Translations under genes and position numbers: made by a program
NCBI GenBank assembly: GCA_016432265.1
Contig: CP066681.1
Span: forward strand, 62,001 to 126,000
DNA from: Micavibrio aeruginosavorus
GTDB lineage: Bacteria > Pseudomonadota > Alphaproteobacteria > Micavibrionales > Micavibrionaceae
Length of the DNA stretch: 64,000 nucleotides
Reading direction: 5' to 3'
Shown here: positions 1 through 64,000 of the stretch, piece by piece
Layout of the letters: the number at the start of each line of letters is the position of its first letter
Position numbering within the stretch: the stretch's first letter is position 1
Notes under the pieces: generated by a model
Database searches by the model: none
Told to the model about the DNA's origin: nothing
What the model saw: the letters and a program-made list of their open reading frames with translations, nothing else

Positions 1-1
1 T

Positions 2-658
2 AACGCTGATAAAATTATTATCGACCTTGGGAATATCAGGCGTACATCCATGTCAGGCGACACTGCGGATTGGGATTACTGGTGGCCACGTTTTGAGCGC
101 ATAGCCGAAACTTTTGCTATACAAGAATCTGAATGGCGTACAGATTCGGCACAGAGAATGCCTGAAATCAAAGGGAAACTCGACATTCATATTAATGGCC
201 ATACATTCACCCTGAAAGGTCGTGCCGACCGTATTGACCGTATGCATGACGATACATACGCCATTATTGACTACAAATCTGGGGGTAACTTTGCAAAAAG
301 CGGATTGCAGAACGGCCGGCATCCGCAATTGCCTCTGGAAGCCTTGATCCTGCAAGCAGGCGGTTTTGATGGTCTCGCAGCCGGTAAAGCCAGCTATATC
401 GGATACTGGAAGCTAACGGGTGGGAAAAAGGCTTCTGACACAACGGTTTGCCTGGGGACAGAAGAGGAAGTGCAAAACGCCGTAGACAATGCCTGGCAGG
501 GCCTTGAAGAGCTGATCAGGATATATAGCCTGCCTGAAACGCCTTTCACCTGCCGTCCTGATCCGGAGCGCGTTCCACGTTTTGATGATTATAAGCAGCT
601 CTCCCGCCTTGATGAGTGGGCGCATGGCGAGGATGAGCCCGCGGAGGAGGCGGCATGA
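2..658 (+). CDS. addB: AddB, C-terminal part (cut by left edge)
   Basis: The reading frame is open from base 2, so this is the C-terminal end of a gene that begins outside the window. The visible part is the RecB-type PD-(D/E)XK nuclease domain: a GRADRID motif is followed by IIDYKSG, the usual metal-binding Asp and catalytic Lys pattern of this fold. In the AddAB family, AddB supplies one of the two nucleases and the inactive helicase scaffold of the complex that resects double-strand breaks for RecA loading. The stop overlaps the start of addA by four bases (ATGA), so the two are translationally coupled. The internal ATG at 50 is not a real start. Identification rests on the nuclease motif plus the addA neighbour. 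Confidence 0.9.
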   Translation, partial: NADKIIIDLGNIRRTSMSGDTADWDYWWPRFERIAETFAIQESEWRTDSAQRMPEIKGKLDIHINGHTFTLKGRADRIDRMHDDTYAIIDYKSGGNFAKSGLQNGRHPQLPLEALILQAGGFDGLAAGKASYIGYWKLTGGKKASDTTVCLGTEEEVQNAVDNAWQGLEELIRIYSLPETPFTCRPDPERVPRFDDYKQLSRLDEWAHGEDEPAEEAA

Positions 659-3600
659 CCTCGCCTACAGCCAAATCACAAGATTCTCTTTCTACGCCCC
701 CTCTGGCCGCCCGGCGCCCCGACCCTAACCACGCGCAGCGCGCCGCATCGGATCCAGAATCATCAGTCTGGGTAAGCGCTTCAGCTGGAAGCGGTAAAAC
801 CAAGGTTCTAACAGACAGGGTTTTACGACTTTTGCTGCCGCGTGCCGATGGCAGTCCTGGCACGCCGCCTGAAAAAATCTTATGCCTGACCTATACCAAG
901 GCTGGCGCCAACGAGATGGCGCTCAGGATTGGTCATATATTGTCGCTATGGGCAACAATATCGCTAGAATCATCAAACTGTCATACCGGATTAAGAGAAT
1001 ATCTGCAAAACTTGCTGGGTCGCTCGCCCCGGGAAGAAGATATAGCCGCAGCACGCTGCCTGTTTGCTGTAGTCGCTGACGCCCCGGGCGGAATCAAGAT
1101 CGTGACGATTCATGCTTTCTGCCAGTCGATTCTCGGGCGTTTTCCACTCGAGGCCGGATTGACCCCGCACTTCAAAGTTCTTGGCGAAATCCAGTCGCAA
1201 GATTTGATGCGGCAAGCCCGCGATTACATTCTGAAAAATGCTGTGCGGGCTCCGCAGGACAAGCTGAATCAGGCCCTGAGCACACTGGCAACAGCCCTAA
1301 GCGATGACCGCTTTGCCGACCTGCTGGAGACGCTGAACAAGGAACGGCACACACTAGATGCATTGCTGCAGGATCGGGGCGGCGCTGAAGCCCTTTACCG
1401 ACAGATGTGTAGCCATCTGAGAATCAACCCCGAGAACTGCAAACAAGACCTGATTTTAGCGGCTTGCCAGGATTGTGCGCTGAATATAGATGCGCTGCGG
1501 GCGCTTACGCCGGTCTTATGCAGCAGCGAAAAGAGCGTTTCCGACAAGGCAAGCGGGGAGATCCTGGCCCGCTGGCTCTCCGCTGCGCCAACTGAGCGAG
1601 CCGCCCTGTTTGATACCTATACATCGGTGTTCTTGACAGTCAAAGGTGAAATCCGGAGCGCCGCCAGAATCGCCACCAACGAATCGGAGGAAAACTTCCC
1701 CGGCCTCAGGGATCATATGCTGCAAGAAGCCAGGCGCCTGAAAGATCTGCAGGATCAACTCAGAGCGCTTACCTGCGCGCGCATGACTTACAGCCTGCTT
1801 CTGGTGGGTGAAAGCATTATCCGCAGGCATCAAGAGCTTAAAAGCGAAGCCGGCGGCCTTGATTTTGAGGACATGATCGGTCGCACACGATGGTTACTGA
1901 CCAAAGCGCACATGGCGGCGTGGGTGCTGTACAAACTTGACGGCGGCCTTGACCACATTCTGGTCGATGAAGCCCAGGACACCAACCCCGAGCAATGGGA
2001 TATCGTCGAGAGTCTGGTACAAGAATTTTTTTCAGGGGTGAGCGCCCGCGACATACGTCGCACCCTGTTCGTGGTCGGCGACGAAAAGCAGTCCATTTTC
2101 AGCTTCCAACGCGCCGCCCCCGAGCGCTTCAGACAGAAGCGATCAACGCTGCAGACCGTTATTGAAGGCGCCGGGGAAAACTGGAAAACCGTACCTATGG
2201 ATGTTTCATTCCGCTCAACCAGCGCGGTGCTGGACTTTGCCGATGCGGTTTTCTCTGACGATCTGGTTCGGCAAGGCGTCAGCGAATCATCCATTCAGCA
2301 CTTCAGTTTCCGTCAGGGCCACGCCGGGCACATCGAGCAATGGCCTCTATTCCGAGTTGCCAAAGCGCAGAAAGAAAAAAATGAATCATACTGGAAACCG
2401 TCTTTAGCCCCTGCGCAAACAGGCAATGCGCGCGCCCTTTTGGCGCGGCACGTGGCCGAGACGATCGAAAACTGGTTGAAGCAAGGCGAGGTATTAGCTT
2501 CTCGCGGGCGGGCCGTGCAACCGGGCGACATCATGATTCTTGTCAAAAACCGCAACGGACTTGTCAATCAAATGCTGCGCGAATTGAAGCTGCGCAACAT
2601 TCCGGTCAACGGGATCGATCGCATGAAACTGGTCGATCATATTGCCGTGCAGGATTTAATGGCCGCCGCACGCTTTGCCCTGCAACCCCGCGACGACCTG
2701 AGTCTTGCCTGCCTGCTGAAATCCCCTCTACTGAATTGGGACGACCGGAAGCTGGAAGATGTCGCCCTCGGACGCCCGGGCTTGCTGTGGGATGAAGTGC
2801 GCCACAAAACTCCATCGGAAGCAGCGTGGCTTGAACTTCTGATCCAAGAAGCTAAAAACGCGCGGCCTTATGAGTTTTTCAGCCGTCTGCTGCAATCGCC
2901 TTGCCCGGCCTCGGCCATCAGCGGCCTTCATGCCATGACAGCGCGTTTGTCGGCGGATATCATCGATCCGCTGGATGAATTTCTCAATCAGGTTTTGTCT
3001 TTTGAAGGCGAGCATGTTTCGAGCGTTCAGGGTTTCATCCTATGGCAGGAGCGCAACCAGATCGAGATTAAGCGCGAGCAGGAAGAAGCAGGCGGGCGCA
3101 TCCGCATCATGACAATCCACGCCTCAAAAGGGCTGCAGGCGCCAATCGTCATCCTGCCCGACACCATAATAGCCAAAGGCAGCAGCGGCAGCCGCGCCTC
3201 TAATCGCTTGTTGTGGCCTGCCAAAACAGGCTTGCCGTTTCCCTTCTGGTCGCCGGAAACCGATTGTGACTGCGCTGCCTACACGCGGGCAAAAGAGAAA
3301 ACGCAAACGCGCGACGACGAGGAATATCGCCGCCTGCTTTATGTAGCCTTGACGCGGGCGGAAGACCGGCTTTATATCGGAGGCGCAGCGGGAGACAAAG
3401 ACCCTGACGAAAAAAGCTGGTACGAGTTGACACAAGCGGCCTTCCATCGCTTCGATCAGGCCCGCACCATACCCTTCCAAGGCAGCGCCACTGTAAAGGC
3501 CCTGTGGCCGGACAACGGCCCTGCGCCTTTGACCTATATCCTTCATACAGAGCAAAAGGCCACGTCGCAGGATAAAGTGCCGAAGGGCAATGAAACCGTT

Positions 3601-4230
3601 CTGACCTTGCCGGACATGGATACGCCGGAATGGCGCTGGTGCCGGACAGCGCCGCCGCCGGAACCGGCGTTGCCCAGGCCCCTTATTCCTTCACGCGCCA
3701 TCGCCGCCGGCGAAGACACGGACGCGGCCGCTCTTTCCCCCTTGCAAGCGCAAAACAATTATCGTTTTCTAAGAGGGAATCTGACCCATCGCCTCTTGCA
3801 ACTGATCCCAGGCTTGACTCCTGAAGCTCAGGAGCGCGCCGCCCAGGCCTATGCCGCCCGCTACGGGCAGGAACTGCCTGAAGTCATCAGGGAAGATGTC
3901 GTCGCTGAGGTGCTGGCTATACTAAAACACCCCGAATGGTCGGAGCTGTTTGGCCCGCATTCGCAGGCAGAAGTGCCGATCACCGGCATCGTTGAAGGGA
4001 AATTGCTGAGCGGGCAGATCGACCGCCTGCTGGTAACATCGCAGGAAATCAGGATTATTGACTATAAAAGCAACCGCCCCCCGCCTGTATGCGAAGAAGA
4101 TGTTCCGGAAGCCTACCGTGCGCAATTGCGCGCTTATCGCGATACGCTGGCAAGTCTTTATCCGGATCGCGCCATTAAAACCTGTCTGTTATGGACGGAC
4201 GGGCCACGCTTGATGGAAATTTCCCTGTAG
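655..4230 (+). CDS. addA: AddA helicase-nuclease
   Basis: This 1191-residue protein is the UvrD/Rep-type helicase and nuclease subunit of AddAB, which processes double-strand DNA ends for recombination. Walker A is near residue 43 (SAGSGKTKVLTDR). The helicase motif II is LVDEAQDTNPEQW, followed by GDEKQSIFSFQ (motif III). Helicase motifs near the middle include IMTIHASKGLQAPIV and LLYVALTRAEDRL. The C-terminal nuclease domain has GQIDRL and RIIDYKSNR. Length fits the alphaproteobacterial AddA family (about 1150-1200). The start is fixed by the ATGA overlap with addB. No terminator is obvious before trxA, but a separate promoter precedes that gene. Confidence 0.96.
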   Translation: MTSPTAKSQDSLSTPPLAARRPDPNHAQRAASDPESSVWVSASAGSGKTKVLTDRVLRLLLPRADGSPGTPPEKILCLTYTKAGANEMALRIGHILSLWATISLESSNCHTGLREYLQNLLGRSPREEDIAAARCLFAVVADAPGGIKIVTIHAFCQSILGRFPLEAGLTPHFKVLGEIQSQDLMRQARDYILKNAVRAPQDKLNQALSTLATALSDDRFADLLETLNKERHTLDALLQDRGGAEALYRQMCSHLRINPENCKQDLILAACQDCALNIDALRALTPVLCSSEKSVSDKASGEILARWLSAAPTERAALFDTYTSVFLTVKGEIRSAARIATNESEENFPGLRDHMLQEARRLKDLQDQLRALTCARMTYSLLLVGESIIRRHQELKSEAGGLDFEDMIGRTRWLLTKAHMAAWVLYKLDGGLDHILVDEAQDTNPEQWDIVESLVQEFFSGVSARDIRRTLFVVGDEKQSIFSFQRAAPERFRQKRSTLQTVIEGAGENWKTVPMDVSFRSTSAVLDFADAVFSDDLVRQGVSESSIQHFSFRQGHAGHIEQWPLFRVAKAQKEKNESYWKPSLAPAQTGNARALLARHVAETIENWLKQGEVLASRGRAVQPGDIMILVKNRNGLVNQMLRELKLRNIPVNGIDRMKLVDHIAVQDLMAAARFALQPRDDLSLACLLKSPLLNWDDRKLEDVALGRPGLLWDEVRHKTPSEAAWLELLIQEAKNARPYEFFSRLLQSPCPASAISGLHAMTARLSADIIDPLDEFLNQVLSFEGEHVSSVQGFILWQERNQIEIKREQEEAGGRIRIMTIHASKGLQAPIVILPDTIIAKGSSGSRASNRLLWPAKTGLPFPFWSPETDCDCAAYTRAKEKTQTRDDEEYRRLLYVALTRAEDRLYIGGAAGDKDPDEKSWYELTQAAFHRFDQARTIPFQGSATVKALWPDNGPAPLTYILHTEQKATSQDKVPKGNETVLTLPDMDTPEWRWCRTAPPPEPALPRPLIPSRAIAAGEDTDAAALSPLQAQNNYRFLRGNLTHRLLQLIPGLTPEAQERAAQAYAARYGQELPEVIREDVVAEVLAILKHPEWSELFGPHSQAEVPITGIVEGKLLSGQIDRLLVTSQEIRIIDYKSNRPPPVCEEDVPEAYRAQLRAYRDTLASLYPDRAIKTCLLWTDGPRLMEISL

Positions 4231-4289
4231 TTTCAATATTTCCTTATGAAAAGATGACAGGGGGGTGTGGACGATTTTTCCTGATTTCC

Positions 4290-4319
4290 TTGACCTCTGC
4301 GCTACAAGCTCCATATTTA
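4290..4319 (+). promoter_or_regulatory. Putative trxA promoter
   Basis: A TTGACC -35-like hexamer (4290-4295) is separated by 18 bases from TATTTA (4314-4319). It lies about 27 bases before the trxA start, inside the addA-trxA gap. This is read by eye only; the -10 match is moderate. Confidence 0.45.
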
Positions 4320-4345
4320 TAAAGAGATTTTCCAACGAGGTGGCT

Positions 4346-4669
4346 ATGTCCGGCAGCATGTATATCAATGACAATGAATTTGAAACACAGGTTTTAAAAG
4401 CTCAGGGCCCCGTCGTGGTCGATTTCTGGGCTGAATGGTGTGGGCCCTGCAAAGCCATGTCGCCATTGGTGGATGAACTGGCCAGTGAAGTCGGCGACAC
4501 AGTCAAGGTCGTCAAGGTCAATATCGACGAAAGTCCGAACGCCCCGACCAAGTATGGCGTGCGCGGCATTCCCACCTTCATGATTTTCAAGGATGGCAAA
4601 GTTGTCGATACGAAAGTCGGCAGCATGTCGAAAACCGCTTTGACCGAGTGGGTCAAGAGCCGGGCCTAA
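4346..4669 (+). CDS. trxA: Thioredoxin
   Basis: A 107-residue thioredoxin, the general cytoplasmic dithiol-disulfide reductant that is recycled by thioredoxin reductase. The active site WCGPC is at residues 31-35, and the cis-proline region GIPTFMIF is present. An upstream in-frame ATG at 4265 would add 27 residues unlike any thioredoxin. I chose the ATG at 4346 because it follows an ACGAGG ribosome-binding site and gives the family's normal length and N-terminus. The gene sits directly after addA, an order common in alphaproteobacteria, but has its own likely promoter. Confidence 0.96.
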   Translation: MSGSMYINDNEFETQVLKAQGPVVVDFWAEWCGPCKAMSPLVDELASEVGDTVKVVKVNIDESPNAPTKYGVRGIPTFMIFKDGKVVDTKVGSMSKTALTEWVKSRA

Positions 4670-4691
4670 CCGGAATCCTGCATAAAATTTA

Positions 4692-4748
4692 CAAAAGAGT
4701 TTTCCTCCTCTTTTGCCTCCACAACGGGTCAGATTTTCTGGCCCGTTG
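4692..4748. terminator. Two hairpins between convergent trxA and FAD oxidoreductase
   Basis: Two inverted repeats lie back to back between the convergent genes. CAAAAGAG (4692-4699) pairs with CTCTTTTG (4708-4715), and CAACGGG (4722-4728) pairs with CCCGTTG (4742-4748). On the minus strand the first is followed by a T-rich run. They probably end transcription from both sides; the strength is uncertain because the first stem is AT-rich. Confidence 0.45.
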
Positions 4749-4754
4749 ATCCAT

Positions 4755-6065
4755 TCAGGCCGAATCGCGGGAGAAAGGACTCTCGTAACGCATATAGTCA
4801 CAAGCGCACCAGTAGCCATAAACCGCTTGCGCCACATAACGCCCGAGCGGGCCGCCGGTGAACAAGAGGCCATAACGGGCAAAGTCGCGATAGCCGCTGT
4901 CGTTTTCTGCGATAGCCCGGGCAATCAACTCGCCCCCAAGCGTCGTCGGCACCATGCCATGGCCGCCGAAAGCCGTGTTATACCAGTAACCGGGCTTGCG
5001 CTGGCCGATCACAGGCATGCGGTAAGGGGTGTAAGCCTGCCGCCCGGCCCAGGAAATATCGGCGTCCACCCGGCCCTTGAGGTGCGGATAGACCTTGAAC
5101 ATATCCTCAAGCATCAGGGCCGAAATGTCCCTGGGCTCCGCATGAAGCCCGACGCGCCCGCCCCACAGGATTCGGCGATCCGGCAAAACACGGTAGTAAT
5201 CGCAGGCAAAGCGCAGATCATAAACGCAGTAAGGCGTATTGATCGTGGCGTCAAGATCGTGGCGGTCAACTGGCTTGGTGACCATGACATAGGTCTGCAC
5301 CGGGAATACTGAAAAATCGAGCTTACGGTCAAAGCCGCTGCCGTAAACCGATGTGCAAACCACCACATGCCGGGCACTCACCCGCCCGCCAGCCGTCTTC
5401 ACGCACCAGCCCGCCCCGTCCTTTTTGATCTTCAAAGCCGCGCTTTGTTCGTAAATCCAGGCACCTTGCGCCACGGCTGCGGCGGCTATGCCATGGGTAT
5501 AACGTAAGGGGTGAAAATGGAAATCCCATTTTGAAAAAACGCCCGCATGATAACGTGGCGTACGACAGTGCTCGCGCACGCGATCGCGCGACCAGAATTC
5601 GAGGCCCATGTCGAACGTATCGTTAGCGTAATGAACGTCATCTTCCAACTCTTTAGTATCGGCTGCGCCCCATGTGACCGCCAAAGAGCCGGATACGATA
5701 TCACAAGGAATGCTGTAAGCGGCCGAACGCTGACGGATCAAATCCTGGGCATCAAGGCAACCCTTCATAATGCGGAATTTCTGATCCGGATGAACGCGCC
5801 CTGGGATATCGATATCGCCCGCGTCAAACCCGCGCAGAACAAAACCGCCATTGCGACCAGACGCTCCCCAACCGATCCGCCGCGCTTCAAGCAGTACCGG
5901 TTTGAGCCCGCGCTCGGCAAGCCCCAGCGCCGTGTTTAAACCGGCAAGGCCGCCGCCAATCACACAGACGTCGGCGTCGACATGACCGGTCAAGGCAGGG
6001 TAGGTTTGAACCGCGCCTAATGTGCGGCTGTAGTATGTGTCAATATAATCGACTTTCTCCTGCAT
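4755..6065 (-). CDS. FAD-dependent oxidoreductase, PuuB/OrdL-like (copy 1)
   Basis: A 436-residue DAO-family flavoprotein. Its Rossmann FAD motif is VIGGGLAGLNTALGLAERG near residue 35, followed by the RIGWGASGRNGGFV signature typical of gamma-glutamylputrescine oxidase (PuuB) and related amine oxidases. Near the C-terminus a GGHGMVPTTLGGELIA segment closes the FAD site. The closest functional expectation is oxidation of a secondary or primary amine, such as gamma-glutamylputrescine, to an aldehyde. It lies 18 bases downstream of a paralogue of nearly the same length, so the pair is a tandem duplication and probably one operon. No puuA, puuC or puuD is adjacent, so the exact substrate is open. 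Confidence 0.8.
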   Translation of the reverse strand: MQEKVDYIDTYYSRTLGAVQTYPALTGHVDADVCVIGGGLAGLNTALGLAERGLKPVLLEARRIGWGASGRNGGFVLRGFDAGDIDIPGRVHPDQKFRIMKGCLDAQDLIRQRSAAYSIPCDIVSGSLAVTWGAADTKELEDDVHYANDTFDMGLEFWSRDRVREHCRTPRYHAGVFSKWDFHFHPLRYTHGIAAAAVAQGAWIYEQSAALKIKKDGAGWCVKTAGGRVSARHVVVCTSVYGSGFDRKLDFSVFPVQTYVMVTKPVDRHDLDATINTPYCVYDLRFACDYYRVLPDRRILWGGRVGLHAEPRDISALMLEDMFKVYPHLKGRVDADISWAGRQAYTPYRMPVIGQRKPGYWYNTAFGGHGMVPTTLGGELIARAIAENDSGYRDFARYGLLFTGGPLGRYVAQAVYGYWCACDYMRYESPFSRDSA

Positions 6066-6083
6066 ATAACTTTTCCGCGCCGG

Positions 6084-7385
6084 TCAGGCACGGGCCTCCT
6101 TCAGGCCGTCCAGAACATCGCGGGCGCGCCAGCCCCAATAAACCATCTGGGCGACATAACGCCCCAGTTTCCCACCGGCGTATCCCAACCCGAATGGCTC
6201 GAATAATTTGTAGGTCTGATCCTGTCCGGCAATCGCGGCGGCGACAACCTCGCCGCCGACAGTTGTCGGAACCAAACCATGACCGCCGAAACCGGTATTG
6301 TACCAATAACCGGGCGCCAATTCACCGATTTGCGGCATCTTGTGCGGGGCATAACACAGCAGCCCCGACCATGCCATTTGCGGTTTGGTTTTTCCAGCAA
6401 GCTGCGGGTAGACCTTGAGCAAATCACGGAACATCAGCGTCGACAAATCAAGCGGCTCGGCCCATAGGCCGACACGCCCGCCCCACATGATCCGGCGATC
6501 CGGTAAAACGCGGTAATAGTCGCTGGCAAAGCGCGTATCGTAAATCGCATGCGATGTGTTGATCGAAGCGGAAAGATCGGAGGGGTCAAGCGGTTCAGTG
6601 ACCATCACATAGGTCTGCACCGGAAACGAGGCGCGCTCCAGCCGCGGCTCCAGCCCTTGCGCATAGATCGAACAGCAAACAACGACAACCTTTGTCCGCA
6701 CCGCCCCCTGCGGGGTCTTGACCAGCCAGCACGAGCCTTCCTTGGCAATCGACATGGCTTTGGTGTTTTCAAAGATTTTTCCCCCGCGCTCACGCACGAC
6801 TCGCGCCAGACCATGAGCATACCGCAAGGAATGAAATTGAAAATCATGCGGCGAGAATACGCCGTCGAAATAACGCGCCGTGCGGCAATGTTCCCTCACT
6901 TTTTCAGTCGGCCAGTATTCAAGTCCGAGAGAAAAATTGCGATTGGCTTCCTCAACCTTGGCGGCAAAAACGCCAGGACGATCCCGCCACGATACGGTCA
7001 GGACTCCCGGTGTTAACGGGCCACAATCAATCTGGTGACGTTCTATACGATCGCGAATGATCTGACGGCCCCGCTGGGTCAACCCCACAAGTTTCTGTGC
7101 CGTCTCAAGCCCCAGACGCGCAGCGAGTTCAGCTTCGCCCGCGGAGTAACCCTTGGCGACAAAGCCGCCATTGCGGCCGGAAGCGCCCCAGCCAATACGG
7201 TGTTCATCAATAACCACAATATTCTTCTGGCCGCGCTCGCTTAGACCATAAGCCGTATTGATGCCGGCAAGGCCCGCACCCACGATACAGACATCGCAAT
7301 CAGCCTCCCCTTCCAGCGCAGGGAACGACCCCTGATCATTCAGAGTGCGGGAATAGTATGTATCTATATAGCCAGCGGGCTGCAT
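6084..7385 (-). CDS. FAD-dependent oxidoreductase, PuuB/OrdL-like (copy 2)
   Basis: A 433-residue paralogue of the next gene. It shares the IDTYYSRTLN opening, the FAD motif IVGAGLAGINTAYGLSERG, the RIGWGASGRNGGFV signature and the GGHGLVPTTVGGEVVA segment. By family it should be a soluble FAD enzyme of the DAO superfamily oxidising an amine. The two copies align along their whole length yet differ throughout, so the duplication is old and the copies may have diverged in substrate. It follows infC on the same strand after about 60 bases that include a hairpin. No convincing Shine-Dalgarno sequence precedes the ATG. Confidence 0.8.
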   Translation of the reverse strand: MQPAGYIDTYYSRTLNDQGSFPALEGEADCDVCIVGAGLAGINTAYGLSERGQKNIVVIDEHRIGWGASGRNGGFVAKGYSAGEAELAARLGLETAQKLVGLTQRGRQIIRDRIERHQIDCGPLTPGVLTVSWRDRPGVFAAKVEEANRNFSLGLEYWPTEKVREHCRTARYFDGVFSPHDFQFHSLRYAHGLARVVRERGGKIFENTKAMSIAKEGSCWLVKTPQGAVRTKVVVVCCSIYAQGLEPRLERASFPVQTYVMVTEPLDPSDLSASINTSHAIYDTRFASDYYRVLPDRRIMWGGRVGLWAEPLDLSTLMFRDLLKVYPQLAGKTKPQMAWSGLLCYAPHKMPQIGELAPGYWYNTGFGGHGLVPTTVGGEVVAAAIAGQDQTYKLFEPFGLGYAGGKLGRYVAQMVYWGWRARDVLDGLKEARA

Positions 7386-7411
7386 AAAAGACTGTCGTAA
7401 GTGTGGGAACC

Positions 7412-7432
7412 GCGCCCGTTTCCACCGGGCGC
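7412..7432 (-). terminator. GC-rich hairpin after infC
   Basis: GCGCCCG (7412-7418) pairs with CGGGCGC (7426-7432) around a seven-base loop, just downstream of infC. No T-run follows on the minus strand, so it may be an attenuating or mRNA-stabilising hairpin rather than a full terminator. Confidence 0.35.
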
Positions 7433-7445
7433 AATCCTTATTGCG

Positions 7446-8135
7446 TTATTTCTGGGCGATCGGAGTCAACACCATGATTGCCTGCCGGCCTTCGACCTTG
7501 GCATCCATCTCGACTTTGGCCAGTTCAGCCAACTCTTCACGAACGCGGTTCATCACCTTCATACCGAGATCCATATGGGCCATCTCCCGTCCGCGAAAAC
7601 GCAGGGTGATTTTCACTTTATCCCCGTCTTCAAGAAAGCGACGCGCCGCTTTGATTTTGACCTGATAGTCGTGGTCATCAATATTCGGACGAAACTTCAG
7701 TTCCTTGACCTCAATGACTTTCTGTTTCTTGCGCGCCTCGGCAGCTTTTTTCTGCTGTTCATATTTATATTTGCCGTAGTCGAGAATCTTGCAGACCGGC
7801 GGTTCGGCGTTCGGCGAAATCTCAACCAGATCAAGTCCGGCCTCATCCGCCATACGCAAGGCTTCGGCGATTGCTACCACCCCGACCTGTTCGCCTTCGG
7901 CGTCAATCAAGCGCACCTGACGAGCACGAATCTGCTCGTTGATATTCAAGCCCCCTTCTTCCTGCGGTCGCTCCGGGCGGCGCATAGGCGGTCGCGGCGG
8001 GCGTGGCGCAGACGAATAGCCCCCGCCTGACGATGCAGGACGCGATCCCGTGGGGCGGCTACCCCCATAATTTCCCTGAGGGGGGCGGCTGGAAGGCGGA
8101 CGGTTGCCCGAAGGCGGTTTATCGAAGGGCGGGAT
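7446..8135 (-). CDS. infC: Translation initiation factor IF-3, probable AUC start
   Basis: IF-3 binds the 30S subunit, prevents premature 50S joining and rejects non-canonical start codons. The core, from [15 protein letters not shown] to the end, is full length, with the C-terminal [13 protein letters not shown] motif. The first ATG in frame (8985-type position 7985) has no ribosome-binding site. The frame stays open upstream to 8157, and a clear AGGAG lies seven bases before an ATC codon at 8133-8135. I therefore take ATC as the start, which gives 229 residues with a Pro/Gly/Arg/Ser-rich N-terminal extension of about 50 residues. IF-3 genes are known to use AUU or AUC starts for self-repression. 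rpmI and rplT, often next to infC, do not follow here. Confidence 0.9.
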
Positions 8136-8465
8136 GGTGATACTCCTGTCTCTTGGTTATGCCAAAACAAAGCTGATTCATAGGATGGTTTTTTAAATTA
8201 GGCAAGGGGGCAAAAGGCTGAATTCTGCCCCTGTTTCAATCCTTTACGATGCTGCCGTCTGCTGCGGGCGGTTATGATCGGCCCCATATTATACATAATT
8301 ACAGAACCGGGCAACACCCTGCCTTCATAACACCGCTCTATGAAAAAGTTTTGCAAGCCACGCGATCCTGATAATATTCGATCTTACATACAGGCCTAAT
8401 AAGAAATAAAAATTGCCCGGCTGGCCTACGGCAACAGGGACGAAGCAGTGTTAAGGAGACAACAG
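8136..8465. other. Intergenic region between divergent infC and the metallopeptidase gene
   Basis: About 330 bases without a gene. It contains the infC leader and promoter on the minus strand. On the plus strand, TGATAATAT near 8369-8377 with TTGCAA at 8351 may be a weak promoter for the next gene, but the spacing is poor. I see no RNA gene. Confidence 0.5.
8177..8205 (-). promoter_or_regulatory. infC: Putative infC promoter
   Basis: Read on the minus strand, TTGCCT (8205-8200) is followed after 17 bases by TATGAA (8182-8177). Transcription would start near 8170, about 35 bases before the proposed AUC codon. The -10 box matches the one read upstream of thrS. Confidence 0.5.
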
Positions 8466-9515
8466 GTGGAACATTCCGGCGAAGAAGACCCGCCCGCCCT
8501 TTCCCTCAGGGAGCAATGGATCGGCCACAAGAAAGCCCGGGAGCAACTACTGAGTAATGCCATACAAACCGTAGATGGCTGGATTGCAGGGATCACGGAT
8601 GCGGACATCGGACATATAGGCAGCCTGTTCCAGCAGGAAGTCGGATTATCGGGATGCCGCCATGAAATTAACATCCATCACCCCAACCGCGCGGAATATG
8701 TATCTTTCTCCTATCGCCACAGCGCGGGTTTCGCCAACCATATCATCTACGGCCCCAGCGCCGAAGAAGATCTCAGCAAACTGTTTTCGAGTAAAGTTCA
8801 CGAAGCTACTCACGCCTTGCAAAAAATGCGATCGGCCGCCTTACACGCCAGCCCCTTCAACCCGAATACACAGATTGTGATTTGCCCGGGAGACTGGGTT
8901 ATCCTTGAAGAGCGCTGCGAGCAGGATGCGTATGTAAAGCAGGCACTGTTCAATTCCCTGTTGGCAAAGCACTTGCCTGAAGTCAGGCGTATGACCGATA
9001 ACGACCCTCTCTCCGTTAAGACCTTCGAGCGCATCCGGCTCGACGCCGCCAATATACATGACACCGTGATAGAAGCCGCCCGTCAGGCTCTGGCAAAAAG
9101 TTTCTACTGGGACAACCCCAAAGCCGAACACCGCTTTCAACATCACTATCACGATTACGCCCTGAAAAACTATGAAGCCGGTATGAAACTGCGCAGCGAC
9201 AACGGCGAAAGCGATCTGATCTTTGTCAGGCTAGAAGAGGAAGATATCCTCGCCATCGGGGATTCCTGCGGCCCCAATTCATTCGGCAATGGCCGGCTAC
9301 TGCCAGAATTCGCGGCAAAACCAAAGCTTACGAAAGCCGCGCAGGACAAACTCGACAAGATCCGCGGCGACCTGAAGCTTGGAGATGAGGAAAAGCTGCC
9401 CACGCTCGGCGACATTCTCTCACGGCTGGGCTTGACCCGCCGACAATTTATTGAAGCGTCCTATACAAGGCCGCTCCTGCCGCAAAGAAATGCGGCACCC
9501 CTGCTGCAGCCCTAG
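8466..9515 (+). CDS. Putative zinc metallopeptidase (HEXXH, DUF6782-like)
   Basis: A 349-residue protein of no certain family. The segment KVHEATHALQ at about residues 110-119 is an HEXXH zinc-metallopeptidase motif (H112, E113, H116). Its context resembles the putative metallopeptidases grouped as DUF6782 in alphaproteobacteria. No signal peptide or membrane segment is visible, so it should be cytoplasmic unless secreted otherwise. I chose the GTG at 8466 because it follows AAGGAG by seven bases; an alternative GTG at 8448 has no such site. The C-terminal third is charged, with a KLTKAAQDKLDKIRGDLK helix-like stretch. It stands alone between infC and the convergent thrS; the substrate is unknown. 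Confidence 0.65.
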   Translation: MEHSGEEDPPALSLREQWIGHKKAREQLLSNAIQTVDGWIAGITDADIGHIGSLFQQEVGLSGCRHEINIHHPNRAEYVSFSYRHSAGFANHIIYGPSAEEDLSKLFSSKVHEATHALQKMRSAALHASPFNPNTQIVICPGDWVILEERCEQDAYVKQALFNSLLAKHLPEVRRMTDNDPLSVKTFERIRLDAANIHDTVIEAARQALAKSFYWDNPKAEHRFQHHYHDYALKNYEAGMKLRSDNGESDLIFVRLEEEDILAIGDSCGPNSFGNGRLLPEFAAKPKLTKAAQDKLDKIRGDLKLGDEEKLPTLGDILSRLGLTRRQFIEASYTRPLLPQRNAAPLLQP

Positions 9516-9524
9516 GGCCGGTGC

Positions 9525-11522
9525 CTAATAAGGGGGTTGGCACTCCGCAGTCAAGCCGGCGACAGCCTGTGACAACCCGTCGAACTGCTGTTCCTGGGAG
9601 CCCAGACGACGAATGGCGACTTTTTCTTCTTCGGCTTCACGCTTGCCGACAACGAACATCACCGGCACTTTGGCCACGGAATGTTCGCGCACCTTGTAGT
9701 TGATCTTTTCATTCCGAACGTCCAGCTCGACACGAAGGCCGGCAGCTTTCAATTTGTGGTAAACTTCATGTGCATAGACATCGGCGTCCGATGTAATCGT
9801 CGCCACCACACACTGCACAGGCGCCAGCCACAAAGGCAGTTTACCGGCGTAGTTTTCGATCATGATGCCGATAAAACGTTCGATCGACCCAAGGATAGCC
9901 CGGTGCAACATCAGCGGACGATGCCGCGCGCCGTCTTCGCCGATGTAAGAAGCATCAAGCCGTTCCGGCAGGTTCGGATCCAGTTGCAGCGTACCGCACG
10001 TCCATGAACGGCCAATCGCATCCAGAATGTGGAACTCAAGCTTCGGCCCGTAGAACGCGCCATCACCGGGCGCGATCTCGTAAGCCAGCCCTGCGGATTC
10101 GAGCGCCTGACGCAGCGCGTTTTCAGCATAATCCCAGCTCTCTTCCGAACCCACGCGTTTTTCCGGGCGCGTGGCGAGCCTGACTTTCATATTTGTAAAA
10201 CCAAGGTCGGTGTACATCGCCCTCAAAAGTTCGCAGAAGGCCAAAGATTCCGAAGCGATCTGATCCTCGCGGCAAAAGATGTGAGCGTCATCCTGTGTAA
10301 ACTGGCGTACGCGCATCAACCCATGCAGGGCGCCATGCGCCTCGTTACGGTGGCAGCAACCGAATTCTGCCATGCGGATCGGCAGGTCACGGTAAGATTT
10401 GATTCCCTGCTTGAAAATCTGGACATGAGCCGGGCAGTTCATCGGTTTGAGCGCCATAAAGTGTTTCGGCTCTTCCTTGAAAACCCTGCCGCCCTCTTCA
10501 GTATTGGGCACCACATCCGGCACTACGAACATATTCTCGCGGTATTTGCCCCAGTGGCCCGATTGCTCCCAGAAGCGGGAATCCATCAATTGCGGGGTCT
10601 TGACCTCAATATAGCCGTTATCGCGCAAACGGCGGCGAACATAAGCCTCCAGAGCGAGCCAGATCGCATAGCCTTTGGGGTGCCAGAAAACAGAACCTTG
10701 CGCCTCATCCTGCAAATGAAACAGATCCATTTCCCGACCCAGTTTGCGGTGATCGCGTTTTTCCGCCTCCTCGATCTGAGTCAGATAAGCGTCCAGCTCT
10801 TCCTGTGTGCGCCACGCCGTGCCGTAAATACGGGTTAGCATCGCCTTGGATGAATCGCCGCGCCAGTATGCGCCGGCAACCTTCATCAGCTTAAAAGCGC
10901 CCCCGATCTGTTTTGTGGCAGGCATATGCGGCCCCCGGCATAAATCGAGCCATTCGCCTTGCCTGTATATCGTAATCGTCTCGGTTTCCGGCAGATCGCG
11001 AATCAGCTCCGCCTTGTACAACTCACCCTTCTCCGTGAAATAGGCGATAGCCTGATCGCGATCCCAGACTTCACGCTCAAAACGGTCGCCCCGTTCAATG
11101 ATCTTGCGCATTTCGGCTTCGATCCCGGGCAAATCTTCCATCGTAAAGGGTTCGTTGCGGGCAAAATCGTAAAAAAATCCGTTTTCAATATTCGGCCCGA
11201 TCGTAACTTGCGTTCCCGGGTACAGTTTCTGCACCGCTTCCGCCAGGACGTGAGCGCAATCATGACGGATCAACTCGACGGCTTCGGCATCTTCACGCCT
11301 GAGAATGGCTATATCGGCGTCCTCGTCAATCGGGCGGGAAAGATCGCGCAATTGACCGTTCACACGAATAGCGATGGCCGCCTTGGCCAACGATTTTGAA
11401 ATCGACTCAGCCACCATCATGCCGCTTGTGCCTTGCGGGTAGACCCGCGTATTCCCATCCGGGAAAGTCACCGTAATGGACACCCCTGAGGGAACCGGAA
11501 CCGGGGAAGCCGCATCTTGCAT
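9525..11522 (-). CDS. thrS: Threonyl-tRNA synthetase
   Basis: A 665-residue class II synthetase that charges tRNA-Thr. The N-terminal TGS domain spans roughly residues 15-75. The editing domain carries HDCAH near residue 89. The catalytic core shows [17 protein letters not shown], the motif 2 region [20 protein letters not shown] and the motif 3 region near [15 protein letters not shown]. The C-terminal anticodon-binding domain begins near [11 protein letters not shown]. Length and domain order are those of the full bacterial enzyme. The ATG follows an AAGAGAGAT sequence. It converges on the metallopeptidase gene with a nine-base gap. Confidence 0.98.
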
Positions 11523-11585
11523 ATTCGTTATCTCTCTTAGGTCGTTGGCGCGGGGAAGCCTTTTTATATAAGACTTTCCTCATCT

Positions 11586-11614
11586 TTCATACAAAATGAT
11601 AGCGTCCCGTGCAA
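11586..11614 (-). promoter_or_regulatory. thrS: Putative thrS promoter
   Basis: On the minus strand TTGCAC (11614-11609) and TATGAA (11591-11586) are 17 bases apart, about 64 bases before the thrS ATG. I saw no operator-like tRNA mimic. Confidence 0.5.
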
Positions 11615-11687
11615 GCGAAGACAGGGGCCCCGACCTTTGCTTTCTCCTTTATCATCAACGCCTGATATACAGGTTTTCCATTTGATT

Positions 11688-11716
11688 TTGACACTATCCC
11701 CCCCCTATAGTCTTTA
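11688..11716 (+). promoter_or_regulatory. Putative promoter of the SpoIIAA-like pair
   Basis: A perfect TTGACA (11688-11693) is followed after 17 bases by TCTTTA (11711-11716), a poor -10. The spacer contains a run of eight C residues. It lies about 63 bases before the first ATG. Confidence 0.35.
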
Positions 11717-11778
11717 GGTTAACTGTTTTTTCTCTGATCAGGGATTAGACTTTTACAAGCTTCCAACGACAGGGCGCC

Positions 11779-12153
11779 ATGAACGAGAAATTTAACATCA
11801 TCATGCCTGAAACCACCGACCGTGTCCTATGCATCATGGTCGACAAGCCTGTATCAGTTGAAGGCTATACCCAGAACTTCCTGCCGCGAGTTGAAGAAAT
11901 GGCGGCACGGCACGGCGAAGTCAGGCTACTGGTCTATTTTAAGAATTACCAGGGCTGGGAAGAAGAAGCCGCACTGCTCGACCTCAACATGACCCCCAAG
12001 CTGGGCGGTTATGTGAGGCGGTTTGCGATGGTTAATCCGCCGCAAAAGCTTTTAGCCTTATTAAACCTCAAAAAGCCCCTCATAACAGGAAAAACCCGCT
12101 CATTTAACGAGGCCGAACTTGATAAGGCTCTGGCCTGGGTTCAGGAAAACTGA
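11779..12153 (+). CDS. SpoIIAA-like protein (copy 1)
   Basis: A 124-residue protein resembling the SpoIIAA-like (STAS-fold, PF11964) family. It has a short beta-rich start, then a segment on exerting or measuring a defined strand-helix pattern (VRLLVYFKNYQGWEEEAALLDL), and a C-terminal helix with EAELDKALAWV. Members are small soluble proteins found in many bacteria; the biochemical role of the family is not established, though the fold is that of anti-anti-sigma factors. There is no conserved phosphorylatable serine that I can point to. It is followed after 15 bases by a paralogue, so the two are co-transcribed. Confidence 0.65.
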   Translation: MNEKFNIIMPETTDRVLCIMVDKPVSVEGYTQNFLPRVEEMAARHGEVRLLVYFKNYQGWEEEAALLDLNMTPKLGGYVRRFAMVNPPQKLLALLNLKKPLITGKTRSFNEAELDKALAWVQEN

Positions 12154-12168
12154 AAAAAGGGGGATATC

Positions 12169-12549
12169 ATGTCAGGCACAGTCATAACATTGCCGGAATC
12201 CTCCGAGGCGACCATATGCCTGCAACTGACGGGCACAATAACCGCTGATGACTTCACAACCTATTTTGACATTCCCGTGCAAAAAGCCGTTGAAAAACAC
12301 GGATACTACAATCTTTATATTTATTACGATCTGCAATTCGAAGGATGGAGCCGCGAGGCCGCCGATCTCAGCTTCAAATGCATCTCGAAATACAGCCCCA
12401 AAGCCAAACGACTGGCTTACATCAACGCCCCGGACAGCCGGATGTTGATGATGAAAATGTTGAGCCCGATCATGCAAGCCGAAATCCGTTATTATAAGGA
12501 AGAGCAAAAGAAAGAGGCGTTGACGTGGGTTTTATCCTATAAGCCATAA
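12169..12549 (+). CDS. SpoIIAA-like protein (copy 2)
   Basis: A 126-residue paralogue of the preceding gene, of the same SpoIIAA-like STAS-fold type. Corresponding features are YNLYIYYDLQFEGWSREAADLSFK and the closing EALTWVLSYK helix. A strong AAGGGGG ribosome-binding site precedes the ATG. The two copies are clearly diverged, so they could form a heterodimer or act on different partners. No anti-sigma kinase or sigma factor is nearby. It converges on the HlyD-like gene with a 16-base gap and no visible terminator. Confidence 0.65.
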   Translation: MSGTVITLPESSEATICLQLTGTITADDFTTYFDIPVQKAVEKHGYYNLYIYYDLQFEGWSREAADLSFKCISKYSPKAKRLAYINAPDSRMLMMKMLSPIMQAEIRYYKEEQKKEALTWVLSYKP

Positions 12550-12565
12550 CCCGCCACGCAAAATC

Positions 12566-13996
12566 CTAACGCTCGCCCATCGACTCATTGATGGTCTTGA
12601 TAATAGGCTTGAGGATATATTCCATTACCGTCTTTTTACCGGTCAGGATATCAACGGATGCCACCATACCCGGAATGATGGGAAGAACTTCACCTTTACG
12701 CTTCAACGATGCCTCGAATGTCCGCACGCGAACACGGTAAAAACTCTCGCCTTCTTCATTAGTGATGGAGTCGGCTGAGATGTCGATAACCTCGCCTTTC
12801 AATCCGCCGTAAATGGAAAAATCGTAAGCGGTGATCTTTACCATCGCTCCCTGACCGGGGTGCAGGAAAGCGATATCGGCAGGCCTTATCTGGGCCTCGA
12901 CCAGCAACTGATCGTCCTTTGGCACGATCTCGATAATGTCCATGCCCGGCTGCACCACGCCGCCCACGGTGTTGACCGTGATTTCCTTGACGTAGCCGTT
13001 AACCGGGGACTTGATCTCGGTTCTGGTTTTACGATCCTGCAGAGCCCCCAGCGTCTCCCCCAACGAGTTGAGTTCTATCTGCGTGGCCGCGAGTTCAGTC
13101 TGAGCCTGAGCGGCGAACGAGCTTTTCACTTCCTTGATCCGGGCTTCGGCTTCCTCAATCGTCGCCTGAATGCGCGGCGCGGAAGATTCAAGACTGTTAA
13201 GCTCGGTCTGGCGTTCCTTGATTTCGCGCTCCTTTTGCAAAAGCTCAAGTTTCGGCGCCGAGCCGCGCTCCACCAGGGGGCGGATCGTTTCCATTTCCTG
13301 CCGCGCCAGAGCAATCACGCCGCGAACATCGCTAACCCTGCCGCGCAGTTCACTGATTTCCTGCTTGCGTTGCGCAAGCTGTTGCTCGGTGACCATCAAC
13401 TGGTTTTGAAGATTCTGACGATTGGCACGGAAGGTATTCAGTTCTTCCGTCACACTATCCGGCACCCCCTTCATTACATCTTCACTGAAATCCGGCGCCG
13501 ACTTTACTTCCGCCTCGGCTTGCAAACGAGCGATCTTCGCTTTCAGGCCAAGCACACGCTTCTGGTTGGCGCCCAGTTCCGATGTAGCCTGCACATCGCG
13601 CAAGCGAACCAGAATCTGCCCGGCCGTCACTTCCTCCCCTTCCTTGACCATAAATTCGTCGATGATCCCGCCTTCAAGGCTTTGCAGCTTCTGAATTTCG
13701 CTCGAAGGGATGACACGCCCCTGTCCCCGGGTAACCTCATCAAGAGTGGCAAAGTTGGCCCAGACAATAAAGAAAGCAAAAAATGCTGTTATGCTAAGCA
13801 GCAAAATATGCTGATGCAGGGGAATATCTTCATCAGCGGTGAAAAATCGGTCGGCCTTGGCATGCAGTTTTTCTACCTGCACTCTGGCCCAATCAGCTTG
13901 AATGCGCGCCCATTCGTCGTTCTGGTTGATAGTGGCCGCTTCCGCACTTTTAGGAGTCGCGGCAGCGCTTTTTTTCTTCTGTGCTGGCTGGTTCAT
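12566..13996 (-). CDS. Type I secretion periplasmic adaptor (HlyD/LapC family)
   Basis: A 476-residue membrane fusion protein that bridges the ABC exporter and the TolC-like channel. The cytoplasmic N-terminus is Lys/Ala-rich. A single membrane segment follows at about residues 65-85 (HILLLSITAFFAFFIVWANF). A lipoyl/barrel segment around VIPSSEIQKLQSLEGG leads into a long coiled-coil region at about residues 150-340. The C-terminal beta barrel follows (DQLLVEAQIRPADIAFLHPGQ). It starts 17 bases after the ABC gene stop and so completes the exporter operon. Confidence 0.93.
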   Translation of the reverse strand: MNQPAQKKKSAAATPKSAEAATINQNDEWARIQADWARVQVEKLHAKADRFFTADEDIPLHQHILLLSITAFFAFFIVWANFATLDEVTRGQGRVIPSSEIQKLQSLEGGIIDEFMVKEGEEVTAGQILVRLRDVQATSELGANQKRVLGLKAKIARLQAEAEVKSAPDFSEDVMKGVPDSVTEELNTFRANRQNLQNQLMVTEQQLAQRKQEISELRGRVSDVRGVIALARQEMETIRPLVERGSAPKLELLQKEREIKERQTELNSLESSAPRIQATIEEAEARIKEVKSSFAAQAQTELAATQIELNSLGETLGALQDRKTRTEIKSPVNGYVKEITVNTVGGVVQPGMDIIEIVPKDDQLLVEAQIRPADIAFLHPGQGAMVKITAYDFSIYGGLKGEVIDISADSITNEEGESFYRVRVRTFEASLKRKGEVLPIIPGMVASVDILTGKKTVMEYILKPIIKTINESMGER

Positions 13997-14013
13997 CGCC
14001 TTACCTTTTATTC

Positions 14014-16323
14014 CTAGATATCGGATTGCTCAGCGGCCGTGCCATACTGGCGTGCCTGCAGCTTGCGAATAATGTCATCCTTGGGGCCGTAATCGACCAA
14101 GCGGCCGCGATCCATCAGAATCAGTTTGTCGACCAGACCCAGCATGGATCCCTTGTGCGTGATCAAGATCGTGGTCTTATTGACGCATATGTCCTGTAGA
14201 CGTTTACGCAACCGATTCTCCGACGCCGGATCCATTGAGGCTGTTGGCTCGTCGAGAATCAGAATGGGCGGATCATAAAGAAGGGCCCGCGCAATCGCAA
14301 CCGCCTGCCTCTGGCCGCCGGACAGCGCTTCCCCGCGCTCCCCTACCTGCGTATCAAGGCCGTGCTGCGAATCACGCAGGAATTCCATGACGCCGGAAAG
14401 CTCGGCTGCGCGAAGAACCGCCCTTTCGGGAGCCATCTCATGGCCCATGGTGATATTCTCACGCACCGTGCCGTAAAAGAGATTGGGGCTTTGCTGGACT
14501 GCGCCCACCGAACGGCGCAGATCGCCGGGGTCGATCTGGCGCACATCGGCTCCATCGATTTGCACCGAACCGCTCTCCGGCTGATACAAATTCAGCAGCA
14601 GACGCTCAAGCGTCGTCTTACCCGAACCCACGGCGCCAATAATGCCGACGCGTTCACCCCTGCCGACTGAAAAACTGATATTCCGCAATGCCGGAACGCT
14701 TTGACCGGGGTAATGGAAAAGCACATCACGAAATTCGACGCAACCATCGAGCATCGGCATCGGGATAAAGTGCTTGCCTGCCGGCCGCTCGACCGGCTTC
14801 TTCATCATGTCATCCAGCTGGCGTAGCGCTTCGCGGGATTGGTTGAGGCGTGTCAGCAAACCCGCCACCTGCGTCAGCGGCGCCATCGCCCGGCTGGTGA
14901 GCATGACACAGGCAATCAAAGCTCCCATCGAAATATGACCCTCAGTAATCAGCCAGACACCCATGATAACGACAAAAACACTGACAATCTGCTGGATCAA
15001 ACCCGACATATTAAGCGCAAAAGCCGACAAACGACGCATCTTGACCGCCGTGCCCGAGGCCTTGATCGTCAGTTCCTCCCAGCGCCGTTGAATATGGCCT
15101 TCGGCGGCCTGCATCTTGATCGTCTCGAGCCCTGATATGGTTTCAAACAGCAGTGCGTTTTTCAGAGCGCTTTCATTGAGCGACTCACGGGTGATTTTTT
15201 GCAACGGTTTTTGCAGGAACAGGCCCATGACGATAACAAGCGGCACAGCCACTAAAGGAATGAGAGCGATCGGGCCGCCGATAATCGCCACCAGCGCAAT
15301 AAACAGGACGGTAAAGGGAAGATCGATCATTGCCACCATCGTGGCTGACGTGAAGAAATCGCGCAAACCCTCGAATTCACGCATATTGCTGGCCAGAACC
15401 CCGGCGCTGGCGGGGCGCGACGTCATCGTCATACCCATCATTTGCTCGAAGAGCTGGGCAGAGATTTTAATATCAGCCTTGCGACCGGCAACATCCAAAA
15501 AATGAGCGCGCAAACCCTTGATCAAAAAGTCGAAAAGATAGACGACAATCGCGCCCACCGAAAGCACCCATAACGTGGCCCACGCGCTATTGGGCACCAC
15601 GCGGTCATAGACATTCATCACATACAAAGGACTGGCCAAGGCAAAGAGATTGATCATCACGGCAGCAAGAACGACCTCCTGGTAAATGCGCTTGCTGCTT
15701 TTAAGCGTGCCCCAGAACCAATCGCGTGCATTGTCAATCTCGGCAGGGCCGGCACGGTCGTCATTGCGGGCCACCGGCCTGATAAAGAAGGCATATCCTG
15801 CATAAATATCCCTGAGTTTATCCAGTATCAGACTGATGCGATGATCTTCCGCCTCAGGAAACTGGACAACAAATAATGTCTCCGGGTGAATCTCGACGGC
15901 CGCGCCCGGTTCCTGACGAGGGGGGTGCTTTTCCGGCCATTTGACTTCCCACAAGATGCAGGACTGATTTGCGGCCAATACCAGAATACAAGGGAGCGTC
16001 GGGGCGATAGCGATCGCCTCAAGAGAACGATCCACCAGACGCGCCTGCAGGTCGGCGCGCGAGGCGGCGCGCACCAGCAGTTCCGGCGTAACTCCGCGCC
16101 TGGACAAAGGCAGCCCCGCAAGCAAAGCCTGCGTACTGGTACGTCGCCCATAATGGCCGGCAAGAAGGCGCAAGGACTCAACCAGCGGGAAATGCACCGC
16201 CAAACGGTCGGCTTCAAGAGGCCATGTACTGGGCGTTTCCTCCCTGGGCGCAGGCGAAGCCGTATTACCCACCCCTTCGGATGATGCACCGGAAGACTGA
16301 AAATCTGACTTGGCTGTGGTCAC
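14014..16323 (-). CDS. Type I secretion ABC transporter (LapB/LssB type)
   Basis: A 769-residue inner-membrane exporter ATPase. The N-terminal domain (about 40-180) has the peptidase C39 fold pattern but I see no catalytic Cys, so it is a C39-like domain that docks the substrate without cutting, as in LapB-type exporters. The membrane domain spans about residues 210-510. The ATPase domain has Walker A GAVGSGKTTLERLL, signature LSGGQRQAVAIARA and Walker B ILILDEPTASMD. Translation starts at GTG, preceded by AGGA. It lies between the TolC-like and HlyD-like genes and very likely exports the giant adhesin. Confidence 0.94.
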   Translation of the reverse strand: MTTAKSDFQSSGASSEGVGNTASPAPREETPSTWPLEADRLAVHFPLVESLRLLAGHYGRRTSTQALLAGLPLSRRGVTPELLVRAASRADLQARLVDRSLEAIAIAPTLPCILVLAANQSCILWEVKWPEKHPPRQEPGAAVEIHPETLFVVQFPEAEDHRISLILDKLRDIYAGYAFFIRPVARNDDRAGPAEIDNARDWFWGTLKSSKRIYQEVVLAAVMINLFALASPLYVMNVYDRVVPNSAWATLWVLSVGAIVVYLFDFLIKGLRAHFLDVAGRKADIKISAQLFEQMMGMTMTSRPASAGVLASNMREFEGLRDFFTSATMVAMIDLPFTVLFIALVAIIGGPIALIPLVAVPLVIVMGLFLQKPLQKITRESLNESALKNALLFETISGLETIKMQAAEGHIQRRWEELTIKASGTAVKMRRLSAFALNMSGLIQQIVSVFVVIMGVWLITEGHISMGALIACVMLTSRAMAPLTQVAGLLTRLNQSREALRQLDDMMKKPVERPAGKHFIPMPMLDGCVEFRDVLFHYPGQSVPALRNISFSVGRGERVGIIGAVGSGKTTLERLLLNLYQPESGSVQIDGADVRQIDPGDLRRSVGAVQQSPNLFYGTVRENITMGHEMAPERAVLRAAELSGVMEFLRDSQHGLDTQVGERGEALSGGQRQAVAIARALLYDPPILILDEPTASMDPASENRLRKRLQDICVNKTTILITHKGSMLGLVDKLILMDRGRLVDYGPKDDIIRKLQARQYGTAAEQSDI

Positions 16324-16423
16324 GGCAGGGATCCTGTAAGGCTGAACGGCCCGAGAGAGGTTTGCTTTATTCTATCAGAACCAGAGTAGAGGAGATACCC
16401 TAACAGTTTCTTATTTGACATAG

Positions 16424-16448
16424 AAAACCCCGCTGATGGCGGGGTTTT
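16424..16448. terminator. Bidirectional terminator after the TolC-like gene
   Basis: A ten-base perfect stem: AAAACCCCGC (16424-16433) pairs with GCGGGGTTTT (16439-16448) around a five-base loop, with A and T tracts on both sides. It follows the TolC-like gene on the minus strand. Readthrough or a second promoter would be needed for the ABC gene downstream. Confidence 0.8.
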
Positions 16449-16470
16449 CAAGTAACGGAGCCGGGGCGGA

Positions 16471-17841
16471 TTACATGCGAGCCGGATCTGACTCGCGGGG
16501 TTTTTCAACACCCAGCGTTGCCAGCATTTCACCCTTGAGCGCCAAAATGCGGTAAACAGCAAACATCTCCAAAAACTCGGCGTTCAACAAATTGCTGCGG
16601 GAAACAAACAGCTCATTCTGGGAATCGAGGACGTCCAGCAATGTGCGGCGGTTCAAATCGAACTGGTCTTTATAGGATTTGACCACTTCGGTATTGGCCG
16701 CGACCTGCGCGGAGAACTGACGGGCGCGCTCGCCGGCCGACACCATCCGCGCCCATGTCTGGCGCACATCGGCCTCGACCTGACGGGCAGCTTCAGCACG
16801 AGCTTCCTTGGCTTGCGCTTCGCGGTTGATATGCTCCTTGACACGGGCCGTATCGATACCGCCGCGATAAAGGTTCCAATTCAGGACGGCCAGAGCCGAA
16901 GCGCTGGTGTCGCGGCCATCAACACCGTTCATATCGTTGCCCGTGCGGGCATTCAGTTGCAGGTCAACCTGCGGATACATGGTCGCCTTGGAGCCTTCAA
17001 ATTCCGCATGCGCGACATCAATATCAGATTCGAAAATCTCCAATGTCGGGCTTTGATGCAGCGCCAGCTTGACTTCCTTTTCCACGTCAGCAGAAAGCTT
17101 GTCGACCGGCACCATCGGCATCACCAGATCCTGCGGCGGGTCACCGACTTCACGGATATAGGTGGCCTCTGCCGTGCGCAGCGCTTCGCGCACGCTGGCT
17201 TCAAGCGCCCGCGCAGATGCCAAACGGGCTTTCGCTTGCTCAACGTCGGCTTCGGTGGTGCGTCCAGCGCTGGCGCTATCTTCGATCTGATCCATCAGCG
17301 TGATGTGCGCCGCCACGTTTTCGCGCGCGATCTTAAGCTGTTCACGCTGACGCATAACATCGAGATATGCTTCAACGATAGCCAGACCGGTAAGTTCGGC
17401 CACTTCGCCTACGCGGTGGGCCGCCGAAGCAACACGCGCCTTCTGGCGCTCGTTCTCGTACTTCGTTTCCCATCCATCAAAAAGCATCTGCGTCAAGGTG
17501 ACCCCTGCGTCATAGCGCCACATGCTTTCGGTATCGTCCCCTGTGCCTGCGCGCGTCGACGGGTCGTCGCTGTATTCATAGCCGGTATCAGCGCGCAGAT
17601 CGACGGAGGGCAAGTACAAACCTTTGGCCTGATTCAGCTCTTCATCGGTAGCGCGTCGGTTATTCTGAACCACGCCTGTTTCAGGATTGGTGGAGATGCC
17701 AATCGCCACAGCCGAGCGCAAATCCATTTGCCGGGGACTGGAAGCCCCTGCATCCTGCGCCCAGACAGGCGAAGAAAGCGAGAGCAACGCGGCACACGAA
17801 ACCGTCAAGGCAAGCTTGCGGAAGGTTTGTGATGTTGTCAT
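16471..17841 (-). CDS. TolC-family outer-membrane channel of type I secretion
   Basis: A 456-residue outer-membrane efflux protein. A signal peptide with a hydrophobic core (LALTVSCAALLSLSS) ends at an AQA-type site near residue 30. The mature part shows two repeated TolC halves, each with long helices. Typical pieces are TLTQMLFDGWETKYENERQ in the first half and ALAVLNWNLYRGG in the second. I chose the ATG at 17841, which follows AAGGTG, over the GTG at 17850. It lies between the adhesin gene and the ABC gene on the same strand and should form the outer-membrane exit. Confidence 0.92.
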   Translation of the reverse strand: MTTSQTFRKLALTVSCAALLSLSSPVWAQDAGASSPRQMDLRSAVAIGISTNPETGVVQNNRRATDEELNQAKGLYLPSVDLRADTGYEYSDDPSTRAGTGDDTESMWRYDAGVTLTQMLFDGWETKYENERQKARVASAAHRVGEVAELTGLAIVEAYLDVMRQREQLKIARENVAAHITLMDQIEDSASAGRTTEADVEQAKARLASARALEASVREALRTAEATYIREVGDPPQDLVMPMVPVDKLSADVEKEVKLALHQSPTLEIFESDIDVAHAEFEGSKATMYPQVDLQLNARTGNDMNGVDGRDTSASALAVLNWNLYRGGIDTARVKEHINREAQAKEARAEAARQVEADVRQTWARMVSAGERARQFSAQVAANTEVVKSYKDQFDLNRRTLLDVLDSQNELFVSRSNLLNAEFLEMFAVYRILALKGEMLATLGVEKPRESDPARM

Positions 17842-17864
17842 GTTTTGCACCTTGTATCCTTGTA

Positions 17865-17879
17865 TCGTTTTAAAAACGA
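17865..17879. promoter_or_regulatory. Interrupted palindrome upstream of the TolC-like gene
   Basis: TCGTTTT (17865-17871), one A, then AAAACGA (17873-17879) form a perfect inverted repeat 24 bases before the start. Its core resembles the AAACGTTT palindromes at the adhesin promoter. It may be a regulator site; this is inference. Confidence 0.35.
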
Positions 17880-18061
17880 GTTATGGCAATAAACCCGTCA
17901 AAAAGCCCCTTATTTATGACTTGTCCACTGCCGAAAAGCAAGTCCATAGATTCTGTGCTTTCAAGAGCTTACGGCAGATTTGCTTACAAGATCGCAAACC
18001 AGCGAAGCAAGAAAAAACAGAAAATAATACAGATGGCTGCAAACATAAAATTATGACAATA

Positions 18062-18101
18062 AAAACCGGGGCGTCTGCTTTGGGTCAGACGCCCCGGTTT
18101 T
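18062..18101. terminator. Strong terminator after the giant adhesin
   Basis: AAAACCGGGGCGTCTG pairs perfectly with CAGACGCCCCGGTTTT around an eight-base loop, a sixteen-base stem with A and T tracts at its two ends. It follows the adhesin on the minus strand and separates it from the exporter genes. Confidence 0.85.
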
Positions 18102-18151
18102 CTTTGATCCATCCCGTTAGGAAAAGCGGAGGGATCGAAACTGATTATGCC

Positions 18152-21100
18152 CTAAGCGACGGTGCCGCCGCTGTTGCTGCTAAGGATATCCTCAACATTG
18201 GTGATACCCGTAACGCCTTGCAGCACAGCAATCGTCTGTGCACCGGCAAAGTTACCGGAACCGGTGACATCGACCTTCACAACCGTATCGCTGCCCACCG
18301 TGGTAGCGAAAACAAAATCGTTGATGCTGTCTTGCAGCGGATCATAAGCAGCCAGCAATGCGGAAAGGTCAAGCGCGTCACCCTCGGCGACACTGAAGTC
18401 TTTGATCGTATCGACACCGTTGGCCAGGGCTTCGAACATGAAGTCGTCAGCACCCGAACCGCCGTACAGCGTGTCTGTGCCTGCGCCGCCATAAAGGGCG
18501 TCGTTCCCTTCCTGACCGAACATTGTGTCATCACCGGCGCCGCCCCGCAGAACATCAGCACCGCCTGCGCGAACACTGCCGCCCGAACCCACAGACTCAA
18601 CAGCCAGAGCTTCGGCGTTCGCCTTGATATAATTGATCGTATCGGCACGCGACCAGCCCGGATTTATGCCGCTTTGTCCGGCCTCAAGACGGGCAAACAC
18701 TTCCCAGCCGGAACCGGCAGGCAGTATCAAGCCCATCGCCGTGGCCAAAGCGTCGGTGTTTACCGAATCGCCAAAGATCAGATCAGAGCCGTCGCCACCG
18801 GTCAGGACGTCATCGCCAACGGCGGACAGATTAAGGAGCGGATTGGTGGCTGCCAACGCCGCATCCAGATCCTGCGGATCATCAATGTTCAACGAAACGT
18901 TGTCGGAGTCGATCTGGTTGATGTTACTGATCGAAGCCCCGATATTGATGCCTACGCCAATCACTTCTGACAGAGATTTCAATGTGGCAATTTCGTTAGT
19001 GCCGTCACTGCCGTTCAGTTGCCCCATGACCTGCTCCGGCGAAGCGTAAACATTGCTGCCACTGCTATTGACGTAATGGTTAGGTTCGCCATCGCTGATG
19101 AAGTAACTGATGTTCTCAGCTCCCGGGATCGGATTGGCCGTCCCGGTGCCTGTGCTGCTTAGCCAGTTGATAGCTTGCTGCATCGGCGCCTCATAATTGG
19201 TATAGCCGTTGCCCGTCAAGTTGCTCAGGAAAGTCAGGGCGTTGGCGTAGTCAGTATCGCTGGTTGCCGTGAATGTCAGCGTGCTGGCGATCCCTGTGCT
19301 GAAGCAAATCAAACGCACGCGGATTTCGCCGCCATCATAGGCATTGAATTCACCGACGAGGTTCTTAACCGCGTTCGCAAGCAGAGAGATGCGCGAGTTC
19401 GGATCCGTTTTCGATCCCATGGAGCCACTGACATCCAACATCATGACAATGTTGTAATCCTGCGTTTTTGTTTCCATGGTCGAGCCGCCGACATCGCCGA
19501 TCAGGATATCACTGGCGCCGCCGCCGTTGATCTGCCCGTTGCCGCCACCGACTTCCCACGGGGTCGTCGAGCCGCCAACGTCGTCGACGTTCTTGCCGAC
19601 GATTAACTTGGACGCAATGCCGTTGAGGGTCAATGTCGCCGTATCGCTGTCGCCATCCGCATCTTTCAGGGTATAGACAAACGCATCCTGAACGCCGTTC
19701 AGTTTCGTCGTCGTGTAAGTATACGATCCATCAGCCTTGATCTTTAACGTACCCCATTGACCGTTCACTGTCGCTTCTCCCGCAGCGGGAACGGAGTAGG
19801 TGTTGCCGCCAAACTGGATGTGGGTCACTTTGGACGGTGTATCCTGACCTCGGTAATCGTTGGTCAGAACATTTCCGGCTGTGGTGTACCCGATCATGCC
19901 GCCATCGAAAGATCCGGCATCAGCCACAGCATCAACACCATCATCACGCACGACAATATTCAGAACGGTTGACGAGTCATCGCCGTCAGAGTCCACAGCC
20001 TTGACACCAAAATTCAGCATGATCGCGTCGTTGTGATCCGCAGCGTTCGGGTGATCCAGCGTGTCCACAAGATTGAATACAAACTGACCGTTCGGTTGTG
20101 TCGTCAGCGTAAAGACGGTTTGCGCGCCCGCCTTGCCAACATATACCCCGGACACAAGAGTCACGACAACAGCAACACCGTTCGAAGTCAGAGGAACACT
20201 GCTGCTGAAACCACCGGTATTGGCAAACGTTCCCGGGGCGTCATTGAAGAAATTGGCCTGCAATTGGCCGGACGCCGAGACGGCGCCGGAAGCCAGGTTG
20301 GTTTCATCGACCACCTTCTCAATCGGTTTGACGATAATCGGCGTCGTATCGTCATCGACACAATCAATCGTAAGGACAGCCTTGTCCGAATCGCCATCAG
20401 AATCGGTCAGCGTGTAGGTAAACTGATCGGTGCCGCAACCGCAATCTTCGGTCAGGGTGACGTCAAAGACAATATCGTTGAAATCTTTATCGCCCAGCCC
20501 CGGCAGGTCTTCAAAACCAATCCGCAAGGTGGTTTTATCGGACGGATCGACCAGACCGGAAACGACACGCACAGATCCGTCTTCGTTCAACGCGGTGCTG
20601 CCGCCTTTTTCGGTCGAGAAGTACATCGGTTCGACCAATACGGTTTCAACACCGCCGGTGCTGGTATGAACCATGACTACATCGGCGCCGGCATCCGTAA
20701 TTTTTGCAAGGCGCTCTTCCGGCGTGCCGTATTTATAGATCAACTGCAATGTGCCGGAATTAAGATCAATCCCGGCATAACCGCCGTTGGTGGTGTAACC
20801 GTTGGCGATCAGGAAGAAACCGACTGTCTGACCGGCGCCGACACTAAAATCGAAGGTATTGCCGAAAGTAACGGCGTTACCGTTCTGGATCAGGACATCG
20901 GCGGAAGCGATGGTGCCGTCTGCGTTGTAAACAAACATGCCCACCGTGTTGTTATACCCCGCACCCTCAGACACGAACTTGATCGTACCCGTTGCCGGAT
21001 CGGAAACACGCAGATCGCCGGCAGTAATGCCGTAGTATGCAGCCGCCGGATTGAGGGCTACGCCTTCTGCCATGGCGGGGAAGGTGTTGCTGGTGGAGAA

Positions 21101-24100
21101 CTCCTTCTCGCTTACCCCGATGCCGGAGGTGCTGCCGTTGAGCGTATAGGTATAGGAACCGTCGGCCGCGATCTTCAATGTTCCGTAATTGCCGACAATA
21201 GTTGCCATGCCAGTTGAAGGAACGCTGACTGACACGCCGCCGAAGGATACCGCCGTCACAGCGCTCGGCGTATCCTGGCCTGTATAATCGTTCGGCAGGA
21301 CATTGCCATCGACAAACCCTTGCGAGGTAAGAACGTCAGCAAAGTCGTCGCGGGCATCAACACCATCGTCAAGAACATTGACGGTGATATTGCCATTCAC
21401 CGTATCGCCGTCGCTGTCGGTAGCGCTGACGCCAAATTGCAGGGCGATATTATCGTTGTGATCCGCCTTATTCGGATGATCCAGCGTACCCACCAGATTG
21501 AAAGTGTAGGTGCCATCAGCGCGGAATGTCAGTGTGAAGATAACCTCGCCGCCAGCACGGCCTGTAAAGGTCGTGATGCTGGTGGGGAAATCCATGGTCG
21601 ATATTTGCGAAATCAGCACGGGTATGCCGTTTGAGGTCAACGGCACGCTGCTGGTGACAGAACCGGTGGCCTGATAATAGCCCGGCGCATCGCTGAAGAA
21701 ATTGGCATCAACGCGATCGTTGACCGTCACCGTGCCGCCCGCGAGATTGGTTTCATCAACCGTAATCACTTCAGGCTGGATCAGAACCGGTATGTCATCG
21801 CGTTCAATCGATATTTGCAGGGTTTTCTGATTGAAATTGGTGTTATCGCTTAAATCCACCTCGGTGCCACCCAGGTTGGTTTCAGCGTTGAAGACCTTCA
21901 CGGTCAGGCTGAATCCACCCACGAAAGCGCTCGGCGGAACCAGTTGCAATCCGGCGATCTGCGCCGGGGTAAACTGCCAGACGCCGCCGCCAAGGAACGT
22001 GCCCTGATTGAAGCTGAAGCCCGAGGGCACGCCGGATATCTGGTAATGTGTGATGGTTTCCGAGCCATCGGTATCGGTAACGGCGGCAGAAATGCTGACC
22101 GGCACGTTATGGCCTTGCTCGACCGGCGTCGCGGAAACGCTTAGTGTCGGCTTGTCGGCGACAGCATCGACCACGATACGGAAGCCATCGGTATCCGAAG
22201 CGCTCAGACCCGAGGATGGATCAATCGCCGTTGCACGCGCCAGCAAACCGTTGAGATCGATATCGGAATTGGCGGGCGGCGTGAAGGTCATCACCGTGTT
22301 CAGGCTTTGTCCCGGCGCCAATGTCACTGTCCATGTGCCTGTGACGGCGTTATATGTTCCTACAGGGGCACTGAAACCCCAGGCCGGATTGATGCCGGTC
22401 ACAGTGACAACCAGATATTCGGTCGCGCTGGGGTTAGCGCCCAATGTCGCCGTAATCGGTACACCGATCGATCCGTCTTCCTTGACGATAGCGTCATCGA
22501 CATTTTTGTTGACGACAACATCCGGCGGATTGATCGTCGGACACCACGTCAGCGTGAACTGGTCGCTCGCGCTGTTGTTGTTGTCGGAGAGATCATACTC
22601 GCCGTCACTGACCGGATTTTCGGTGTTGTAAACCGTTGCGGTCAAATTAAGCCTGCCGTTATAGGCCGCCGGCGGCGTCAGGGTCAGCCCCGCGATCTGC
22701 GCCGGGGTGAATTCCCACACACCGCCGCCAAGGTTGGTTCCGTGGTTGAAACTGAAACCCGAGGGCACGCCGGATATGCGATAGCCCGTGATCAGCTCGG
22801 AACCATCGGTGTCGCCCAGCGCCGATGTCAGGCTGACAGCTATCGGCTGGCCTTCATTAGCCGTCCGGTTGGCGGCGTCAATCATCGGTTTATCGGCAAC
22901 GGCATCAACCACGATATTGAAGCCGTCAGACGCAGAGGCGCTCAGACCGTCAACCGGATCGGTTGCCACCACCGTTGCGTTGAGGCCGCTGAGATCAATA
23001 TCGGAATTGGCAGGCGGTGTGAAGGTCATCACCGTATTCAGGTTTTGCCCTGCCGGCAGTGTCACTGTCCACGTACCCGTGGCGGCATTATATGTGCCGA
23101 CCGGCGCGCTGAAACCCCAGGCCGGATTGATGCCCGTGACCGTCACAGTCAGGTATTCGGCAGGGCCGGCGTTGACGGCCAATGTCGCCGTGATCGGAAC
23201 ATCGACAGTGCCATCTTCCTTGACCTGCGCGTTGTCGACACCGCCATTGACGCGGATGCCCGGCGGATCGATGTCCGGAGTCCATGTCAGCGTAAACTGG
23301 TCGCTCGCGCTGTTGTTGTTGTCAGAGTGATCGTACTCGCCATCACTGACCGGATTTTCGGTGTTGTAAACAGTAACGACGAGACCAAGCGTGCCATTAT
23401 AATTGGCCGATGGCGGCGTCAGGGTCAACCCCGCGATCTGCGCCGGGGTGAATTCCCACACGCCACCGCCAAGGTTGGTTCCCTGATTGAAGATAAAGGC
23501 CGAGGGCACGCCGGAGACGCGATAGCCCGTGATCAGCTCGGAACCATCGGTGTCGCCCAGCGCCGATGTCAGGTTGACAGCTATCGGCTGGCCTTCGCCC
23601 GTCACATTGTTAGTGGCGTCAATCATCGGTTTATCGGCAACAGCATCAACTACGATGCCAAAACCGTCGTTGTCAGAAGCAGTAAGGCCGGACGATGCCT
23701 GGGTCGCAACAACCGCCGCATTCAGGCCGCTAAGATCGATATCGGAGTTGGCGGGCGGTGTGAAGGTCATCACCGTGCTCAGATTCTGGCCCGCAGCTAA
23801 TGTCACCGTCCACGTACCCGTGGCTGCGTTATACGTTCCTACAGGGGCGCTGAAACCCCAGGCCGGATTGATGCCCGTGACCGTCACGGTCAGGTATTCG
23901 GTCGGATCGGCGCCCGCGCCAAGAGTGGCAATAACCGGCACATCGACAGTGCCGTCCTCTTTGACATGCGCATTATCAACCGCGTTGTTGACAGTGATAT
24001 CGGGCGGGTTGATTTTCGGCGTCCATGTCAGGACAAATTCATCCGTCGCGGAATTGACGTTATCCGAGAAGTCGACCTCGGCGCCACCCAAAGCTGTTTC

Positions 24101-25627
24101 ACCACTGAAAACAGTAGCACCCAGAGAAATCGAACCGAAAAAATGTGCGGGCGGATTCATCATCAGGCCCGCAAGCTCACCCGGGGTGAATTGCCAGACA
24201 CCACCGCCCAGATCAACCCCCTGATTGAAGCTGAACCCGGCGGGTACGCCGCTAACCTGGTAATGAGTGATCGTTTCAGAACCATCAGTATCCGTGACGG
24301 CGCCTGTTATATTGACCGCAAGAGGCGTACCTTTGACACCGGAATTGTCCTGCGCGTCCACCAGTGGCACATCGGCCACGGCATCAGTAACAACGTTGAA
24401 CGCGTCGCTGGCGGTTTGCGTGCCTCCTGTGGTCGGATCGAAGACAGAAACCGTTGCGTTGAGGCCCGGCATATCGCCATCGAAGTCGGCAGGAGGGGCA
24501 AAGGTCAGACCGCCTGTATAATTTTGCCCCGGCGGCATCGTGATTGTCCAGACGCCAGTCGCCGGATTATAGCTGCCATCCGTGAAGATCAAACCCCATG
24601 AAGGATCAATACCCGTCACTGTCAGGGTAAGCACCTCATCGCCATCACCGCCCGCACCGATCGACGCTTTGATCGGCACGAAAACGGAGCCGTCTTCCTT
24701 GACGATCGCATCGTCCAGACCGAGATTGGCCGTCACGTCCGGGGGGGATACGGGCTCGGACTCCTCGAATGTGCCTATGGGATTTTGCGGCTCAGGCAAG
24801 CCAAACTGCAGGGCTGTCGGGCCGATCGGGCCGATGGCATTCAAAGGGTTTATGTCGGCGCTATCAACAGCACTCTGGAAGCCGAAGCCACCACGGTTGC
24901 CACCTGCGGCGCCCCCAGCCTCGCCGGCAGCGGGCTCGACTTCAGCCAGTTCCTGCGCAAGCTCGGCCATATCCTGACCTTCGGTTTCTCCGGCAGCGGG
25001 CTCGACTTTGGCCATGTCTTGCGCGTCCTCACGCAGATCGGCCATCACCGGCTTATCCTCTTCCATTTTCTCGTTGATGACTTCAGCCAGTTCAAGAAAC
25101 TCGGCAAACTCACGCAGGGAAATCACATCTCCCGCGACAAAGACCTGTACCGGCTCCTCGGCATCCAAAGCGTCGCTGAAGTTCTTCAGCACCAGCTTGC
25201 CGCCATCATCGAATGTGATGATGAGAGCGCCGGATTTTTGCTCAACAGCTTCTTTGGCGTTCGCATTAAAGGAAAAGTTGTATTTCTGACCGGCTTCAAG
25301 TGTGATTTCAACGGTCTCGCCAGCGGCGGGCTGACCAACCAGAACTTCGGCCTGATTGTCACGGGAAAGTTCGGAGAGCAACTCCGCCGTATTGACTACG
25401 GTGCCATCTTTCAGGGTCAACTGGACGCCTTTGGAGGCCAGATCTTGGAAATTATTGATGATAAGGCGTCCGCCATCGGTAAACGTCAGTTGCAGCTTGC
25501 CGCCCGCCAGCTCCATACTTTTAACATCCTGCGCGCTATAGGAGAGCTGCGTCTGGCCTTCCGACAATGTCACGGGAAGTGTTTGACCTGCCTGCGGTTT
25601 TTCCACTGCTGCGGTTTGATTTACCAT
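18152..25627 (-). CDS. Giant RTX adhesin with VWA domain, type I secreted
   Basis: A 2491-residue surface or secreted protein. Residues 1-200 carry two related beta modules (GGKLQLTFTDGGRL and SGALIITFDDGGKL) that resemble the N-terminal retention modules of LapA/BapA-type adhesins. Acidic linkers with PAAG motifs follow (100-103, 210-213, 232-235). Four tandem repeats of about 245 residues fill 295-1276. Two further modules open with VDETNLA; between them is a DUF4114-like segment (GFEDLPGLGDKDFNDI, near 1700). A von Willebrand A domain starts near 2060 with the MIDAS motif DVSGS. RTX nonapeptides (GGAGDDTMFGQEGND) lie near 2280 and 2360, then the type I signal. AAGGAG precedes the ATG. Adhesion or biofilm matrix is the expected role. 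Confidence 0.93.
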   Translation of the reverse strand: MVNQTAAVEKPQAGQTLPVTLSEGQTQLSYSAQDVKSMELAGGKLQLTFTDGGRLIINNFQDLASKGVQLTLKDGTVVNTAELLSELSRDNQAEVLVGQPAAGETVEITLEAGQKYNFSFNANAKEAVEQKSGALIITFDDGGKLVLKNFSDALDAEEPVQVFVAGDVISLREFAEFLELAEVINEKMEEDKPVMADLREDAQDMAKVEPAAGETEGQDMAELAQELAEVEPAAGEAGGAAGGNRGGFGFQSAVDSADINPLNAIGPIGPTALQFGLPEPQNPIGTFEESEPVSPPDVTANLGLDDAIVKEDGSVFVPIKASIGAGGDGDEVLTLTVTGIDPSWGLIFTDGSYNPATGVWTITMPPGQNYTGGLTFAPPADFDGDMPGLNATVSVFDPTTGGTQTASDAFNVVTDAVADVPLVDAQDNSGVKGTPLAVNITGAVTDTDGSETITHYQVSGVPAGFSFNQGVDLGGGVWQFTPGELAGLMMNPPAHFFGSISLGATVFSGETALGGAEVDFSDNVNSATDEFVLTWTPKINPPDITVNNAVDNAHVKEDGTVDVPVIATLGAGADPTEYLTVTVTGINPAWGFSAPVGTYNAATGTWTVTLAAGQNLSTVMTFTPPANSDIDLSGLNAAVVATQASSGLTASDNDGFGIVVDAVADKPMIDATNNVTGEGQPIAVNLTSALGDTDGSELITGYRVSGVPSAFIFNQGTNLGGGVWEFTPAQIAGLTLTPPSANYNGTLGLVVTVYNTENPVSDGEYDHSDNNNSASDQFTLTWTPDIDPPGIRVNGGVDNAQVKEDGTVDVPITATLAVNAGPAEYLTVTVTGINPAWGFSAPVGTYNAATGTWTVTLPAGQNLNTVMTFTPPANSDIDLSGLNATVVATDPVDGLSASASDGFNIVVDAVADKPMIDAANRTANEGQPIAVSLTSALGDTDGSELITGYRISGVPSGFSFNHGTNLGGGVWEFTPAQIAGLTLTPPAAYNGRLNLTATVYNTENPVSDGEYDLSDNNNSASDQFTLTWCPTINPPDVVVNKNVDDAIVKEDGSIGVPITATLGANPSATEYLVVTVTGINPAWGFSAPVGTYNAVTGTWTVTLAPGQSLNTVMTFTPPANSDIDLNGLLARATAIDPSSGLSASDTDGFRIVVDAVADKPTLSVSATPVEQGHNVPVSISAAVTDTDGSETITHYQISGVPSGFSFNQGTFLGGGVWQFTPAQIAGLQLVPPSAFVGGFSLTVKVFNAETNLGGTEVDLSDNTNFNQKTLQISIERDDIPVLIQPEVITVDETNLAGGTVTVNDRVDANFFSDAPGYYQATGSVTSSVPLTSNGIPVLISQISTMDFPTSITTFTGRAGGEVIFTLTFRADGTYTFNLVGTLDHPNKADHNDNIALQFGVSATDSDGDTVNGNITVNVLDDGVDARDDFADVLTSQGFVDGNVLPNDYTGQDTPSAVTAVSFGGVSVSVPSTGMATIVGNYGTLKIAADGSYTYTLNGSTSGIGVSEKEFSTSNTFPAMAEGVALNPAAAYYGITAGDLRVSDPATGTIKFVSEGAGYNNTVGMFVYNADGTIASADVLIQNGNAVTFGNTFDFSVGAGQTVGFFLIANGYTTNGGYAGIDLNSGTLQLIYKYGTPEERLAKITDAGADVVMVHTSTGGVETVLVEPMYFSTEKGGSTALNEDGSVRVVSGLVDPSDKTTLRIGFEDLPGLGDKDFNDIVFDVTLTEDCGCGTDQFTYTLTDSDGDSDKAVLTIDCVDDDTTPIIVKPIEKVVDETNLASGAVSASGQLQANFFNDAPGTFANTGGFSSSVPLTSNGVAVVVTLVSGVYVGKAGAQTVFTLTTQPNGQFVFNLVDTLDHPNAADHNDAIMLNFGVKAVDSDGDDSSTVLNIVVRDDGVDAVADAGSFDGGMIGYTTAGNVLTNDYRGQDTPSKVTHIQFGGNTYSVPAAGEATVNGQWGTLKIKADGSYTYTTTKLNGVQDAFVYTLKDADGDSDTATLTLNGIASKLIVGKNVDDVGGSTTPWEVGGGNGQINGGGASDILIGDVGGSTMETKTQDYNIVMMLDVSGSMGSKTDPNSRISLLANAVKNLVGEFNAYDGGEIRVRLICFSTGIASTLTFTATSDTDYANALTFLSNLTGNGYTNYEAPMQQAINWLSSTGTGTANPIPGAENISYFISDGEPNHYVNSSGSNVYASPEQVMGQLNGSDGTNEIATLKSLSEVIGVGINIGASISNINQIDSDNVSLNIDDPQDLDAALAATNPLLNLSAVGDDVLTGGDGSDLIFGDSVNTDALATAMGLILPAGSGWEVFARLEAGQSGINPGWSRADTINYIKANAEALAVESVGSGGSVRAGGADVLRGGAGDDTMFGQEGNDALYGGAGTDTLYGGSGADDFMFEALANGVDTIKDFSVAEGDALDLSALLAAYDPLQDSINDFVFATTVGSDTVVKVDVTGSGNFAGAQTIAVLQGVTGITNVEDILSSNSGGTVA
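21797..24745 (-). repeat. Four tandem 245-residue repeats in the adhesin gene
   Basis: Four units begin near 24745, 24008, 23272 and 22535 (minus strand) and end near 21797, each 736-738 bases. Each starts with PPD or PPG, then a V-x-K-E-D-G-(S/T) motif, and ends with a QFTLTW-type strand. DNA identity is high in patches, especially between units two, three and four (for example 23000-23150 against 23760-23900), which suggests recent homogenisation. Confidence 0.85.
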
Positions 25628-25687
25628 TATTCTCTCCTTAATGAGCGCCCCATCCGGCCCTTGGTGGGATTATGCGTAAAACTATGT

Positions 25688-25725
25688 AAACGTTTTCCTA
25701 ACGGGCGCTGAATTTTTAAACGTTT
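25688..25725. promoter_or_regulatory. Twin AAACGTTT palindromes at the adhesin promoter
   Basis: The palindrome AAACGTTT occurs at 25688-25695 and 25718-25725, 30 bases apart (about three helical turns), each in the longer context TAAACGTTTT-CC. The second lies in the promoter spacer and touches the -10. A repressor or activator site is likely but unproven. Confidence 0.45.
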
Positions 25726-25741
25726 TTCCCCTGGCTGTCAA
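25713..25741 (-). promoter_or_regulatory. Putative adhesin promoter
   Basis: On the minus strand a perfect TTGACA (25741-25736) is followed after 17 bases by TAAAAA (25718-25713). It lies about 86 bases before the adhesin ATG. Confidence 0.6.
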
Positions 25742-25854
25742 ACATTATTATGTTAATAAACAGCCTCTAAATCAGAGGTTTGGGCGGTGCAAAATATCAA
25801 TTTCAAGCTCCGCCCGCATTAACTTTTTTAAAGTTCATGCGAAGGGCTGCCACG

Positions 25855-27351
25855 TTAAGCCGGTGATGACAAGCCGCCAACCAGCAAGTACTTGATATTT
25901 ATGAAGTCATTAATTCCATAATGTGATCCTTCGCGGCCGATACCGGACTCCTTAACTCCGCCGAACGGCGCAGAGGCCGCCGCCAGTAGCGGTTCGTTAA
26001 TTCCTACCATGCCGTATTCCAGCGCCTCGGCTACCCGGAAAACCTGCCCCAGGTCACGGCTGTAAAAATAAGCTGCCAAGCCGTAGGCCGTGTCATTCGC
26101 GAGCCGAGTCACCTCGGCCTCATCACGGAAGCGGAAAAGTCCCGCCACAGGGCCGAATGTCTCTTCACGGCTGACCCGCATGACCGAGGCCATATCCCCC
26201 AGAACAGTAGGCTGGAAAAAAAGAGGGCCCGCCTCGTGGGATCCGCCGCCACACAACAGCTTTGCCCCGTGCGCCTGCGCATCTTGAATATGCTGCTTCA
26301 CTTTGTCGATCGCAGCCTGATTGATCAGTGGCCCGACCTGCACTCCTGGCTGATCCCCCGGGCCGACGTGGAGCGCTTTGACTTTCTCGGTAAAAAGGCG
26401 GGCGAATTCATCATAAACCCTATCCTGCACATAGATGCGGTTAGCGCATATGCATGTTTGTCCGGCATTGCGGAATTTCGAACCAATCGCTCCCTCGACC
26501 GCGCGCGGAAGATCGGCAGAATCAAAAATGATAAAAGGCGCATTGCCTCCCAATTCCAGCGAAAGCCGCTTGATCGTCGATGCGCTTTGCCGCATCAGAA
26601 TCTTTCCAACCTCGGTCGACCCTGTGAACGATACTTTCCGCACCAGCGGATGCGTTGTCAGGACTTCGCCCACCTCGGGAGCCGAGGTCAGCGATGCTGT
26701 CACCACGTTGAATACCCCGGCAGGAATGCCCGCTTCTTGCGCCAGCGCTGCCAGCGCCAACGCCGACAACGGCGTATCCTCGGCAGGCTTCAAAACCACC
26801 GTGCACCCCGCTGCCAAGGCGGGAGCCACCTTGCGTGTTATCATGGAGCTTGGAAAATTCCACGGCGTGATCGCTGCGACCACTCCCACGGGCTCCTTCA
26901 TAACGATAACCCGCGCATCAGCCTTATGGGTAGGAATGGTATCGCCATAGATACGCTGCCCCTCTTCTGCGAACCATTCGACGTTGGCGGCCCCTGACAA
27001 GACTTCGCCACGGGCCTCAGCCAGCGGCTTGCCTTGTTCGGCGCTAAGCAAGGCAGCCAGCGCGTCCGCATGAGTCACAATCAGCTCGTTCCACCGCCGC
27101 AAATAACGCCCGCGCTCCCGGGCCAACAGTTGCCGCCACGACACAAAGGCACGCCCAGCAGCCTCAACAGCGCGCAAAGCCTCATCGCGTCCCATATCAG
27201 GCACATGGGCGATTACAAGCCCGCTTGCCGGATTTGTTACGGCAAAGCGGCGGCCCGCTTCCTGAGCGACCCAGGCACCATCGATATACGACTCGCTCCG
27301 CAGCAAGGATTCATAATCTGCGGATACCACCGCACTTACAGATGTCTTCAT
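25855..27351 (-). CDS. gabD: NAD(P)-dependent succinate-semialdehyde-type dehydrogenase
   Basis: A 498-residue aldehyde dehydrogenase, most like succinate-semialdehyde dehydrogenase, which makes succinate from the GABA/putrescine breakdown product. The catalytic Glu is in LELGGNAPF and the catalytic Cys in AGQTCICANRIYVQ. The NAD-site segment ITPWNFPSSMITRK matches GabD. An upstream in-frame ATG at 27408 adds 19 residues foreign to the family. The ATG at 27351 follows AGGAG by eight bases and was chosen. A link to the two PuuB-like oxidases at 4.7-7.4 kb is possible but they are far apart. Related glutarate-semialdehyde dehydrogenases cannot be excluded. Confidence 0.85.
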   Translation of the reverse strand: MKTSVSAVVSADYESLLRSESYIDGAWVAQEAGRRFAVTNPASGLVIAHVPDMGRDEALRAVEAAGRAFVSWRQLLARERGRYLRRWNELIVTHADALAALLSAEQGKPLAEARGEVLSGAANVEWFAEEGQRIYGDTIPTHKADARVIVMKEPVGVVAAITPWNFPSSMITRKVAPALAAGCTVVLKPAEDTPLSALALAALAQEAGIPAGVFNVVTASLTSAPEVGEVLTTHPLVRKVSFTGSTEVGKILMRQSASTIKRLSLELGGNAPFIIFDSADLPRAVEGAIGSKFRNAGQTCICANRIYVQDRVYDEFARLFTEKVKALHVGPGDQPGVQVGPLINQAAIDKVKQHIQDAQAHGAKLLCGGGSHEAGPLFFQPTVLGDMASVMRVSREETFGPVAGLFRFRDEAEVTRLANDTAYGLAAYFYSRDLGQVFRVAEALEYGMVGINEPLLAAASAPFGGVKESGIGREGSHYGINDFINIKYLLVGGLSSPA

Positions 27352-27607
27352 GACATGTTCTCCTAATTCCAAGGGCCATCCGGCAGTCGTAAATGGTAAA
27401 TTACACATATACCCGGCTCCAGACTATACCAGCGGTCGATGTTCGCAAAGACAAGGAAATGATCCAGATCATATTTCGGAAAACATTCACGATTTACGAA
27501 AAAAGGCTTTGATCTTGCAGAGTTTTTCGGATTAACTAGTGTCAATTGCGGTTCGCGGCCTGTGCCGCGGCACAATGATGGTTTGCCTGAAATAGTTTTG
27601 CCCCAAT

Positions 27608-28111
27608 ATGCCATTCGACTTTAAAAAATTATCCATTCTGGTCGTCGAAGATACGGCCCCCATGAGAAAGCTGATTACATCGGTACTTGAAACGCTGGGC
27701 GTTGGAAAAATTTGCACCGCAGAAAACGGTGAACGCGGGTTTGAAGTCTTCCGTAAGGAAAACCCCGATATCGTCATTGCCGACTGGCACATGGTGCCGG
27801 TATCAGGCATCGAGCTAACCCGGGAAATACGTTCCAACATGATATCGCCCAACCGTATGGTTCCCATCATACTGGTGACAGGTTATAGCGCGCTGAACCG
27901 CGTATCCGAAGCGCGCGACGCCGGTGTAACGGAATTTCTGGTCAAACCGTTCTCGGCGAACGATCTTGCGAAACGCATCGCCTACGTCATTAATAAACCG
28001 CGCGATTATATCGACTGTAAGGACTATTTCGGCCCCGACCGCCGCCGCCGCAACACGCCGGACTTCAAAGGCCCTTACCGCCGCAAGGAAGATGGCGACG
28101 AAAAACCGTAA
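27608..28111 (+). CDS. Single-domain response regulator
   Basis: A 167-residue CheY-like receiver. The acidic pair is E14-D15, the phospho-acceptor is D59 (IVIADW), the switch Thr is T91 (ILVTGYS) and the Lys is K113 (LVKPFS). After residue 130 there is no output domain, only a basic tail with DYFGPDRRRRN. This tail is seen in many alphaproteobacterial receivers. It should be phosphorylated by a histidine kinase not found here and act by protein contact. The small gene that follows after 36 bases is a likely partner. Confidence 0.9.
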   Translation: MPFDFKKLSILVVEDTAPMRKLITSVLETLGVGKICTAENGERGFEVFRKENPDIVIADWHMVPVSGIELTREIRSNMISPNRMVPIILVTGYSALNRVSEARDAGVTEFLVKPFSANDLAKRIAYVINKPRDYIDCKDYFGPDRRRRNTPDFKGPYRRKEDGDEKP

Positions 28112-28147
28112 CAGAACGCAACAAGGTATATTCAGAGCCGGCTTATT

Positions 28148-28681
28148 ATGAGCGACAACTTTCAGGACAAAGACGTTAACATCATCAAGGCCTCGCGTAT
28201 GCTGCAGGCCAAGGTCGGCAGCGGCGACATTGACAAGGAGCGCATCGCCAAATCGCAATCGGTTATCGAATCCAACAAGGTCGACTTCGTGCCGCTGGCC
28301 CGACAATTCCTGGAAGAACTTGACAATGCCCTGCAAGCCGTGCCTGAAGCGCCACAAGACATAAAAACCGCCATTCAGCCCGTCATAGAATCCGTCATGC
28401 AAATCAAAGGCAACGCAGCGATGTTCAATTACACGCTGGTCGGCTCTCTGGCCAGCATTGTTCTTAACTTTCTTGAAAACCTGAACACGTGGGACAAGGA
28501 CAGCCACGATATCGTCGAGGCCCACATGAAAACATTGCAATTGATCGTCAACAACGGCATGAAGGGCGATGGCGGCCAATACGGCACACAACTCGTCACC
28601 GAGCTGCGCGATGCCTGCCAACGCTACTTCAACAAAAAAAGCGGCGAGCCTGTTGCCAGCGATGTCTTTTTCGTTGAATAG
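28148..28681 (+). CDS. Unrecognised helical protein beside a response regulator
   Basis: A 177-residue soluble, apparently all-helical protein without signal or membrane segments. I do not recognise a family. The C-terminal part, from AMFNYTLVGSLASIVLNFLE through AHMKTLQLIVNNGMKG, is the most structured. It follows the receiver gene closely and is likely co-transcribed. A role as target or phosphotransfer partner of that receiver is only inference; no obvious HPt-type H-x-x-K-G motif is present. It ends 12 bases before the convergent serA stop. Confidence 0.6.
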   Translation: MSDNFQDKDVNIIKASRMLQAKVGSGDIDKERIAKSQSVIESNKVDFVPLARQFLEELDNALQAVPEAPQDIKTAIQPVIESVMQIKGNAAMFNYTLVGSLASIVLNFLENLNTWDKDSHDIVEAHMKTLQLIVNNGMKGDGGQYGTQLVTELRDACQRYFNKKSGEPVASDVFFVE

Positions 28682-28693
28682 AACAATCCTGCC

Positions 28694-30286
28694 CTAGAAT
28701 TTAAGCCGAACGACCTGCCGTATCTGCGGTAAAGCGCGTATCTTCTCAAACAGATCGTCAGGCACAGGCGCATCCAAGGACACGAGAGCCACAGCAGATC
28801 CGCCGCTCGCGACCCGGCCCAAGCGGAAATCAGCAATGTTTTGACCGGCCGCGGCCAGCAATGTACCTAAACCGCCAATCATGCCGGGCCTGTCCTCGTT
28901 GCGGATAAACAACATATTAGGGGCCAACGCCGCTTCTACGGGAACACCTTCTATATCAACAACACGCGGTTCTTTACCGGCAAAGAGCGTGCCTGTGATC
29001 GCACGGGTGCGCGCTTCAGTTGTCACCGTCAACTTCACAGCCGTATGCAATTCTGTTGCGTCCGGCGCGCGGGTTTCGGAGACCGCAATCCCCCGCGATT
29101 TGGCAACCTGCGGCGCATTCACCATATTCACGCCATCAAACAAGCAGCGCAAAATACTGGCAAGGGCAAGCGCCGTCAGCGGCCTGGTATTGATTTCGGC
29201 AGCTGCCCCTTGATATTCAACCTCAATCTTGGTGATGGCATGCTCCGTGATCTGGCCGCAGAAACTGCCCAGTTGTTCGATCAGTTTCATATAGGGGCGT
29301 AAGCGCGGCGCCTCTTCCGCCGTGATCGACGGCATGTTGACGGCGTTTGAGACCGCGCCATGCAGCAAAAAGTCTGACATCTGTTCTGCCACCTGTATCG
29401 CTACGTTGACCTGCGCTTCGGTCGTTGAGGCGCCCAAGTGCGGCGTGCAAACAACATTCGGATGGCCAAACAGGATATTCTCCGTTGCCGGTTCCTTTTC
29501 AAACACGTCGAGGGCCGCCGCCGCCACATGACCGCTATCCAGAGCTTCTTTCAAAGCCTTCTCATTGATCAGCCCGCCGCGCGCGCAGTTGATGATGCGC
29601 ACGCCTTTTTTCATTTTGGCGATCGCGGCCGCATCAATCAGGTCACGCGTCGATTCGGTGAGCGGCGTATGCAGCGTGATAAAATCGGCTTTCCTGATTA
29701 CATCATCCAGATCGGCTTTCTCAACACCGATTTCCCGTGCGCGATCCTCGGTCAAGAAGGGATCGTAAGCGACGACCTTCATTTGCAATCCAAGAGCACG
29801 ATTAGCGACAATCGAACCGATATTGCCGCAACCGACAACGCCAAGTGTCTTGCCGTAAAGCTCAACACCCATGAATTTGGATTTTTCCCACTTCCCCGCA
29901 TGGGTCGACTGGCTAGCCTGCGGGATCTGACGAGCGATTGCAAACATCATGGCAATAGCATGCTCGGCCGTCGTAATGGAGTTGCCAAAGGGCGTATTCA
30001 TGACAACAACGCCAGCCTGCGTCGCCGCCGGCACATCGATCGTATCGACACCGATCCCGGCGCGGCCGATCACTTTCAGACGCGGCAAAGAGGCAGAAAT
30101 GACATCGGATGTGATTTTTGCCGACGATCGCGCGGCGATGCCGTCATACTGGCCAGCGATTTGCGCCAGTTCTTCAGGCGAGAGACCCGGCTTAACGTCT
30201 ATTTCAATGCCATTGTTCTGGAAGATCTCAGCGGCAAGCTTATCCATCTTGTCGGCGATCAGGACTTTCGGGGCGGTCTGGCTCAT
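28694..30286 (-). CDS. serA: D-3-phosphoglycerate dehydrogenase
   Basis: A 530-residue enzyme that oxidises 3-phosphoglycerate to 3-phosphohydroxypyruvate, the first step of serine synthesis. The NAD motif is GVVGCGNIGS; NCARGGLINE and CTPHLGASTTEAQ carry catalytic residues. An intervening domain and a C-terminal ACT domain (FIRNEDRPGMIGGLGTLL) make it the long form, which is usually feedback-controlled by serine. The upstream in-frame ATG would add 30 unrelated residues. The ATG at 30286 gives the normal N-terminus (APKVLIADKM) with a GGAG upstream. It follows serC after a 49-base gap. Confidence 0.97.
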   Translation of the reverse strand: MSQTAPKVLIADKMDKLAAEIFQNNGIEIDVKPGLSPEELAQIAGQYDGIAARSSAKITSDVISASLPRLKVIGRAGIGVDTIDVPAATQAGVVVMNTPFGNSITTAEHAIAMMFAIARQIPQASQSTHAGKWEKSKFMGVELYGKTLGVVGCGNIGSIVANRALGLQMKVVAYDPFLTEDRAREIGVEKADLDDVIRKADFITLHTPLTESTRDLIDAAAIAKMKKGVRIINCARGGLINEKALKEALDSGHVAAAALDVFEKEPATENILFGHPNVVCTPHLGASTTEAQVNVAIQVAEQMSDFLLHGAVSNAVNMPSITAEEAPRLRPYMKLIEQLGSFCGQITEHAITKIEVEYQGAAAEINTRPLTALALASILRCLFDGVNMVNAPQVAKSRGIAVSETRAPDATELHTAVKLTVTTEARTRAITGTLFAGKEPRVVDIEGVPVEAALAPNMLFIRNEDRPGMIGGLGTLLAAAGQNIADFRLGRVASGGSAVALVSLDAPVPDDLFEKIRALPQIRQVVRLKF

Positions 30287-30335
30287 ATTGTTAGATTCTC
30301 CAATTCGGTTAATACACATCTCTACCGGTCGTTTA

Positions 30336-31508
30336 TCAGGCGGCTTGTTTCTGCGCCTCGGCCTTGGCGGCGGCAAATGCCCAATCCAGCCATGGCGTCA
30401 GGGCCTTTATATCCGACGTTTCAACTGTAGCCCCTGTCCATATCCGCAAACCGGCGGGGGCGTCGCGGTGACCAGCGGTATCGTATGCAATTCCGTCTTT
30501 CTCAAGCAACTTGGTCATGGCTTTGACGAAAGCGGCCCGCCCGTCATCGTCAAGCGATTCGACATAGGGGTCAGTTATCTTAAGACAGGGCGATGTACGA
30601 GAACAAATTGCAGGATCAACGGGGAGGAATTCAACCCACGGCGTCACCCGCACCCATTCGGCCAAAGCCCCAAAATTGTCTTCGCTGCGCGCTCGCGTCG
30701 CCTTAAGGCCCCCTATCGACTCAACCCAGCTTAACGCATCCAGACAATCTTCGACCGCGAGCATCGAAGGCGTATTGAGCGTTTCACCTTCGAACAAACC
30801 ATTGAGCAGCTTGCCGCCGCTGGTCATGCGGAAAATCTTGGGCAAAGGCCTGCCGGGCTTGTAGGTTTCCAGGCGCGCCACCGCGCGCGGTGAAAGTACC
30901 AGCATGCCGTGCGCCGCCTCACCGCCCAATACCTTCTGCCACGACCATGTCGTCACATCGAGCAGCGGCCACGGCATATCGTAGGCAAACACCGCCGAAG
31001 TCGCATCGCAGAACGTCAACCCCTGACGGTCGGGTTTGATCCAGTCGGCATGGGGAACGCATACGCCGGATGTGGTGCCGTTCCATGTGAAAACCACATC
31101 GCGGTCGGTGTCAATCTGCGCAAGATCGGGTAGTTCGCCGAAGGCCGCCTTGAAGGTACGAACGTCATCAAGTTTCAGTTGGGTGGTAATATCTTTCAGC
31201 CACTCCGCACCAAAAACCTCCCATGCCACGGCATCGACGCCACGCTGGCCCAACATCGACCACATCGCCATTTCAATCGCCCCCGTATCTGAAGCCGGAA
31301 CGATGGCGATTTTGTAATCCGCAGGAATGCCCAGCAAGGCGCGGTGCTTTTCAATCACAAGCTTTAGTTTTTCCTTGCCCGGCGCCGCCCGGTGCGAACG
31401 CCCGAGGAACGCCCCTGAGAGGTTATCCAGCGACCAGCCGGGCCGTTTGGCGCACGGGCCGGAGGAAAAACAGGGATTCACAGGACGGTTTGCGGGTTTA
31501 GCGGTCAT
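30336..31508 (-). CDS. serC: Phosphoserine aminotransferase
   Basis: A 390-residue PLP enzyme that converts 3-phosphohydroxypyruvate and glutamate to phosphoserine and 2-oxoglutarate. The PLP lysine lies in WSWQKVLGGEAAHG. The protein is the alphaproteobacterial SerC type, starting RPVNPCFSSGPCAKRPGW. A start at 31574 would add foreign residues. Two adjacent ATG codons (31511, 31508) follow AGGTGAG; 31508 has the better spacing. It is upstream of serA in the same direction and divergent from serB. Confidence 0.95.
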   Translation of the reverse strand: MTAKPANRPVNPCFSSGPCAKRPGWSLDNLSGAFLGRSHRAAPGKEKLKLVIEKHRALLGIPADYKIAIVPASDTGAIEMAMWSMLGQRGVDAVAWEVFGAEWLKDITTQLKLDDVRTFKAAFGELPDLAQIDTDRDVVFTWNGTTSGVCVPHADWIKPDRQGLTFCDATSAVFAYDMPWPLLDVTTWSWQKVLGGEAAHGMLVLSPRAVARLETYKPGRPLPKIFRMTSGGKLLNGLFEGETLNTPSMLAVEDCLDALSWVESIGGLKATRARSEDNFGALAEWVRVTPWVEFLPVDPAICSRTSPCLKITDPYVESLDDDGRAAFVKAMTKLLEKDGIAYDTAGHRDAPAGLRIWTGATVETSDIKALTPWLDWAFAAAKAEAQKQAA

Positions 31509-31633
31509 CATCTCACCTTTTCTGCCCAAGCCTCTGGTTGGCGGGCGGGTCGATATTGCAAAGCACAATGCCATTCCACGATTAGAATTTTTCTGTCAAA
31601 CTGTCCAGAGCCTTCAATTCAAGGATTCATCCG

Positions 31634-32536
31634 ATGAGTTACTATTTGACCCTGATCGCATCTGACAAGCAGCTAACCCCCGGTCACCTCGCCCGCATCC
31701 AGACTTATCTGGAAACGCAGGGAGTCGCGCTGGCGGGGGCTCCGCACTGGCTTTCACCCCATCATGCCGCCGACCTGCCTGTTGCCACACGGCCACATTT
31801 CAGCCAAATGCAAGCCATGCGCAGGGGGCTGGACGAAGATCGCGTCGATATTCTGGTAAGTAGCAGGGAAAGCCGCCGCAAAACCCTGTTTTTTGCCGAT
31901 ATGGATTCAACCGTCATCACAACGGAAACTCTGGATGAACTGGCAGTGTTTGCCGGTGTCGGGGAACAGGTGGCGGAGATTACCCGCGGCACCATGAACG
32001 GCACCATCGACTTTCACGAGGCAATCCGCCGCCGCGTTCAAATGTTAAAAGGTTTGCCGGAAAAAGTCCTGAAACAGGTTCTGGAACAAACAACTATCTC
32101 CCCCGGGGTTGAGATTTCCCTAAAAGTCATGAGGAAACACGGAGTTCATTCCAGCCTGGTTTCAAGCGGCTTCACCTATTACACCGCCGCCATTGCCGCT
32201 CACTGCAGCTTCGACGATCACTTCGGCAATATGCTGGAAATCGAACACGGCCGCCTGACCGGGCGGGTGCTGGAGCCAATTCTGGACAAAACCTCCAAGC
32301 TGGAGATTATCAAAACCAAGACCGCCGAATTCGGCTGCGATCTGGTGCAAACGCTGGCAACGGGCGATGGCTCCAACGATATCCCCATGATGCAGGCTGC
32401 CGGACTGGGCATAGCTTACCATCCGCGACCGATCGTGGCCGAAGGCATTGATAACCAGATCGTCCATGCTGACTTTACAGCGATCTTGTATGCGCAGGGC
32501 TATACCGAGGCCGATATTCATGCCGTGATGAACTGA
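31634..32536 (+). CDS. serB: Phosphoserine phosphatase
   Basis: A 300-residue HAD phosphatase that releases serine from phosphoserine. The N-terminal about 80 residues form an ACT-like domain. The catalytic motif DMDST is at residues 89-93, the second motif is SSGFTYYTAAIA, and GDGSNDIPMMQAA is the metal-binding motif. AAGGAT precedes the ATG. It is transcribed divergently from serC and serA, so the whole phosphoserine pathway lies in one 4 kb locus. Confidence 0.96.
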   Translation: MSYYLTLIASDKQLTPGHLARIQTYLETQGVALAGAPHWLSPHHAADLPVATRPHFSQMQAMRRGLDEDRVDILVSSRESRRKTLFFADMDSTVITTETLDELAVFAGVGEQVAEITRGTMNGTIDFHEAIRRRVQMLKGLPEKVLKQVLEQTTISPGVEISLKVMRKHGVHSSLVSSGFTYYTAAIAAHCSFDDHFGNMLEIEHGRLTGRVLEPILDKTSKLEIIKTKTAEFGCDLVQTLATGDGSNDIPMMQAAGLGIAYHPRPIVAEGIDNQIVHADFTAILYAQGYTEADIHAVMN

Positions 32537-32623
32537 AGCCTATAGCTGCAAATTACCCTTCTGGTTTGACCGCAAGTACCTTATCATAAAATAGATCCGT
32601 AAACCGTCTTTCCATAAAATAAT

Positions 32624-33508
32624 ATGACTGATAACCGCCGTTTCCTGATTTCCGACGATGAGCTTGAAGAACTGATCTTCAAATACTGCCGCGATGTCAC
32701 TCAACACGCCCGTGAAGGACGATTCGACCCGATCACGGGACGGGACGACGAGATTGAGCAAATGATTCTGATCCTGATGCAAAAGGGCCGCAAGAATGTG
32801 GGTCTGCTGGCTCCCGCCGGGGTCGGTAAAACCGCCGTCGTCGCCGGTCTGTCGCAGCAGATTATCGCTGGCAACGTGCCGGATATTTTGAAAAACACAC
32901 GTGTCCTGGATATCGATCTGGCCAGCATGTCCGCTGGCACTTCGGGCCCTGCGGAATTTCAGGGACGCTTCATCCCTCTGTGCAAGGGGCTGGCCGAACG
33001 CTATCGCTTTGCCGGCGAATACCCGCGTTACATCATGTTCATTGACGAAATGCACACGATTATGCCGACCGTCTCGGGCAGCGCCTATCGCGGCCTTTCA
33101 GAGGTGCTAAAACCTTACCTCACTGTGGGCGACCTCTATGTGATCGGCGCGACCACACTGGATGAATTCCGAATGTTCGTGGCGGTCGACCCGGCGATGG
33201 ATCGCCGCTTCCAGAAAGTGTTTCTGAAGGTGCCAAACGCCAAGGAAACAATACAAATCCTGATGAACCTCAAGGGTGGATACGAGAAGCACCATGGCAT
33301 CACCGTGAATCAGGCGGCCGTCGAGCGGATCATCGAACTGACTGAAACTCACATGAGAAAACGCAACCAGCCGGATAAATCGATTATCGTCATGGACGGC
33401 GCAATGGCCTACCACGTCATGACCAAAGGCACAGGCGGAGAACTCAGCATGGATGCCATCAATTTCATGGTCAGCAAGGAAGTCGGATTGCACAAGGATG
33501 CGCTCTAG
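32624..33508 (+). CDS. Stand-alone Clp-type AAA+ ATPase
   Basis: A 294-residue protein equal to the first AAA module of ClpA/ClpB and little else. RFDPITGRDDEIEQM (33-47) is the usual entry to ClpB D1. Walker A is APAGVGKT (63-70), Walker B IMFIDEMH (137-144), sensor 1 GATT (175-178) and the arginine finger DRRFQ (193-197). It lacks the Clp N-domain, the second AAA module and any tripeptide loop for ClpP docking that I can see. An unfoldase or remodeling role in a dedicated complex is likely. Its stop shares CTAG with the convergent HAD gene. No ribosome-binding site is clear. Confidence 0.85.
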   Translation: MTDNRRFLISDDELEELIFKYCRDVTQHAREGRFDPITGRDDEIEQMILILMQKGRKNVGLLAPAGVGKTAVVAGLSQQIIAGNVPDILKNTRVLDIDLASMSAGTSGPAEFQGRFIPLCKGLAERYRFAGEYPRYIMFIDEMHTIMPTVSGSAYRGLSEVLKPYLTVGDLYVIGATTLDEFRMFVAVDPAMDRRFQKVFLKVPNAKETIQILMNLKGGYEKHHGITVNQAAVERIIELTETHMRKRNQPDKSIIVMDGAMAYHVMTKGTGGELSMDAINFMVSKEVGLHKDAL

Positions 33509-34209
33509 GAGAGGCCCTCCTTGAGTGCACGCACCATTTTGACAAAAGCCAGAGCATCGTCGCAAACGATATCGACGTAGCCTGGCAAATCCCGGGGCGG
33601 CAATTCCCCCTGAGTGACCAGAACCGTCGTCATGCCCATCTCATGAGGAACCTTCAAGTTGTGCAGGGTGTCTTCGACCATCATAACTTGACACCCGTTC
33701 AGGCCCAAGCTCTTCAAACCCTGCTCGAAAGGCCTACGGCTTTCCGACTTTCGGTGAAAGTCGAAGGTCTCAAGCGCGTGAATGCGGTGCGCCGGGAACC
33801 AGCGGTCAAGGCCGATATGATTGAGCACGCGGCACGCCCAATCATACGAGCCGTGGGTGATAATGGCATGATCAAGCGTCAGGTGTTCAAGGTGATCGGC
33901 CAACTCCGCTGTCCCCGACAGCAGGGTTTCATCGGCAACTTCATGGATACGATGATGAAGCGCCGCGCGGTCAAAGCCGAAGCGTTCGATAAAGATACGC
34001 CCGCTATAGCCATAGTCACGCATCGATTTCTCAGCCAACGCCACAAGCTCGGCGTGCGGTAGATCCACCCCCCATTCACGCGCGACATCAGCCAGCCGCG
34101 CATTAAAATGGTTGGAAAAATTTGGGGTCAAGGGGTAGAGCGTATTATCGAGATCCCAAAGAATCCCCCTGGCATCAGCTATCTTCTCACCGTTATCGAC
34201 GACTTTCAT
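33505..34209 (-). CDS. HAD-family hydrolase (pyrimidine 5'-nucleotidase-like)
   Basis: A 234-residue haloacid dehalogenase phosphatase. The nucleophile motif is WDLDNTLY (D19, D21), and MMVEDTLHNL holds the late metal-binding aspartate. The sequence resembles the pyrimidine 5'-nucleotidase (SDT1/PpnN-type) group common in alphaproteobacteria, which dephosphorylates nucleotides. It overlaps the RsmC-like gene by ATGA and therefore shares its operon. The substrate cannot be read from the sequence. Confidence 0.8.
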   Translation of the reverse strand: MKVVDNGEKIADARGILWDLDNTLYPLTPNFSNHFNARLADVAREWGVDLPHAELVALAEKSMRDYGYSGRIFIERFGFDRAALHHRIHEVADETLLSGTAELADHLEHLTLDHAIITHGSYDWACRVLNHIGLDRWFPAHRIHALETFDFHRKSESRRPFEQGLKSLGLNGCQVMMVEDTLHNLKVPHEMGMTTVLVTQGELPPRDLPGYVDIVCDDALAFVKMVRALKEGLS

Positions 34210-35222
34210 CTTATCGCCTCGATCACCTTATAGCCTTGCGCCACGGTCGTTACCGCCACGGTCGAGAATGATTCCCCCAAAACATCCTCATAAGGCAGGT
34301 GGTTATTGGCAACCATCAGCAACCGGCCCTCTCGCCGCAGGCAAGACGATGCCGTGCGAATGAAGGCGCGGCCTAATTCCTTATGCGTCAGGCTGCCTTC
34401 ATGAAAAGGAGGATTCATAACAATAAAATCAAGCATGGGAAGAGCAGGCGGCATCGTTGTCAGGTCATGCCAGAAACAGTTGATCCGATCCCCGGCAAAC
34501 GCCGTGTTGCGACGACAGGCCTCGACGGCGCGTGCATCAACATCAAGCGCGTACAGGAAGGAAACTCCCGGGCAGTGATTAAGAATATGCGCCGACAAAA
34601 ATCCGTAGCCGCAGCCGAAATCGGCACCGCACCCTCCAAGATCGGCCGTGATATGCGCCGCCAGCAAAGCCGAGCCCACATCAATGCGATCCCAACTGAA
34701 CAGACCCGGCCGCGACACGAACTGTTCCTGCAAAACAGGCTGCCACCCCCCGGAAGATATCCAGTTCTGCAAAACATCTTCATGAAGACCGCCCTCGCAA
34801 CGCACTTCCACAACCCTGCTTTTGTAACGAGAATCGCTGACGGTCGAAAATCCCAGCGCGCGCAGATCGTCTTCAATCCGCCGTCCGCCGGCATCGTTCG
34901 CCCCCGCGGCCAGCAAAACCCCGCCAGAACGCAGGCAACGCGCAGCCACCGCCAGATCACGGCGCGATGCGTCGTGCTGTTTGGATATCAAGACCAGGAC
35001 ACGATCATAACGGCCGGCTCCAAGACCGTCGTCCTGAAGAAGGATTGCCCTATCCGGCCAACGAATCGCTTCAGTCTTGAAATATTGCAAGACATGCCAT
35101 GAAGTCGATTGGACATCCACGCCTGGCCCATAGATGCCGTTTATGAACAGCACGTCGCCATCAACGGCAGGGCAAGAAGACAAGGCATGCAGCAGGGCGG
35201 ATAGAGGATCGGCATCAGACAT
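34206..35222 (-). CDS. rsmC: RsmC-like methyltransferase
   Basis: A 338-residue SAM-dependent methyltransferase with the two-domain plan of RsmC, the 16S rRNA m2G1207 enzyme. The N-terminal domain (1-160) has an inactive methyltransferase-like fold. The C-terminal catalytic domain has GADFGCGYGFLSA for SAM and MNPPFHEG, the target-amino-group motif. The stop overlaps the next gene by ATGA. The family is clear; the exact rRNA position modified is inferred. Confidence 0.85.
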   Translation of the reverse strand: MSDADPLSALLHALSSCPAVDGDVLFINGIYGPGVDVQSTSWHVLQYFKTEAIRWPDRAILLQDDGLGAGRYDRVLVLISKQHDASRRDLAVAARCLRSGGVLLAAGANDAGGRRIEDDLRALGFSTVSDSRYKSRVVEVRCEGGLHEDVLQNWISSGGWQPVLQEQFVSRPGLFSWDRIDVGSALLAAHITADLGGCGADFGCGYGFLSAHILNHCPGVSFLYALDVDARAVEACRRNTAFAGDRINCFWHDLTTMPPALPMLDFIVMNPPFHEGSLTHKELGRAFIRTASSCLRREGRLLMVANNHLPYEDVLGESFSTVAVTTVAQGYKVIEAIR

Positions 35223-35257
35223 GACGACAGACTAGCATTTCCTGATAGAAAAAGAAA

Positions 35258-35294
35258 TCGCGGGGCCGGGTGGATTGGGTGGGTGGCCCCGCGA
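35258..35294 (-). terminator. Terminator after the smaller RTX protein
   Basis: TCGCGGGGCC (35258-35267) pairs with GGCCCCGCGA (35285-35294). Read on the minus strand, a T-rich run follows. It is about 80 bases past the RTX stop. Confidence 0.75.
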
Positions 35295-35372
35295 CTCTCA
35301 ATACCGTTTCCTGAAAGCGGAAAAACGGCAACTCATACGGCCTGCACTACAGTCATCCCCTCCTATAATTTT

Positions 35373-37457
35373 CTAGGCCAGCGCACTCACATCCGCCACG
35401 AGGTTACCCCCGGCCACTAGGTCAGCCACGCTGGCACCCCCGACACCACCTACGATCAAGGCGGCCGACACGAAAGCGCTGTTAACGTCACCTGTTGCAT
35501 TGATCTCAAGCAATGTGTCACCACCGCTTGCGGTCAGGCGGACAAAATCTTCGAGGGCGTCCGTCAAAGGATCGTAGCCCTGCAGGACGTCGTATATGTT
35601 GATAACGTCGTCCTCGAAACCGATTGAAAAATCGTGAATGGTGTCCCAGAAGCTATCTAGCACGTCGATCAGGAAAGTATCCTCGCCCTCTTCGCCGTAC
35701 AGATGATCGGCCCCGGTGCCGCCGGCGATAATATCGCTCCCCACGCCGCCGTAGATCGTGTCGTTCCCCGCGCCGCCGACGATATAATCGTCGTCGTCAA
35801 TTGTCGGAATCGCCACGGTACGGTCGTCGACGGTGATATCCATTGTCACATCGTTGTAATCGGCGTCGCCAAGATTAGCCAAGTCCTCGAATCCGACCCG
35901 CAATGTCGTCGGGTCATCCGGATCGAGAATGCCGGAAACGACATGCTGAGCGTTATCGGGGTTGATCCCGTTATCGCCGTTGCGCGGGGTGGCATGATAA
36001 ATCGGCCCGTTGAGAATTCTTTCAGTGACGCCGTCAGTCCATACAAGCCTGATATCGGCGGCGTTATCGTCAATTGTTGCAATTCGTTCATCTGCCAGCC
36101 CGTTATGGTAGATAAAATTCAGTGTGCCGGTGGCAAAGTTCACGCCCGCATAGCCAGCATTGGTATTAAAGCCGTTTGAAACAATAAAGAGGCCGAAATC
36201 ACTGCCGGTCTGACCGTCCAGATCCAGCGTGTATGCAGTTCCTACCGCCACGGCCTTGGCGTTGGCAAACGCCATATGCACATCAATGATCTCGCCCGCG
36301 GCATTGACACGATAAAAGCCGAGAGAATTTTTATATCCGGCATCCGTCCCGACAAACGTCATGCGAACGGTGGTTTCAAAACTGATGCTAAGATCGTCCG
36401 GCTGGATGCCCAGATTTGGCTCATCCGCCGGAGGCAAGGCCTGCCCCTCGCTCAGTTGCGGAAAAATCAAGGCAGCGTAAAACGTGTGCTGCAACTGCGT
36501 ATATTGCAGAACACCATCCACAGTGCCGTTGGGGCCGCCACGCAATACATCATCGCCGTCACCGCCATCAAGCCAGTCATTGCCGCTGCCGCCCTCAAGA
36601 AGGTCGCTGCCGGCGGAACTCCAGATGATATCATTACCCGTGCCCCCATAAGCGGTGATGTTGCCAAAACTATAATTGAGGCTGGTCAAATTGATGATGT
36701 CGTCCCCAGCGCCCGCATCGATCACTTCTATGCCGTTGACACGCGCGCCCGAGGCCGAAACATGTGCAGGGCTGACCGGATCGTCGGCAATCAAAGCATC
36801 GTTGCCATCGGTCATGACAATTGTATCCTGCCCGGCATCGCCCCGCAGAAAATCATAACTCTGGTTATACCCCTCAAGCGCGAACAACTCGCCGGTTCCG
36901 GCGTTGACAGTGAAGTATCCGGCGGCCCAAACCGAATCCGCGACATATTGCAGTGTATCGTTGTCATTGCCGCCGCTGACGATATCAGCGCCGAAGCCAC
37001 CCGATACCCAGTCATCGCCGTTCATACCGTTGACGCGATCGTTCCCGGTGCCGCCATCGGCAATGTCAGCGCCATCGCGGGCGTTGATGGTGTCATCACC
37101 CGCATTCGACCAGATGATATCGTTAGAAGCCCCGCCATCTATTGTCATGTTACCGTAGACAACGGTGTCGCTCGCAGTGACGATCAGGTCGCCGCCATCG
37201 CCAGCCAGCAATGTTTCAACGCTGGTTAAGGTGGCCTGCCCCGAAGAGTTGGTGGCAAAGAGCGCATCGCCCACATTGGTCATCAGCAAGACATCGGTGC
37301 CGCCCAAACCGTCATAGGTACTGTTTGTCAGATTATAGATGTCGTTGACGTTGACTGTCTGCCCGGTATACGGGTTGGTCAAGGTCGTGGTAATGGTTGT
37401 CATAGTTCCCGAAAAATTCAGGAAATCATTGCCGCCTGTGCCGTTGATATCAGCCAT
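35373..37457 (-). CDS. RTX calcium-binding protein, type I secreted
   Basis: A 694-residue extracellular protein. Residues 1-330 contain several RTX-type blocks (GGTGNDRVNGMNGDDWVSGG, GGSGNDWLDGGDGDDVLRGG). A DUF4114-like domain follows near 340-545 with GFEDLANLGDADYND, matching the giant adhesin. More nonapeptides lie at 555-600 (GGAGNDTIYGGVGSD). The C-terminal about 110 residues (YDPLTDALEDFV and after) resemble the adhesin's end and should be the type I signal. No signal peptide. GGGGGAAATATAATTC precedes the ATG. It is far from the exporter genes but presumably uses the same one. It has no enzyme domain that I can recognise. Confidence 0.9.
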   Translation of the reverse strand: MADINGTGGNDFLNFSGTMTTITTTLTNPYTGQTVNVNDIYNLTNSTYDGLGGTDVLLMTNVGDALFATNSSGQATLTSVETLLAGDGGDLIVTASDTVVYGNMTIDGGASNDIIWSNAGDDTINARDGADIADGGTGNDRVNGMNGDDWVSGGFGADIVSGGNDNDTLQYVADSVWAAGYFTVNAGTGELFALEGYNQSYDFLRGDAGQDTIVMTDGNDALIADDPVSPAHVSASGARVNGIEVIDAGAGDDIINLTSLNYSFGNITAYGGTGNDIIWSSAGSDLLEGGSGNDWLDGGDGDDVLRGGPNGTVDGVLQYTQLQHTFYAALIFPQLSEGQALPPADEPNLGIQPDDLSISFETTVRMTFVGTDAGYKNSLGFYRVNAAGEIIDVHMAFANAKAVAVGTAYTLDLDGQTGSDFGLFIVSNGFNTNAGYAGVNFATGTLNFIYHNGLADERIATIDDNAADIRLVWTDGVTERILNGPIYHATPRNGDNGINPDNAQHVVSGILDPDDPTTLRVGFEDLANLGDADYNDVTMDITVDDRTVAIPTIDDDDYIVGGAGNDTIYGGVGSDIIAGGTGADHLYGEEGEDTFLIDVLDSFWDTIHDFSIGFEDDVINIYDVLQGYDPLTDALEDFVRLTASGGDTLLEINATGDVNSAFVSAALIVGGVGGASVADLVAGGNLVADVSALA

Positions 37458-37860
37458 GAATTATATTTCCCCCACGCAGTGCTGCCTCCCATTGATTCGC
37501 TCTCCACGAGCAGGGGGCAAAGTCCTTGATTCACTCATCACTTGGATGTCCCATAAATTAGAATGACATAATCAAATTAAAGATTTATGTATATTTGAGG
37601 TAATCTTAACGATTGAACGCAACCTTTCCTCTATAGAGGCCATAGAGTTCTTTATAAATTACCGTTTAAAACCAGTGTATTAACATATGATTCCCTAAAA
37701 ATGCCGGGAGGGCGGGATTAACAGAGAATCGTAGTTGCCCAGCACCACGACCATAAAAGCCGTACAAACCTGACATTTCTATTATCGTTGCCGGACATCC
37801 TGAGGGGGGAACGGGGTGTAAATGCTGGCAAAATCAAGGCAGATCCGCCGACGAAAACCA
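37458..37860. other. AT-rich region before the RTX gene
   Basis: About 400 bases of AT-rich sequence upstream of the minus-strand RTX gene. It presumably holds that gene's promoter, but no pair of boxes stands out. The right part merges into the RND remnant. Confidence 0.4.
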
Positions 37861-37869
37861 CAGCGGCAG

Positions 37870-38176
37870 TATACCGCCGGTTATAGCCTATATAGTAAGC
37901 ACGCAGAGTTTCAGTGACTCTATCAGTCAATCTGACAGTCATTATGACCGCAGTACCGTATGACCGCAGTACCGTTTGCATTGATCGGTACCCTGCGAGA
38001 GCTTTATATAGCTGACGCCACCATAAGCGCCTTATACGCAGATCGGCATGGTTATGCTGGCGGGTCTTGCAGCCAAGGACGGAATCCTGATTGTTGGATT
38101 CGTCAAACTGGCATGGAAAACCAAATCGCCCAGGCAGACCGCAAGACAACTGGAAAAAGAGTTGGAAACCGAGTAG
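37870..38176 (+). pseudogene. Remnant of an RND efflux pump permease
   Basis: No intact gene is present, but two frames read parts of an AcrB/CzcA-type RND permease. From 37960 one frame gives TAVPFALIGTL and from 38039 another gives QIGMVMLAGLAAKDGILIVG, the neighbouring segments of the transmembrane 10-11 region (VPFALIGxL and IGLxxLxGLAAKNxILIVEF). A weaker upstream match (AYIVSTQSFSD) lies near 37880-37915 in a third frame. A 16-base tandem duplication at 37944-37975 (ATGACCGCAGTACCGT twice) shifts the frame there. The rest of the about 1000-residue gene is gone. It lies immediately before the MATE exporter. Confidence 0.65.
37944..37975 (+). repeat. 16-base tandem duplication
   Basis: ATGACCGCAGTACCGT occurs twice without a gap (37944-37959, 37960-37975). 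It lies within the RND remnant and breaks its frame. Confidence 0.9.
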
Positions 38177-38215
38177 GGTCACGCCAGAACTTTTGGTAAT
38201 TTACAGAACTTCCCT

Positions 38216-39583
38216 ATGTCCAGACCCGACTATAGCAGCAAGGGCGACCTGACCGCCGGCCATATCCCACAGCATCTGGTACGGCTGACCGTGCCGATGA
38301 TCTGGGGGATCATGGCCATCGTCAGCTTCCAGTTGGTCGACACATGGTACATTTCGATGCTGGGGACGCGTGAGTTGGCAGCGATATCGTTCACCTTTCC
38401 AGTTACCTACATCCTCTTCAACCTGGTAATGGCGCAGGGGATTGCGACATCGTCAGTGCTTTCGCGGCTGATCGGCAAGGGCAACCCCAGCCGCGTTCGC
38501 CGGGTGGCCACACATAGCATCCTCTTCGCTTTTATCAGCGGCCTGCTGTTTGCTGCGCTGGGGATCGCATCCATCGATTCGTTATTCGGGCTGATGGGGG
38601 CCGATGACAGCATGATGCCGGTCATACGCGACTATATGGTGATATGGTTCGCCGGCAGCATTTTTCTGACCACGCCGATGGTGGGCAATTCAGCCATTCG
38701 CGCCACAGGCGACACACGCACTCCGGCACTGATCATGACCATCGCCGCGGTTTCAAACGCCCTGATAGCGCCTATACTGGTTTTTGGCTTGTGGGGATTT
38801 CCCCGGCTGGAAGTTCAGGGAGCCGCGATGGCCACATTGCTGACCAATATAGGCGCCACCATCGCCGCTCTTTATATTCTCTACTATAAAAAGAAGATGA
38901 TCAGCCGCAGCCGCTGGCATATGGCTTTGTTCAAAGATTCAGTAAAAAAACTGCTGGTTATCGCCATCCCCGTCAGTATCGCCAGCATCATGCAGCCGGT
39001 AGCCGGGGCCGTGATTACCGGGCTGCTGGCACAACACGGCGCTGAAGCTGTCGCCGCTTTTGGAATCGCCAGCCGGGTTGAAGCTTTCAGTTTTGTCATC
39101 ATTATGGCGCTGGCGACCGGCATGGCACCGATCATTGGGCAAAACTGGGGGGCCGGACTCTACCACCGCGTTGACGAGACCCTGAAAGCGGCAATCCGCT
39201 TTTCCGTCATCTGGTCGCTTCTGGTGGCGGGGTTGCTGATTGCCTTTGCCGCGCCGATTACAAGCCTGTTTACAAATGAACCGGAAGTAACCCGGCTGGC
39301 CGTTCTGTTTTTCTGGATCGTGCCTGCCACGTACTGGCTCGGCAATCTGGTGCAGGGCTGGAGTTCGGCCTTCAACGCCATGGGCATGCCCCGTCAGTCG
39401 TTCATAATGATCGCGGTGAAGCTGATCGTCCTGACCATTCCCGCCGCCATGATTGGCAGCCATTTATATGGTGTTGCCGGAATCTTCACGGCATTGGCGC
39501 TGGTGAACATCATCACCGGGGCCGGTTTCCACATCATGAACCGCAGTTTGTGCCAACGGCACCAGCAGGCCGTGATGGTTTAA
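38216..39583 (+). CDS. MATE-family efflux transporter
   Basis: A 455-residue inner-membrane protein with about twelve membrane segments in two related halves. The first half opens with HLVRLTVPMIWGIMAIVSFQLVDTWYI and the second with VKKLLVIAIPVSIASIMQPVA, the repeat that defines the MATE (NorM/DinF) family. The family exports cationic drugs or metabolites in exchange for Na+ or H+. It ends two bases before the convergent AsmA-like gene. No regulator is next to it. Confidence 0.93.
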   Translation: MSRPDYSSKGDLTAGHIPQHLVRLTVPMIWGIMAIVSFQLVDTWYISMLGTRELAAISFTFPVTYILFNLVMAQGIATSSVLSRLIGKGNPSRVRRVATHSILFAFISGLLFAALGIASIDSLFGLMGADDSMMPVIRDYMVIWFAGSIFLTTPMVGNSAIRATGDTRTPALIMTIAAVSNALIAPILVFGLWGFPRLEVQGAAMATLLTNIGATIAALYILYYKKKMISRSRWHMALFKDSVKKLLVIAIPVSIASIMQPVAGAVITGLLAQHGAEAVAAFGIASRVEAFSFVIIMALATGMAPIIGQNWGAGLYHRVDETLKAAIRFSVIWSLLVAGLLIAFAAPITSLFTNEPEVTRLAVLFFWIVPATYWLGNLVQGWSSAFNAMGMPRQSFIMIAVKLIVLTIPAAMIGSHLYGVAGIFTALALVNIITGAGFHIMNRSLCQRHQQAVMV

Positions 39584-39585
39584 TT

Positions 39586-40407
39586 CTATTCATTGACACG
39601 AAAGATTTTTTTGACGCCCTCTTTCAGGTTTTCCGCATCGGAAGGAGCCCGGTTGATCGCGGCTTTGGCATCTTCCAGCAGTTGCTCTTTCAGGGACAGG
39701 CGAGCACCGATAGCCTCTTGAACCTCGGGAGGCAACTCATTCAGGTAACCTTCCTGAGCGGCGCGGCGCAAAGATACATTAATGACCTGGGTCAGAATCC
39801 GGGACAAGGCGTCCGCCGCCTGCACGGCCTGCCCGTCTCCGCCCAGCGCTCGCAAATGAATATCAGGCATGATCACGGGGGAAAGGTGGCCCGCGATGGC
39901 CTCCTTGACGGTAGGCTCCAGGCGCGGGCCGCTGAAAGCCACATGGTCGATCTTTACATTGATCTTATTCCGCCCGCCGCCAACCGGGGCGGGACGGAGC
40001 TGACGCGCCTGCATCTGGTCGCGCAGAACGGAAAGGTTGGTGTCTTTGTTCCCCACTTCGACGCGGATGTTCATACCGCTGATCCGGATATCGTCAAAGG
40101 CCAAAGCTTGCATATTCAAATCTTGTGCCTTGATATCGATTACCCCCGCCTCAATCGCCGGGCGGCGGCTGTACTCTTTAGGATTGGCAACCGTCAAGCC
40201 GCGAATTGTAACAATTCCTTTTTCGGGATCAATATCCAGAGTTTCAATGCGTACCGCAACACCCAGCGCCTCACTACCCAGCTTTTCAAGTGCCACCTTT
40301 GTAAGAGACGTGAAACTACCGTATAAAACGACGACACCCGCTCCTGCCAGCAGGAAGAGGCCCAAAACAAGCAGAACCGAGATGTGTGTCTTTTTCATCT
40401 TTGTCAT
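39586..40407 (-). CDS. AsmA/DUF748-like envelope protein
   Basis: A 273-residue protein with one N-terminal membrane anchor (residues 8-29, VLLVLGLFLLAGAGVVVLYG) and a periplasmic part. The VRIETLDIDPEKGIVTIRGLTVANP segment recalls the repeats of AsmA/DUF748 envelope proteins, which are linked to lipid transport or outer-membrane assembly. It is shorter than AsmA and ends in a helical, charged region (EVQEAIGARLSLKEQLLEDAK). An alternative ATG lies three codons in. The role is not established. Confidence 0.65.
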   Translation of the reverse strand: MTKMKKTHISVLLVLGLFLLAGAGVVVLYGSFTSLTKVALEKLGSEALGVAVRIETLDIDPEKGIVTIRGLTVANPKEYSRRPAIEAGVIDIKAQDLNMQALAFDDIRISGMNIRVEVGNKDTNLSVLRDQMQARQLRPAPVGGGRNKINVKIDHVAFSGPRLEPTVKEAIAGHLSPVIMPDIHLRALGGDGQAVQAADALSRILTQVINVSLRRAAQEGYLNELPPEVQEAIGARLSLKEQLLEDAKAAINRAPSDAENLKEGVKKIFRVNE

Positions 40408-40561
40408 AGCTGAATTATGGCGACATCAATGGCTTTGGGCAAGGCGTCGCGCGATCAGGGCGGCGCTTATCGACAAATCGCCCCGCCATAGCCATAATTT
40501 GTACAGATTTACCCATTATCCAGAAGAATGACCTCACTCTTCTCTAGCTCCCAGCGTTGTC

Positions 40562-41428
40562 ATGCAAGCGATTGACCTGCCCGTCCTGTCCCTGCCCCTG
40601 TTGGCCGAACCGCTAGTCACCAGCGTTCTGCTACTGACGGCCCTGCTGACGGCCCGGATGTTCCTGATCCGGGCAGTGCGGAATAAATCCGAAGTCTTAA
40701 GTCGCGACCAGCGACGCTGGATCAGCCGCATCAAGAACGGCATCCTCTTCCTTTTGCTGATCGGCCTGATCCTGATCTGGGCTCCGCAACTGCGCACGCT
40801 GGCGCTCTCGCTCGCAGCCGTTGCCATGGCGCTAGTGATCGCGACAAAAGAAATGATCTTGTGCCTGAGCGGCGCCTTTATGCGCGTCAGCACACGCCCG
40901 TTTGTGGTCGGCGACTGGATCGTCATTGACAGTATGTGCGGTGAAGTCATTGATGTGAATGCCTTTTCCATTAAATTGCAGAAAATCGACATGGCTGGAA
41001 AAAGCTATCAGATCACCGGCCCGACAATCGAAATCCCCAATAGCCGCCTGCTGACCAGCGCTGTTGAAAATTTAACACTGGCTAAATCGTGGATCTATCA
41101 CGATGTCCGGGTGACCATTCCGGCGGTCGATGCCAGACCTATTGAGCATATGACGCTGTTTCAGGAAATCATTACCCGTCATTTCGAACCGCTACAAGAA
41201 GCAGCAGACAATCAACTGAGCTGGATGAAACGCAAATCGGGCATCGACCTGCCGGGCGTTGTGCCCGGATTCTCCATCGCCACCACCGATCTTGGCCATA
41301 TGGTTCTGACCGGTCATTTATTTCTGCCCACCCGCGAAGCCGGTCGTCTGGGCGACAAGATTATCCTTGATTTCCTCTCGCAGGTGCAAAGAATGAAGGA
41401 AGCCGATCAACCCTCTGATGAAAGCTGA
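40562..41428 (+). CDS. Small MscS-like mechanosensitive channel
   Basis: A 288-residue inner-membrane protein. Three membrane segments are visible near residues 10-35, 57-75 and 80-105. A beta domain follows with RPFVVGDWIVID and EIPNSRLLT, the MscS pattern. MscS channels open on membrane tension and release solutes on osmotic downshift. It lacks long extra domains. The next gene starts six bases downstream, so antiporter and channel are likely one operon. Confidence 0.85.
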   Translation: MQAIDLPVLSLPLLAEPLVTSVLLLTALLTARMFLIRAVRNKSEVLSRDQRRWISRIKNGILFLLLIGLILIWAPQLRTLALSLAAVAMALVIATKEMILCLSGAFMRVSTRPFVVGDWIVIDSMCGEVIDVNAFSIKLQKIDMAGKSYQITGPTIEIPNSRLLTSAVENLTLAKSWIYHDVRVTIPAVDARPIEHMTLFQEIITRHFEPLQEAADNQLSWMKRKSGIDLPGVVPGFSIATTDLGHMVLTGHLFLPTREAGRLGDKIILDFLSQVQRMKEADQPSDES

Positions 41429-41433
41429 GACGA

Positions 41434-42669
41434 GTGGAAGCGCACGGGCCCGATCTATCGCAAATCGCCCTAGTTCTGGCTGCCGCCTTTGCAGGCGGCA
41501 GCGTTCTTAAACGCTTCGGCCAACCGGTCATTATCGGTTATATCCTCGTAGGCATGATTTTAGGCCCCTCCGTTCTTGGACTCGTCAGTCACGGCGAACA
41601 GATCTCCTTCCTCTCGGAACTCGGAATTCTATTGCTCCTTTTCATTATCGGCCTTGAACTGGACGTACACCGCTTCATGGAAGTCTTCAAAATCGCCCTA
41701 AGCGCGACCGTGCTGCAAATCGCGGCCGGAATCAGCGTTATCGGCCTGATCGGATGGGCATCGGAATGGGAAATAAACCGGATTATCCTGCTGGCCTTTG
41801 CGGTATCTCTCAGCAGTACCGCTGTCGGACTGAAACTGCTCGAGGATATGGGGGAAACCGACACGCCGATGGGCCGTATGGCAATGGGGATTCTGGTGGC
41901 GCAAGATCTGGCCGTCATCCCGATGCTTCTGGTCGTAAGCGCGCTGAACGAGGCGGGCGGCAACTTCCTTTTAGAACTGGAAGACCTGGCCCGCGTCCTG
42001 TTCGCCATGCTGTTCATGGTGATCATGATTTGCGTTCTGGGAGGGCGCAATCTGGGGCCCTTGAAGCTCTCGCGCATTAGAATCCCGCATCTGCCCGACA
42101 GCGGCCAGAACGTCGTGGTCGCCATGACCATGTGCTTCACGGCGGCGGCACTTTCCGGTGCGATCGGCCTGTCCGCATCCTACGGCGCTTTCCTCGCCGG
42201 CCTTGCGATTGGCAGTACCCACAAGAAAGAGACTTATGAAGAAGAGATCCGCCCGATCTTTGAGCTTCTGATGATGATTTTCTTCCTATCGGTCGGAATC
42301 ATGCTGGATCTTTCGTTCGTTCTGGAACACTGGTTCTCGATTTCCTGGGTTCTGTTCGCCCTGCTGTTTATCAAAACCATTTTCAATATAAGCATTCTGC
42401 GCTGGCTGGGCTTGTCACGCCGCCATGCCATCATGATCGGAGCATCCTTGGGGCAAGCGGGAGAGTTTTCCTTTGTTCTCGCCGCCATGGGATTGAGTTC
42501 AGCCGTGATCCTGCCTGAAACCTATAAATACATCGTGGCCGTAATCGCCTTGAGCCTGATCCTGACGCCGGTATGGACTTATACCATGCGGCGCATGGAT
42601 TTACTGCGCCGCGGGCGCCTGTACCGTCTGGCCCGTTTGCGTAAGCATAAAAAAACGATTGCTTCTTGA
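41434..42669 (+). CDS. CPA2-family cation:proton antiporter (KefB-like)
   Basis: A 411-residue inner-membrane antiporter with about twelve membrane segments. Family marks are GYILVGMILGPSVLG, the GLELD motif at the end of an early helix and GILVAQDLAVIPMLL (the QD pair of the ion site). It ends after the membrane domain with no RCK/TrkA-N domain, unlike KefB/KefC. Translation begins at GTG. The small MscS-like channel precedes it and CorA follows after 38 bases, an ion-homeostasis cluster. Confidence 0.9.
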   Translation: MEAHGPDLSQIALVLAAAFAGGSVLKRFGQPVIIGYILVGMILGPSVLGLVSHGEQISFLSELGILLLLFIIGLELDVHRFMEVFKIALSATVLQIAAGISVIGLIGWASEWEINRIILLAFAVSLSSTAVGLKLLEDMGETDTPMGRMAMGILVAQDLAVIPMLLVVSALNEAGGNFLLELEDLARVLFAMLFMVIMICVLGGRNLGPLKLSRIRIPHLPDSGQNVVVAMTMCFTAAALSGAIGLSASYGAFLAGLAIGSTHKKETYEEEIRPIFELLMMIFFLSVGIMLDLSFVLEHWFSISWVLFALLFIKTIFNISILRWLGLSRRHAIMIGASLGQAGEFSFVLAAMGLSSAVILPETYKYIVAVIALSLILTPVWTYTMRRMDLLRRGRLYRLARLRKHKKTIAS

Positions 42670-42707
42670 ACGGGTCTGCTTTCTTATAAAAGAGAGGTTG
42701 TTCGATC

Positions 42708-43817
42708 ATGCCCCGCCGTAAGAAGCAACATTATCATACCCGCCGCCGCCACCATGACAAACCGGGGGTCGCCCCCGGCACATTAGTAGCGCCGCCTGAC
42801 GCGCACCCTTCCACCGTCAGTGTAATTGCATACGGCGAGAAGGACATGGTGGAGAAAAACCTTTCTTCAATCGCCGAGATTCAGGATTACATCGGCAAGT
42901 GGCCGGTAACATGGATCAACATAGACGGCCTTGCCGACGTTGGAACACTGGCGGAGTTGGGGGAAATCTTGAATTTCCACCCGCTGGCGCTTGAGGACGT
43001 CCTCAACCAGCATCACCGTGCCAAGGCCGAAGACTTCGGCGATCATATTTTCATGATTACGCATATGATGCAGGTTAAAGAAGAAACGCTGGAAAGCGAA
43101 CAACTCAGCCTTTTTATTGGCAAGAACTTCATCATCACATTACAAGAACGCCCCGATGGCGATGTCTTCAACCCCGTACGCGAGCGCTTGCGCCGTGGTG
43201 AAATGCGGCGCATACGCACTTCGGCGGCTGACTACCTGGCCTACAGCATCCTTGATGCCGTCATCGACGGCTATTTCCCGGTGCTGGAGTTTGTCGGCGA
43301 TTGGATCAGCAATCTTGAAGATCAGGTCGTGAGCCGGCCCGACCACTGCTTGGTAACCGAGACTCATGTCCTGAAAAGGAATCTGCGCCAGATGCGGCAA
43401 GCTATGTGGCCACTGCGTGAAGCTGTCAACACACTGCATAACGAGCATCCGTTGATTGGCGAAGAAGCGCAGATATACCTGCGCGACTGTCAGGATCACA
43501 TCATCAACGTTCTTGATTTACTGGAAATCGACCGCGAGAGAGCCTCCGGATTGGTCGATATCTACCTGTCCAGCGTCAATAACCAGATGAACGAAACCAT
43601 GAAAATCCTGACGATCATATCGACGATCTTCATCCCCCTTAGCTTTATCGCAGGCGTTTACGGCATGAATTTCGACAGGCAAGCCTCCCCCTATAACATG
43701 CCGGAGTTAGGCTGGTTCTACGGCTATCCCTTCGCATTGGGACTAATGGCGCTGGTATTCCTGATGCTATTGGTCTTTTTCATTCGTCATGGATGGATTC
43801 GCAGCTCCAGAAACTAA
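42708..43817 (+). CDS. corA: CorA-type magnesium transporter
   Basis: A 369-residue protein that admits Mg2+ (or Co2+, Ni2+) across the inner membrane. The cytoplasmic domain covers about residues 1-300, with a basic His/Arg/Lys-rich start. Two C-terminal membrane segments flank the GMN selectivity motif (VYGMNF). GAGAGG precedes the ATG. The stop overlaps the convergent O-antigen-ligase-like gene by four bases. Zinc export by the related ZntB type is less likely, but cannot be excluded. Confidence 0.93.
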   Translation: MPRRKKQHYHTRRRHHDKPGVAPGTLVAPPDAHPSTVSVIAYGEKDMVEKNLSSIAEIQDYIGKWPVTWINIDGLADVGTLAELGEILNFHPLALEDVLNQHHRAKAEDFGDHIFMITHMMQVKEETLESEQLSLFIGKNFIITLQERPDGDVFNPVRERLRRGEMRRIRTSAADYLAYSILDAVIDGYFPVLEFVGDWISNLEDQVVSRPDHCLVTETHVLKRNLRQMRQAMWPLREAVNTLHNEHPLIGEEAQIYLRDCQDHIINVLDLLEIDRERASGLVDIYLSSVNNQMNETMKILTIISTIFIPLSFIAGVYGMNFDRQASPYNMPELGWFYGYPFALGLMALVFLMLLVFFIRHGWIRSSRN

Positions 43818-45778
43818 GGCTGTGACGTTACTGTAAACCCGTAATACAGGGCGCGCTGAGCCGCGAAGGCCATTAACTCGTCATGGCGCTCACGGTTTCC
43901 TGCGGCAAGATGGGCCTTAGCGGTGGCAACGATATAGTTCACATCCGGCACACCTTTAGGCCGTGGCCAACGCATGCCTTCTTCCATCACCCGCACGGAC
44001 ATGGCAAACTGGCCTTGCTCCCGCAGCATCGTGGACAACCCGATACGCGCCTCAATCATCATGGGGTCGATGCGCAAAATACCCCGTAGAATTTCGATCG
44101 CCTGGGCGCGGGATCCCGGCAGGGCGTCCTCGCCGCCGAGGTACAGGATCATCGCCTTGAGATTGCGCAACGATCCATGCCGCGGTTGTCGCTTTATGGC
44201 GGCATCAACCGCCGCCAGGCCCTGTGTCAGGATGACTTTCCGCTCAGCAACGGAGGCACTACGATGAAGCTTGAGCCATACCAGCGACATTTGCGCAGCT
44301 TGCTCATAGGGGCGGTAGTAGCTTTGCGGGCTCCATCGATATTGCAAAGCCTGGTAGCGCAAGACCGTTTCCTGATCGTTTTGATCAAACGCTGCCTGCG
44401 CCCTGCCGTTCCAGTATATTCCGGCAGTGGCTTGCAAAGCCCAGAGCGATCCACCCAGAAGGACGAGCATCGGCAAGGTCATGACTGCCGCCCATATGCG
44501 ACTCCGCATGAAAACGCGATGGTCTTTGAGAACATGATTGGTCGCTACGTACCACCACGACAAAAGCAGCCCCACAGGAATCGTGATAGCTGGCAGGTAC
44601 AAGCAAAACGTCATATGCATGTGCAGACATACGGTCAAAAGGCCGGTGAAGGGCGCCAACACGAGAAGATTGTCGCGCAAGGTCTGACCCGGCGCGCGCA
44701 AGGCGCCGATAGTGCGCATCAGCACGCATGTCAAAAATAGATAGAGCAGCAGATAACCAACAATCCCCGTTTCAAGTCCGATCTGCAGCGGATCCATGTG
44801 CGCAAAATAGCCATCGCTGTTGTCCGTCGGCTGGCGGTATTGTGGGTAGTAGTAGAAGAACGTAGCAAGCCCCGTGCCCGTCCATAAGTAATCTTTGAAG
44901 ATGTTCAAGGAAGATAACCACAGAGCAAGCCGATCCTGCATGCTAACCGACGTTTCAAAATTAAGGATCGCCTGCATATAAGCGAATAGCGCCCCTTCCA
45001 TCAGCAAATTGGCCAGCAACACAACACAGGCGATCGTGGCAACGAGCAGCAGAGCGACCAGCCCGGGGTGACGCGTCTGGCGAATCAAGAAAGGCAGCAA
45101 GACAACAAAACCCGCCCCCGCGGAGACCAAAGCCGTGCGGCTGTTGGTCGCGAGCAAGGCCACAAAAAAAAGCAAACTCAGGAGGCCAAGAGCGGCAATC
45201 TGGCGTTTATCGCGAACCCAGAACGTGAACGCCACCAGCGGCAGCAAGGCCATATTCAAAAAAACAGCCAGATTATTCGGATCAAGAAACGGGTGCTTGA
45301 CGCGCACGCCATTTTCTCCGCCGAAGAGAAAGATATACTGGTAAAGGGCCCACCCCATCACGGCGATCATCACAAGACAACCGCCGGAGAGCAACCCGCA
45401 TAAAACTCTCAGCGGTCGCGCCGACCCGACAACAGCCAGCCAGATAAACGGGATCAGCAGAAAGATCAGAATGAAATAGGCGCTAATATAGGGGATGCTG
45501 GACCATAAGACTGAAATCAGCAGATACGAGAAGAACGATAACAAGGAAACCGCCGTCATGCCGAGCGGCAAGGAGAACTCCCGCAACAACATCGACCTTC
45601 CCAGGCAAAGACCGCAAGCAGCCAAAACTCCCAGCACGGCCGCACCGTATTTCAGGTCATCGGTTCCATAGGTGAAGAGGGCAAAACCAAAACCGGTCGC
45701 CAGCAATGCAGCTGAAAGAATTTCAATAACCAAGGGGCGTAAATGAGGAAACAATGGCAAGGATATCCTGAAAGACAA
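43814..45778 (-). CDS. O-antigen ligase/Wzy-like membrane protein
   Basis: A 654-residue protein with about eleven membrane segments at residues 15-450. GTGLATFFYYYPQYRQP and HMDPLQIGLETGIVGYLLLY are the usual pieces of the Wzy_C (O-antigen ligase/PglL) domain. The C-terminal about 160 residues are soluble with TPR-like helices. Such enzymes join a lipid-linked glycan to lipid A, protein or a growing polymer in the periplasm. It opens the surface-glycan region and is transcribed away from the O-acylation genes. Confidence 0.85.
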   Translation of the reverse strand: MSFRISLPLFPHLRPLVIEILSAALLATGFGFALFTYGTDDLKYGAAVLGVLAACGLCLGRSMLLREFSLPLGMTAVSLLSFFSYLLISVLWSSIPYISAYFILIFLLIPFIWLAVVGSARPLRVLCGLLSGGCLVMIAVMGWALYQYIFLFGGENGVRVKHPFLDPNNLAVFLNMALLPLVAFTFWVRDKRQIAALGLLSLLFFVALLATNSRTALVSAGAGFVVLLPFLIRQTRHPGLVALLLVATIACVVLLANLLMEGALFAYMQAILNFETSVSMQDRLALWLSSLNIFKDYLWTGTGLATFFYYYPQYRQPTDNSDGYFAHMDPLQIGLETGIVGYLLLYLFLTCVLMRTIGALRAPGQTLRDNLLVLAPFTGLLTVCLHMHMTFCLYLPAITIPVGLLLSWWYVATNHVLKDHRVFMRSRIWAAVMTLPMLVLLGGSLWALQATAGIYWNGRAQAAFDQNDQETVLRYQALQYRWSPQSYYRPYEQAAQMSLVWLKLHRSASVAERKVILTQGLAAVDAAIKRQPRHGSLRNLKAMILYLGGEDALPGSRAQAIEILRGILRIDPMMIEARIGLSTMLREQGQFAMSVRVMEEGMRWPRPKGVPDVNYIVATAKAHLAAGNRERHDELMAFAAQRALYYGFTVTSQP

Positions 45779-45895
45779 GGAAGCGGTTCGCTCATGGTAC
45801 AGCTTTATAAGCGCTTTCCCAAGCCTCTATTGCGCAATCTGTAAAATCATGTAGATTTTGGCAGACGATTTCCCGGCTTCGGCTATGATGGCACC

Positions 45896-46732
45896 ATGAA
45901 ACAGACAATCAAGAAAATGATCCCAGCGCCCATATTGCACCACGCCTTGCGCCAACGTGACCGGATCAAGCTGCACGCCACCACCCATCGCGATTTTCCA
46001 CACCAGAACCTTAAGGCAGGCATTACCTCCGACCTTCTTACGCTTACCTTCAACAACCCCGATATCGCCAGAGTTTGGGAAGAAGCCAACAAGAAAATTT
46101 CCGAAATATTCGGATCGACAACCGCACTCGGCGGGGTTAACCCGGGCGACCGTCGCGCCCTTTATTATCTGGTATCCCTGTTAAAACCGGAAAACTTGCT
46201 GGAAGTCGGAACGCATATCGGGGCCTCGACGATTTTTCTTGCCGAGGCGTTAAGCCACGTATCTCCAACTGCCCGGATGACGACTGTCGACATTCTGGAT
46301 GTAAACGACCAGCAGGGGCCATGGAAGAAACGCGGTCTTGCCATGCCGCCACGAGGCTACCTGCAACGCCTGGGGCTGGCTGACCGCGTGGCATTCTGCG
46401 CCATGTCATCGGCAAACTACCTGCAAACCAGCAGCGAGCGCTTCGATCTGATTTTTCTGGACGGCGACCATGCCGCCAATACCGTTTATAACGAAATTTC
46501 ATGGGCGCTTAGGCTGCTGAACAAAGATGGTGTTATTTTATTGCACGATTTCTACCCGGGTACGAAACCCTTGTTCCACGATAAAGGCATAATCCCCGGG
46601 CCCTTTATGGCCGTTGACCGGATCATGCTTGAGAATCCGCATATCAACGCCCTTCCCCTTGGGCGTCTGCCTTGGGAAACCAAACAGGGAACGCAGGCCA
46701 CCAGCCTTGCGCTCCTGACACGCCAGATCTGA
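45896..46732 (+). CDS. SAM-dependent methyltransferase
   Basis: A 278-residue class I methyltransferase. LLEVGTHIGASTIFLAEAL is the SAM-binding motif and DLIFLDGDHAANTVYNE holds the acidic metal-binding motif seen in O-methyltransferases of the class that includes cephalosporin-hydroxylase-like and sugar O-methyltransferases. The MBOAT gene follows after 14 bases, so the substrate is probably a glycan. The target is not known. Confidence 0.8.
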   Translation: MKQTIKKMIPAPILHHALRQRDRIKLHATTHRDFPHQNLKAGITSDLLTLTFNNPDIARVWEEANKKISEIFGSTTALGGVNPGDRRALYYLVSLLKPENLLEVGTHIGASTIFLAEALSHVSPTARMTTVDILDVNDQQGPWKKRGLAMPPRGYLQRLGLADRVAFCAMSSANYLQTSSERFDLIFLDGDHAANTVYNEISWALRLLNKDGVILLHDFYPGTKPLFHDKGIIPGPFMAVDRIMLENPHINALPLGRLPWETKQGTQATSLALLTRQI

Positions 46733-46746
46733 AATAACAGGCCGCC

Positions 46747-48117
46747 ATGCTGTTTAATTCCCTGGCTTACCTGTCGATGCTGCTCCTGACCAGAGCGGTA
46801 AGCCTGCTGACAGGCCGCCCGGCGCTTGTATTTCTTGCCTCCAGCATCGTTTTCTATCTATTCGCCGGCTGGTACGACACGTTCATTTTTTTCGGTTCTG
46901 TCGTCGTCAACTGGTTGATCTGCCGTTACCTGCCGCACAACCGCTTGCGGCTTTGTGCGGCGATTCTCTTTAACGCAGGCCTTCTGTTTTTCTTCAAATA
47001 CGCCGGTTTTGTCACGGGAACGGCCGACAACGAAAGCAGCAGCTATATAAACGCTGCTCTCCCGCTTGGGATATCATTCTACACATTTCAGATGCTGGCC
47101 TATCAAATCGACGTCGCGCGCGGCATCAGCAAAGAAGCCTCTTCCTTCAGAAGTTTCGCTCTTTTCATCAGTTTCTTTCCACAACTGATCGCGGGCCCCA
47201 TCGTGCGCTCACGAGAGCTATTGCCACAAATCGAGCGATTATTCGCCCGTCGCCCGCGCCGTCTGCGCTTGGTTGCCTATGGCCTGAGCCTGTTTTTGCT
47301 TGGCCTTTTCAAGAAGGTCTTTATCGCTGACAGCCTCTCCCCGTTTGTTGACGAGATTTTCAACGCCGGGCCTGAGAGCGCGGTCTGGGCATGGCTCGGC
47401 GGCGTACTGTTCTCTTTCCAGATATACTGCGATTTTTCAGGCTACTCCGATATGGCGATCGGTTCGGCTTATCTTCTGGGAATCCGGTTGCCGGTGAATT
47501 TCCGAACTCCTTATCTTAGCCAAGGGCCGCGCGAATTCTGGCAGCGCTGGCATATAACCCTCTCCAACTGGATCAGGGATTATCTTTACATACCGCTGGG
47601 AGGCAGCCGGGGAAGCGTCGTAAAAACCGGATTCGTAGTGATTGCCACTATGGCGCTCGCCGGCCTGTGGCACGGCGCCGACATGACGTTCGTCGTCTGG
47701 GGTGGATTATGGGGGGCGTACATCTACGCGACCCGCTACATTCCGCGCGGATTCCTGCCGATTCCCGGACGCATCCTGCTTCACTTCAGCATAACAGTTT
47801 TCTTATGGGTACTGTTTCGTTCACCGGACATCCACAGTGCATTATCTTACTACAAGATAATGTTGGGAATAGAACCGGGCATTCCCACCCAAGACAGTTT
47901 TCACGATGAACGCGCCTTACTCCCGGCACTAACCGCGATTGCGGCGCTCCTATGCTGCTTTCATTACCTTGAAAACCGCTTCAGCACCCTTCGCACAGTC
48001 AGATGGCTACGGCACAAGGACGGGATATTCCTGCGCAGCGCCCTAATCACCCTGACCATATTGATTATTATGCTACCGCGCGTCGCGCTGAACCCTTTTA
48101 TCTATTTCAGGTTCTAG
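46747..48117 (+). CDS. MBOAT-family O-acyltransferase (AlgI-like)
   Basis: A 456-residue inner-membrane protein that by family moves acyl groups (usually acetyl) across the membrane to a periplasmic acceptor. The PLGISFYTFQMLAYQIDVARG segment, WHITLSNWIRDYLYIPLGGS and LAGLWHGADMTFVVWG with the presumed catalytic His309 are AlgI/PatA marks. About ten membrane segments are expected. The SGNH-type gene starts eight bases after the stop, the usual partner that places the acyl group on the polymer. Confidence 0.93.
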   Translation: MLFNSLAYLSMLLLTRAVSLLTGRPALVFLASSIVFYLFAGWYDTFIFFGSVVVNWLICRYLPHNRLRLCAAILFNAGLLFFFKYAGFVTGTADNESSSYINAALPLGISFYTFQMLAYQIDVARGISKEASSFRSFALFISFFPQLIAGPIVRSRELLPQIERLFARRPRRLRLVAYGLSLFLLGLFKKVFIADSLSPFVDEIFNAGPESAVWAWLGGVLFSFQIYCDFSGYSDMAIGSAYLLGIRLPVNFRTPYLSQGPREFWQRWHITLSNWIRDYLYIPLGGSRGSVVKTGFVVIATMALAGLWHGADMTFVVWGGLWGAYIYATRYIPRGFLPIPGRILLHFSITVFLWVLFRSPDIHSALSYYKIMLGIEPGIPTQDSFHDERALLPALTAIAALLCCFHYLENRFSTLRTVRWLRHKDGIFLRSALITLTILIIMLPRVALNPFIYFRF

Positions 48118-48125
48118 GACAAGAT

Positions 48126-49322
48126 ATGAAGACCGCGCCCACTTTTTATTATGTCTTGCACTTACTCCTGGGGATGATAACCGGGTTCCTTGTTTGCGAG
48201 GCCGGCTTGCAAGTGATCGCCCGCACACCGCTGGCCAAAGTCTTGCCGCTGGTTGAACCGCAACTAGGGCAGCCAGACCCTGATACAGGTTATGAGTTCG
48301 TGCCCGGTATCAAGGCTGTCTGGAGCCGGGAAAACAGGGCCATCGTAGAAATCAATGAAATCGGCCTGCGTGACAGTCCCCTGATCCATAACGGAAAGAA
48401 CGATTCCTACCGGATCGTTCTTTCCGGCGATTCTATCGTCGAGGCGCTGCAGGTTGAAAACGACAGGGTTTTCGACTACCTGGCGGAGGTAGAGATGCGA
48501 CGGAACGGTCACGACGTGGAAATCCTGAATTTCGGCATCTCCGGGAGCGGGCCCTTGCGGCAACTTGTACGGCTGGAAAAGAAAGCCGCCCCTCTTTCCC
48601 CTGACTTGACAATCATGCTGATCGCGGCAAGCGATTTTATATCAGGAGAGTTGCGCGACGATTCGGAAGGCCCGGCCTACGCCTTGAATCCGGAAGGCCA
48701 AGTCGTCCGCAGCCATGCCTTCCGTCACCGCGCATCACAACGTTACGCCGGCACCGGCGCCGGGAAGGTTTTCCTGGCTCTGCTCCGTCACTCTCATGTT
48801 TTTCGCATGATCTACCAGAAGCGTAGAGGAACGCTTCTGGCCTTGGCTGGCCTGCCGGATTTCAAAAGACCGCAGGCAGCGACCACCAACACAGCAGACG
48901 CCTGCCAGACTGAGACGTTCAAAAGGCAGCACGAATTCTGGGTGGGCCATCATCCAGCCGAAGACTGGCAGATTCTACAGCGATTCCTGACGGAAACAGC
49001 GATATACGCCGCTCATCACAATATCGCCATCGGGCTGTACCTGCCTCTGGCCACAGACTCGTGCTTGCCTGAGCAGAAGCGGCGCGAAGAAGCCGTCGCC
49101 GCGATCACTCGCACACTGGCGCTTCATAAAATCGATTTTATCGACTGGAACAGCGCGGTTTACGATCAGTTGTCAGCGACGACGGCAGCCCCGGCAACCG
49201 ACAGTTTGCACGGGTTCGGCTCCGGCATCGGCACAGGGCATCTGAATTACAGAGGGCATGACATTTACGCACGGATTCTCGCAAAGGAAATAAAACGGCG
49301 CCTAGAAAAAGACGGCTTGTGA
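48126..49322 (+). CDS. SGNH-hydrolase-type protein, O-acylation partner
   Basis: A 398-residue protein with an N-terminal membrane anchor (residues 7-29) and a periplasmic SGNH/GDSL domain. The SGNH motif I is VLSGDSIVEALQ; a GHLNYRGHDIYA segment near the end is the block V His region. By analogy with AlgJ/AlgX it would transfer acyl groups delivered by the MBOAT protein. An upstream in-frame start at 48003 lies inside the MBOAT gene, so I chose the ATG at 48126. Confidence 0.8.
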   Translation: MKTAPTFYYVLHLLLGMITGFLVCEAGLQVIARTPLAKVLPLVEPQLGQPDPDTGYEFVPGIKAVWSRENRAIVEINEIGLRDSPLIHNGKNDSYRIVLSGDSIVEALQVENDRVFDYLAEVEMRRNGHDVEILNFGISGSGPLRQLVRLEKKAAPLSPDLTIMLIAASDFISGELRDDSEGPAYALNPEGQVVRSHAFRHRASQRYAGTGAGKVFLALLRHSHVFRMIYQKRRGTLLALAGLPDFKRPQAATTNTADACQTETFKRQHEFWVGHHPAEDWQILQRFLTETAIYAAHHNIAIGLYLPLATDSCLPEQKRREEAVAAITRTLALHKIDFIDWNSAVYDQLSATTAAPATDSLHGFGSGIGTGHLNYRGHDIYARILAKEIKRRLEKDGL

Positions 49323-49332
49323 AAATCCGCTT

Positions 49333-49770
49333 TCACTGCATAATAAGTTTCACGCACTCAGAATTCGGATGCATGAAATCCATCATCTGGTTATCGTTAC
49401 ACGATGTTTCCTCTATGAAGAAAGATCCCAAGACAGAGCCCCCGGCATTACCGTTTAATCCGTCCAGACTTCTTTGCGCTTCCTTGATCATTTTTGACAT
49501 CGGCCCTTCTTTCTTTAGAGTTGCAGAATGATAGGGCATTGCAAAAAAAGTTACTTTTACGCCTCTTCTCCGGAAGTGATCCGCAATTTTGGAATAAACC
49601 TTCAACAGCAATATAAGGTAAGGAGGGTGCCAATACGTATAAAAGCATAACGAGGAAATCGTGAGAAATCCCAGAACAGTTTCAAGCTTATACCGCCTCA
49701 GCAAAAAATAATGCACGCATATAACAATCGGCAGAAAAAGGAAAATGAACACAAACGAGTTGAATAGCAT
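49333..49770 (-). pseudogene. Deletion fusion of a second MBOAT/SGNH pair
   Basis: The 145-residue frame joins two unlike pieces. Residues 1-57 are the start of an AlgI-like MBOAT protein (LFNSFVFIFLFLPIVICVHY and WHPPYLILLL). From KVYSKIADHFRRRG on, it reads the end of an AlgX/DltD-type SGNH protein (VKVTFFAMPYHSAT and the MMDFMHPNSE box). The middle of both genes, probably about 2 kb, is missing, in frame. The region is richer in A+T than its surroundings. It could be translated but would have no catalytic domain. It is convergent with the intact SGNH gene. Confidence 0.75.
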
Positions 49771-49807
49771 AAGTTTTATTTATTAGATTCGACTGATATC
49801 GGCAATT

Positions 49808-50704
49808 TTATAATTCATGAAAGCGCAACGTAATTTCGCCGTACAGACTTTCACCCGGCATAAGGCGCACAAGTCCGGTTTCAGCCAGGCCGATGCGGTT
49901 GTTGTGTGCATCGTTGAAATGGCTGACCGGATTAGCGCAAAACCAGTCGGCATCAGCCGGGTTGCAAAGAACGAAGTAACCGAACGGATTCGTAGCCGTC
50001 ATGACAAGTCCCACGCCAAGATCGGGCCATATAATCGTGCACTGACGGCTCCAGCCGGTGAAGCAATTGTCGAACGGCAAAGCGTTTAAAGGTTGCAGCC
50101 GGCGCGAAAAGTCACATTCCAGAGGCAGGGGTTGCAAGTGAGTGGGCATTACGGCGACATCGTTGGCCACCATCGCCCCGACGCCGGCTTGCACGCCGAC
50201 ACGCTCCGTTTTACGAAAAAACGGGTGCAGTCCCATGCCGTAAGGCAAAGCTTTTACCCCTCTGTTGGTCACAGAGATTGAGATATGGAAAATATAATCT
50301 GCCAGCGTCCAGACCTGTTCACTGCCAAAACGATAAGGCATATCTGCTTCGTCTACATCATGGCGAATGGATATTTTGTTTCTTGCAATATGGCTAATTT
50401 CTGCCGGGCGCCGCCAAATTACACCATGCAGGGGATGCGGGGAGGGTGGCTGATTCGGCGGTAAGTGATAAGTAGCCCCGTCATAATCGAATCGACCCTG
50501 ATAAAGGCGGCTGACATAGGGGAGCGAAGTGAAGCAGGCCATGCCTTGCGGATCGTTCGCCACCAACGCTGCGGCTGTGGCCGGGCGCAAAATATCAACC
50601 CAGCCTGATGAGCCCGCCACCTGTAACCGCGTTACCGCCCCGCCGCAACCGGGAGAGAAAGATGCCGTTACGAACGGATTGGAAAGCGTTATCAAATCGG
50701 CCAT
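49808..50704 (-). CDS. Aldose 1-epimerase-like protein
   Basis: A 298-residue galactose-mutarotase-fold protein. Family marks are HPLHGVIWRRPAEI with the first catalytic His and MGLHPFFRK with the second. The C-terminal region contains RLMPGESLYGEI. It interconverts alpha and beta anomers of an aldose or sits on a related hexose-6-phosphate. It is divergent from the neuB-like gene. Confidence 0.88.
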   Translation of the reverse strand: MADLITLSNPFVTASFSPGCGGAVTRLQVAGSSGWVDILRPATAAALVANDPQGMACFTSLPYVSRLYQGRFDYDGATYHLPPNQPPSPHPLHGVIWRRPAEISHIARNKISIRHDVDEADMPYRFGSEQVWTLADYIFHISISVTNRGVKALPYGMGLHPFFRKTERVGVQAGVGAMVANDVAVMPTHLQPLPLECDFSRRLQPLNALPFDNCFTGWSRQCTIIWPDLGVGLVMTATNPFGYFVLCNPADADWFCANPVSHFNDAHNNRIGLAETGLVRLMPGESLYGEITLRFHEL

Positions 50705-50722
50705 GGTTTTCCGGTCTTTGTC

Positions 50723-50751
50723 TTGAAAATCATGGGAATACCTTATATGAG
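50723..50751 (+). promoter_or_regulatory. Putative promoter of the neuB-like operon
   Basis: TTGAAA (50723-50728) and TATGAG (50746-50751) are 17 bases apart, about 41 bases before the neuB-like ATG. The -10 resembles those upstream of infC and thrS. Confidence 0.5.
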
Positions 50752-50791
50752 TGGAGCAGGTTTTTCATAGACAAGAGAAAGAGTTTTCGCC

Positions 50792-51574
50792 ATGAAATGC
50801 GAAATTATCGCCGAAATCGGCCAGAACCATAACGGCGATATGGCTATCGCCAAGGAATTGATTCACGCCGCCGCCGAAAATGGTGCCGATGTCGCCAAAT
50901 TCCAACTGTTCGACGCCAAGGCGCTGTTCCCGACCAAAGAGCAAGGCAATGAATGGTACGATTATAACTGCTCGACCGAGCTTAGCCGTGATGATCTGGC
51001 TTTGCTGAAGGAAGAATGCGACAAGACCGGGATCGAATTCATGTCATCGGCCTTTGACGCCGAGCGTGTGGGCTGGCTTGAGGCCGTGGGCGTAAAACGC
51101 TACAAAATCGCCTCACGCTCTATCAAGGATGCCGCCATTCTGGAGGCCGTCATCAAAACCAGGAAGCCGATCATCGCTTCGCTCGGATTGTGGAAAGGCG
51201 ACACCCTGCCCAAAATCGCCGCACACGCACCGGTGCACTACCTTTACTGTGTCGCTAAATACCCGACGCCGCTAATCGACCTGCACTTTGAGGATATTGA
51301 TTTCGTTAATAAATACGCCGGGTTCAGCGACCATACGATCGGGCTCTCGGCTCCGGTGGCTGCGATCGCCCGTGGCGCACGCATCATCGAAAAGCATTTC
51401 ACGCTGGATAAAAACATGCACGGCCCCGACCATCAGGGCAGCATGACTCCGGCTGAATTGAAGGAGCTTGCGCGCTTCCGCGATGAAATCGCCGTATGCC
51501 TCGGTGACGCCGCCAGCGCCGAAAACTCAATCGTAATGACCGGCACGGGGAAAGCTTTTGTCTTACAATCCTGA
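50792..51574 (+). CDS. NeuB-like sialic acid synthase lacking the SAF domain
   Basis: A 260-residue protein matching the TIM barrel of the NeuB/LegI/PseI family, which condenses a hexose derivative with phosphoenolpyruvate to a nonulosonic acid. Marks are AEIGQNHNGDMAIAKELI, VAKFQLFDA, FSDHTIGLSAPVAA and IEKHFTLDKNMHGPDHQGS. The C-terminal SAF (antifreeze-like) domain of about 60 residues, which helps close the active site of the dimer partner, is absent. The stop lies before the best start of the next gene, so a simple frameshift does not explain it. The next gene is an amidotransferase, so they form one operon. Confidence 0.85.
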   Translation: MKCEIIAEIGQNHNGDMAIAKELIHAAAENGADVAKFQLFDAKALFPTKEQGNEWYDYNCSTELSRDDLALLKEECDKTGIEFMSSAFDAERVGWLEAVGVKRYKIASRSIKDAAILEAVIKTRKPIIASLGLWKGDTLPKIAAHAPVHYLYCVAKYPTPLIDLHFEDIDFVNKYAGFSDHTIGLSAPVAAIARGARIIEKHFTLDKNMHGPDHQGSMTPAELKELARFRDEIAVCLGDAASAENSIVMTGTGKAFVLQS

Positions 51575-51587
51575 CCCAAAAAAGCCG

Positions 51588-52760
51588 ATGTTCACCACAA
51601 TGCACTATTGCGTGCGTTGTGGCATGCCCTCAAGCGAAGAGGAGCACCAGCTTGACGAACTGGGCATATGCATCACCTGCCGCAGTCAGGAACAGAAGAT
51701 GCACATGAACTGGGCCGAACGCGAGCAAATGCTGCGCGATATTCTCGATAAATACCGCGGCAAAGGCGATTATGACTGCATCGTCGCGATTAGCGGCGGC
51801 AAGGACAGTGCATGGCAGATGCACATGGTCAAGAATGTCTATGGCCTCAAGCCTCTGGCAGTGACCTTTAACCAGAACTGGCATTCGGAAGTCGGGCGGC
51901 GCAATCTGGAATGGTGCCTTGAGACTTTCGACGTCGATCACTTGATGTTCACCCCGGCGCGCTCTTTGGTCAACCGCACTGCGCGGCGCTCGCTTGAAGC
52001 TATTGGCGACGCCTGCTGGCATTGCCACATGGGCGTAGGATCATTTCCGTGGCAGGCCGCTGTCAAATACAATATTCCGCTGATGATCTTCGGTGAGTCT
52101 GTAGCCGAAAACTCATGCAAGGGCACCTACGACAGCTTGCTCGAATTCAATCAGGATTACTTCGTCAAAGTCTCCGCCAAAGTTCCAACGGAAGAATTCG
52201 CCTGCGAATACCTGTCTTTGCGCGATCTGGCGCCCTTCCGCCTGCCGTCGTACGAAGAAATCAAAAACAAAGGCGTAATCGCTCTGCATCTGGGCAATTA
52301 CGTTTTCTGGGACGGCGAGAAACAGACCGAAATCCTGCGTGACCGCTACGGCTGGAAGGAAGACCGCGTTGAGGGTACCTACAAGCAATATAAAAGCGTG
52401 GAATGCGTCATGCCGGGCGTGCATGACTTTACCAAATTTCTCAAGCGCGGTTACGGCCGCGGCACGGATTTCGCCGCGCAGGATCGCCGTGCCGGACTGA
52501 TGACCCGCGAAGAAGCCAACGAACTGGTGCGCGAATACGACCCGGTTGAACCGGAAGCACTGGAATATTATCTTGAGATTACCGGCTACTCTCGCGAAGA
52601 ATTTTACGCCATCATGGACAAACAACGCGAAAAACTGGGTGTTCTGAGCAAGGAAGAAATTGCCGCCGCGCTTGAAGACTACAAGAAGCGACACGGCGAC
52701 AAGCTGAAGGATCGTGAACACATACTCCCCGAGCGGGTTAAGAACCTGCGGTCATCATAA
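51588..52760 (+). CDS. N-acetyl sugar amidotransferase-like (WbpG/PseA family), copy 1
   Basis: A 390-residue PP-loop ATPase. Two CxxC pairs (C8, C11, C28, C31) form a zinc knuckle and SGGKDS is at 69-74. WbpG/PseA-type enzymes adenylate an N-acetyl group and use ammonia to make an acetamidino sugar. I chose the ATG at 51588; a TTG at 51558, overlapping neuB, is possible. It stands between neuB and an amidase on the plus strand, away from the HisH/HisF genes. The closest relatives are copies 2 and 3. Confidence 0.88.
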   Translation: MFTTMHYCVRCGMPSSEEEHQLDELGICITCRSQEQKMHMNWAEREQMLRDILDKYRGKGDYDCIVAISGGKDSAWQMHMVKNVYGLKPLAVTFNQNWHSEVGRRNLEWCLETFDVDHLMFTPARSLVNRTARRSLEAIGDACWHCHMGVGSFPWQAAVKYNIPLMIFGESVAENSCKGTYDSLLEFNQDYFVKVSAKVPTEEFACEYLSLRDLAPFRLPSYEEIKNKGVIALHLGNYVFWDGEKQTEILRDRYGWKEDRVEGTYKQYKSVECVMPGVHDFTKFLKRGYGRGTDFAAQDRRAGLMTREEANELVREYDPVEPEALEYYLEITGYSREEFYAIMDKQREKLGVLSKEEIAAALEDYKKRHGDKLKDREHILPERVKNLRSS

Positions 52761-52771
52761 GGGCGCGCAAG

Positions 52772-54142
52772 ATGACGAAGTACCCCCCCCTGCTGAAAGA
52801 CGGCCTGCGCCAGGTGCGAGAAGGCGACTTGAAGCCCAGTGAATGGGCCGCACTGTGTTGCGACTTGATTGAGGCTTATGACAGCAATTTAAAAGCATGG
52901 TCTTATTTCGACCGTAATCAGGTCGAACGTGCGGCAGCGATTCTCGACCGGCAAAACTGGAAAGAAAGCAAACCGTTTCCTGCGCTGGCAGGGGCGCCCC
53001 TGGGCGTCAAGGACATCTTTAATACAACCGATCACCCCAACAGCATGGGCAGCGCAGCGCGCAAGGGGTATTGGCCCGGCAACGACGCCCGGGTGATTAC
53101 CACAGCGAAGCTGCTGGGCGCACAGATGCTCGGCAAAACCACCACTGCCGAATTCGCCGTGCATTACGCACCGGAGACCGTCAACCCGCGCAATCCGGGC
53201 CTGATCTGCGGCACATCGTCAACCGGCAGCGCCGTTGCGGTTGCCACCGGCATGGTGCCGGCAGCTCTCGGCACCCAGAGCGCGGGCTCAATCGCGCGCC
53301 CGGCCAGCTACAACGGCATTGTCGGGTTTAAGCCCTCTTTCGGCATGGTGCCACGCACGGGCGTTCTGAAAACTTGCGACACGCTGGACACTATCGGCTG
53401 GATGACGCGCGGCGTCGAAGACGCGCAAATCCTGTTTTCAGCCTTGCGCGTGCGCGGCGGCAACTATCCGGTAATTGAAAAGGGCATTTATAAAAATATG
53501 GCGCGCTTTGCAGACAGCAAATCCTTCAAGATTGGCCTTCTCAAAGCCCCCGGTTACGAGAACATCATGCCCGACTCGCTGACAAAAATTGAGCAACTCG
53601 CACTACAACTGAACAACCGACCCGATCTTGAAGTAATCGAAATCGATCTGCGTGGAAAGCTTGCAACCGCGCACCACACGCATGCGACAATATACGACAA
53701 GAGCCTCGCCTACTATTTTCAGCGCGAATTGCAAAATACCGAAGTGATCAGCCCGATATTCAAGGAGATTGTCGCGCGCGCAACTGAAATCAGCCCTGAT
53801 GATTTTTTTGCCGCGCTCGACGAACAGGAACGCCTGACTCGTGTCGTAGATGAAGAATTTCAGACCTGCGACTTCTTCCTTCTGCCCTCGACAGCCGGAG
53901 AAGCCCCGGCCGTGGGCACAGACGAACCCCGCGATTCCTCGCTCATCTGGACGCTGACGGGATGCCCGGTTCTTTCTCTGCCGCTCCTGCAGGGGGAAAA
54001 CGGCTACCCGGTCGGCGTAACGCTGGTCGGGCCAAAATACAGCGATATGAATTTGCTGGAGATGGCGAAGCGCGAAATCATGCCGGATGCCGTGGACATC
54101 GTTACGCCCGTGACTGGCGGCAAAGCCCGTCTTTCAGCCTAG
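52772..54142 (+). CDS. Amidase-signature family hydrolase
   Basis: A 456-residue amidase. The Ser-cisSer-Lys triad can be placed at K80 (GVKDIF), S153 (TGSAVAVATG) and S173 (AGSIARPAS). The region is the same one GatA uses. No GatB or GatC is adjacent. It follows the copy 1 amidotransferase by 11 bases, so both are likely co-transcribed. It could free ammonia for that enzyme, in place of HisH, or remove an amide from the glycan precursor; neither is proven. Its stop shares CTAG with the convergent gene. Confidence 0.85.
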   Translation: MTKYPPLLKDGLRQVREGDLKPSEWAALCCDLIEAYDSNLKAWSYFDRNQVERAAAILDRQNWKESKPFPALAGAPLGVKDIFNTTDHPNSMGSAARKGYWPGNDARVITTAKLLGAQMLGKTTTAEFAVHYAPETVNPRNPGLICGTSSTGSAVAVATGMVPAALGTQSAGSIARPASYNGIVGFKPSFGMVPRTGVLKTCDTLDTIGWMTRGVEDAQILFSALRVRGGNYPVIEKGIYKNMARFADSKSFKIGLLKAPGYENIMPDSLTKIEQLALQLNNRPDLEVIEIDLRGKLATAHHTHATIYDKSLAYYFQRELQNTEVISPIFKEIVARATEISPDDFFAALDEQERLTRVVDEEFQTCDFFLLPSTAGEAPAVGTDEPRDSSLIWTLTGCPVLSLPLLQGENGYPVGVTLVGPKYSDMNLLEMAKREIMPDAVDIVTPVTGGKARLSA

Positions 54143-55323
54143 TCTGCCATCCCCTTCATCAGCAAGCGCCCCCCTTCAGGTTCGTCGCGAAAGCGTGAAG
54201 GATGATTATGGATGAAAGGCAGCGGCATAACACTTATCTCAGGAACGGCAGACGAAGATTCTATGTCGCGGGCATGGCGGTCGATATGCGCCCAGAATTC
54301 ATCAACCTCGACGCCCAGCCATGCGCAGAACGAAGCGGCGTGCGGGCTTATGTCGCCAGCCTGCAGATAGTGCGCAACCAACGCCTGTCCCTGTGACAGG
54401 GAAAGCCGCCCGAGACGAATCTCGCGCGCGACATGATCGTGTATCTTCCCATACCCCCATTTGCGCCGTTTAATTTCATCATGGAGGCTGCTGTATATCT
54501 GGCAGTCAACATCATTATAGGCATCGAACGTACGCATCTGCGGGCCGGTATAATAATCGTATTTTTTCAGCATGGCCTCATGCTGAGCCTTGGTATCCCA
54601 TCGTATATAATTGTTAAGATAAATGCCGCGTACGCCGACTTCGGCAAGTTCTATATCCGAAGGGTAAAAAAGCGGCGACACGTCTTCTTCGGCCACACCG
54701 CGCAAGGCCGCGTCCTCGGGTTCGTATCCCATCAAATCATGCTCTTTGCGATAGCGACGGGTCATCTCGACCTCATCCAGGTGGGAAAACATGCCAACCT
54801 GATCGATCCCCTGGTGCGCCCCCCAGACGATTAACGGGATTTTCTTCTTCACAGCCACTTGCACCGGGAAAACCGTGCTACCGCATAAATACGGCCAGTG
54901 AATGCTGCCAAGCGCCTCGAGACTGTAGCGAATCAGACGTTTATAGACGTCAGGATTCAAAGTCATGGTAATGATATCGCACCCCAGAAGGGTGCGAAGC
55001 TGCTCAAGGTTGAAAATGCCGGCCCGCGTGTTGTAGTGGCGGTTAAACGTCACCAGCAGGGGATTAAGCCCAAATTCGTTCTTGATCATATCAACGATAA
55101 AAAACGAATCCCTTCCCCCCGATACCGGGATAATGCAATCATGGCGCTTACCCGATGGATCTTTGAAAGATTCAAGAACGCCTTTCAGTTTCTTCAACCG
55201 GGGCGACCAGTCAAGGCGGTCTTTCTCTTCATGTATCACGCAGCCGCTGCAAACGCCCTCTGCATTGAATTGCAAACCGAGCGGGTGATGGGCGGGGTAG
55301 CCGCACCGGACGCAATTTTTCAT
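54139..55323 (-). CDS. N-acetyl sugar amidotransferase-like (WbpG/PseA family), copy 2
   Basis: A 394-residue PP-loop ATPase. Zinc-knuckle cysteines are C4, C7, C25 and C28, and the loop is SGGRDS at 68-73 with Arg in place of the usual Lys. It is the last gene of the minus-strand operon and starts one base after the stop of copy 3, with GGAGGG upstream. Its C-terminal third (GYGKIHDHVAREIRLGRLS) resembles the others. It should act on a glycan precursor with HisH and HisF. Confidence 0.86.
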   Translation of the reverse strand: MKNCVRCGYPAHHPLGLQFNAEGVCSGCVIHEEKDRLDWSPRLKKLKGVLESFKDPSGKRHDCIIPVSGGRDSFFIVDMIKNEFGLNPLLVTFNRHYNTRAGIFNLEQLRTLLGCDIITMTLNPDVYKRLIRYSLEALGSIHWPYLCGSTVFPVQVAVKKKIPLIVWGAHQGIDQVGMFSHLDEVEMTRRYRKEHDLMGYEPEDAALRGVAEEDVSPLFYPSDIELAEVGVRGIYLNNYIRWDTKAQHEAMLKKYDYYTGPQMRTFDAYNDVDCQIYSSLHDEIKRRKWGYGKIHDHVAREIRLGRLSLSQGQALVAHYLQAGDISPHAASFCAWLGVEVDEFWAHIDRHARDIESSSAVPEISVMPLPFIHNHPSRFRDEPEGGRLLMKGMAD

Positions 55324-55324
55324 G

Positions 55325-56539
55325 TCAGCCCTCCCGCCTTTGCTTTATCTCTTCTACACGGCGTATTGTGTCGACCCGCCTGATCAATTCGTCCGTATCG
55401 ACCTCGTCCAGATCTTGATAATGGTGCCACACAGGCTCCTCGAGATACCACTCTCCCTTGTTATCCTTGCGCCACATCTTGCCACGGAAAGAATCAGCGA
55501 TCTCCCAGAACTGATTCGTATTTATACCGATCCACTCGCAGAAACCGTGAATATACCGCGGGTGACAACGACCATCGAGGCGCTTGACGAGGGCCGCCGC
55601 CTCCTTGCGGGTCATACGACCTGCACGGATATCGTAGGAAGCGTGCTCAGTCGTTTCACCAAACCCGAATTTCACGTATTTGAGCATAAAATTGACCATC
55701 GCACCGAAATCGCTGTCCAGAGAATGGTGGCGATAATGCAAGCCGATATTGTCGGGTACGTCACCGTGCGTCTCCAAGCCATGCTGGATCGAGAAAACAG
55801 CGTTGTTCCAACCGCTCCAGTCCAGAAAATAACCCATGAAAACGCCCCGCCCACCCCATGATTCAAGCTCGGCAACACTGGGAAAAGTATACTGTATAAG
55901 GTCGCGCGAAGTTACACCGTCGCCAAGCCATATGTCAGTGGCAGCCCCGGAAAGCGTGTGGCTGAACCGCACGCCGCTTGCATCCCATCCAGGGTTGTCT
56001 TGATTGACGTCTCCTGCCTCAAGCGCTGGATTTTCCCCGAACAGCACAAGCGGTATATCTTGCTCGATGGCCGTGCGGAAAGGCGCCGAGAACAGAGCCA
56101 GCTCCGAGAATTTGGCAATGTTGCCGTACTCGATGAAAGATTTTCTTGCAAGTTTTTGCGCTACTAGCGGATTGGGCTGGATACTGATGAGCGTAAAGCC
56201 GCACTTCACCATGTTCTCGGCATTATGGCGGCCCAGTTCAGTCGCATCGGACGATACATATTGCACCAGCAAGGGATTGAGCCCGAAGCGATCTCTCAAT
56301 TGATGTGCCTGCCACAGACTGTCCTTGCCGCCACTAACCCCCAGTATGCAATCGAATGAAGAGCGGCTAACCGACTTTGCCCAATCGGCAATATCCTGAA
56401 ACTGGCGCGCCCGTGAATCCCAGTCGATGCTTTGCTTTTTCTCATGCCAGCGGCATGCCATGCATACGCCTTCTCTGTCCATAACGATCCCGGGGCGTGA
56501 GGACGGCATCACGCATTTCCTGCAAAACGTAACCGTCAT
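55325..56539 (-). CDS. N-acetyl sugar amidotransferase-like (WbpG/PseA family), copy 3
   Basis: A 404-residue PP-loop ATPase. Zinc-knuckle cysteines are C6, C9, C26 and C29, and the SGGKDS loop is at 69-74. It starts within the stop of the HisF-like gene (ATGA), the arrangement expected if it receives ammonia from HisH through HisF. The three copies have diverged widely outside the motifs, so each may act on a different N-acetyl position. Confidence 0.88.
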   Translation of the reverse strand: MTVTFCRKCVMPSSRPGIVMDREGVCMACRWHEKKQSIDWDSRARQFQDIADWAKSVSRSSFDCILGVSGGKDSLWQAHQLRDRFGLNPLLVQYVSSDATELGRHNAENMVKCGFTLISIQPNPLVAQKLARKSFIEYGNIAKFSELALFSAPFRTAIEQDIPLVLFGENPALEAGDVNQDNPGWDASGVRFSHTLSGAATDIWLGDGVTSRDLIQYTFPSVAELESWGGRGVFMGYFLDWSGWNNAVFSIQHGLETHGDVPDNIGLHYRHHSLDSDFGAMVNFMLKYVKFGFGETTEHASYDIRAGRMTRKEAAALVKRLDGRCHPRYIHGFCEWIGINTNQFWEIADSFRGKMWRKDNKGEWYLEEPVWHHYQDLDEVDTDELIRRVDTIRRVEEIKQRREG

Positions 56540-57420
56540 TCCATCAACCCGCCTTTATCCAGCTCCCGCCACAGGACTGTCTTTTCCGCTCCCAGGCGCG
56601 ATCCGCGTTCCCGCTCACGGCGCGATTGCGCATAATCCATGCCGATTGTCGCCGGCCGCATCTTGCATGCCTGGGAAATTCCTTTCTTGGCCTCAGCATA
56701 ACTCAGCTCCGTATAGGCGAATATGTTTGCTGCTGCCACAGCGCCAATGCCGTGAGACAGCACCGGTATCATATCGTCCCATTTTCCGGCGCCGCCACAA
56801 ATAATCAACGGCAAATCAGTTGCACTCTTTACGAATTTGACAAGCTCCATATCATAGCCTGTGGCCATACCGTCACGGTCTATGTGATTGATAAAAAACT
56901 CGCCTGCGCCAAGGTCGGCGGCCTGATGCAGCCAATCAACCAACTTGAGGTTGGATTTAACCTTGCCGCCGCGCGCATAAATATCGTACCCTCCCGCCGG
57001 GTTGGTTCTGACATCTATGCCCACGATTACGGCTTGCGCTCCGAATGTGTGAGCCGCCGCCGTAATCAATCCTGGCTCCAGAAGGGCCCGCGTATTGATC
57101 ATAACACGGTCGGCCCCGGCCTTGATCAACTGGTGCATCTGATCGACAGTGCAAATGCCGCCCCCGGCAGTCAGGGGTATAAAACAGTTTCGGCTGGCCT
57201 TTTTGATTGTCTCCACATACCGCTCAAAAATCTCTTCCGGGCACCCGGACTGCCAATGCGGCGTGATGTCAAGGTAGATTAATTCATCCAGATCCCAACA
57301 TTTATAGCGATCAATTATATGATAGGGATCGCCGATGTCCTGGTGGACTTCGAAGCGGCGGCTTAGAACAAGCCGTCCGTTCTTGTGCATGAGTACAGGA
57401 ATGATACGGGGAACCGCCAT
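56536..57420 (-). CDS. HisF paralogue for sugar amidination
   Basis: A 294-residue TIM-barrel protein of the HisF family. The first strand reads RIIPVLMHKNGRLV, where the catalytic Asp11 of HisF is Met. Asp136 in GIDVR and the phosphate-site GGG and ICGGAG segments remain. It is longer than HisF (about 255) at the C-terminus. Loss of Asp11 means it cannot do the cyclase step of histidine synthesis. It probably carries ammonia from HisH to the PP-loop enzymes, as proposed for HisF2 of the WbpG system. Confidence 0.86.
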   Translation of the reverse strand: MAVPRIIPVLMHKNGRLVLSRRFEVHQDIGDPYHIIDRYKCWDLDELIYLDITPHWQSGCPEEIFERYVETIKKASRNCFIPLTAGGGICTVDQMHQLIKAGADRVMINTRALLEPGLITAAAHTFGAQAVIVGIDVRTNPAGGYDIYARGGKVKSNLKLVDWLHQAADLGAGEFFINHIDRDGMATGYDMELVKFVKSATDLPLIICGGAGKWDDMIPVLSHGIGAVAAANIFAYTELSYAEAKKGISQACKMRPATIGMDYAQSRRERERGSRLGAEKTVLWRELDKGGLME

Positions 57421-57428
57421 TTGCTAAA

Positions 57429-58508
57429 TCAGACTGCGAGCTTCTGCCCTATGGCTCCCTTTTTATGGATCACAACCCTGATTTCCCCTTGGGGCCCCAT
57501 AATATCTTTACCAAATCTCTCCTGTATGTATTTGCCTGGGTTGTCAAATATGGCTGGCCCTCCTTGGTGAACGAACTCAAGGGGGGCCGCTTTAGACAAG
57601 CGCTCAATAATTTCAGACTCCAGATAATATGTCCTTGCGGCGAATACATTATCCAAAAACGTATATATGAACCCCTCACGCAACCGGAAATCCTTCATCA
57701 CCCGCACAATTTCGGCAATTTCTATATCGCTTACCAGTTTTTTCATACGATCATAGATATCCCAGTAGAATCCGCCAGCCCCATAAAGGTAGAGCCACAG
57801 CACGCCATCAGGCCTTGTTATACGATAATGCTCATCAAGGCCGTCAAGACAACGAGGCGTATGATGCAAAACGCCGTTCGATGCTACAAAATCGAAGCTC
57901 CCGGCGGCATAAAGCGAAAGGTCGGTTACGTCCATCTCAACAACCTGAACGTTATTCAAACCATGCCTTTTCAACTGCCGCTTAAAGAAATCAAGGCTTT
58001 TGCCGCCGAAATCAGCCGCTACGACTTTTTCGGCCCCCAGTCTGGCCATAGCCAACGATAGCCGCCCGGTGCCACATCCGCCATCGAAGCAGGTTTTACC
58101 CTCAAACCAGTCTTCATCAAATCCACTGTCAATCAGGCGCTCCTCAACAAGCGATACGGAGTGGTCGTAGGTGTCGTCGCTGTATGTTGTCCATGCCTCC
58201 TCAAACAAGGGTTTTGTGCGATCATGTTCTCCATATTGATCGACATTATCATCGGAAAGTGCCACCTCATGAGAAAGCAGCCTTGCCGCCTCAAGCTGAG
58301 ACAGTTGGTGACTTAAACATAAGTCCAGGGGAGCCCAAGGATCTTGATCAGGATGGTCTATAATATGCTCAAGACACGATGTCAAAGCCACGAGTGTTTG
58401 AACTTTGTTATAGAAAAAGAGCCCCCCAGAAGGCATATCCCTGAACAGCCTCTCATACGAAGCCATCTTTTCTTCAACATGACCGGGTAATTTGTAATTC
58501 ATCGCCAT
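57429..58508 (-). CDS. SAM-dependent methyltransferase with N-terminal extension
   Basis: A 359-residue protein. Residues 142-149 (DGGCGTGR) and the following LAMARLGAEKVVAADF form the SAM site of a class I methyltransferase, with DFVASNGVLHHTP downstream. The first 130 residues are helical and not recognisable. It lies between hisH and hisF, eight bases before the latter. It probably methylates the glycan or its precursor. An alternative start is two codons in. Confidence 0.78.
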   Translation of the reverse strand: MAMNYKLPGHVEEKMASYERLFRDMPSGGLFFYNKVQTLVALTSCLEHIIDHPDQDPWAPLDLCLSHQLSQLEAARLLSHEVALSDDNVDQYGEHDRTKPLFEEAWTTYSDDTYDHSVSLVEERLIDSGFDEDWFEGKTCFDGGCGTGRLSLAMARLGAEKVVAADFGGKSLDFFKRQLKRHGLNNVQVVEMDVTDLSLYAAGSFDFVASNGVLHHTPRCLDGLDEHYRITRPDGVLWLYLYGAGGFYWDIYDRMKKLVSDIEIAEIVRVMKDFRLREGFIYTFLDNVFAARTYYLESEIIERLSKAAPLEFVHQGGPAIFDNPGKYIQERFGKDIMGPQGEIRVVIHKKGAIGQKLAV

Positions 58509-58581
58509 CTCCCATCAAAACATTCTGAATAGCTTTTACCTTGGATACATAACCGATTAAAGCGTTTTTACCCCACGCGGA

Positions 58582-59205
58582 CTAGACCCGTAGAAATTTG
58601 TCCAAAAGAGACAGACCGGCAACATGACTCTTTTCAGGGTGGCATTGCAGTGCAAAAATACCGTCTTTTTCCATCGCAACGGGCCACCGTGACGGCGTAT
58701 CTGGCGCATACGCGCTTATACAGGACAAGTCATCAGGACAACAAACATAACTATGATTGAAATAAAAGAAAAGATCGTCACTGTTAAGTTCGGTGAAAAG
58801 ACTGCGTGGAGAAAATTCGACCCTGTTCCAGCCAATATGCGGGCAAGCTGCGCGTGGATCTACATCCTTTATATGGCGCACACTGCCAGGGAAAAGGCCC
58901 AGGCCCCTATGAAGACCAAATTCATAGCCTGTATCCATCAATACCTGCATGCCGACACATATACCCATGAACGGGCGGCCTTTATCTATATGTTGCTGTA
59001 TAGACTCGTTCAAATGACGATCGCGCAAACCTGTCGCAGCCTTTTCAAAGGCTCCCACTCCGGGCAGCACAAGATGGGTAGCCCCGGCCAGAGCGGGATC
59101 GTTTGCCGCGCCGACGATAGACGGCGCGTATCCAAGATAGTCAAATGCCTGCGCAACCGACCCGATGTTTCCGCAACCGTAGTCAAGCAAAACGACCTTT
59201 GTCAT
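58582..59205 (-). CDS. HisH paralogue, glutamine amidotransferase
   Basis: A 207-residue class I glutaminase. The catalytic Cys83 is in GICVGMQ, and His189 and Glu191 lie in QCHPEKS. It frees ammonia from glutamine. It overlaps the formyltransferase stop by ATGA. It pairs with the Asp11-less HisF, so sugar amidination is more likely than histidine synthesis. No other his genes are present. Confidence 0.9.
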   Translation of the reverse strand: MTKVVLLDYGCGNIGSVAQAFDYLGYAPSIVGAANDPALAGATHLVLPGVGAFEKAATGLRDRHLNESIQQHIDKGRPFMGICVGMQVLMDTGYEFGLHRGLGLFPGSVRHIKDVDPRAACPHIGWNRVEFSPRSLFTELNSDDLFFYFNHSYVCCPDDLSCISAYAPDTPSRWPVAMEKDGIFALQCHPEKSHVAGLSLLDKFLRV

Positions 59206-59933
59206 GATCTCGTTCCCACCCCCGCCTTGACCAAAGCATAGTGCTTGAGAACGGGATGAATGACATGATAAGTCACCCGGTTCCCGTGGCCTTGCTTCTG
59301 CGACGGACTCTTGCGGTCTTGCGCAATCGCCCTGACCATCGCCTCCGCCCTGATAACCGGATCTTGAATCCGGTCAATGTCCATGCCCTGCCAGGGGGCC
59401 GCCACAATCTTATAAATCACATCGCCGGTATCCAGCCCCTCATCCATCCAGAAAACGGTAGCGCCGATATCACCACCCTCAAGAATACTGTAATAGAAGG
59501 CTGTACTGCCTGAGTAACGGGGAGCATCGCCGCCATGCGCGTGAATGAAGCGCTTTCCCGAAGTCCTTAGCAAAGGCGGACGCAATATACAACCCGCCGG
59601 GCCCGAGAAAAGATATGTCAGATGCGGCGTATCCTTAATGAAATGTATGAATTCCTCCGCATTAACATCCGCGGTCGGCGCCTGCAGCGGATTAACCGTC
59701 AACGATTCCAGAGTTTCACGCAAAGGTTCGTTCGGGCAGAATTTGAATATGTCAGATCTGTCGCGATAGAGCGGCACAGCGCATGAAACCGCGCCCCGCA
59801 TAAACGGCTCATCGCCCGGCAGAATCACAGCGCCGCCTATGCGAACGCCAAAGTGACGTAACATTTGCAAAATCGCCCGCGAACGAAAGTTGGGTGCCAA
59901 CAATACAGATATCGAAGAAGGTTCAAATCCCAT
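59202..59933 (-). CDS. Formyltransferase-fold protein with altered active site
   Basis: A 243-residue protein of the formyl-transferase fold (10-formyl-THF dependent sugar or amino-acid N-formylation). The core is FIHAHGGDAPRYSGS and LDTGDV. In the usual motif (N-x-H-P) the first residue is Asn; here it is His, while the next His and the later Asp remain. I chose the ATG at 59933, six bases after AAGG, which overlaps the preceding gene by eleven bases; the longer frame from 59978 is less likely. It could formylate an amino sugar of the same glycan. Confidence 0.75.
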   Translation of the reverse strand: MGFEPSSISVLLAPNFRSRAILQMLRHFGVRIGGAVILPGDEPFMRGAVSCAVPLYRDRSDIFKFCPNEPLRETLESLTVNPLQAPTADVNAEEFIHFIKDTPHLTYLFSGPAGCILRPPLLRTSGKRFIHAHGGDAPRYSGSTAFYYSILEGGDIGATVFWMDEGLDTGDVIYKIVAAPWQGMDIDRIQDPVIRAEAMVRAIAQDRKSPSQKQGHGNRVTYHVIHPVLKHYALVKAGVGTRS

Positions 59934-60462
59934 ATACATCCTTCTCCAGTTTCTCGACCAAAGCTTCTTCACCATCAATCAGCCGAATCACTTTCTGGGC
60001 CGTTGCAAAATCCATAGTTTCCGCCGGTAAGGCGCAAAGCGCGTCCATGAGCTTGAGCAGCGTTGAGTGGTATTGGAAGCATTCTCCCTTAGCGGCTTTT
60101 TGCAAAAGAAGATCGGCGAAACACACATAAGCGGACACCGGCGCCACGACCGACTGCGGGTGGCGGAGGCCATCATCCCGATAACAGTCGTAAAACTTGC
60201 CAAAAACCTCAAACTTTTTAATCAGAATCCATAAGCCCCGCTCTGTCTGCATTAAATCAAAGACGGTTATCGCATCCGGCGGGCAATCCGGGCCCATGAC
60301 GCCCGCCTCATCAGAACTCTCCGCGACCTCTGTCAAACGCTTGCGGATTTCCTGACGGAAAGACCGCCATTCTCTGATAAAGCCATGATCGGCGCATTCC
60401 GCGAAATCGTAGCGTTGCGCAGCTTGCAGGGGCCGGGTGTGGATGTAAACATACCCTGTCAT
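59923..60462 (-). CDS. Unrecognised 179-residue protein of the glycan operon
   Basis: I do not recognise this protein. It has no signal peptide or membrane segment and is mostly helical by eye, with HTRPLQAAQRYDFAECADHG at the start and a C-terminal acidic LIDGEEALVEKLEKD. The start at 60462 overlaps the kinase stop by ATGA, and the longer ORF from 60537 would overlap it much further. Its fixed place between kinase and formyltransferase suggests a role in the same pathway. No catalytic motif is visible. Confidence 0.7.
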   Translation of the reverse strand: MTGYVYIHTRPLQAAQRYDFAECADHGFIREWRSFRQEIRKRLTEVAESSDEAGVMGPDCPPDAITVFDLMQTERGLWILIKKFEVFGKFYDCYRDDGLRHPQSVVAPVSAYVCFADLLLQKAAKGECFQYHSTLLKLMDALCALPAETMDFATAQKVIRLIDGEEALVEKLEKDVYGI

Positions 60463-60959
60463 AGCCGTTCCTTGATTTTGGCAGCTATAACATGAGGGTC
60501 TTCCAGAACAGCAGGAGCCGATATGATCATATCCCAAGTCTCCGTGCGCGGCATGGGGATATCAAAACCGACGACATCCTTGATTTCCCCGGCGGCTGCC
60601 CTGGCATAAAGCCGTTTGCTATCCCGGCGAACCAGCTCCTCCATGGGCGTGTCGATAAAAACCTCGAAATAACGGCTGAAAATATCACGGTTTTTGCGGC
60701 GCTCCTCGGGAAAGATGGACAGAATAGCCGCAACCACATGAATGCCCTGGCGATCAAGCATCAGGCAAAGCCGCGTGAAGCGTTCGGCATTCTTGCGACG
60801 CCCCTCCATGTCATGGCCCAGATGGTCGCCCCAGACATCGCGCAGCATATCACCATCAAGAAAAACGGTGTTGGGATGTTCAGTCTTGATTTTCTGGTAG
60901 AGGATTTGACCAATTGTTGTTTTACCCGCCCCCGACATGCCTATCAGCCATATAATCAT
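60459..60959 (-). CDS. Adenylylsulfate kinase-like protein
   Basis: A 166-residue P-loop kinase of the CysC family. The P-loop is GMSGAGKTT, followed by FLDGDMLRD and the CysC-type region EVFIDTPMEELVRRDSKRLY. CysC makes PAPS, the sulfate donor. The ATG at 60959 overlaps the next stop by ATGA, so I rejected the longer frame starting at 60998. It stands next to a sulfotransferase domain, which supports PAPS supply, although CysC-like kinases that phosphorylate other groups occur in glycan clusters. CysD/CysN are not in view. Confidence 0.82.
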   Translation of the reverse strand: MIIWLIGMSGAGKTTIGQILYQKIKTEHPNTVFLDGDMLRDVWGDHLGHDMEGRRKNAERFTRLCLMLDRQGIHVVAAILSIFPEERRKNRDIFSRYFEVFIDTPMEELVRRDSKRLYARAAAGEIKDVVGFDIPMPRTETWDMIISAPAVLEDPHVIAAKIKERL

Positions 60960-63900
60960 GATACCGCCCTCTCTTGACCGGAAGCCGACAAGGGCCATAG
61001 CTCCCCGTAGGCCTCAACCACCTTTGGCAAGGCTTGATCTGCGGAACCTTCCGTTGCCAACGCCTCCGCCCACAGACGAATTAAATCCGCGAACCGCAAA
61101 TGCCCCTTACCGTCTCGATAGGGGTCAACCCTCTCCCTCATGGATTGCAACGCCAGGGCGTCCCGTTCGGAGATTTTCCCTGATAGAATATAATCCACGC
61201 TCTTTGCCAGCAACGCGGCATCGTTCACCAGACAAAAGCCAGGCATAGCCTCTCTCATGACATGGGGCCATCCCGAACAGTCGAAGCAAACGACAGGAAG
61301 GTCAAACGCCTGCGCTTCCATTATCGATGACGCGTATATCGGCGTCCCGACAACTAAGTCCACTCTAGGGAAGAGATAATGCGGCATTCCCTTCCAGGGC
61401 GCAAGGATGACACGGCCAGACTCCTGAAAGGTTCGCAACGATTCGCTCTGATCGCTCCGCAAGTTGAGAGCTTTCTGCGGCTTCACGATAAACAAATCGG
61501 CGGGGCTTTTGGCGATCAGAGCCAGGACAGCATCATAAAAATCATGCACAGCCCTGGTGGACAAGAATTTCAGATGCGTGCTGGCAGAATCCATTACCAG
61601 AATTTTACGCCCCCCTTTGTGCGCCTCGATTGCCTCAAGGACGATTCGGGCTTCTTCCGAGTAATGCCAGGACATGTATGTCCTCATGTTTCCTGCCAGA
61701 AAAATCTTCCGCGGCAAGACACGATAAGGAACGGATCGAGCCACATCTTCAACCATCGACCGGGTTAAATCCCCCCAGCATATATATTGATGACGCCCCA
61801 AAGGCCGGGAGTCCATGAACGCATGATAACCGGTGGCGCTGAATTCAAAGGAAAGATCAATCCCACCAAGAGATTCAAGCGCATGCATCTTGGGCAAGGC
61901 ATCCAGGTTTGTATCCGCAACATTGACAAAACACCCGACATCATGCCTCTGGAAGAATTGCCGCCAACGACAATAGAATACGGTGTAGAACGCGCAAGCG
62001 GCTGCGGACTTAAGCCGTGCACGGATCAGCGAGCGCAATATATAACGGCAAGCAGAGAACAGCGCGGCCCTTGTCTGCGACTCGCCCCAACTTGCTTTAA
62101 AGCTTCCAGCGTAAAGCAATGTTACGCCTTGCGAGTCGCAAAAACCCTTGGTGGCTTGATCGAGTTCCTCAAACCCCTCTACCAGGTAGATAATATTCTG
62201 CGGATCTACTTTAGAATCCTGCAGCCAGTCGAGATCGCCGGGATAAACCTTGCCCTGCGGGCCGTTAACATACTGCACACAAATATTACGGTGGGCACCC
62301 TTCGTTATAAGACTTACGGGAACAAGCAGGGATTTTGCCAAATACGCAAAAAACCTTACCAAGTGCTTGATGTCATGCCGCCACAGCCTGAGAGGCATCG
62401 TAAACCGCAACCGTACATCGGCGGGGCGCACCAGTCTTGAGAACACGTCAGATTGCGGTGTTCTCGCCAGATAAAGAGACCTAAAGCGGGAGCCTGATTT
62501 CAATACGTAATGCGCCATCAGCAATTGTGCGGCAACCAGCGATCCAGCCTGATCAACGATATAACGGGAAAAATAACTCATCCAGTCGTCTTCACGGATA
62601 ATGCAGCCGGGCACGGTTGATGGGTAATCATCTTGGGCGCCAATATAATGCTGGTACAAAGAGCGCAGGATATTGTTCCAGTCAGTAAAAATGTGATGTT
62701 CCTGCCCGTTACGGTAATCTCCCACATCGTCCGGGCATTGCCGGATATCAACCCAGCGCGATGCCGCCTTGTGCCACGGGGAATCGGCTCTTGTCTGCGC
62801 AAGCGTGATGGAAACACGATAACCAAGCACGCGGTGAAACAAGGCAGAAAAAAGCAGTTGCGGCGACATGCCGTCGGCAGCGAAAGAAACCTCTCTGGCA
62901 GGAAATTGCGGAAGACGCGCAGGCTCGGCAAACCCGCCCACAAATTCAGGCGGCACGAAAACGTCATCCAAACCCCGCGAGAAAAAACGACGACGTTCGT
63001 AAACCGCCATTTTAATGCGGGCCAAGGCATAAAGCGGCCAGACCTTTATGAAATACAGGCTGCGATCACGGCGTTCCACGTCAGTTTCGGCCTTTTTTAC
63101 CCAGCGCCATGAGGGAATCTCTCCCGACCAAGGGCGGCAAATATTCAGAAATTTATTCCAGCCCTTCTTTTCCACATCCGGAATATGAAAGTCATAGCCG
63201 CAATAGGCGATCTCATAAGCGAAATAATTTTCGAGCAGAGCCTGTTCGTGCCGTGGAAGACGCTCCTTCCAACGCTCGACTACATGGCGGCTAGGCCCCA
63301 CAGCGACGGCTTGCGCCCCATTCTCAAGCGGGCCGTTCGTCACCTTTTGATAACGGTTGCTATACGCGCCCGTGCCGGCCCAGGGCCGCCCCATCATACG
63401 CGCCTTGTAATCGTTGCCCGCTTCGATCCATTCAGGATCCGGATCGACGTGCAGCGCACTACAAACCGCCTTCATAGTCGGCACAAAAGCCGTATTGAAA
63501 TCCTCGTTCCGTAGAAAAAGCCAGTTTTCCGGGTGCTCCCGCCATTTGCGCAACAAATCTCTATAGGCCGCCACCTGATAAAGCAGGCACAAGTGAGCCG
63601 GGCCTTCATCCAAAGTTACCCGATCTCGGCACAAGCCTCCCAAGACCCGCATAAACGTCCCCTTATGCAGATCATAATTATTGCCAAGCTCATTCACCAT
63701 CTGGTGCTTGGTCGAAGCGTATTGCGCGCGCGGATCGCGCAATAGCGCAAGCGTCACCATATAAGGGAAGTCGGCGCGCGCCCAGTCAATCAGGCGGCCC
63801 GAGAATCCTTGCAGCATATCCTCGCCGCTCTCAGAAACAGCGTCATTTATCATGATATATAAGGCACGCGACAGGTCAAAGCCGCGGCACAACGCATAAG

Positions 63901-64000
63901 CTGCATAAGCATGCAGAATCAGATCGCGCCGGGATATGTTGCCCTCCCCGTCAAGCCTGTCGTCGATGAGCGCGCGATAACGCGCACGATCAAACGGGGC
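60956..64000 (-). CDS. Sulfotransferase-glycosyltransferase fusion (cut by right edge)
   Basis: The frame is open to the last base, so the N-terminus lies outside the window. The right part holds a sulfotransferase domain: LLRDPRAQYAS is the 3'-phosphate-binding motif for PAPS, near 63,735. The left part (61,000-61,900) looks like a GT-B or CDP-glycerol-type glycosyltransferase domain, with VGTPIYASSIMEAQAFDLP, HVMREAMPG and a long middle linker. I have no precise family for the middle. With the CysC-like kinase next door, it may sulfate a glycan it also helps to build. The TTG at 63892 is not the real start. Confidence 0.72.
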   Translation of the reverse strand, partial: APFDRARYRALIDDRLDGEGNISRRDLILHAYAAYALCRGFDLSRALYIMINDAVSESGEDMLQGFSGRLIDWARADFPYMVTLALLRDPRAQYASTKHQMVNELGNNYDLHKGTFMRVLGGLCRDRVTLDEGPAHLCLLYQVAAYRDLLRKWREHPENWLFLRNEDFNTAFVPTMKAVCSALHVDPDPEWIEAGNDYKARMMGRPWAGTGAYSNRYQKVTNGPLENGAQAVAVGPSRHVVERWKERLPRHEQALLENYFAYEIAYCGYDFHIPDVEKKGWNKFLNICRPWSGEIPSWRWVKKAETDVERRDRSLYFIKVWPLYALARIKMAVYERRRFFSRGLDDVFVPPEFVGGFAEPARLPQFPAREVSFAADGMSPQLLFSALFHRVLGYRVSITLAQTRADSPWHKAASRWVDIRQCPDDVGDYRNGQEHHIFTDWNNILRSLYQHYIGAQDDYPSTVPGCIIREDDWMSYFSRYIVDQAGSLVAAQLLMAHYVLKSGSRFRSLYLARTPQSDVFSRLVRPADVRLRFTMPLRLWRHDIKHLVRFFAYLAKSLLVPVSLITKGAHRNICVQYVNGPQGKVYPGDLDWLQDSKVDPQNIIYLVEGFEELDQATKGFCDSQGVTLLYAGSFKASWGESQTRAALFSACRYILRSLIRARLKSAAACAFYTVFYCRWRQFFQRHDVGCFVNVADTNLDALPKMHALESLGGIDLSFEFSATGYHAFMDSRPLGRHQYICWGDLTRSMVEDVARSVPYRVLPRKIFLAGNMRTYMSWHYSEEARIVLEAIEAHKGGRKILVMDSASTHLKFLSTRAVHDFYDAVLALIAKSPADLFIVKPQKALNLRSDQSESLRTFQESGRVILAPWKGMPHYLFPRVDLVVGTPIYASSIMEAQAFDLPVVCFDCSGWPHVMREAMPGFCLVNDAALLAKSVDYILSGKISERDALALQSMRERVDPYRDGKGHLRFADLIRLWAEALATEGSADQALPKVVEAYGELWPLSASGQERAVS

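Follow-up and report, generated by a model that had tools for sequence, protein, structure and literature searches.

A sulfotransferase-family–glycosyltransferase-like fusion as a probable phosphoramidate transferase in a surface-glycan locus of Micavibrio aeruginosavorus

The closest described system is the MeOPN capsule pathway of Campylobacter jejuni. The gene names for its donor-making steps, Cj1418-1417-1416-1415, are those of the gene table in PMC11202532, and the pathway section of PMC11800397 leads to 3'-phospho-CDP-phosphoramidate, which is there called a ‘likely donor' only, and assigns the MeOPN transferases Cj1421/Cj1422 from gene deletions. According to a passage in PMC10971088, Cj1418 was once annotated as a PEP synthase/PPDK. 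In the passages concerned, the O-methyl phosphoramidate modification is described as Campylobacter-only (PMC6429109) and glutamine kinase as C. jejuni-specific (PMC9561416), and unmethylated phosphoramidate is reported in the lipopolysaccharide of Xanthomonas and Shewanella (PMC3907429). Among the best-ranked open-access literature matches, there was neither a sulfotransferase-like phosphoramidate transferase nor a report of this pathway in Alphaproteobacteria.

The window analyzed here (the whole stretch of 64 000 nucleotides from M. aeruginosavorus) ends inside a gene that the sequence-only reading took for a sulfotransferase–glycosyltransferase fusion, coupled to a kinase that would make its PAPS. 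The relevant features are as follows.

60956..64000 (-), fusion gene, running 306 bp past the window edge to an ATG, about 1115 amino acids in all
62948..64000 (-), sulfotransferase-family half of the fusion (proposed phosphoramidate transferase), the first ~100 residues lying beyond the window
63713..63739 (-), 3'-phosphate-binding motif RDPRAQYAS, read from the sequence, Arg-to-Ser spacing 8
60959..62953 (-), glycosyltransferase-like half of the fusion, Pfam matches under the cut-off, 31% identity to a 665-aa protein of the sister genome (locus L004)
60459..60959 (-), CysC-like kinase (proposed CDP-phosphoramidate 3'-kinase), APS_kinase PF01583, E=2.2e-30
59923..60462 (-), orf179, no Pfam or NCBIfam family, located after the kinase in several loci
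59202..59978 (-), formyltransferase-like gene, PF00551, 2.1e-8, a recurrent partner (8/43 loci)
58582..59205 (-), HisH-like glutamine amidotransferase, GATase, 1e-13
57429..58508 (-), SAM methyltransferase, PF08241, 2.2e-18
56536..57420 (-), HisF-like protein, PF00977, 1e-49
55325..56539 (-), WbuX-type N-acetyl sugar amidotransferase, TIGR03573, 8.3e-94, a surface-glycan context

Four genes lie upstream of the fusion, beyond the window, and encode a methyltransferase, an L-glutamine-kinase-like protein, a C26 amidotransferase and a nucleotidyltransferase. The glutamine-kinase-like protein scores 907 bits (cut-off 501) against PRK05849, the model to which Cj1418 presumably belongs. The best NCBIfam match of the amidotransferase is gamma-glutamyl-CDP-amidate hydrolase (E 1.7e-35), with 122.9 bits against an equivalog cut-off of 250 bits that is reached in 0 of the 289 genomes of the class, and the nucleotidyltransferase is assigned at the family level (NTP transferase, PF12804, 9.6e-21). 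The order glutamine kinase, amidotransferase, nucleotidyltransferase, kinase is that of Cj1418-1417-1416-1415. The locus thus resembles the C. jejuni pathway in having same-family enzymes for the four donor-making steps in the same order, an adjoining methyltransferase and a surface-glycan setting, the Campylobacter side of the comparison being known from gene names and the pathway description. It differs in that the fusion sits between the nucleotidyltransferase and the kinase, in the organism, which is not a Campylobacter, and in the sub-cut-off amidotransferase.

Because homology and gene order match the C. jejuni genes, the donor-making steps can be proposed by analogy; from the observed sequences, gene order and co-occurrence, we infer the following catalytic scheme. 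Glutamine would be N-phosphorylated by the glutamine-kinase-like protein and then cytidylylated by the nucleotidyltransferase, the C26 amidotransferase would hydrolyse the cytidylylated intermediate to CDP-phosphoramidate, and the CysC-like kinase would phosphorylate the latter at the 3' position, yielding 3'-phospho-CDP-phosphoramidate, a look-alike of PAPS. The sulfotransferase-family half, in which the 3'-phosphate-binding Arg and Ser are kept, would move the phosphoramidate onto a sugar of the glycan, the fused glycosyltransferase-like half would make this acceptor glycan, and the phosphoramidate might be O-methylated by the methyltransferase of the operon. Phosphoramidate decoration of a surface glycan, with the sulfotransferase half as the transferase, is probably the function of the operon. 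For the narrower claim, that a sulfotransferase-family enzyme transfers phosphoramidate from 3'-phospho-CDP-phosphoramidate as part of one protein with the glycosyltransferase making its acceptor, the chances appear slightly better than even.

The kinase belongs to the CysC family, as the earlier reading held, scoring 160.6 bits against PRK05541 (NCBIfam cut-off 127) in addition to its APS_kinase match, and it shares the fold family, the P-loop and the DGD..R motif with the APS kinase CysC. In contrast to the latter, it lacks the canonical pocket residues Phe50, Pro83, Phe99 and Phe131 (Phe99 is replaced by Tyr and Phe131 by Val) and does not group with canonical APS kinases: it is one of 26 kinases adjoining glutamine-kinase-like genes, all of which separate from 30 canonical sequences with 100/100 support. 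Position 59 is Ile or Val in 41 of the 41 APS-type kinases compared and in 0 of the 26 linked kinases. A third clade, to which the kinase of genome G306 was assigned instead of being counted as the linked type, departs from the canonical enzymes at positions 50, 83, 99 and 131 too, with Tyr99 and mostly Val131, as in the linked kinases, and with Ala or Ser at position 83, which is Ile in the window kinase. With one to four neighbors tested per locus, ATP sulfurylase adjoins members of this clade in 4 of 12 loci, and the count rises to 7 of 12 when a pyruvate-kinase-like neighbor is also accepted. The subclade of the window kinase groups with the third clade (92/84), so the kinases linked to glutamine-kinase-like genes do not form a single clade. 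Given that the third clade shares the pocket changes, the substrate cannot be read from the kinase sequence alone; the residue signature was dropped as proof of it, and the occurrence of Phe131-to-Val and Phe99-to-Tyr changes in what appears to be an ATP sulfurylase-associated clade counts against the phosphoramidate reading.

At a single threshold applied to 385 genomes, a kinase of this type is present in 14 of the 18 genomes with a glutamine kinase vs 1 of the 367 without one. Among 11 sampled genomes whose glutamine kinase lacks such a neighbor, five encode a kinase of this type elsewhere and a sixth case is doubtful; in genomes G444 and G498, the kinase adjoins the amidotransferase and, in G444, the nucleotidyltransferase as well.

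These patterns bear on the possibility that the kinase is a genuine APS kinase producing PAPS, with which the fusion adds sulfate to the glycan, the neighboring phosphoramidate genes serving another transferase. The membership of the kinase in the APS_kinase family (2.2e-30), the sister relationship of its subclade to the clade that adjoins ATP sulfurylase in some loci and the sulfotransferase-family domain of the fusion all fit such a route, for which there is a precedent in C. jejuni HS:19, where the relevant passage of PMC8743553 proposes that a cysD-cysN-cysC-sulphotransferase cluster sulfates surface molecules. Supply is no obstacle either: direct testing identified canonical CysD and CysNC elsewhere in the host genome, so APS is available and PAPS can be made in the cell (a supposed absence of APS was accordingly rejected as an argument against sulfation), and, since CysD is the single PF01507 match in the genome, CysH-type reduction may not consume PAPS. 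However, CysNC would make a dedicated APS kinase redundant, PF01747 ATP sulfurylase is absent from the genome, with none beside the window kinase, kinases of this type follow the glutamine kinase across genomes, and position 59 differs from all the APS-type kinases compared. Sulfation is, on balance, unlikely, and two proposals of the sequence-only reading are probably wrong, namely, that PAPS is the donor and that the decoration is sulfate, given the homologs of the Campylobacter 3'-phospho-CDP-phosphoramidate enzymes located just past the window edge.

The preferred role of the fusion, phosphoramidate transfer, depends on the identity of its N-terminal half. Neither Pfam nor NCBIfam yields a sulfotransferase match in the fusion, and Pfam likewise yields none in the sister protein. 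Profile-profile comparison with eight sulfotransferase-family proteins from other glutamine-kinase loci, however, gives 98.2% over 314 columns, vs <=0.3% for six decoys and <=3.5% for five unrelated families. The homology to PF13469-type proteins encompasses both nucleotide-binding motifs, a 5'-type loop, HGGRAGSNFFQ, ~211-243 bp past the window edge in the sequence, and the Arg and Ser of RDPRAQYAS, a motif that we take to bind the 3'-phosphate from what is known of sulfotransferases and in which the Arg/Ser spacing is identical in L094 and L080. The sequence-only reading's ‘PAPS-binding' motif thus stands as a 3'-phosphate motif within the window, with PAPS itself probably the wrong ligand. 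Compared with PF13469, the window's half is too divergent for Pfam, and its proposed donor is 3'-phospho-CDP-phosphoramidate rather than PAPS. A PDB sequence search with the fusion and with this half gave nothing meaningful, a plasmid search with this half gave no match, and its AlphaFold model, built from an alignment of 2 rows, has a pLDDT of 36.7.

The C-terminal half resembles group 1 glycosyltransferases (PF00534/PF13692) across residues 468-596, with Glyco_trans_1_4 at E=2.1e-5 and Glycos_transf_1 at E=8e-5, both under Pfam's cut-off; the remainder of the half matches nothing, and its sister protein has no Pfam match. Foldseek searches of the PDB with an AlphaFold model of pLDDT 37.6 (alignment of 2 rows) returned mostly GT-B-type structures at TM <0.3, with unrelated proteins among the matches. 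There was one weak match on a Mesorhizobium plasmid in the plasmid search, and viral contigs gave no match for the glutamine kinase or either half of the fusion.

The fusion frame is open at the window edge; extension along the contig completed the gene, the domain structure of which had been hidden, and its ATG overlaps the upstream gene. Both halves share one frame, and the proposed fusion of a sulfotransferase-family domain to a glycosyltransferase-like half holds up. In the sister genome, the halves are two neighboring genes 7 bp apart, so that the fusion appears to be lineage-specific. The same arrangement, together with the observation of the junction in one assembly only, would fit an assembly or sequencing error that erased a stop between two neighboring genes; this is highly improbable, given that the genome is a single contig and the open frame spans both halves without an internal stop. 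Downstream, an ATGA at 60956-60959 is common to the fusion stop and the kinase start, and another at 60459-60462 to the kinase stop and orf179, so translational coupling of the three genes, suggested earlier for the first two, is plausible. The suggested coupling of glycan assembly with decoration is likely as well, although the decoration is probably not sulfate.

The 43 glutamine-kinase loci examined show how far this arrangement extends. The SHM motif is kept in the glutamine-kinase-like protein in 43/43, both other enzymes are present in 37/43 and a non-canonical CysC-like kinase in 26/43. Several observations count against the phosphoramidate reading: CysD/CysN-type genes adjoin the glutamine kinase in a Vibrio locus, the C26 protein reaches 123 of 250 bits, and sulfotransferase-family genes occur in just 10/43 loci. 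Four of these 10 loci have no such kinase in the stretch examined, and G414, with two sulfotransferase-family genes, yielded a canonical CysC only; the L086 protein and the third L075 protein match PF13469.

The scarcity of sulfotransferase-family genes would also fit a phosphoramidate donor made here but transferred by another gene product, such as the formyltransferase-like protein or orf179, with the sulfotransferase-like half having lost or changed its function. A trio of the kinase, orf179 (detected in 5/43 loci) and the formyltransferase-like gene recurs, also in L212, including loci without a detected sulfotransferase, e.g. L098, L104 and L105; in L004, orf179 is fused to the formyltransferase-like protein. 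The formyltransferase-like protein carries H-x-H in place of the expected N-x-H. Conversely, both nucleotide motifs are kept in the sulfotransferase half in two genomes, and this half is 52-53% identical to the 471-aa protein of L004, compared with 31% for the glycosyltransferase half, which suggests selection on the sulfotransferase half. A 3'-phosphonucleotide donor also suits the sulfotransferase fold more than the formyltransferase fold. Transfer by another gene product therefore seems quite unlikely, and the sulfotransferase half remains the preferred candidate.

If this assignment is correct, it would tie the transfer step to a particular protein family and to a donor logic in which a sulfotransferase-like enzyme uses a PAPS look-alike, and would explain the CysC-like 3'-phosphorylation as the last step of the pathway, with the fusion protein as a place to test the transfer. 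The enzymatic pathway known from Campylobacter would then extend to many Pseudomonadota, and phosphoramidate systems may lie behind some glycan-locus genes annotated as ‘adenylyl-sulfate kinase plus sulfotransferase'.

Reading onward past the right window edge (stretch L002; the genome is a single 2.46 Mb contig, in which the window is G000:C1:62001-126000) confirmed that the frame left open beside the CysC-like kinase continues there. It starts with an ATG 306 bp past the edge that overlaps the stop of the adjacent upstream gene, and encodes a fusion protein of ~1115 aa. The fusion and kinase genes share an ATGA at 60956-60959, and the kinase and the following small gene share another at 60459-60462. 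All predicted genes from a methyltransferase outside the window to window position 54139 lie on the minus strand, so this run looks like one operon, with the following genes in transcription order:

past the edge, minus strand: methyltransferase
past the edge, minus strand: PEP-synthase-like (glutamine-kinase-like) protein, 797 aa; PRK05849, 907 bits, cut-off 501
past the edge, minus strand: C26 glutamine amidotransferase; top NCBIfam match gamma-glutamyl-CDP-amidate hydrolase, 1.7e-35, 123 bits, cut-off 250
past the edge, directly upstream of the fusion, minus strand: NTP transferase, MobA-like
60956-64000 and onward, minus strand: fusion of a sulfotransferase-family N-half and a glycosyltransferase-like C-half
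60459-60959, minus strand: CysC-like kinase

In Campylobacter jejuni, Cj1418 is a glutamine kinase that earlier annotations called a PEP synthase or PPDK (PMC10971088), Cj1417c is gamma-glutamyl-CDP-amidate hydrolase, Cj1416c is CTP:phosphoglutamine cytidylyltransferase, Cj1415c is cytidine diphosphoramidate kinase, and Cj1419c and Cj1420c are methyltransferases (PMC11202532). Together, Cj1415-1418 convert glutamine, ATP and CTP to CDP-phosphoramidate 3'-phosphate, the likely donor of methyl phosphoramidate (PMC11800397). In both organisms the glutamine kinase gene is followed by those for the amidotransferase, the nucleotidyltransferase and the kinase, except that here the fusion is inserted ahead of the kinase. 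The operon likely makes a phosphoramidate donor.

Members of the glutamine-kinase-like family occur in 15 of 398 genomes sampled across the phylum and in 18 of 385 sampled across the class (own genome included in each), as well as on 14 plasmid records and one phage-labelled record, of which eight and the one, respectively, were opened. Across 43 loci (the window and its sister genome, nine plasmid or phage-labelled records and 32 genome stretches; L100, without a glutamine-kinase-like gene, was excluded), the glutamine-kinase-like protein always carries the SHM motif (43/43), which we take to be the phospho-histidine site of PEP-utilising enzymes. Of these loci, 37 have the nucleotidyltransferase, always together with the amidotransferase, which is found in 38. 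A CysC-like kinase is present in 26; 19 carry a methyltransferase of one type, other than the window's, 10 a sulfotransferase-family gene and eight a formyltransferase-like gene. Absences are soft, given that stretches span at most ~20 kb and some contigs are shorter. Outside the 10 are L089, where PF00685 (Pfam) adjoins the kinase, and L031, whose record names two sulfotransferase-domain genes. On the Microvirga (L034) and Cupriavidus (L035) plasmids, other core genes were not detected near the glutamine-kinase-like gene, which in L035 lies ~7 kb from nifK. In L039 (MT837632.1), deposited as phage but perhaps bacterial DNA, the glutamine-kinase-like protein is fused to an amidotransferase, with oxidoreductase and phosphoribosyl genes adjoining.

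The 26 kinases linked to glutamine-kinase-like genes split from 30 canonical APS kinases, the host's own among them, with 100/100 support. The canonical set has Phe50, Pro83, Phe99 and Phe131 without exception, whereas the linked kinases all have Tyr at position 99, Val in 17 and Phe in one at 131, Pro in one at 83, and His (12), Tyr (9) or Phe (5) at 50. As proof of a substrate change, the Tyr99 and Val131 signature was ruled out because a third clade, which emerged from the specificity search and comprises 12 CysC-like kinases (11 from genomes without glutamine kinase), shares Tyr99 and mostly Val131 and groups with the window's kinase subclade (92/84), the linked kinases then not being monophyletic. 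With one to four genes tested per locus, ATP sulfurylase adjoins the third-clade kinase in four of the 12 loci (L197, L201, L206 and L207, in the range L196-L207), and either ATP sulfurylase or a pyruvate-kinase-like gene does so in seven; the members of this clade presumably act as genuine APS kinases. At position 59, all 41 APS-type kinases compared have Ile or Val and none of the 26 linked ones does, but this site was chosen post hoc, and the 41 include 11 of the 12 third-clade rows. The residues being indecisive, gene order and co-occurrence are the main grounds for CDP-phosphoramidate.

In the class sample, a linked-type kinase (E 1e-42 or better, nine candidates scored per genome) occurs in 14 of the 18 glutamine-kinase genomes and 1 of the 367 others. 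The former figure is partly circular because six other-genome rows of search profile A6, plus the window's own, derive from positive genomes; the latter is unaffected. The single exception, G835, is congeneric with a positive genome, and of the four remaining positive genomes, G244 (L105) and G315 (L160) have kinases that score below the threshold, that of L160 lying outside the linked kinases in the tree; the other two are G306 and G834. When 11 sampled genomes whose glutamine-kinase stretch lacks a linked-type kinase were searched elsewhere, one was found in G562, G460, G444, G498 and G405 and, doubtfully, in G315; G306 yielded only a third-clade and a canonical kinase, G414, G720 and G740 canonical ones only, and G834 none. 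The specificity search matched 53 genomes, with 30 loci fetched and classified; the other 23 matches (at most 154 bits, frames of at least 617 aa), resembling fused canonical enzymes, were left unclassified.

The sequence-only reading had the kinase making PAPS and the fusion sulfating a glycan. PAPS is obtainable in the host, which encodes:

C1 ~755-758 kb (region 755359-757928): CysD; PRK05253, 308 bits, cut-off 195
C1 ~755-758 kb, adjoining CysD: fused CysN-CysC; TIGR02034, 345 bits over 336; apsK, 242 over 139

Sulfation is thus feasible on substrate grounds, and the affinity of the window's kinase to presumable APS kinases also favours it, but a second APS kinase would be redundant beside CysNC, and cysDN is missing from the cluster. 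In C. jejuni HS:19, cysD, cysN and cysC cluster with a putative sulphotransferase, and sulfation of surface molecules was proposed (PMC8743553), so that a kinase with a sulfotransferase can mean sulfate where cysDN is in the cluster; the window operon, in contrast, is without them. Sulfation as first proposed appears unlikely. The own genome has no PF01747 ATP sulfurylase and no second PF01507 protein, and thus apparently no CysH-type reductase of the latter family.

The sulfotransferase-family half of the fusion is probably a phosphoramidate transferase. The fusion has no sulfotransferase match in Pfam or NCBIfam, nor the sister protein in Pfam, and a search of 239 further genomes of the class at E 1e-4 found no relative of this half. 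In a set of 143 genomes that includes the own, full-length matches are confined to G038 and the own genome, with weak matches to 70-145 residues of the C-half in three more. Profile-profile comparison with eight proteins of other glutamine-kinase loci gave 98.2% over 314 columns, against at most 0.3% for one reversed and five column-shuffled decoys and at most 3.5% for five unrelated families. PF13469 matches all eight, two just under its cut-off, as well as proteins of L085 and L086. In known sulfotransferases, an Arg...Ser pair binds the 3'-phosphate of PAPS; in the window, as in both L094 and L080, the two residues are spaced by 8, and such a pair would fit a 3'-phosphorylated CDP donor as well.

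Other loci carry different transferase candidates. With no kinase nearby, the core trio (glutamine kinase, amidotransferase, nucleotidyltransferase) is followed in Vibrio alfacsensis (L033) by a gene of the CDP-glycerol glycerophosphotransferase type and in Agrobacterium vitis (L038), one gene further, by a CDP-alcohol phosphatidyltransferase. Both families use CDP donors without a 3'-phosphate, and CDP-phosphoramidate is possibly used directly there, which agrees with the idea that the kinase accompanies transferases that need the 3'-phosphate. Against this pairing, L082 carries a kinase and a PF04464 protein, L079 has sulfotransferases in a genome (G414) where only canonical CysC was found, and CysD- and CysN-type genes adjoin the Vibrio glutamine kinase.

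A trio recurs in the window (59202-60962), the sister genome (L004, 9050-10378), L098, L104, L105 and L212: the CysC-like kinase, a protein of 179 aa without family assignment, and a formyltransferase-like protein, the latter two being a single protein in L004. The seven formyltransferase-like members printed have H-x-H in place of N-x-H, presumably the expected formyltransferase motif. In L210 and L213, apart from any glutamine kinase seen, the CysC-like kinase adjoins a SAM methyltransferase of the type found in the 19 loci, a candidate phosphoramidate O-methyltransferase.

Of the proposed sulfotransferase-glycosyltransferase fusion, the first half is upheld by the profile-profile comparison; the second is likely a glycosyltransferase, with Pfam matches below cut-off. 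Within its residues 468-596, the C-half matches two models of group-1 glycosyltransferases, neither of which matches the sister protein. The AlphaFold model of the C-half is poor (pLDDT 37.6), and most of the top Foldseek hits (TM <0.3) are enzymes that we take to have GT-B-type folds, with receptors and other unrelated proteins mixed in. In L004 (MAG.289), the only close relative and a member of the same family, the core genes follow in identical order and the halves are separate genes (471 and 665 aa, 7 bp apart), with 53% identity to the window in the sulfotransferase half and 31% in the glycosyltransferase half. As far as two genomes show, the fusion is lineage-specific, and it suggests that the two activities act jointly.
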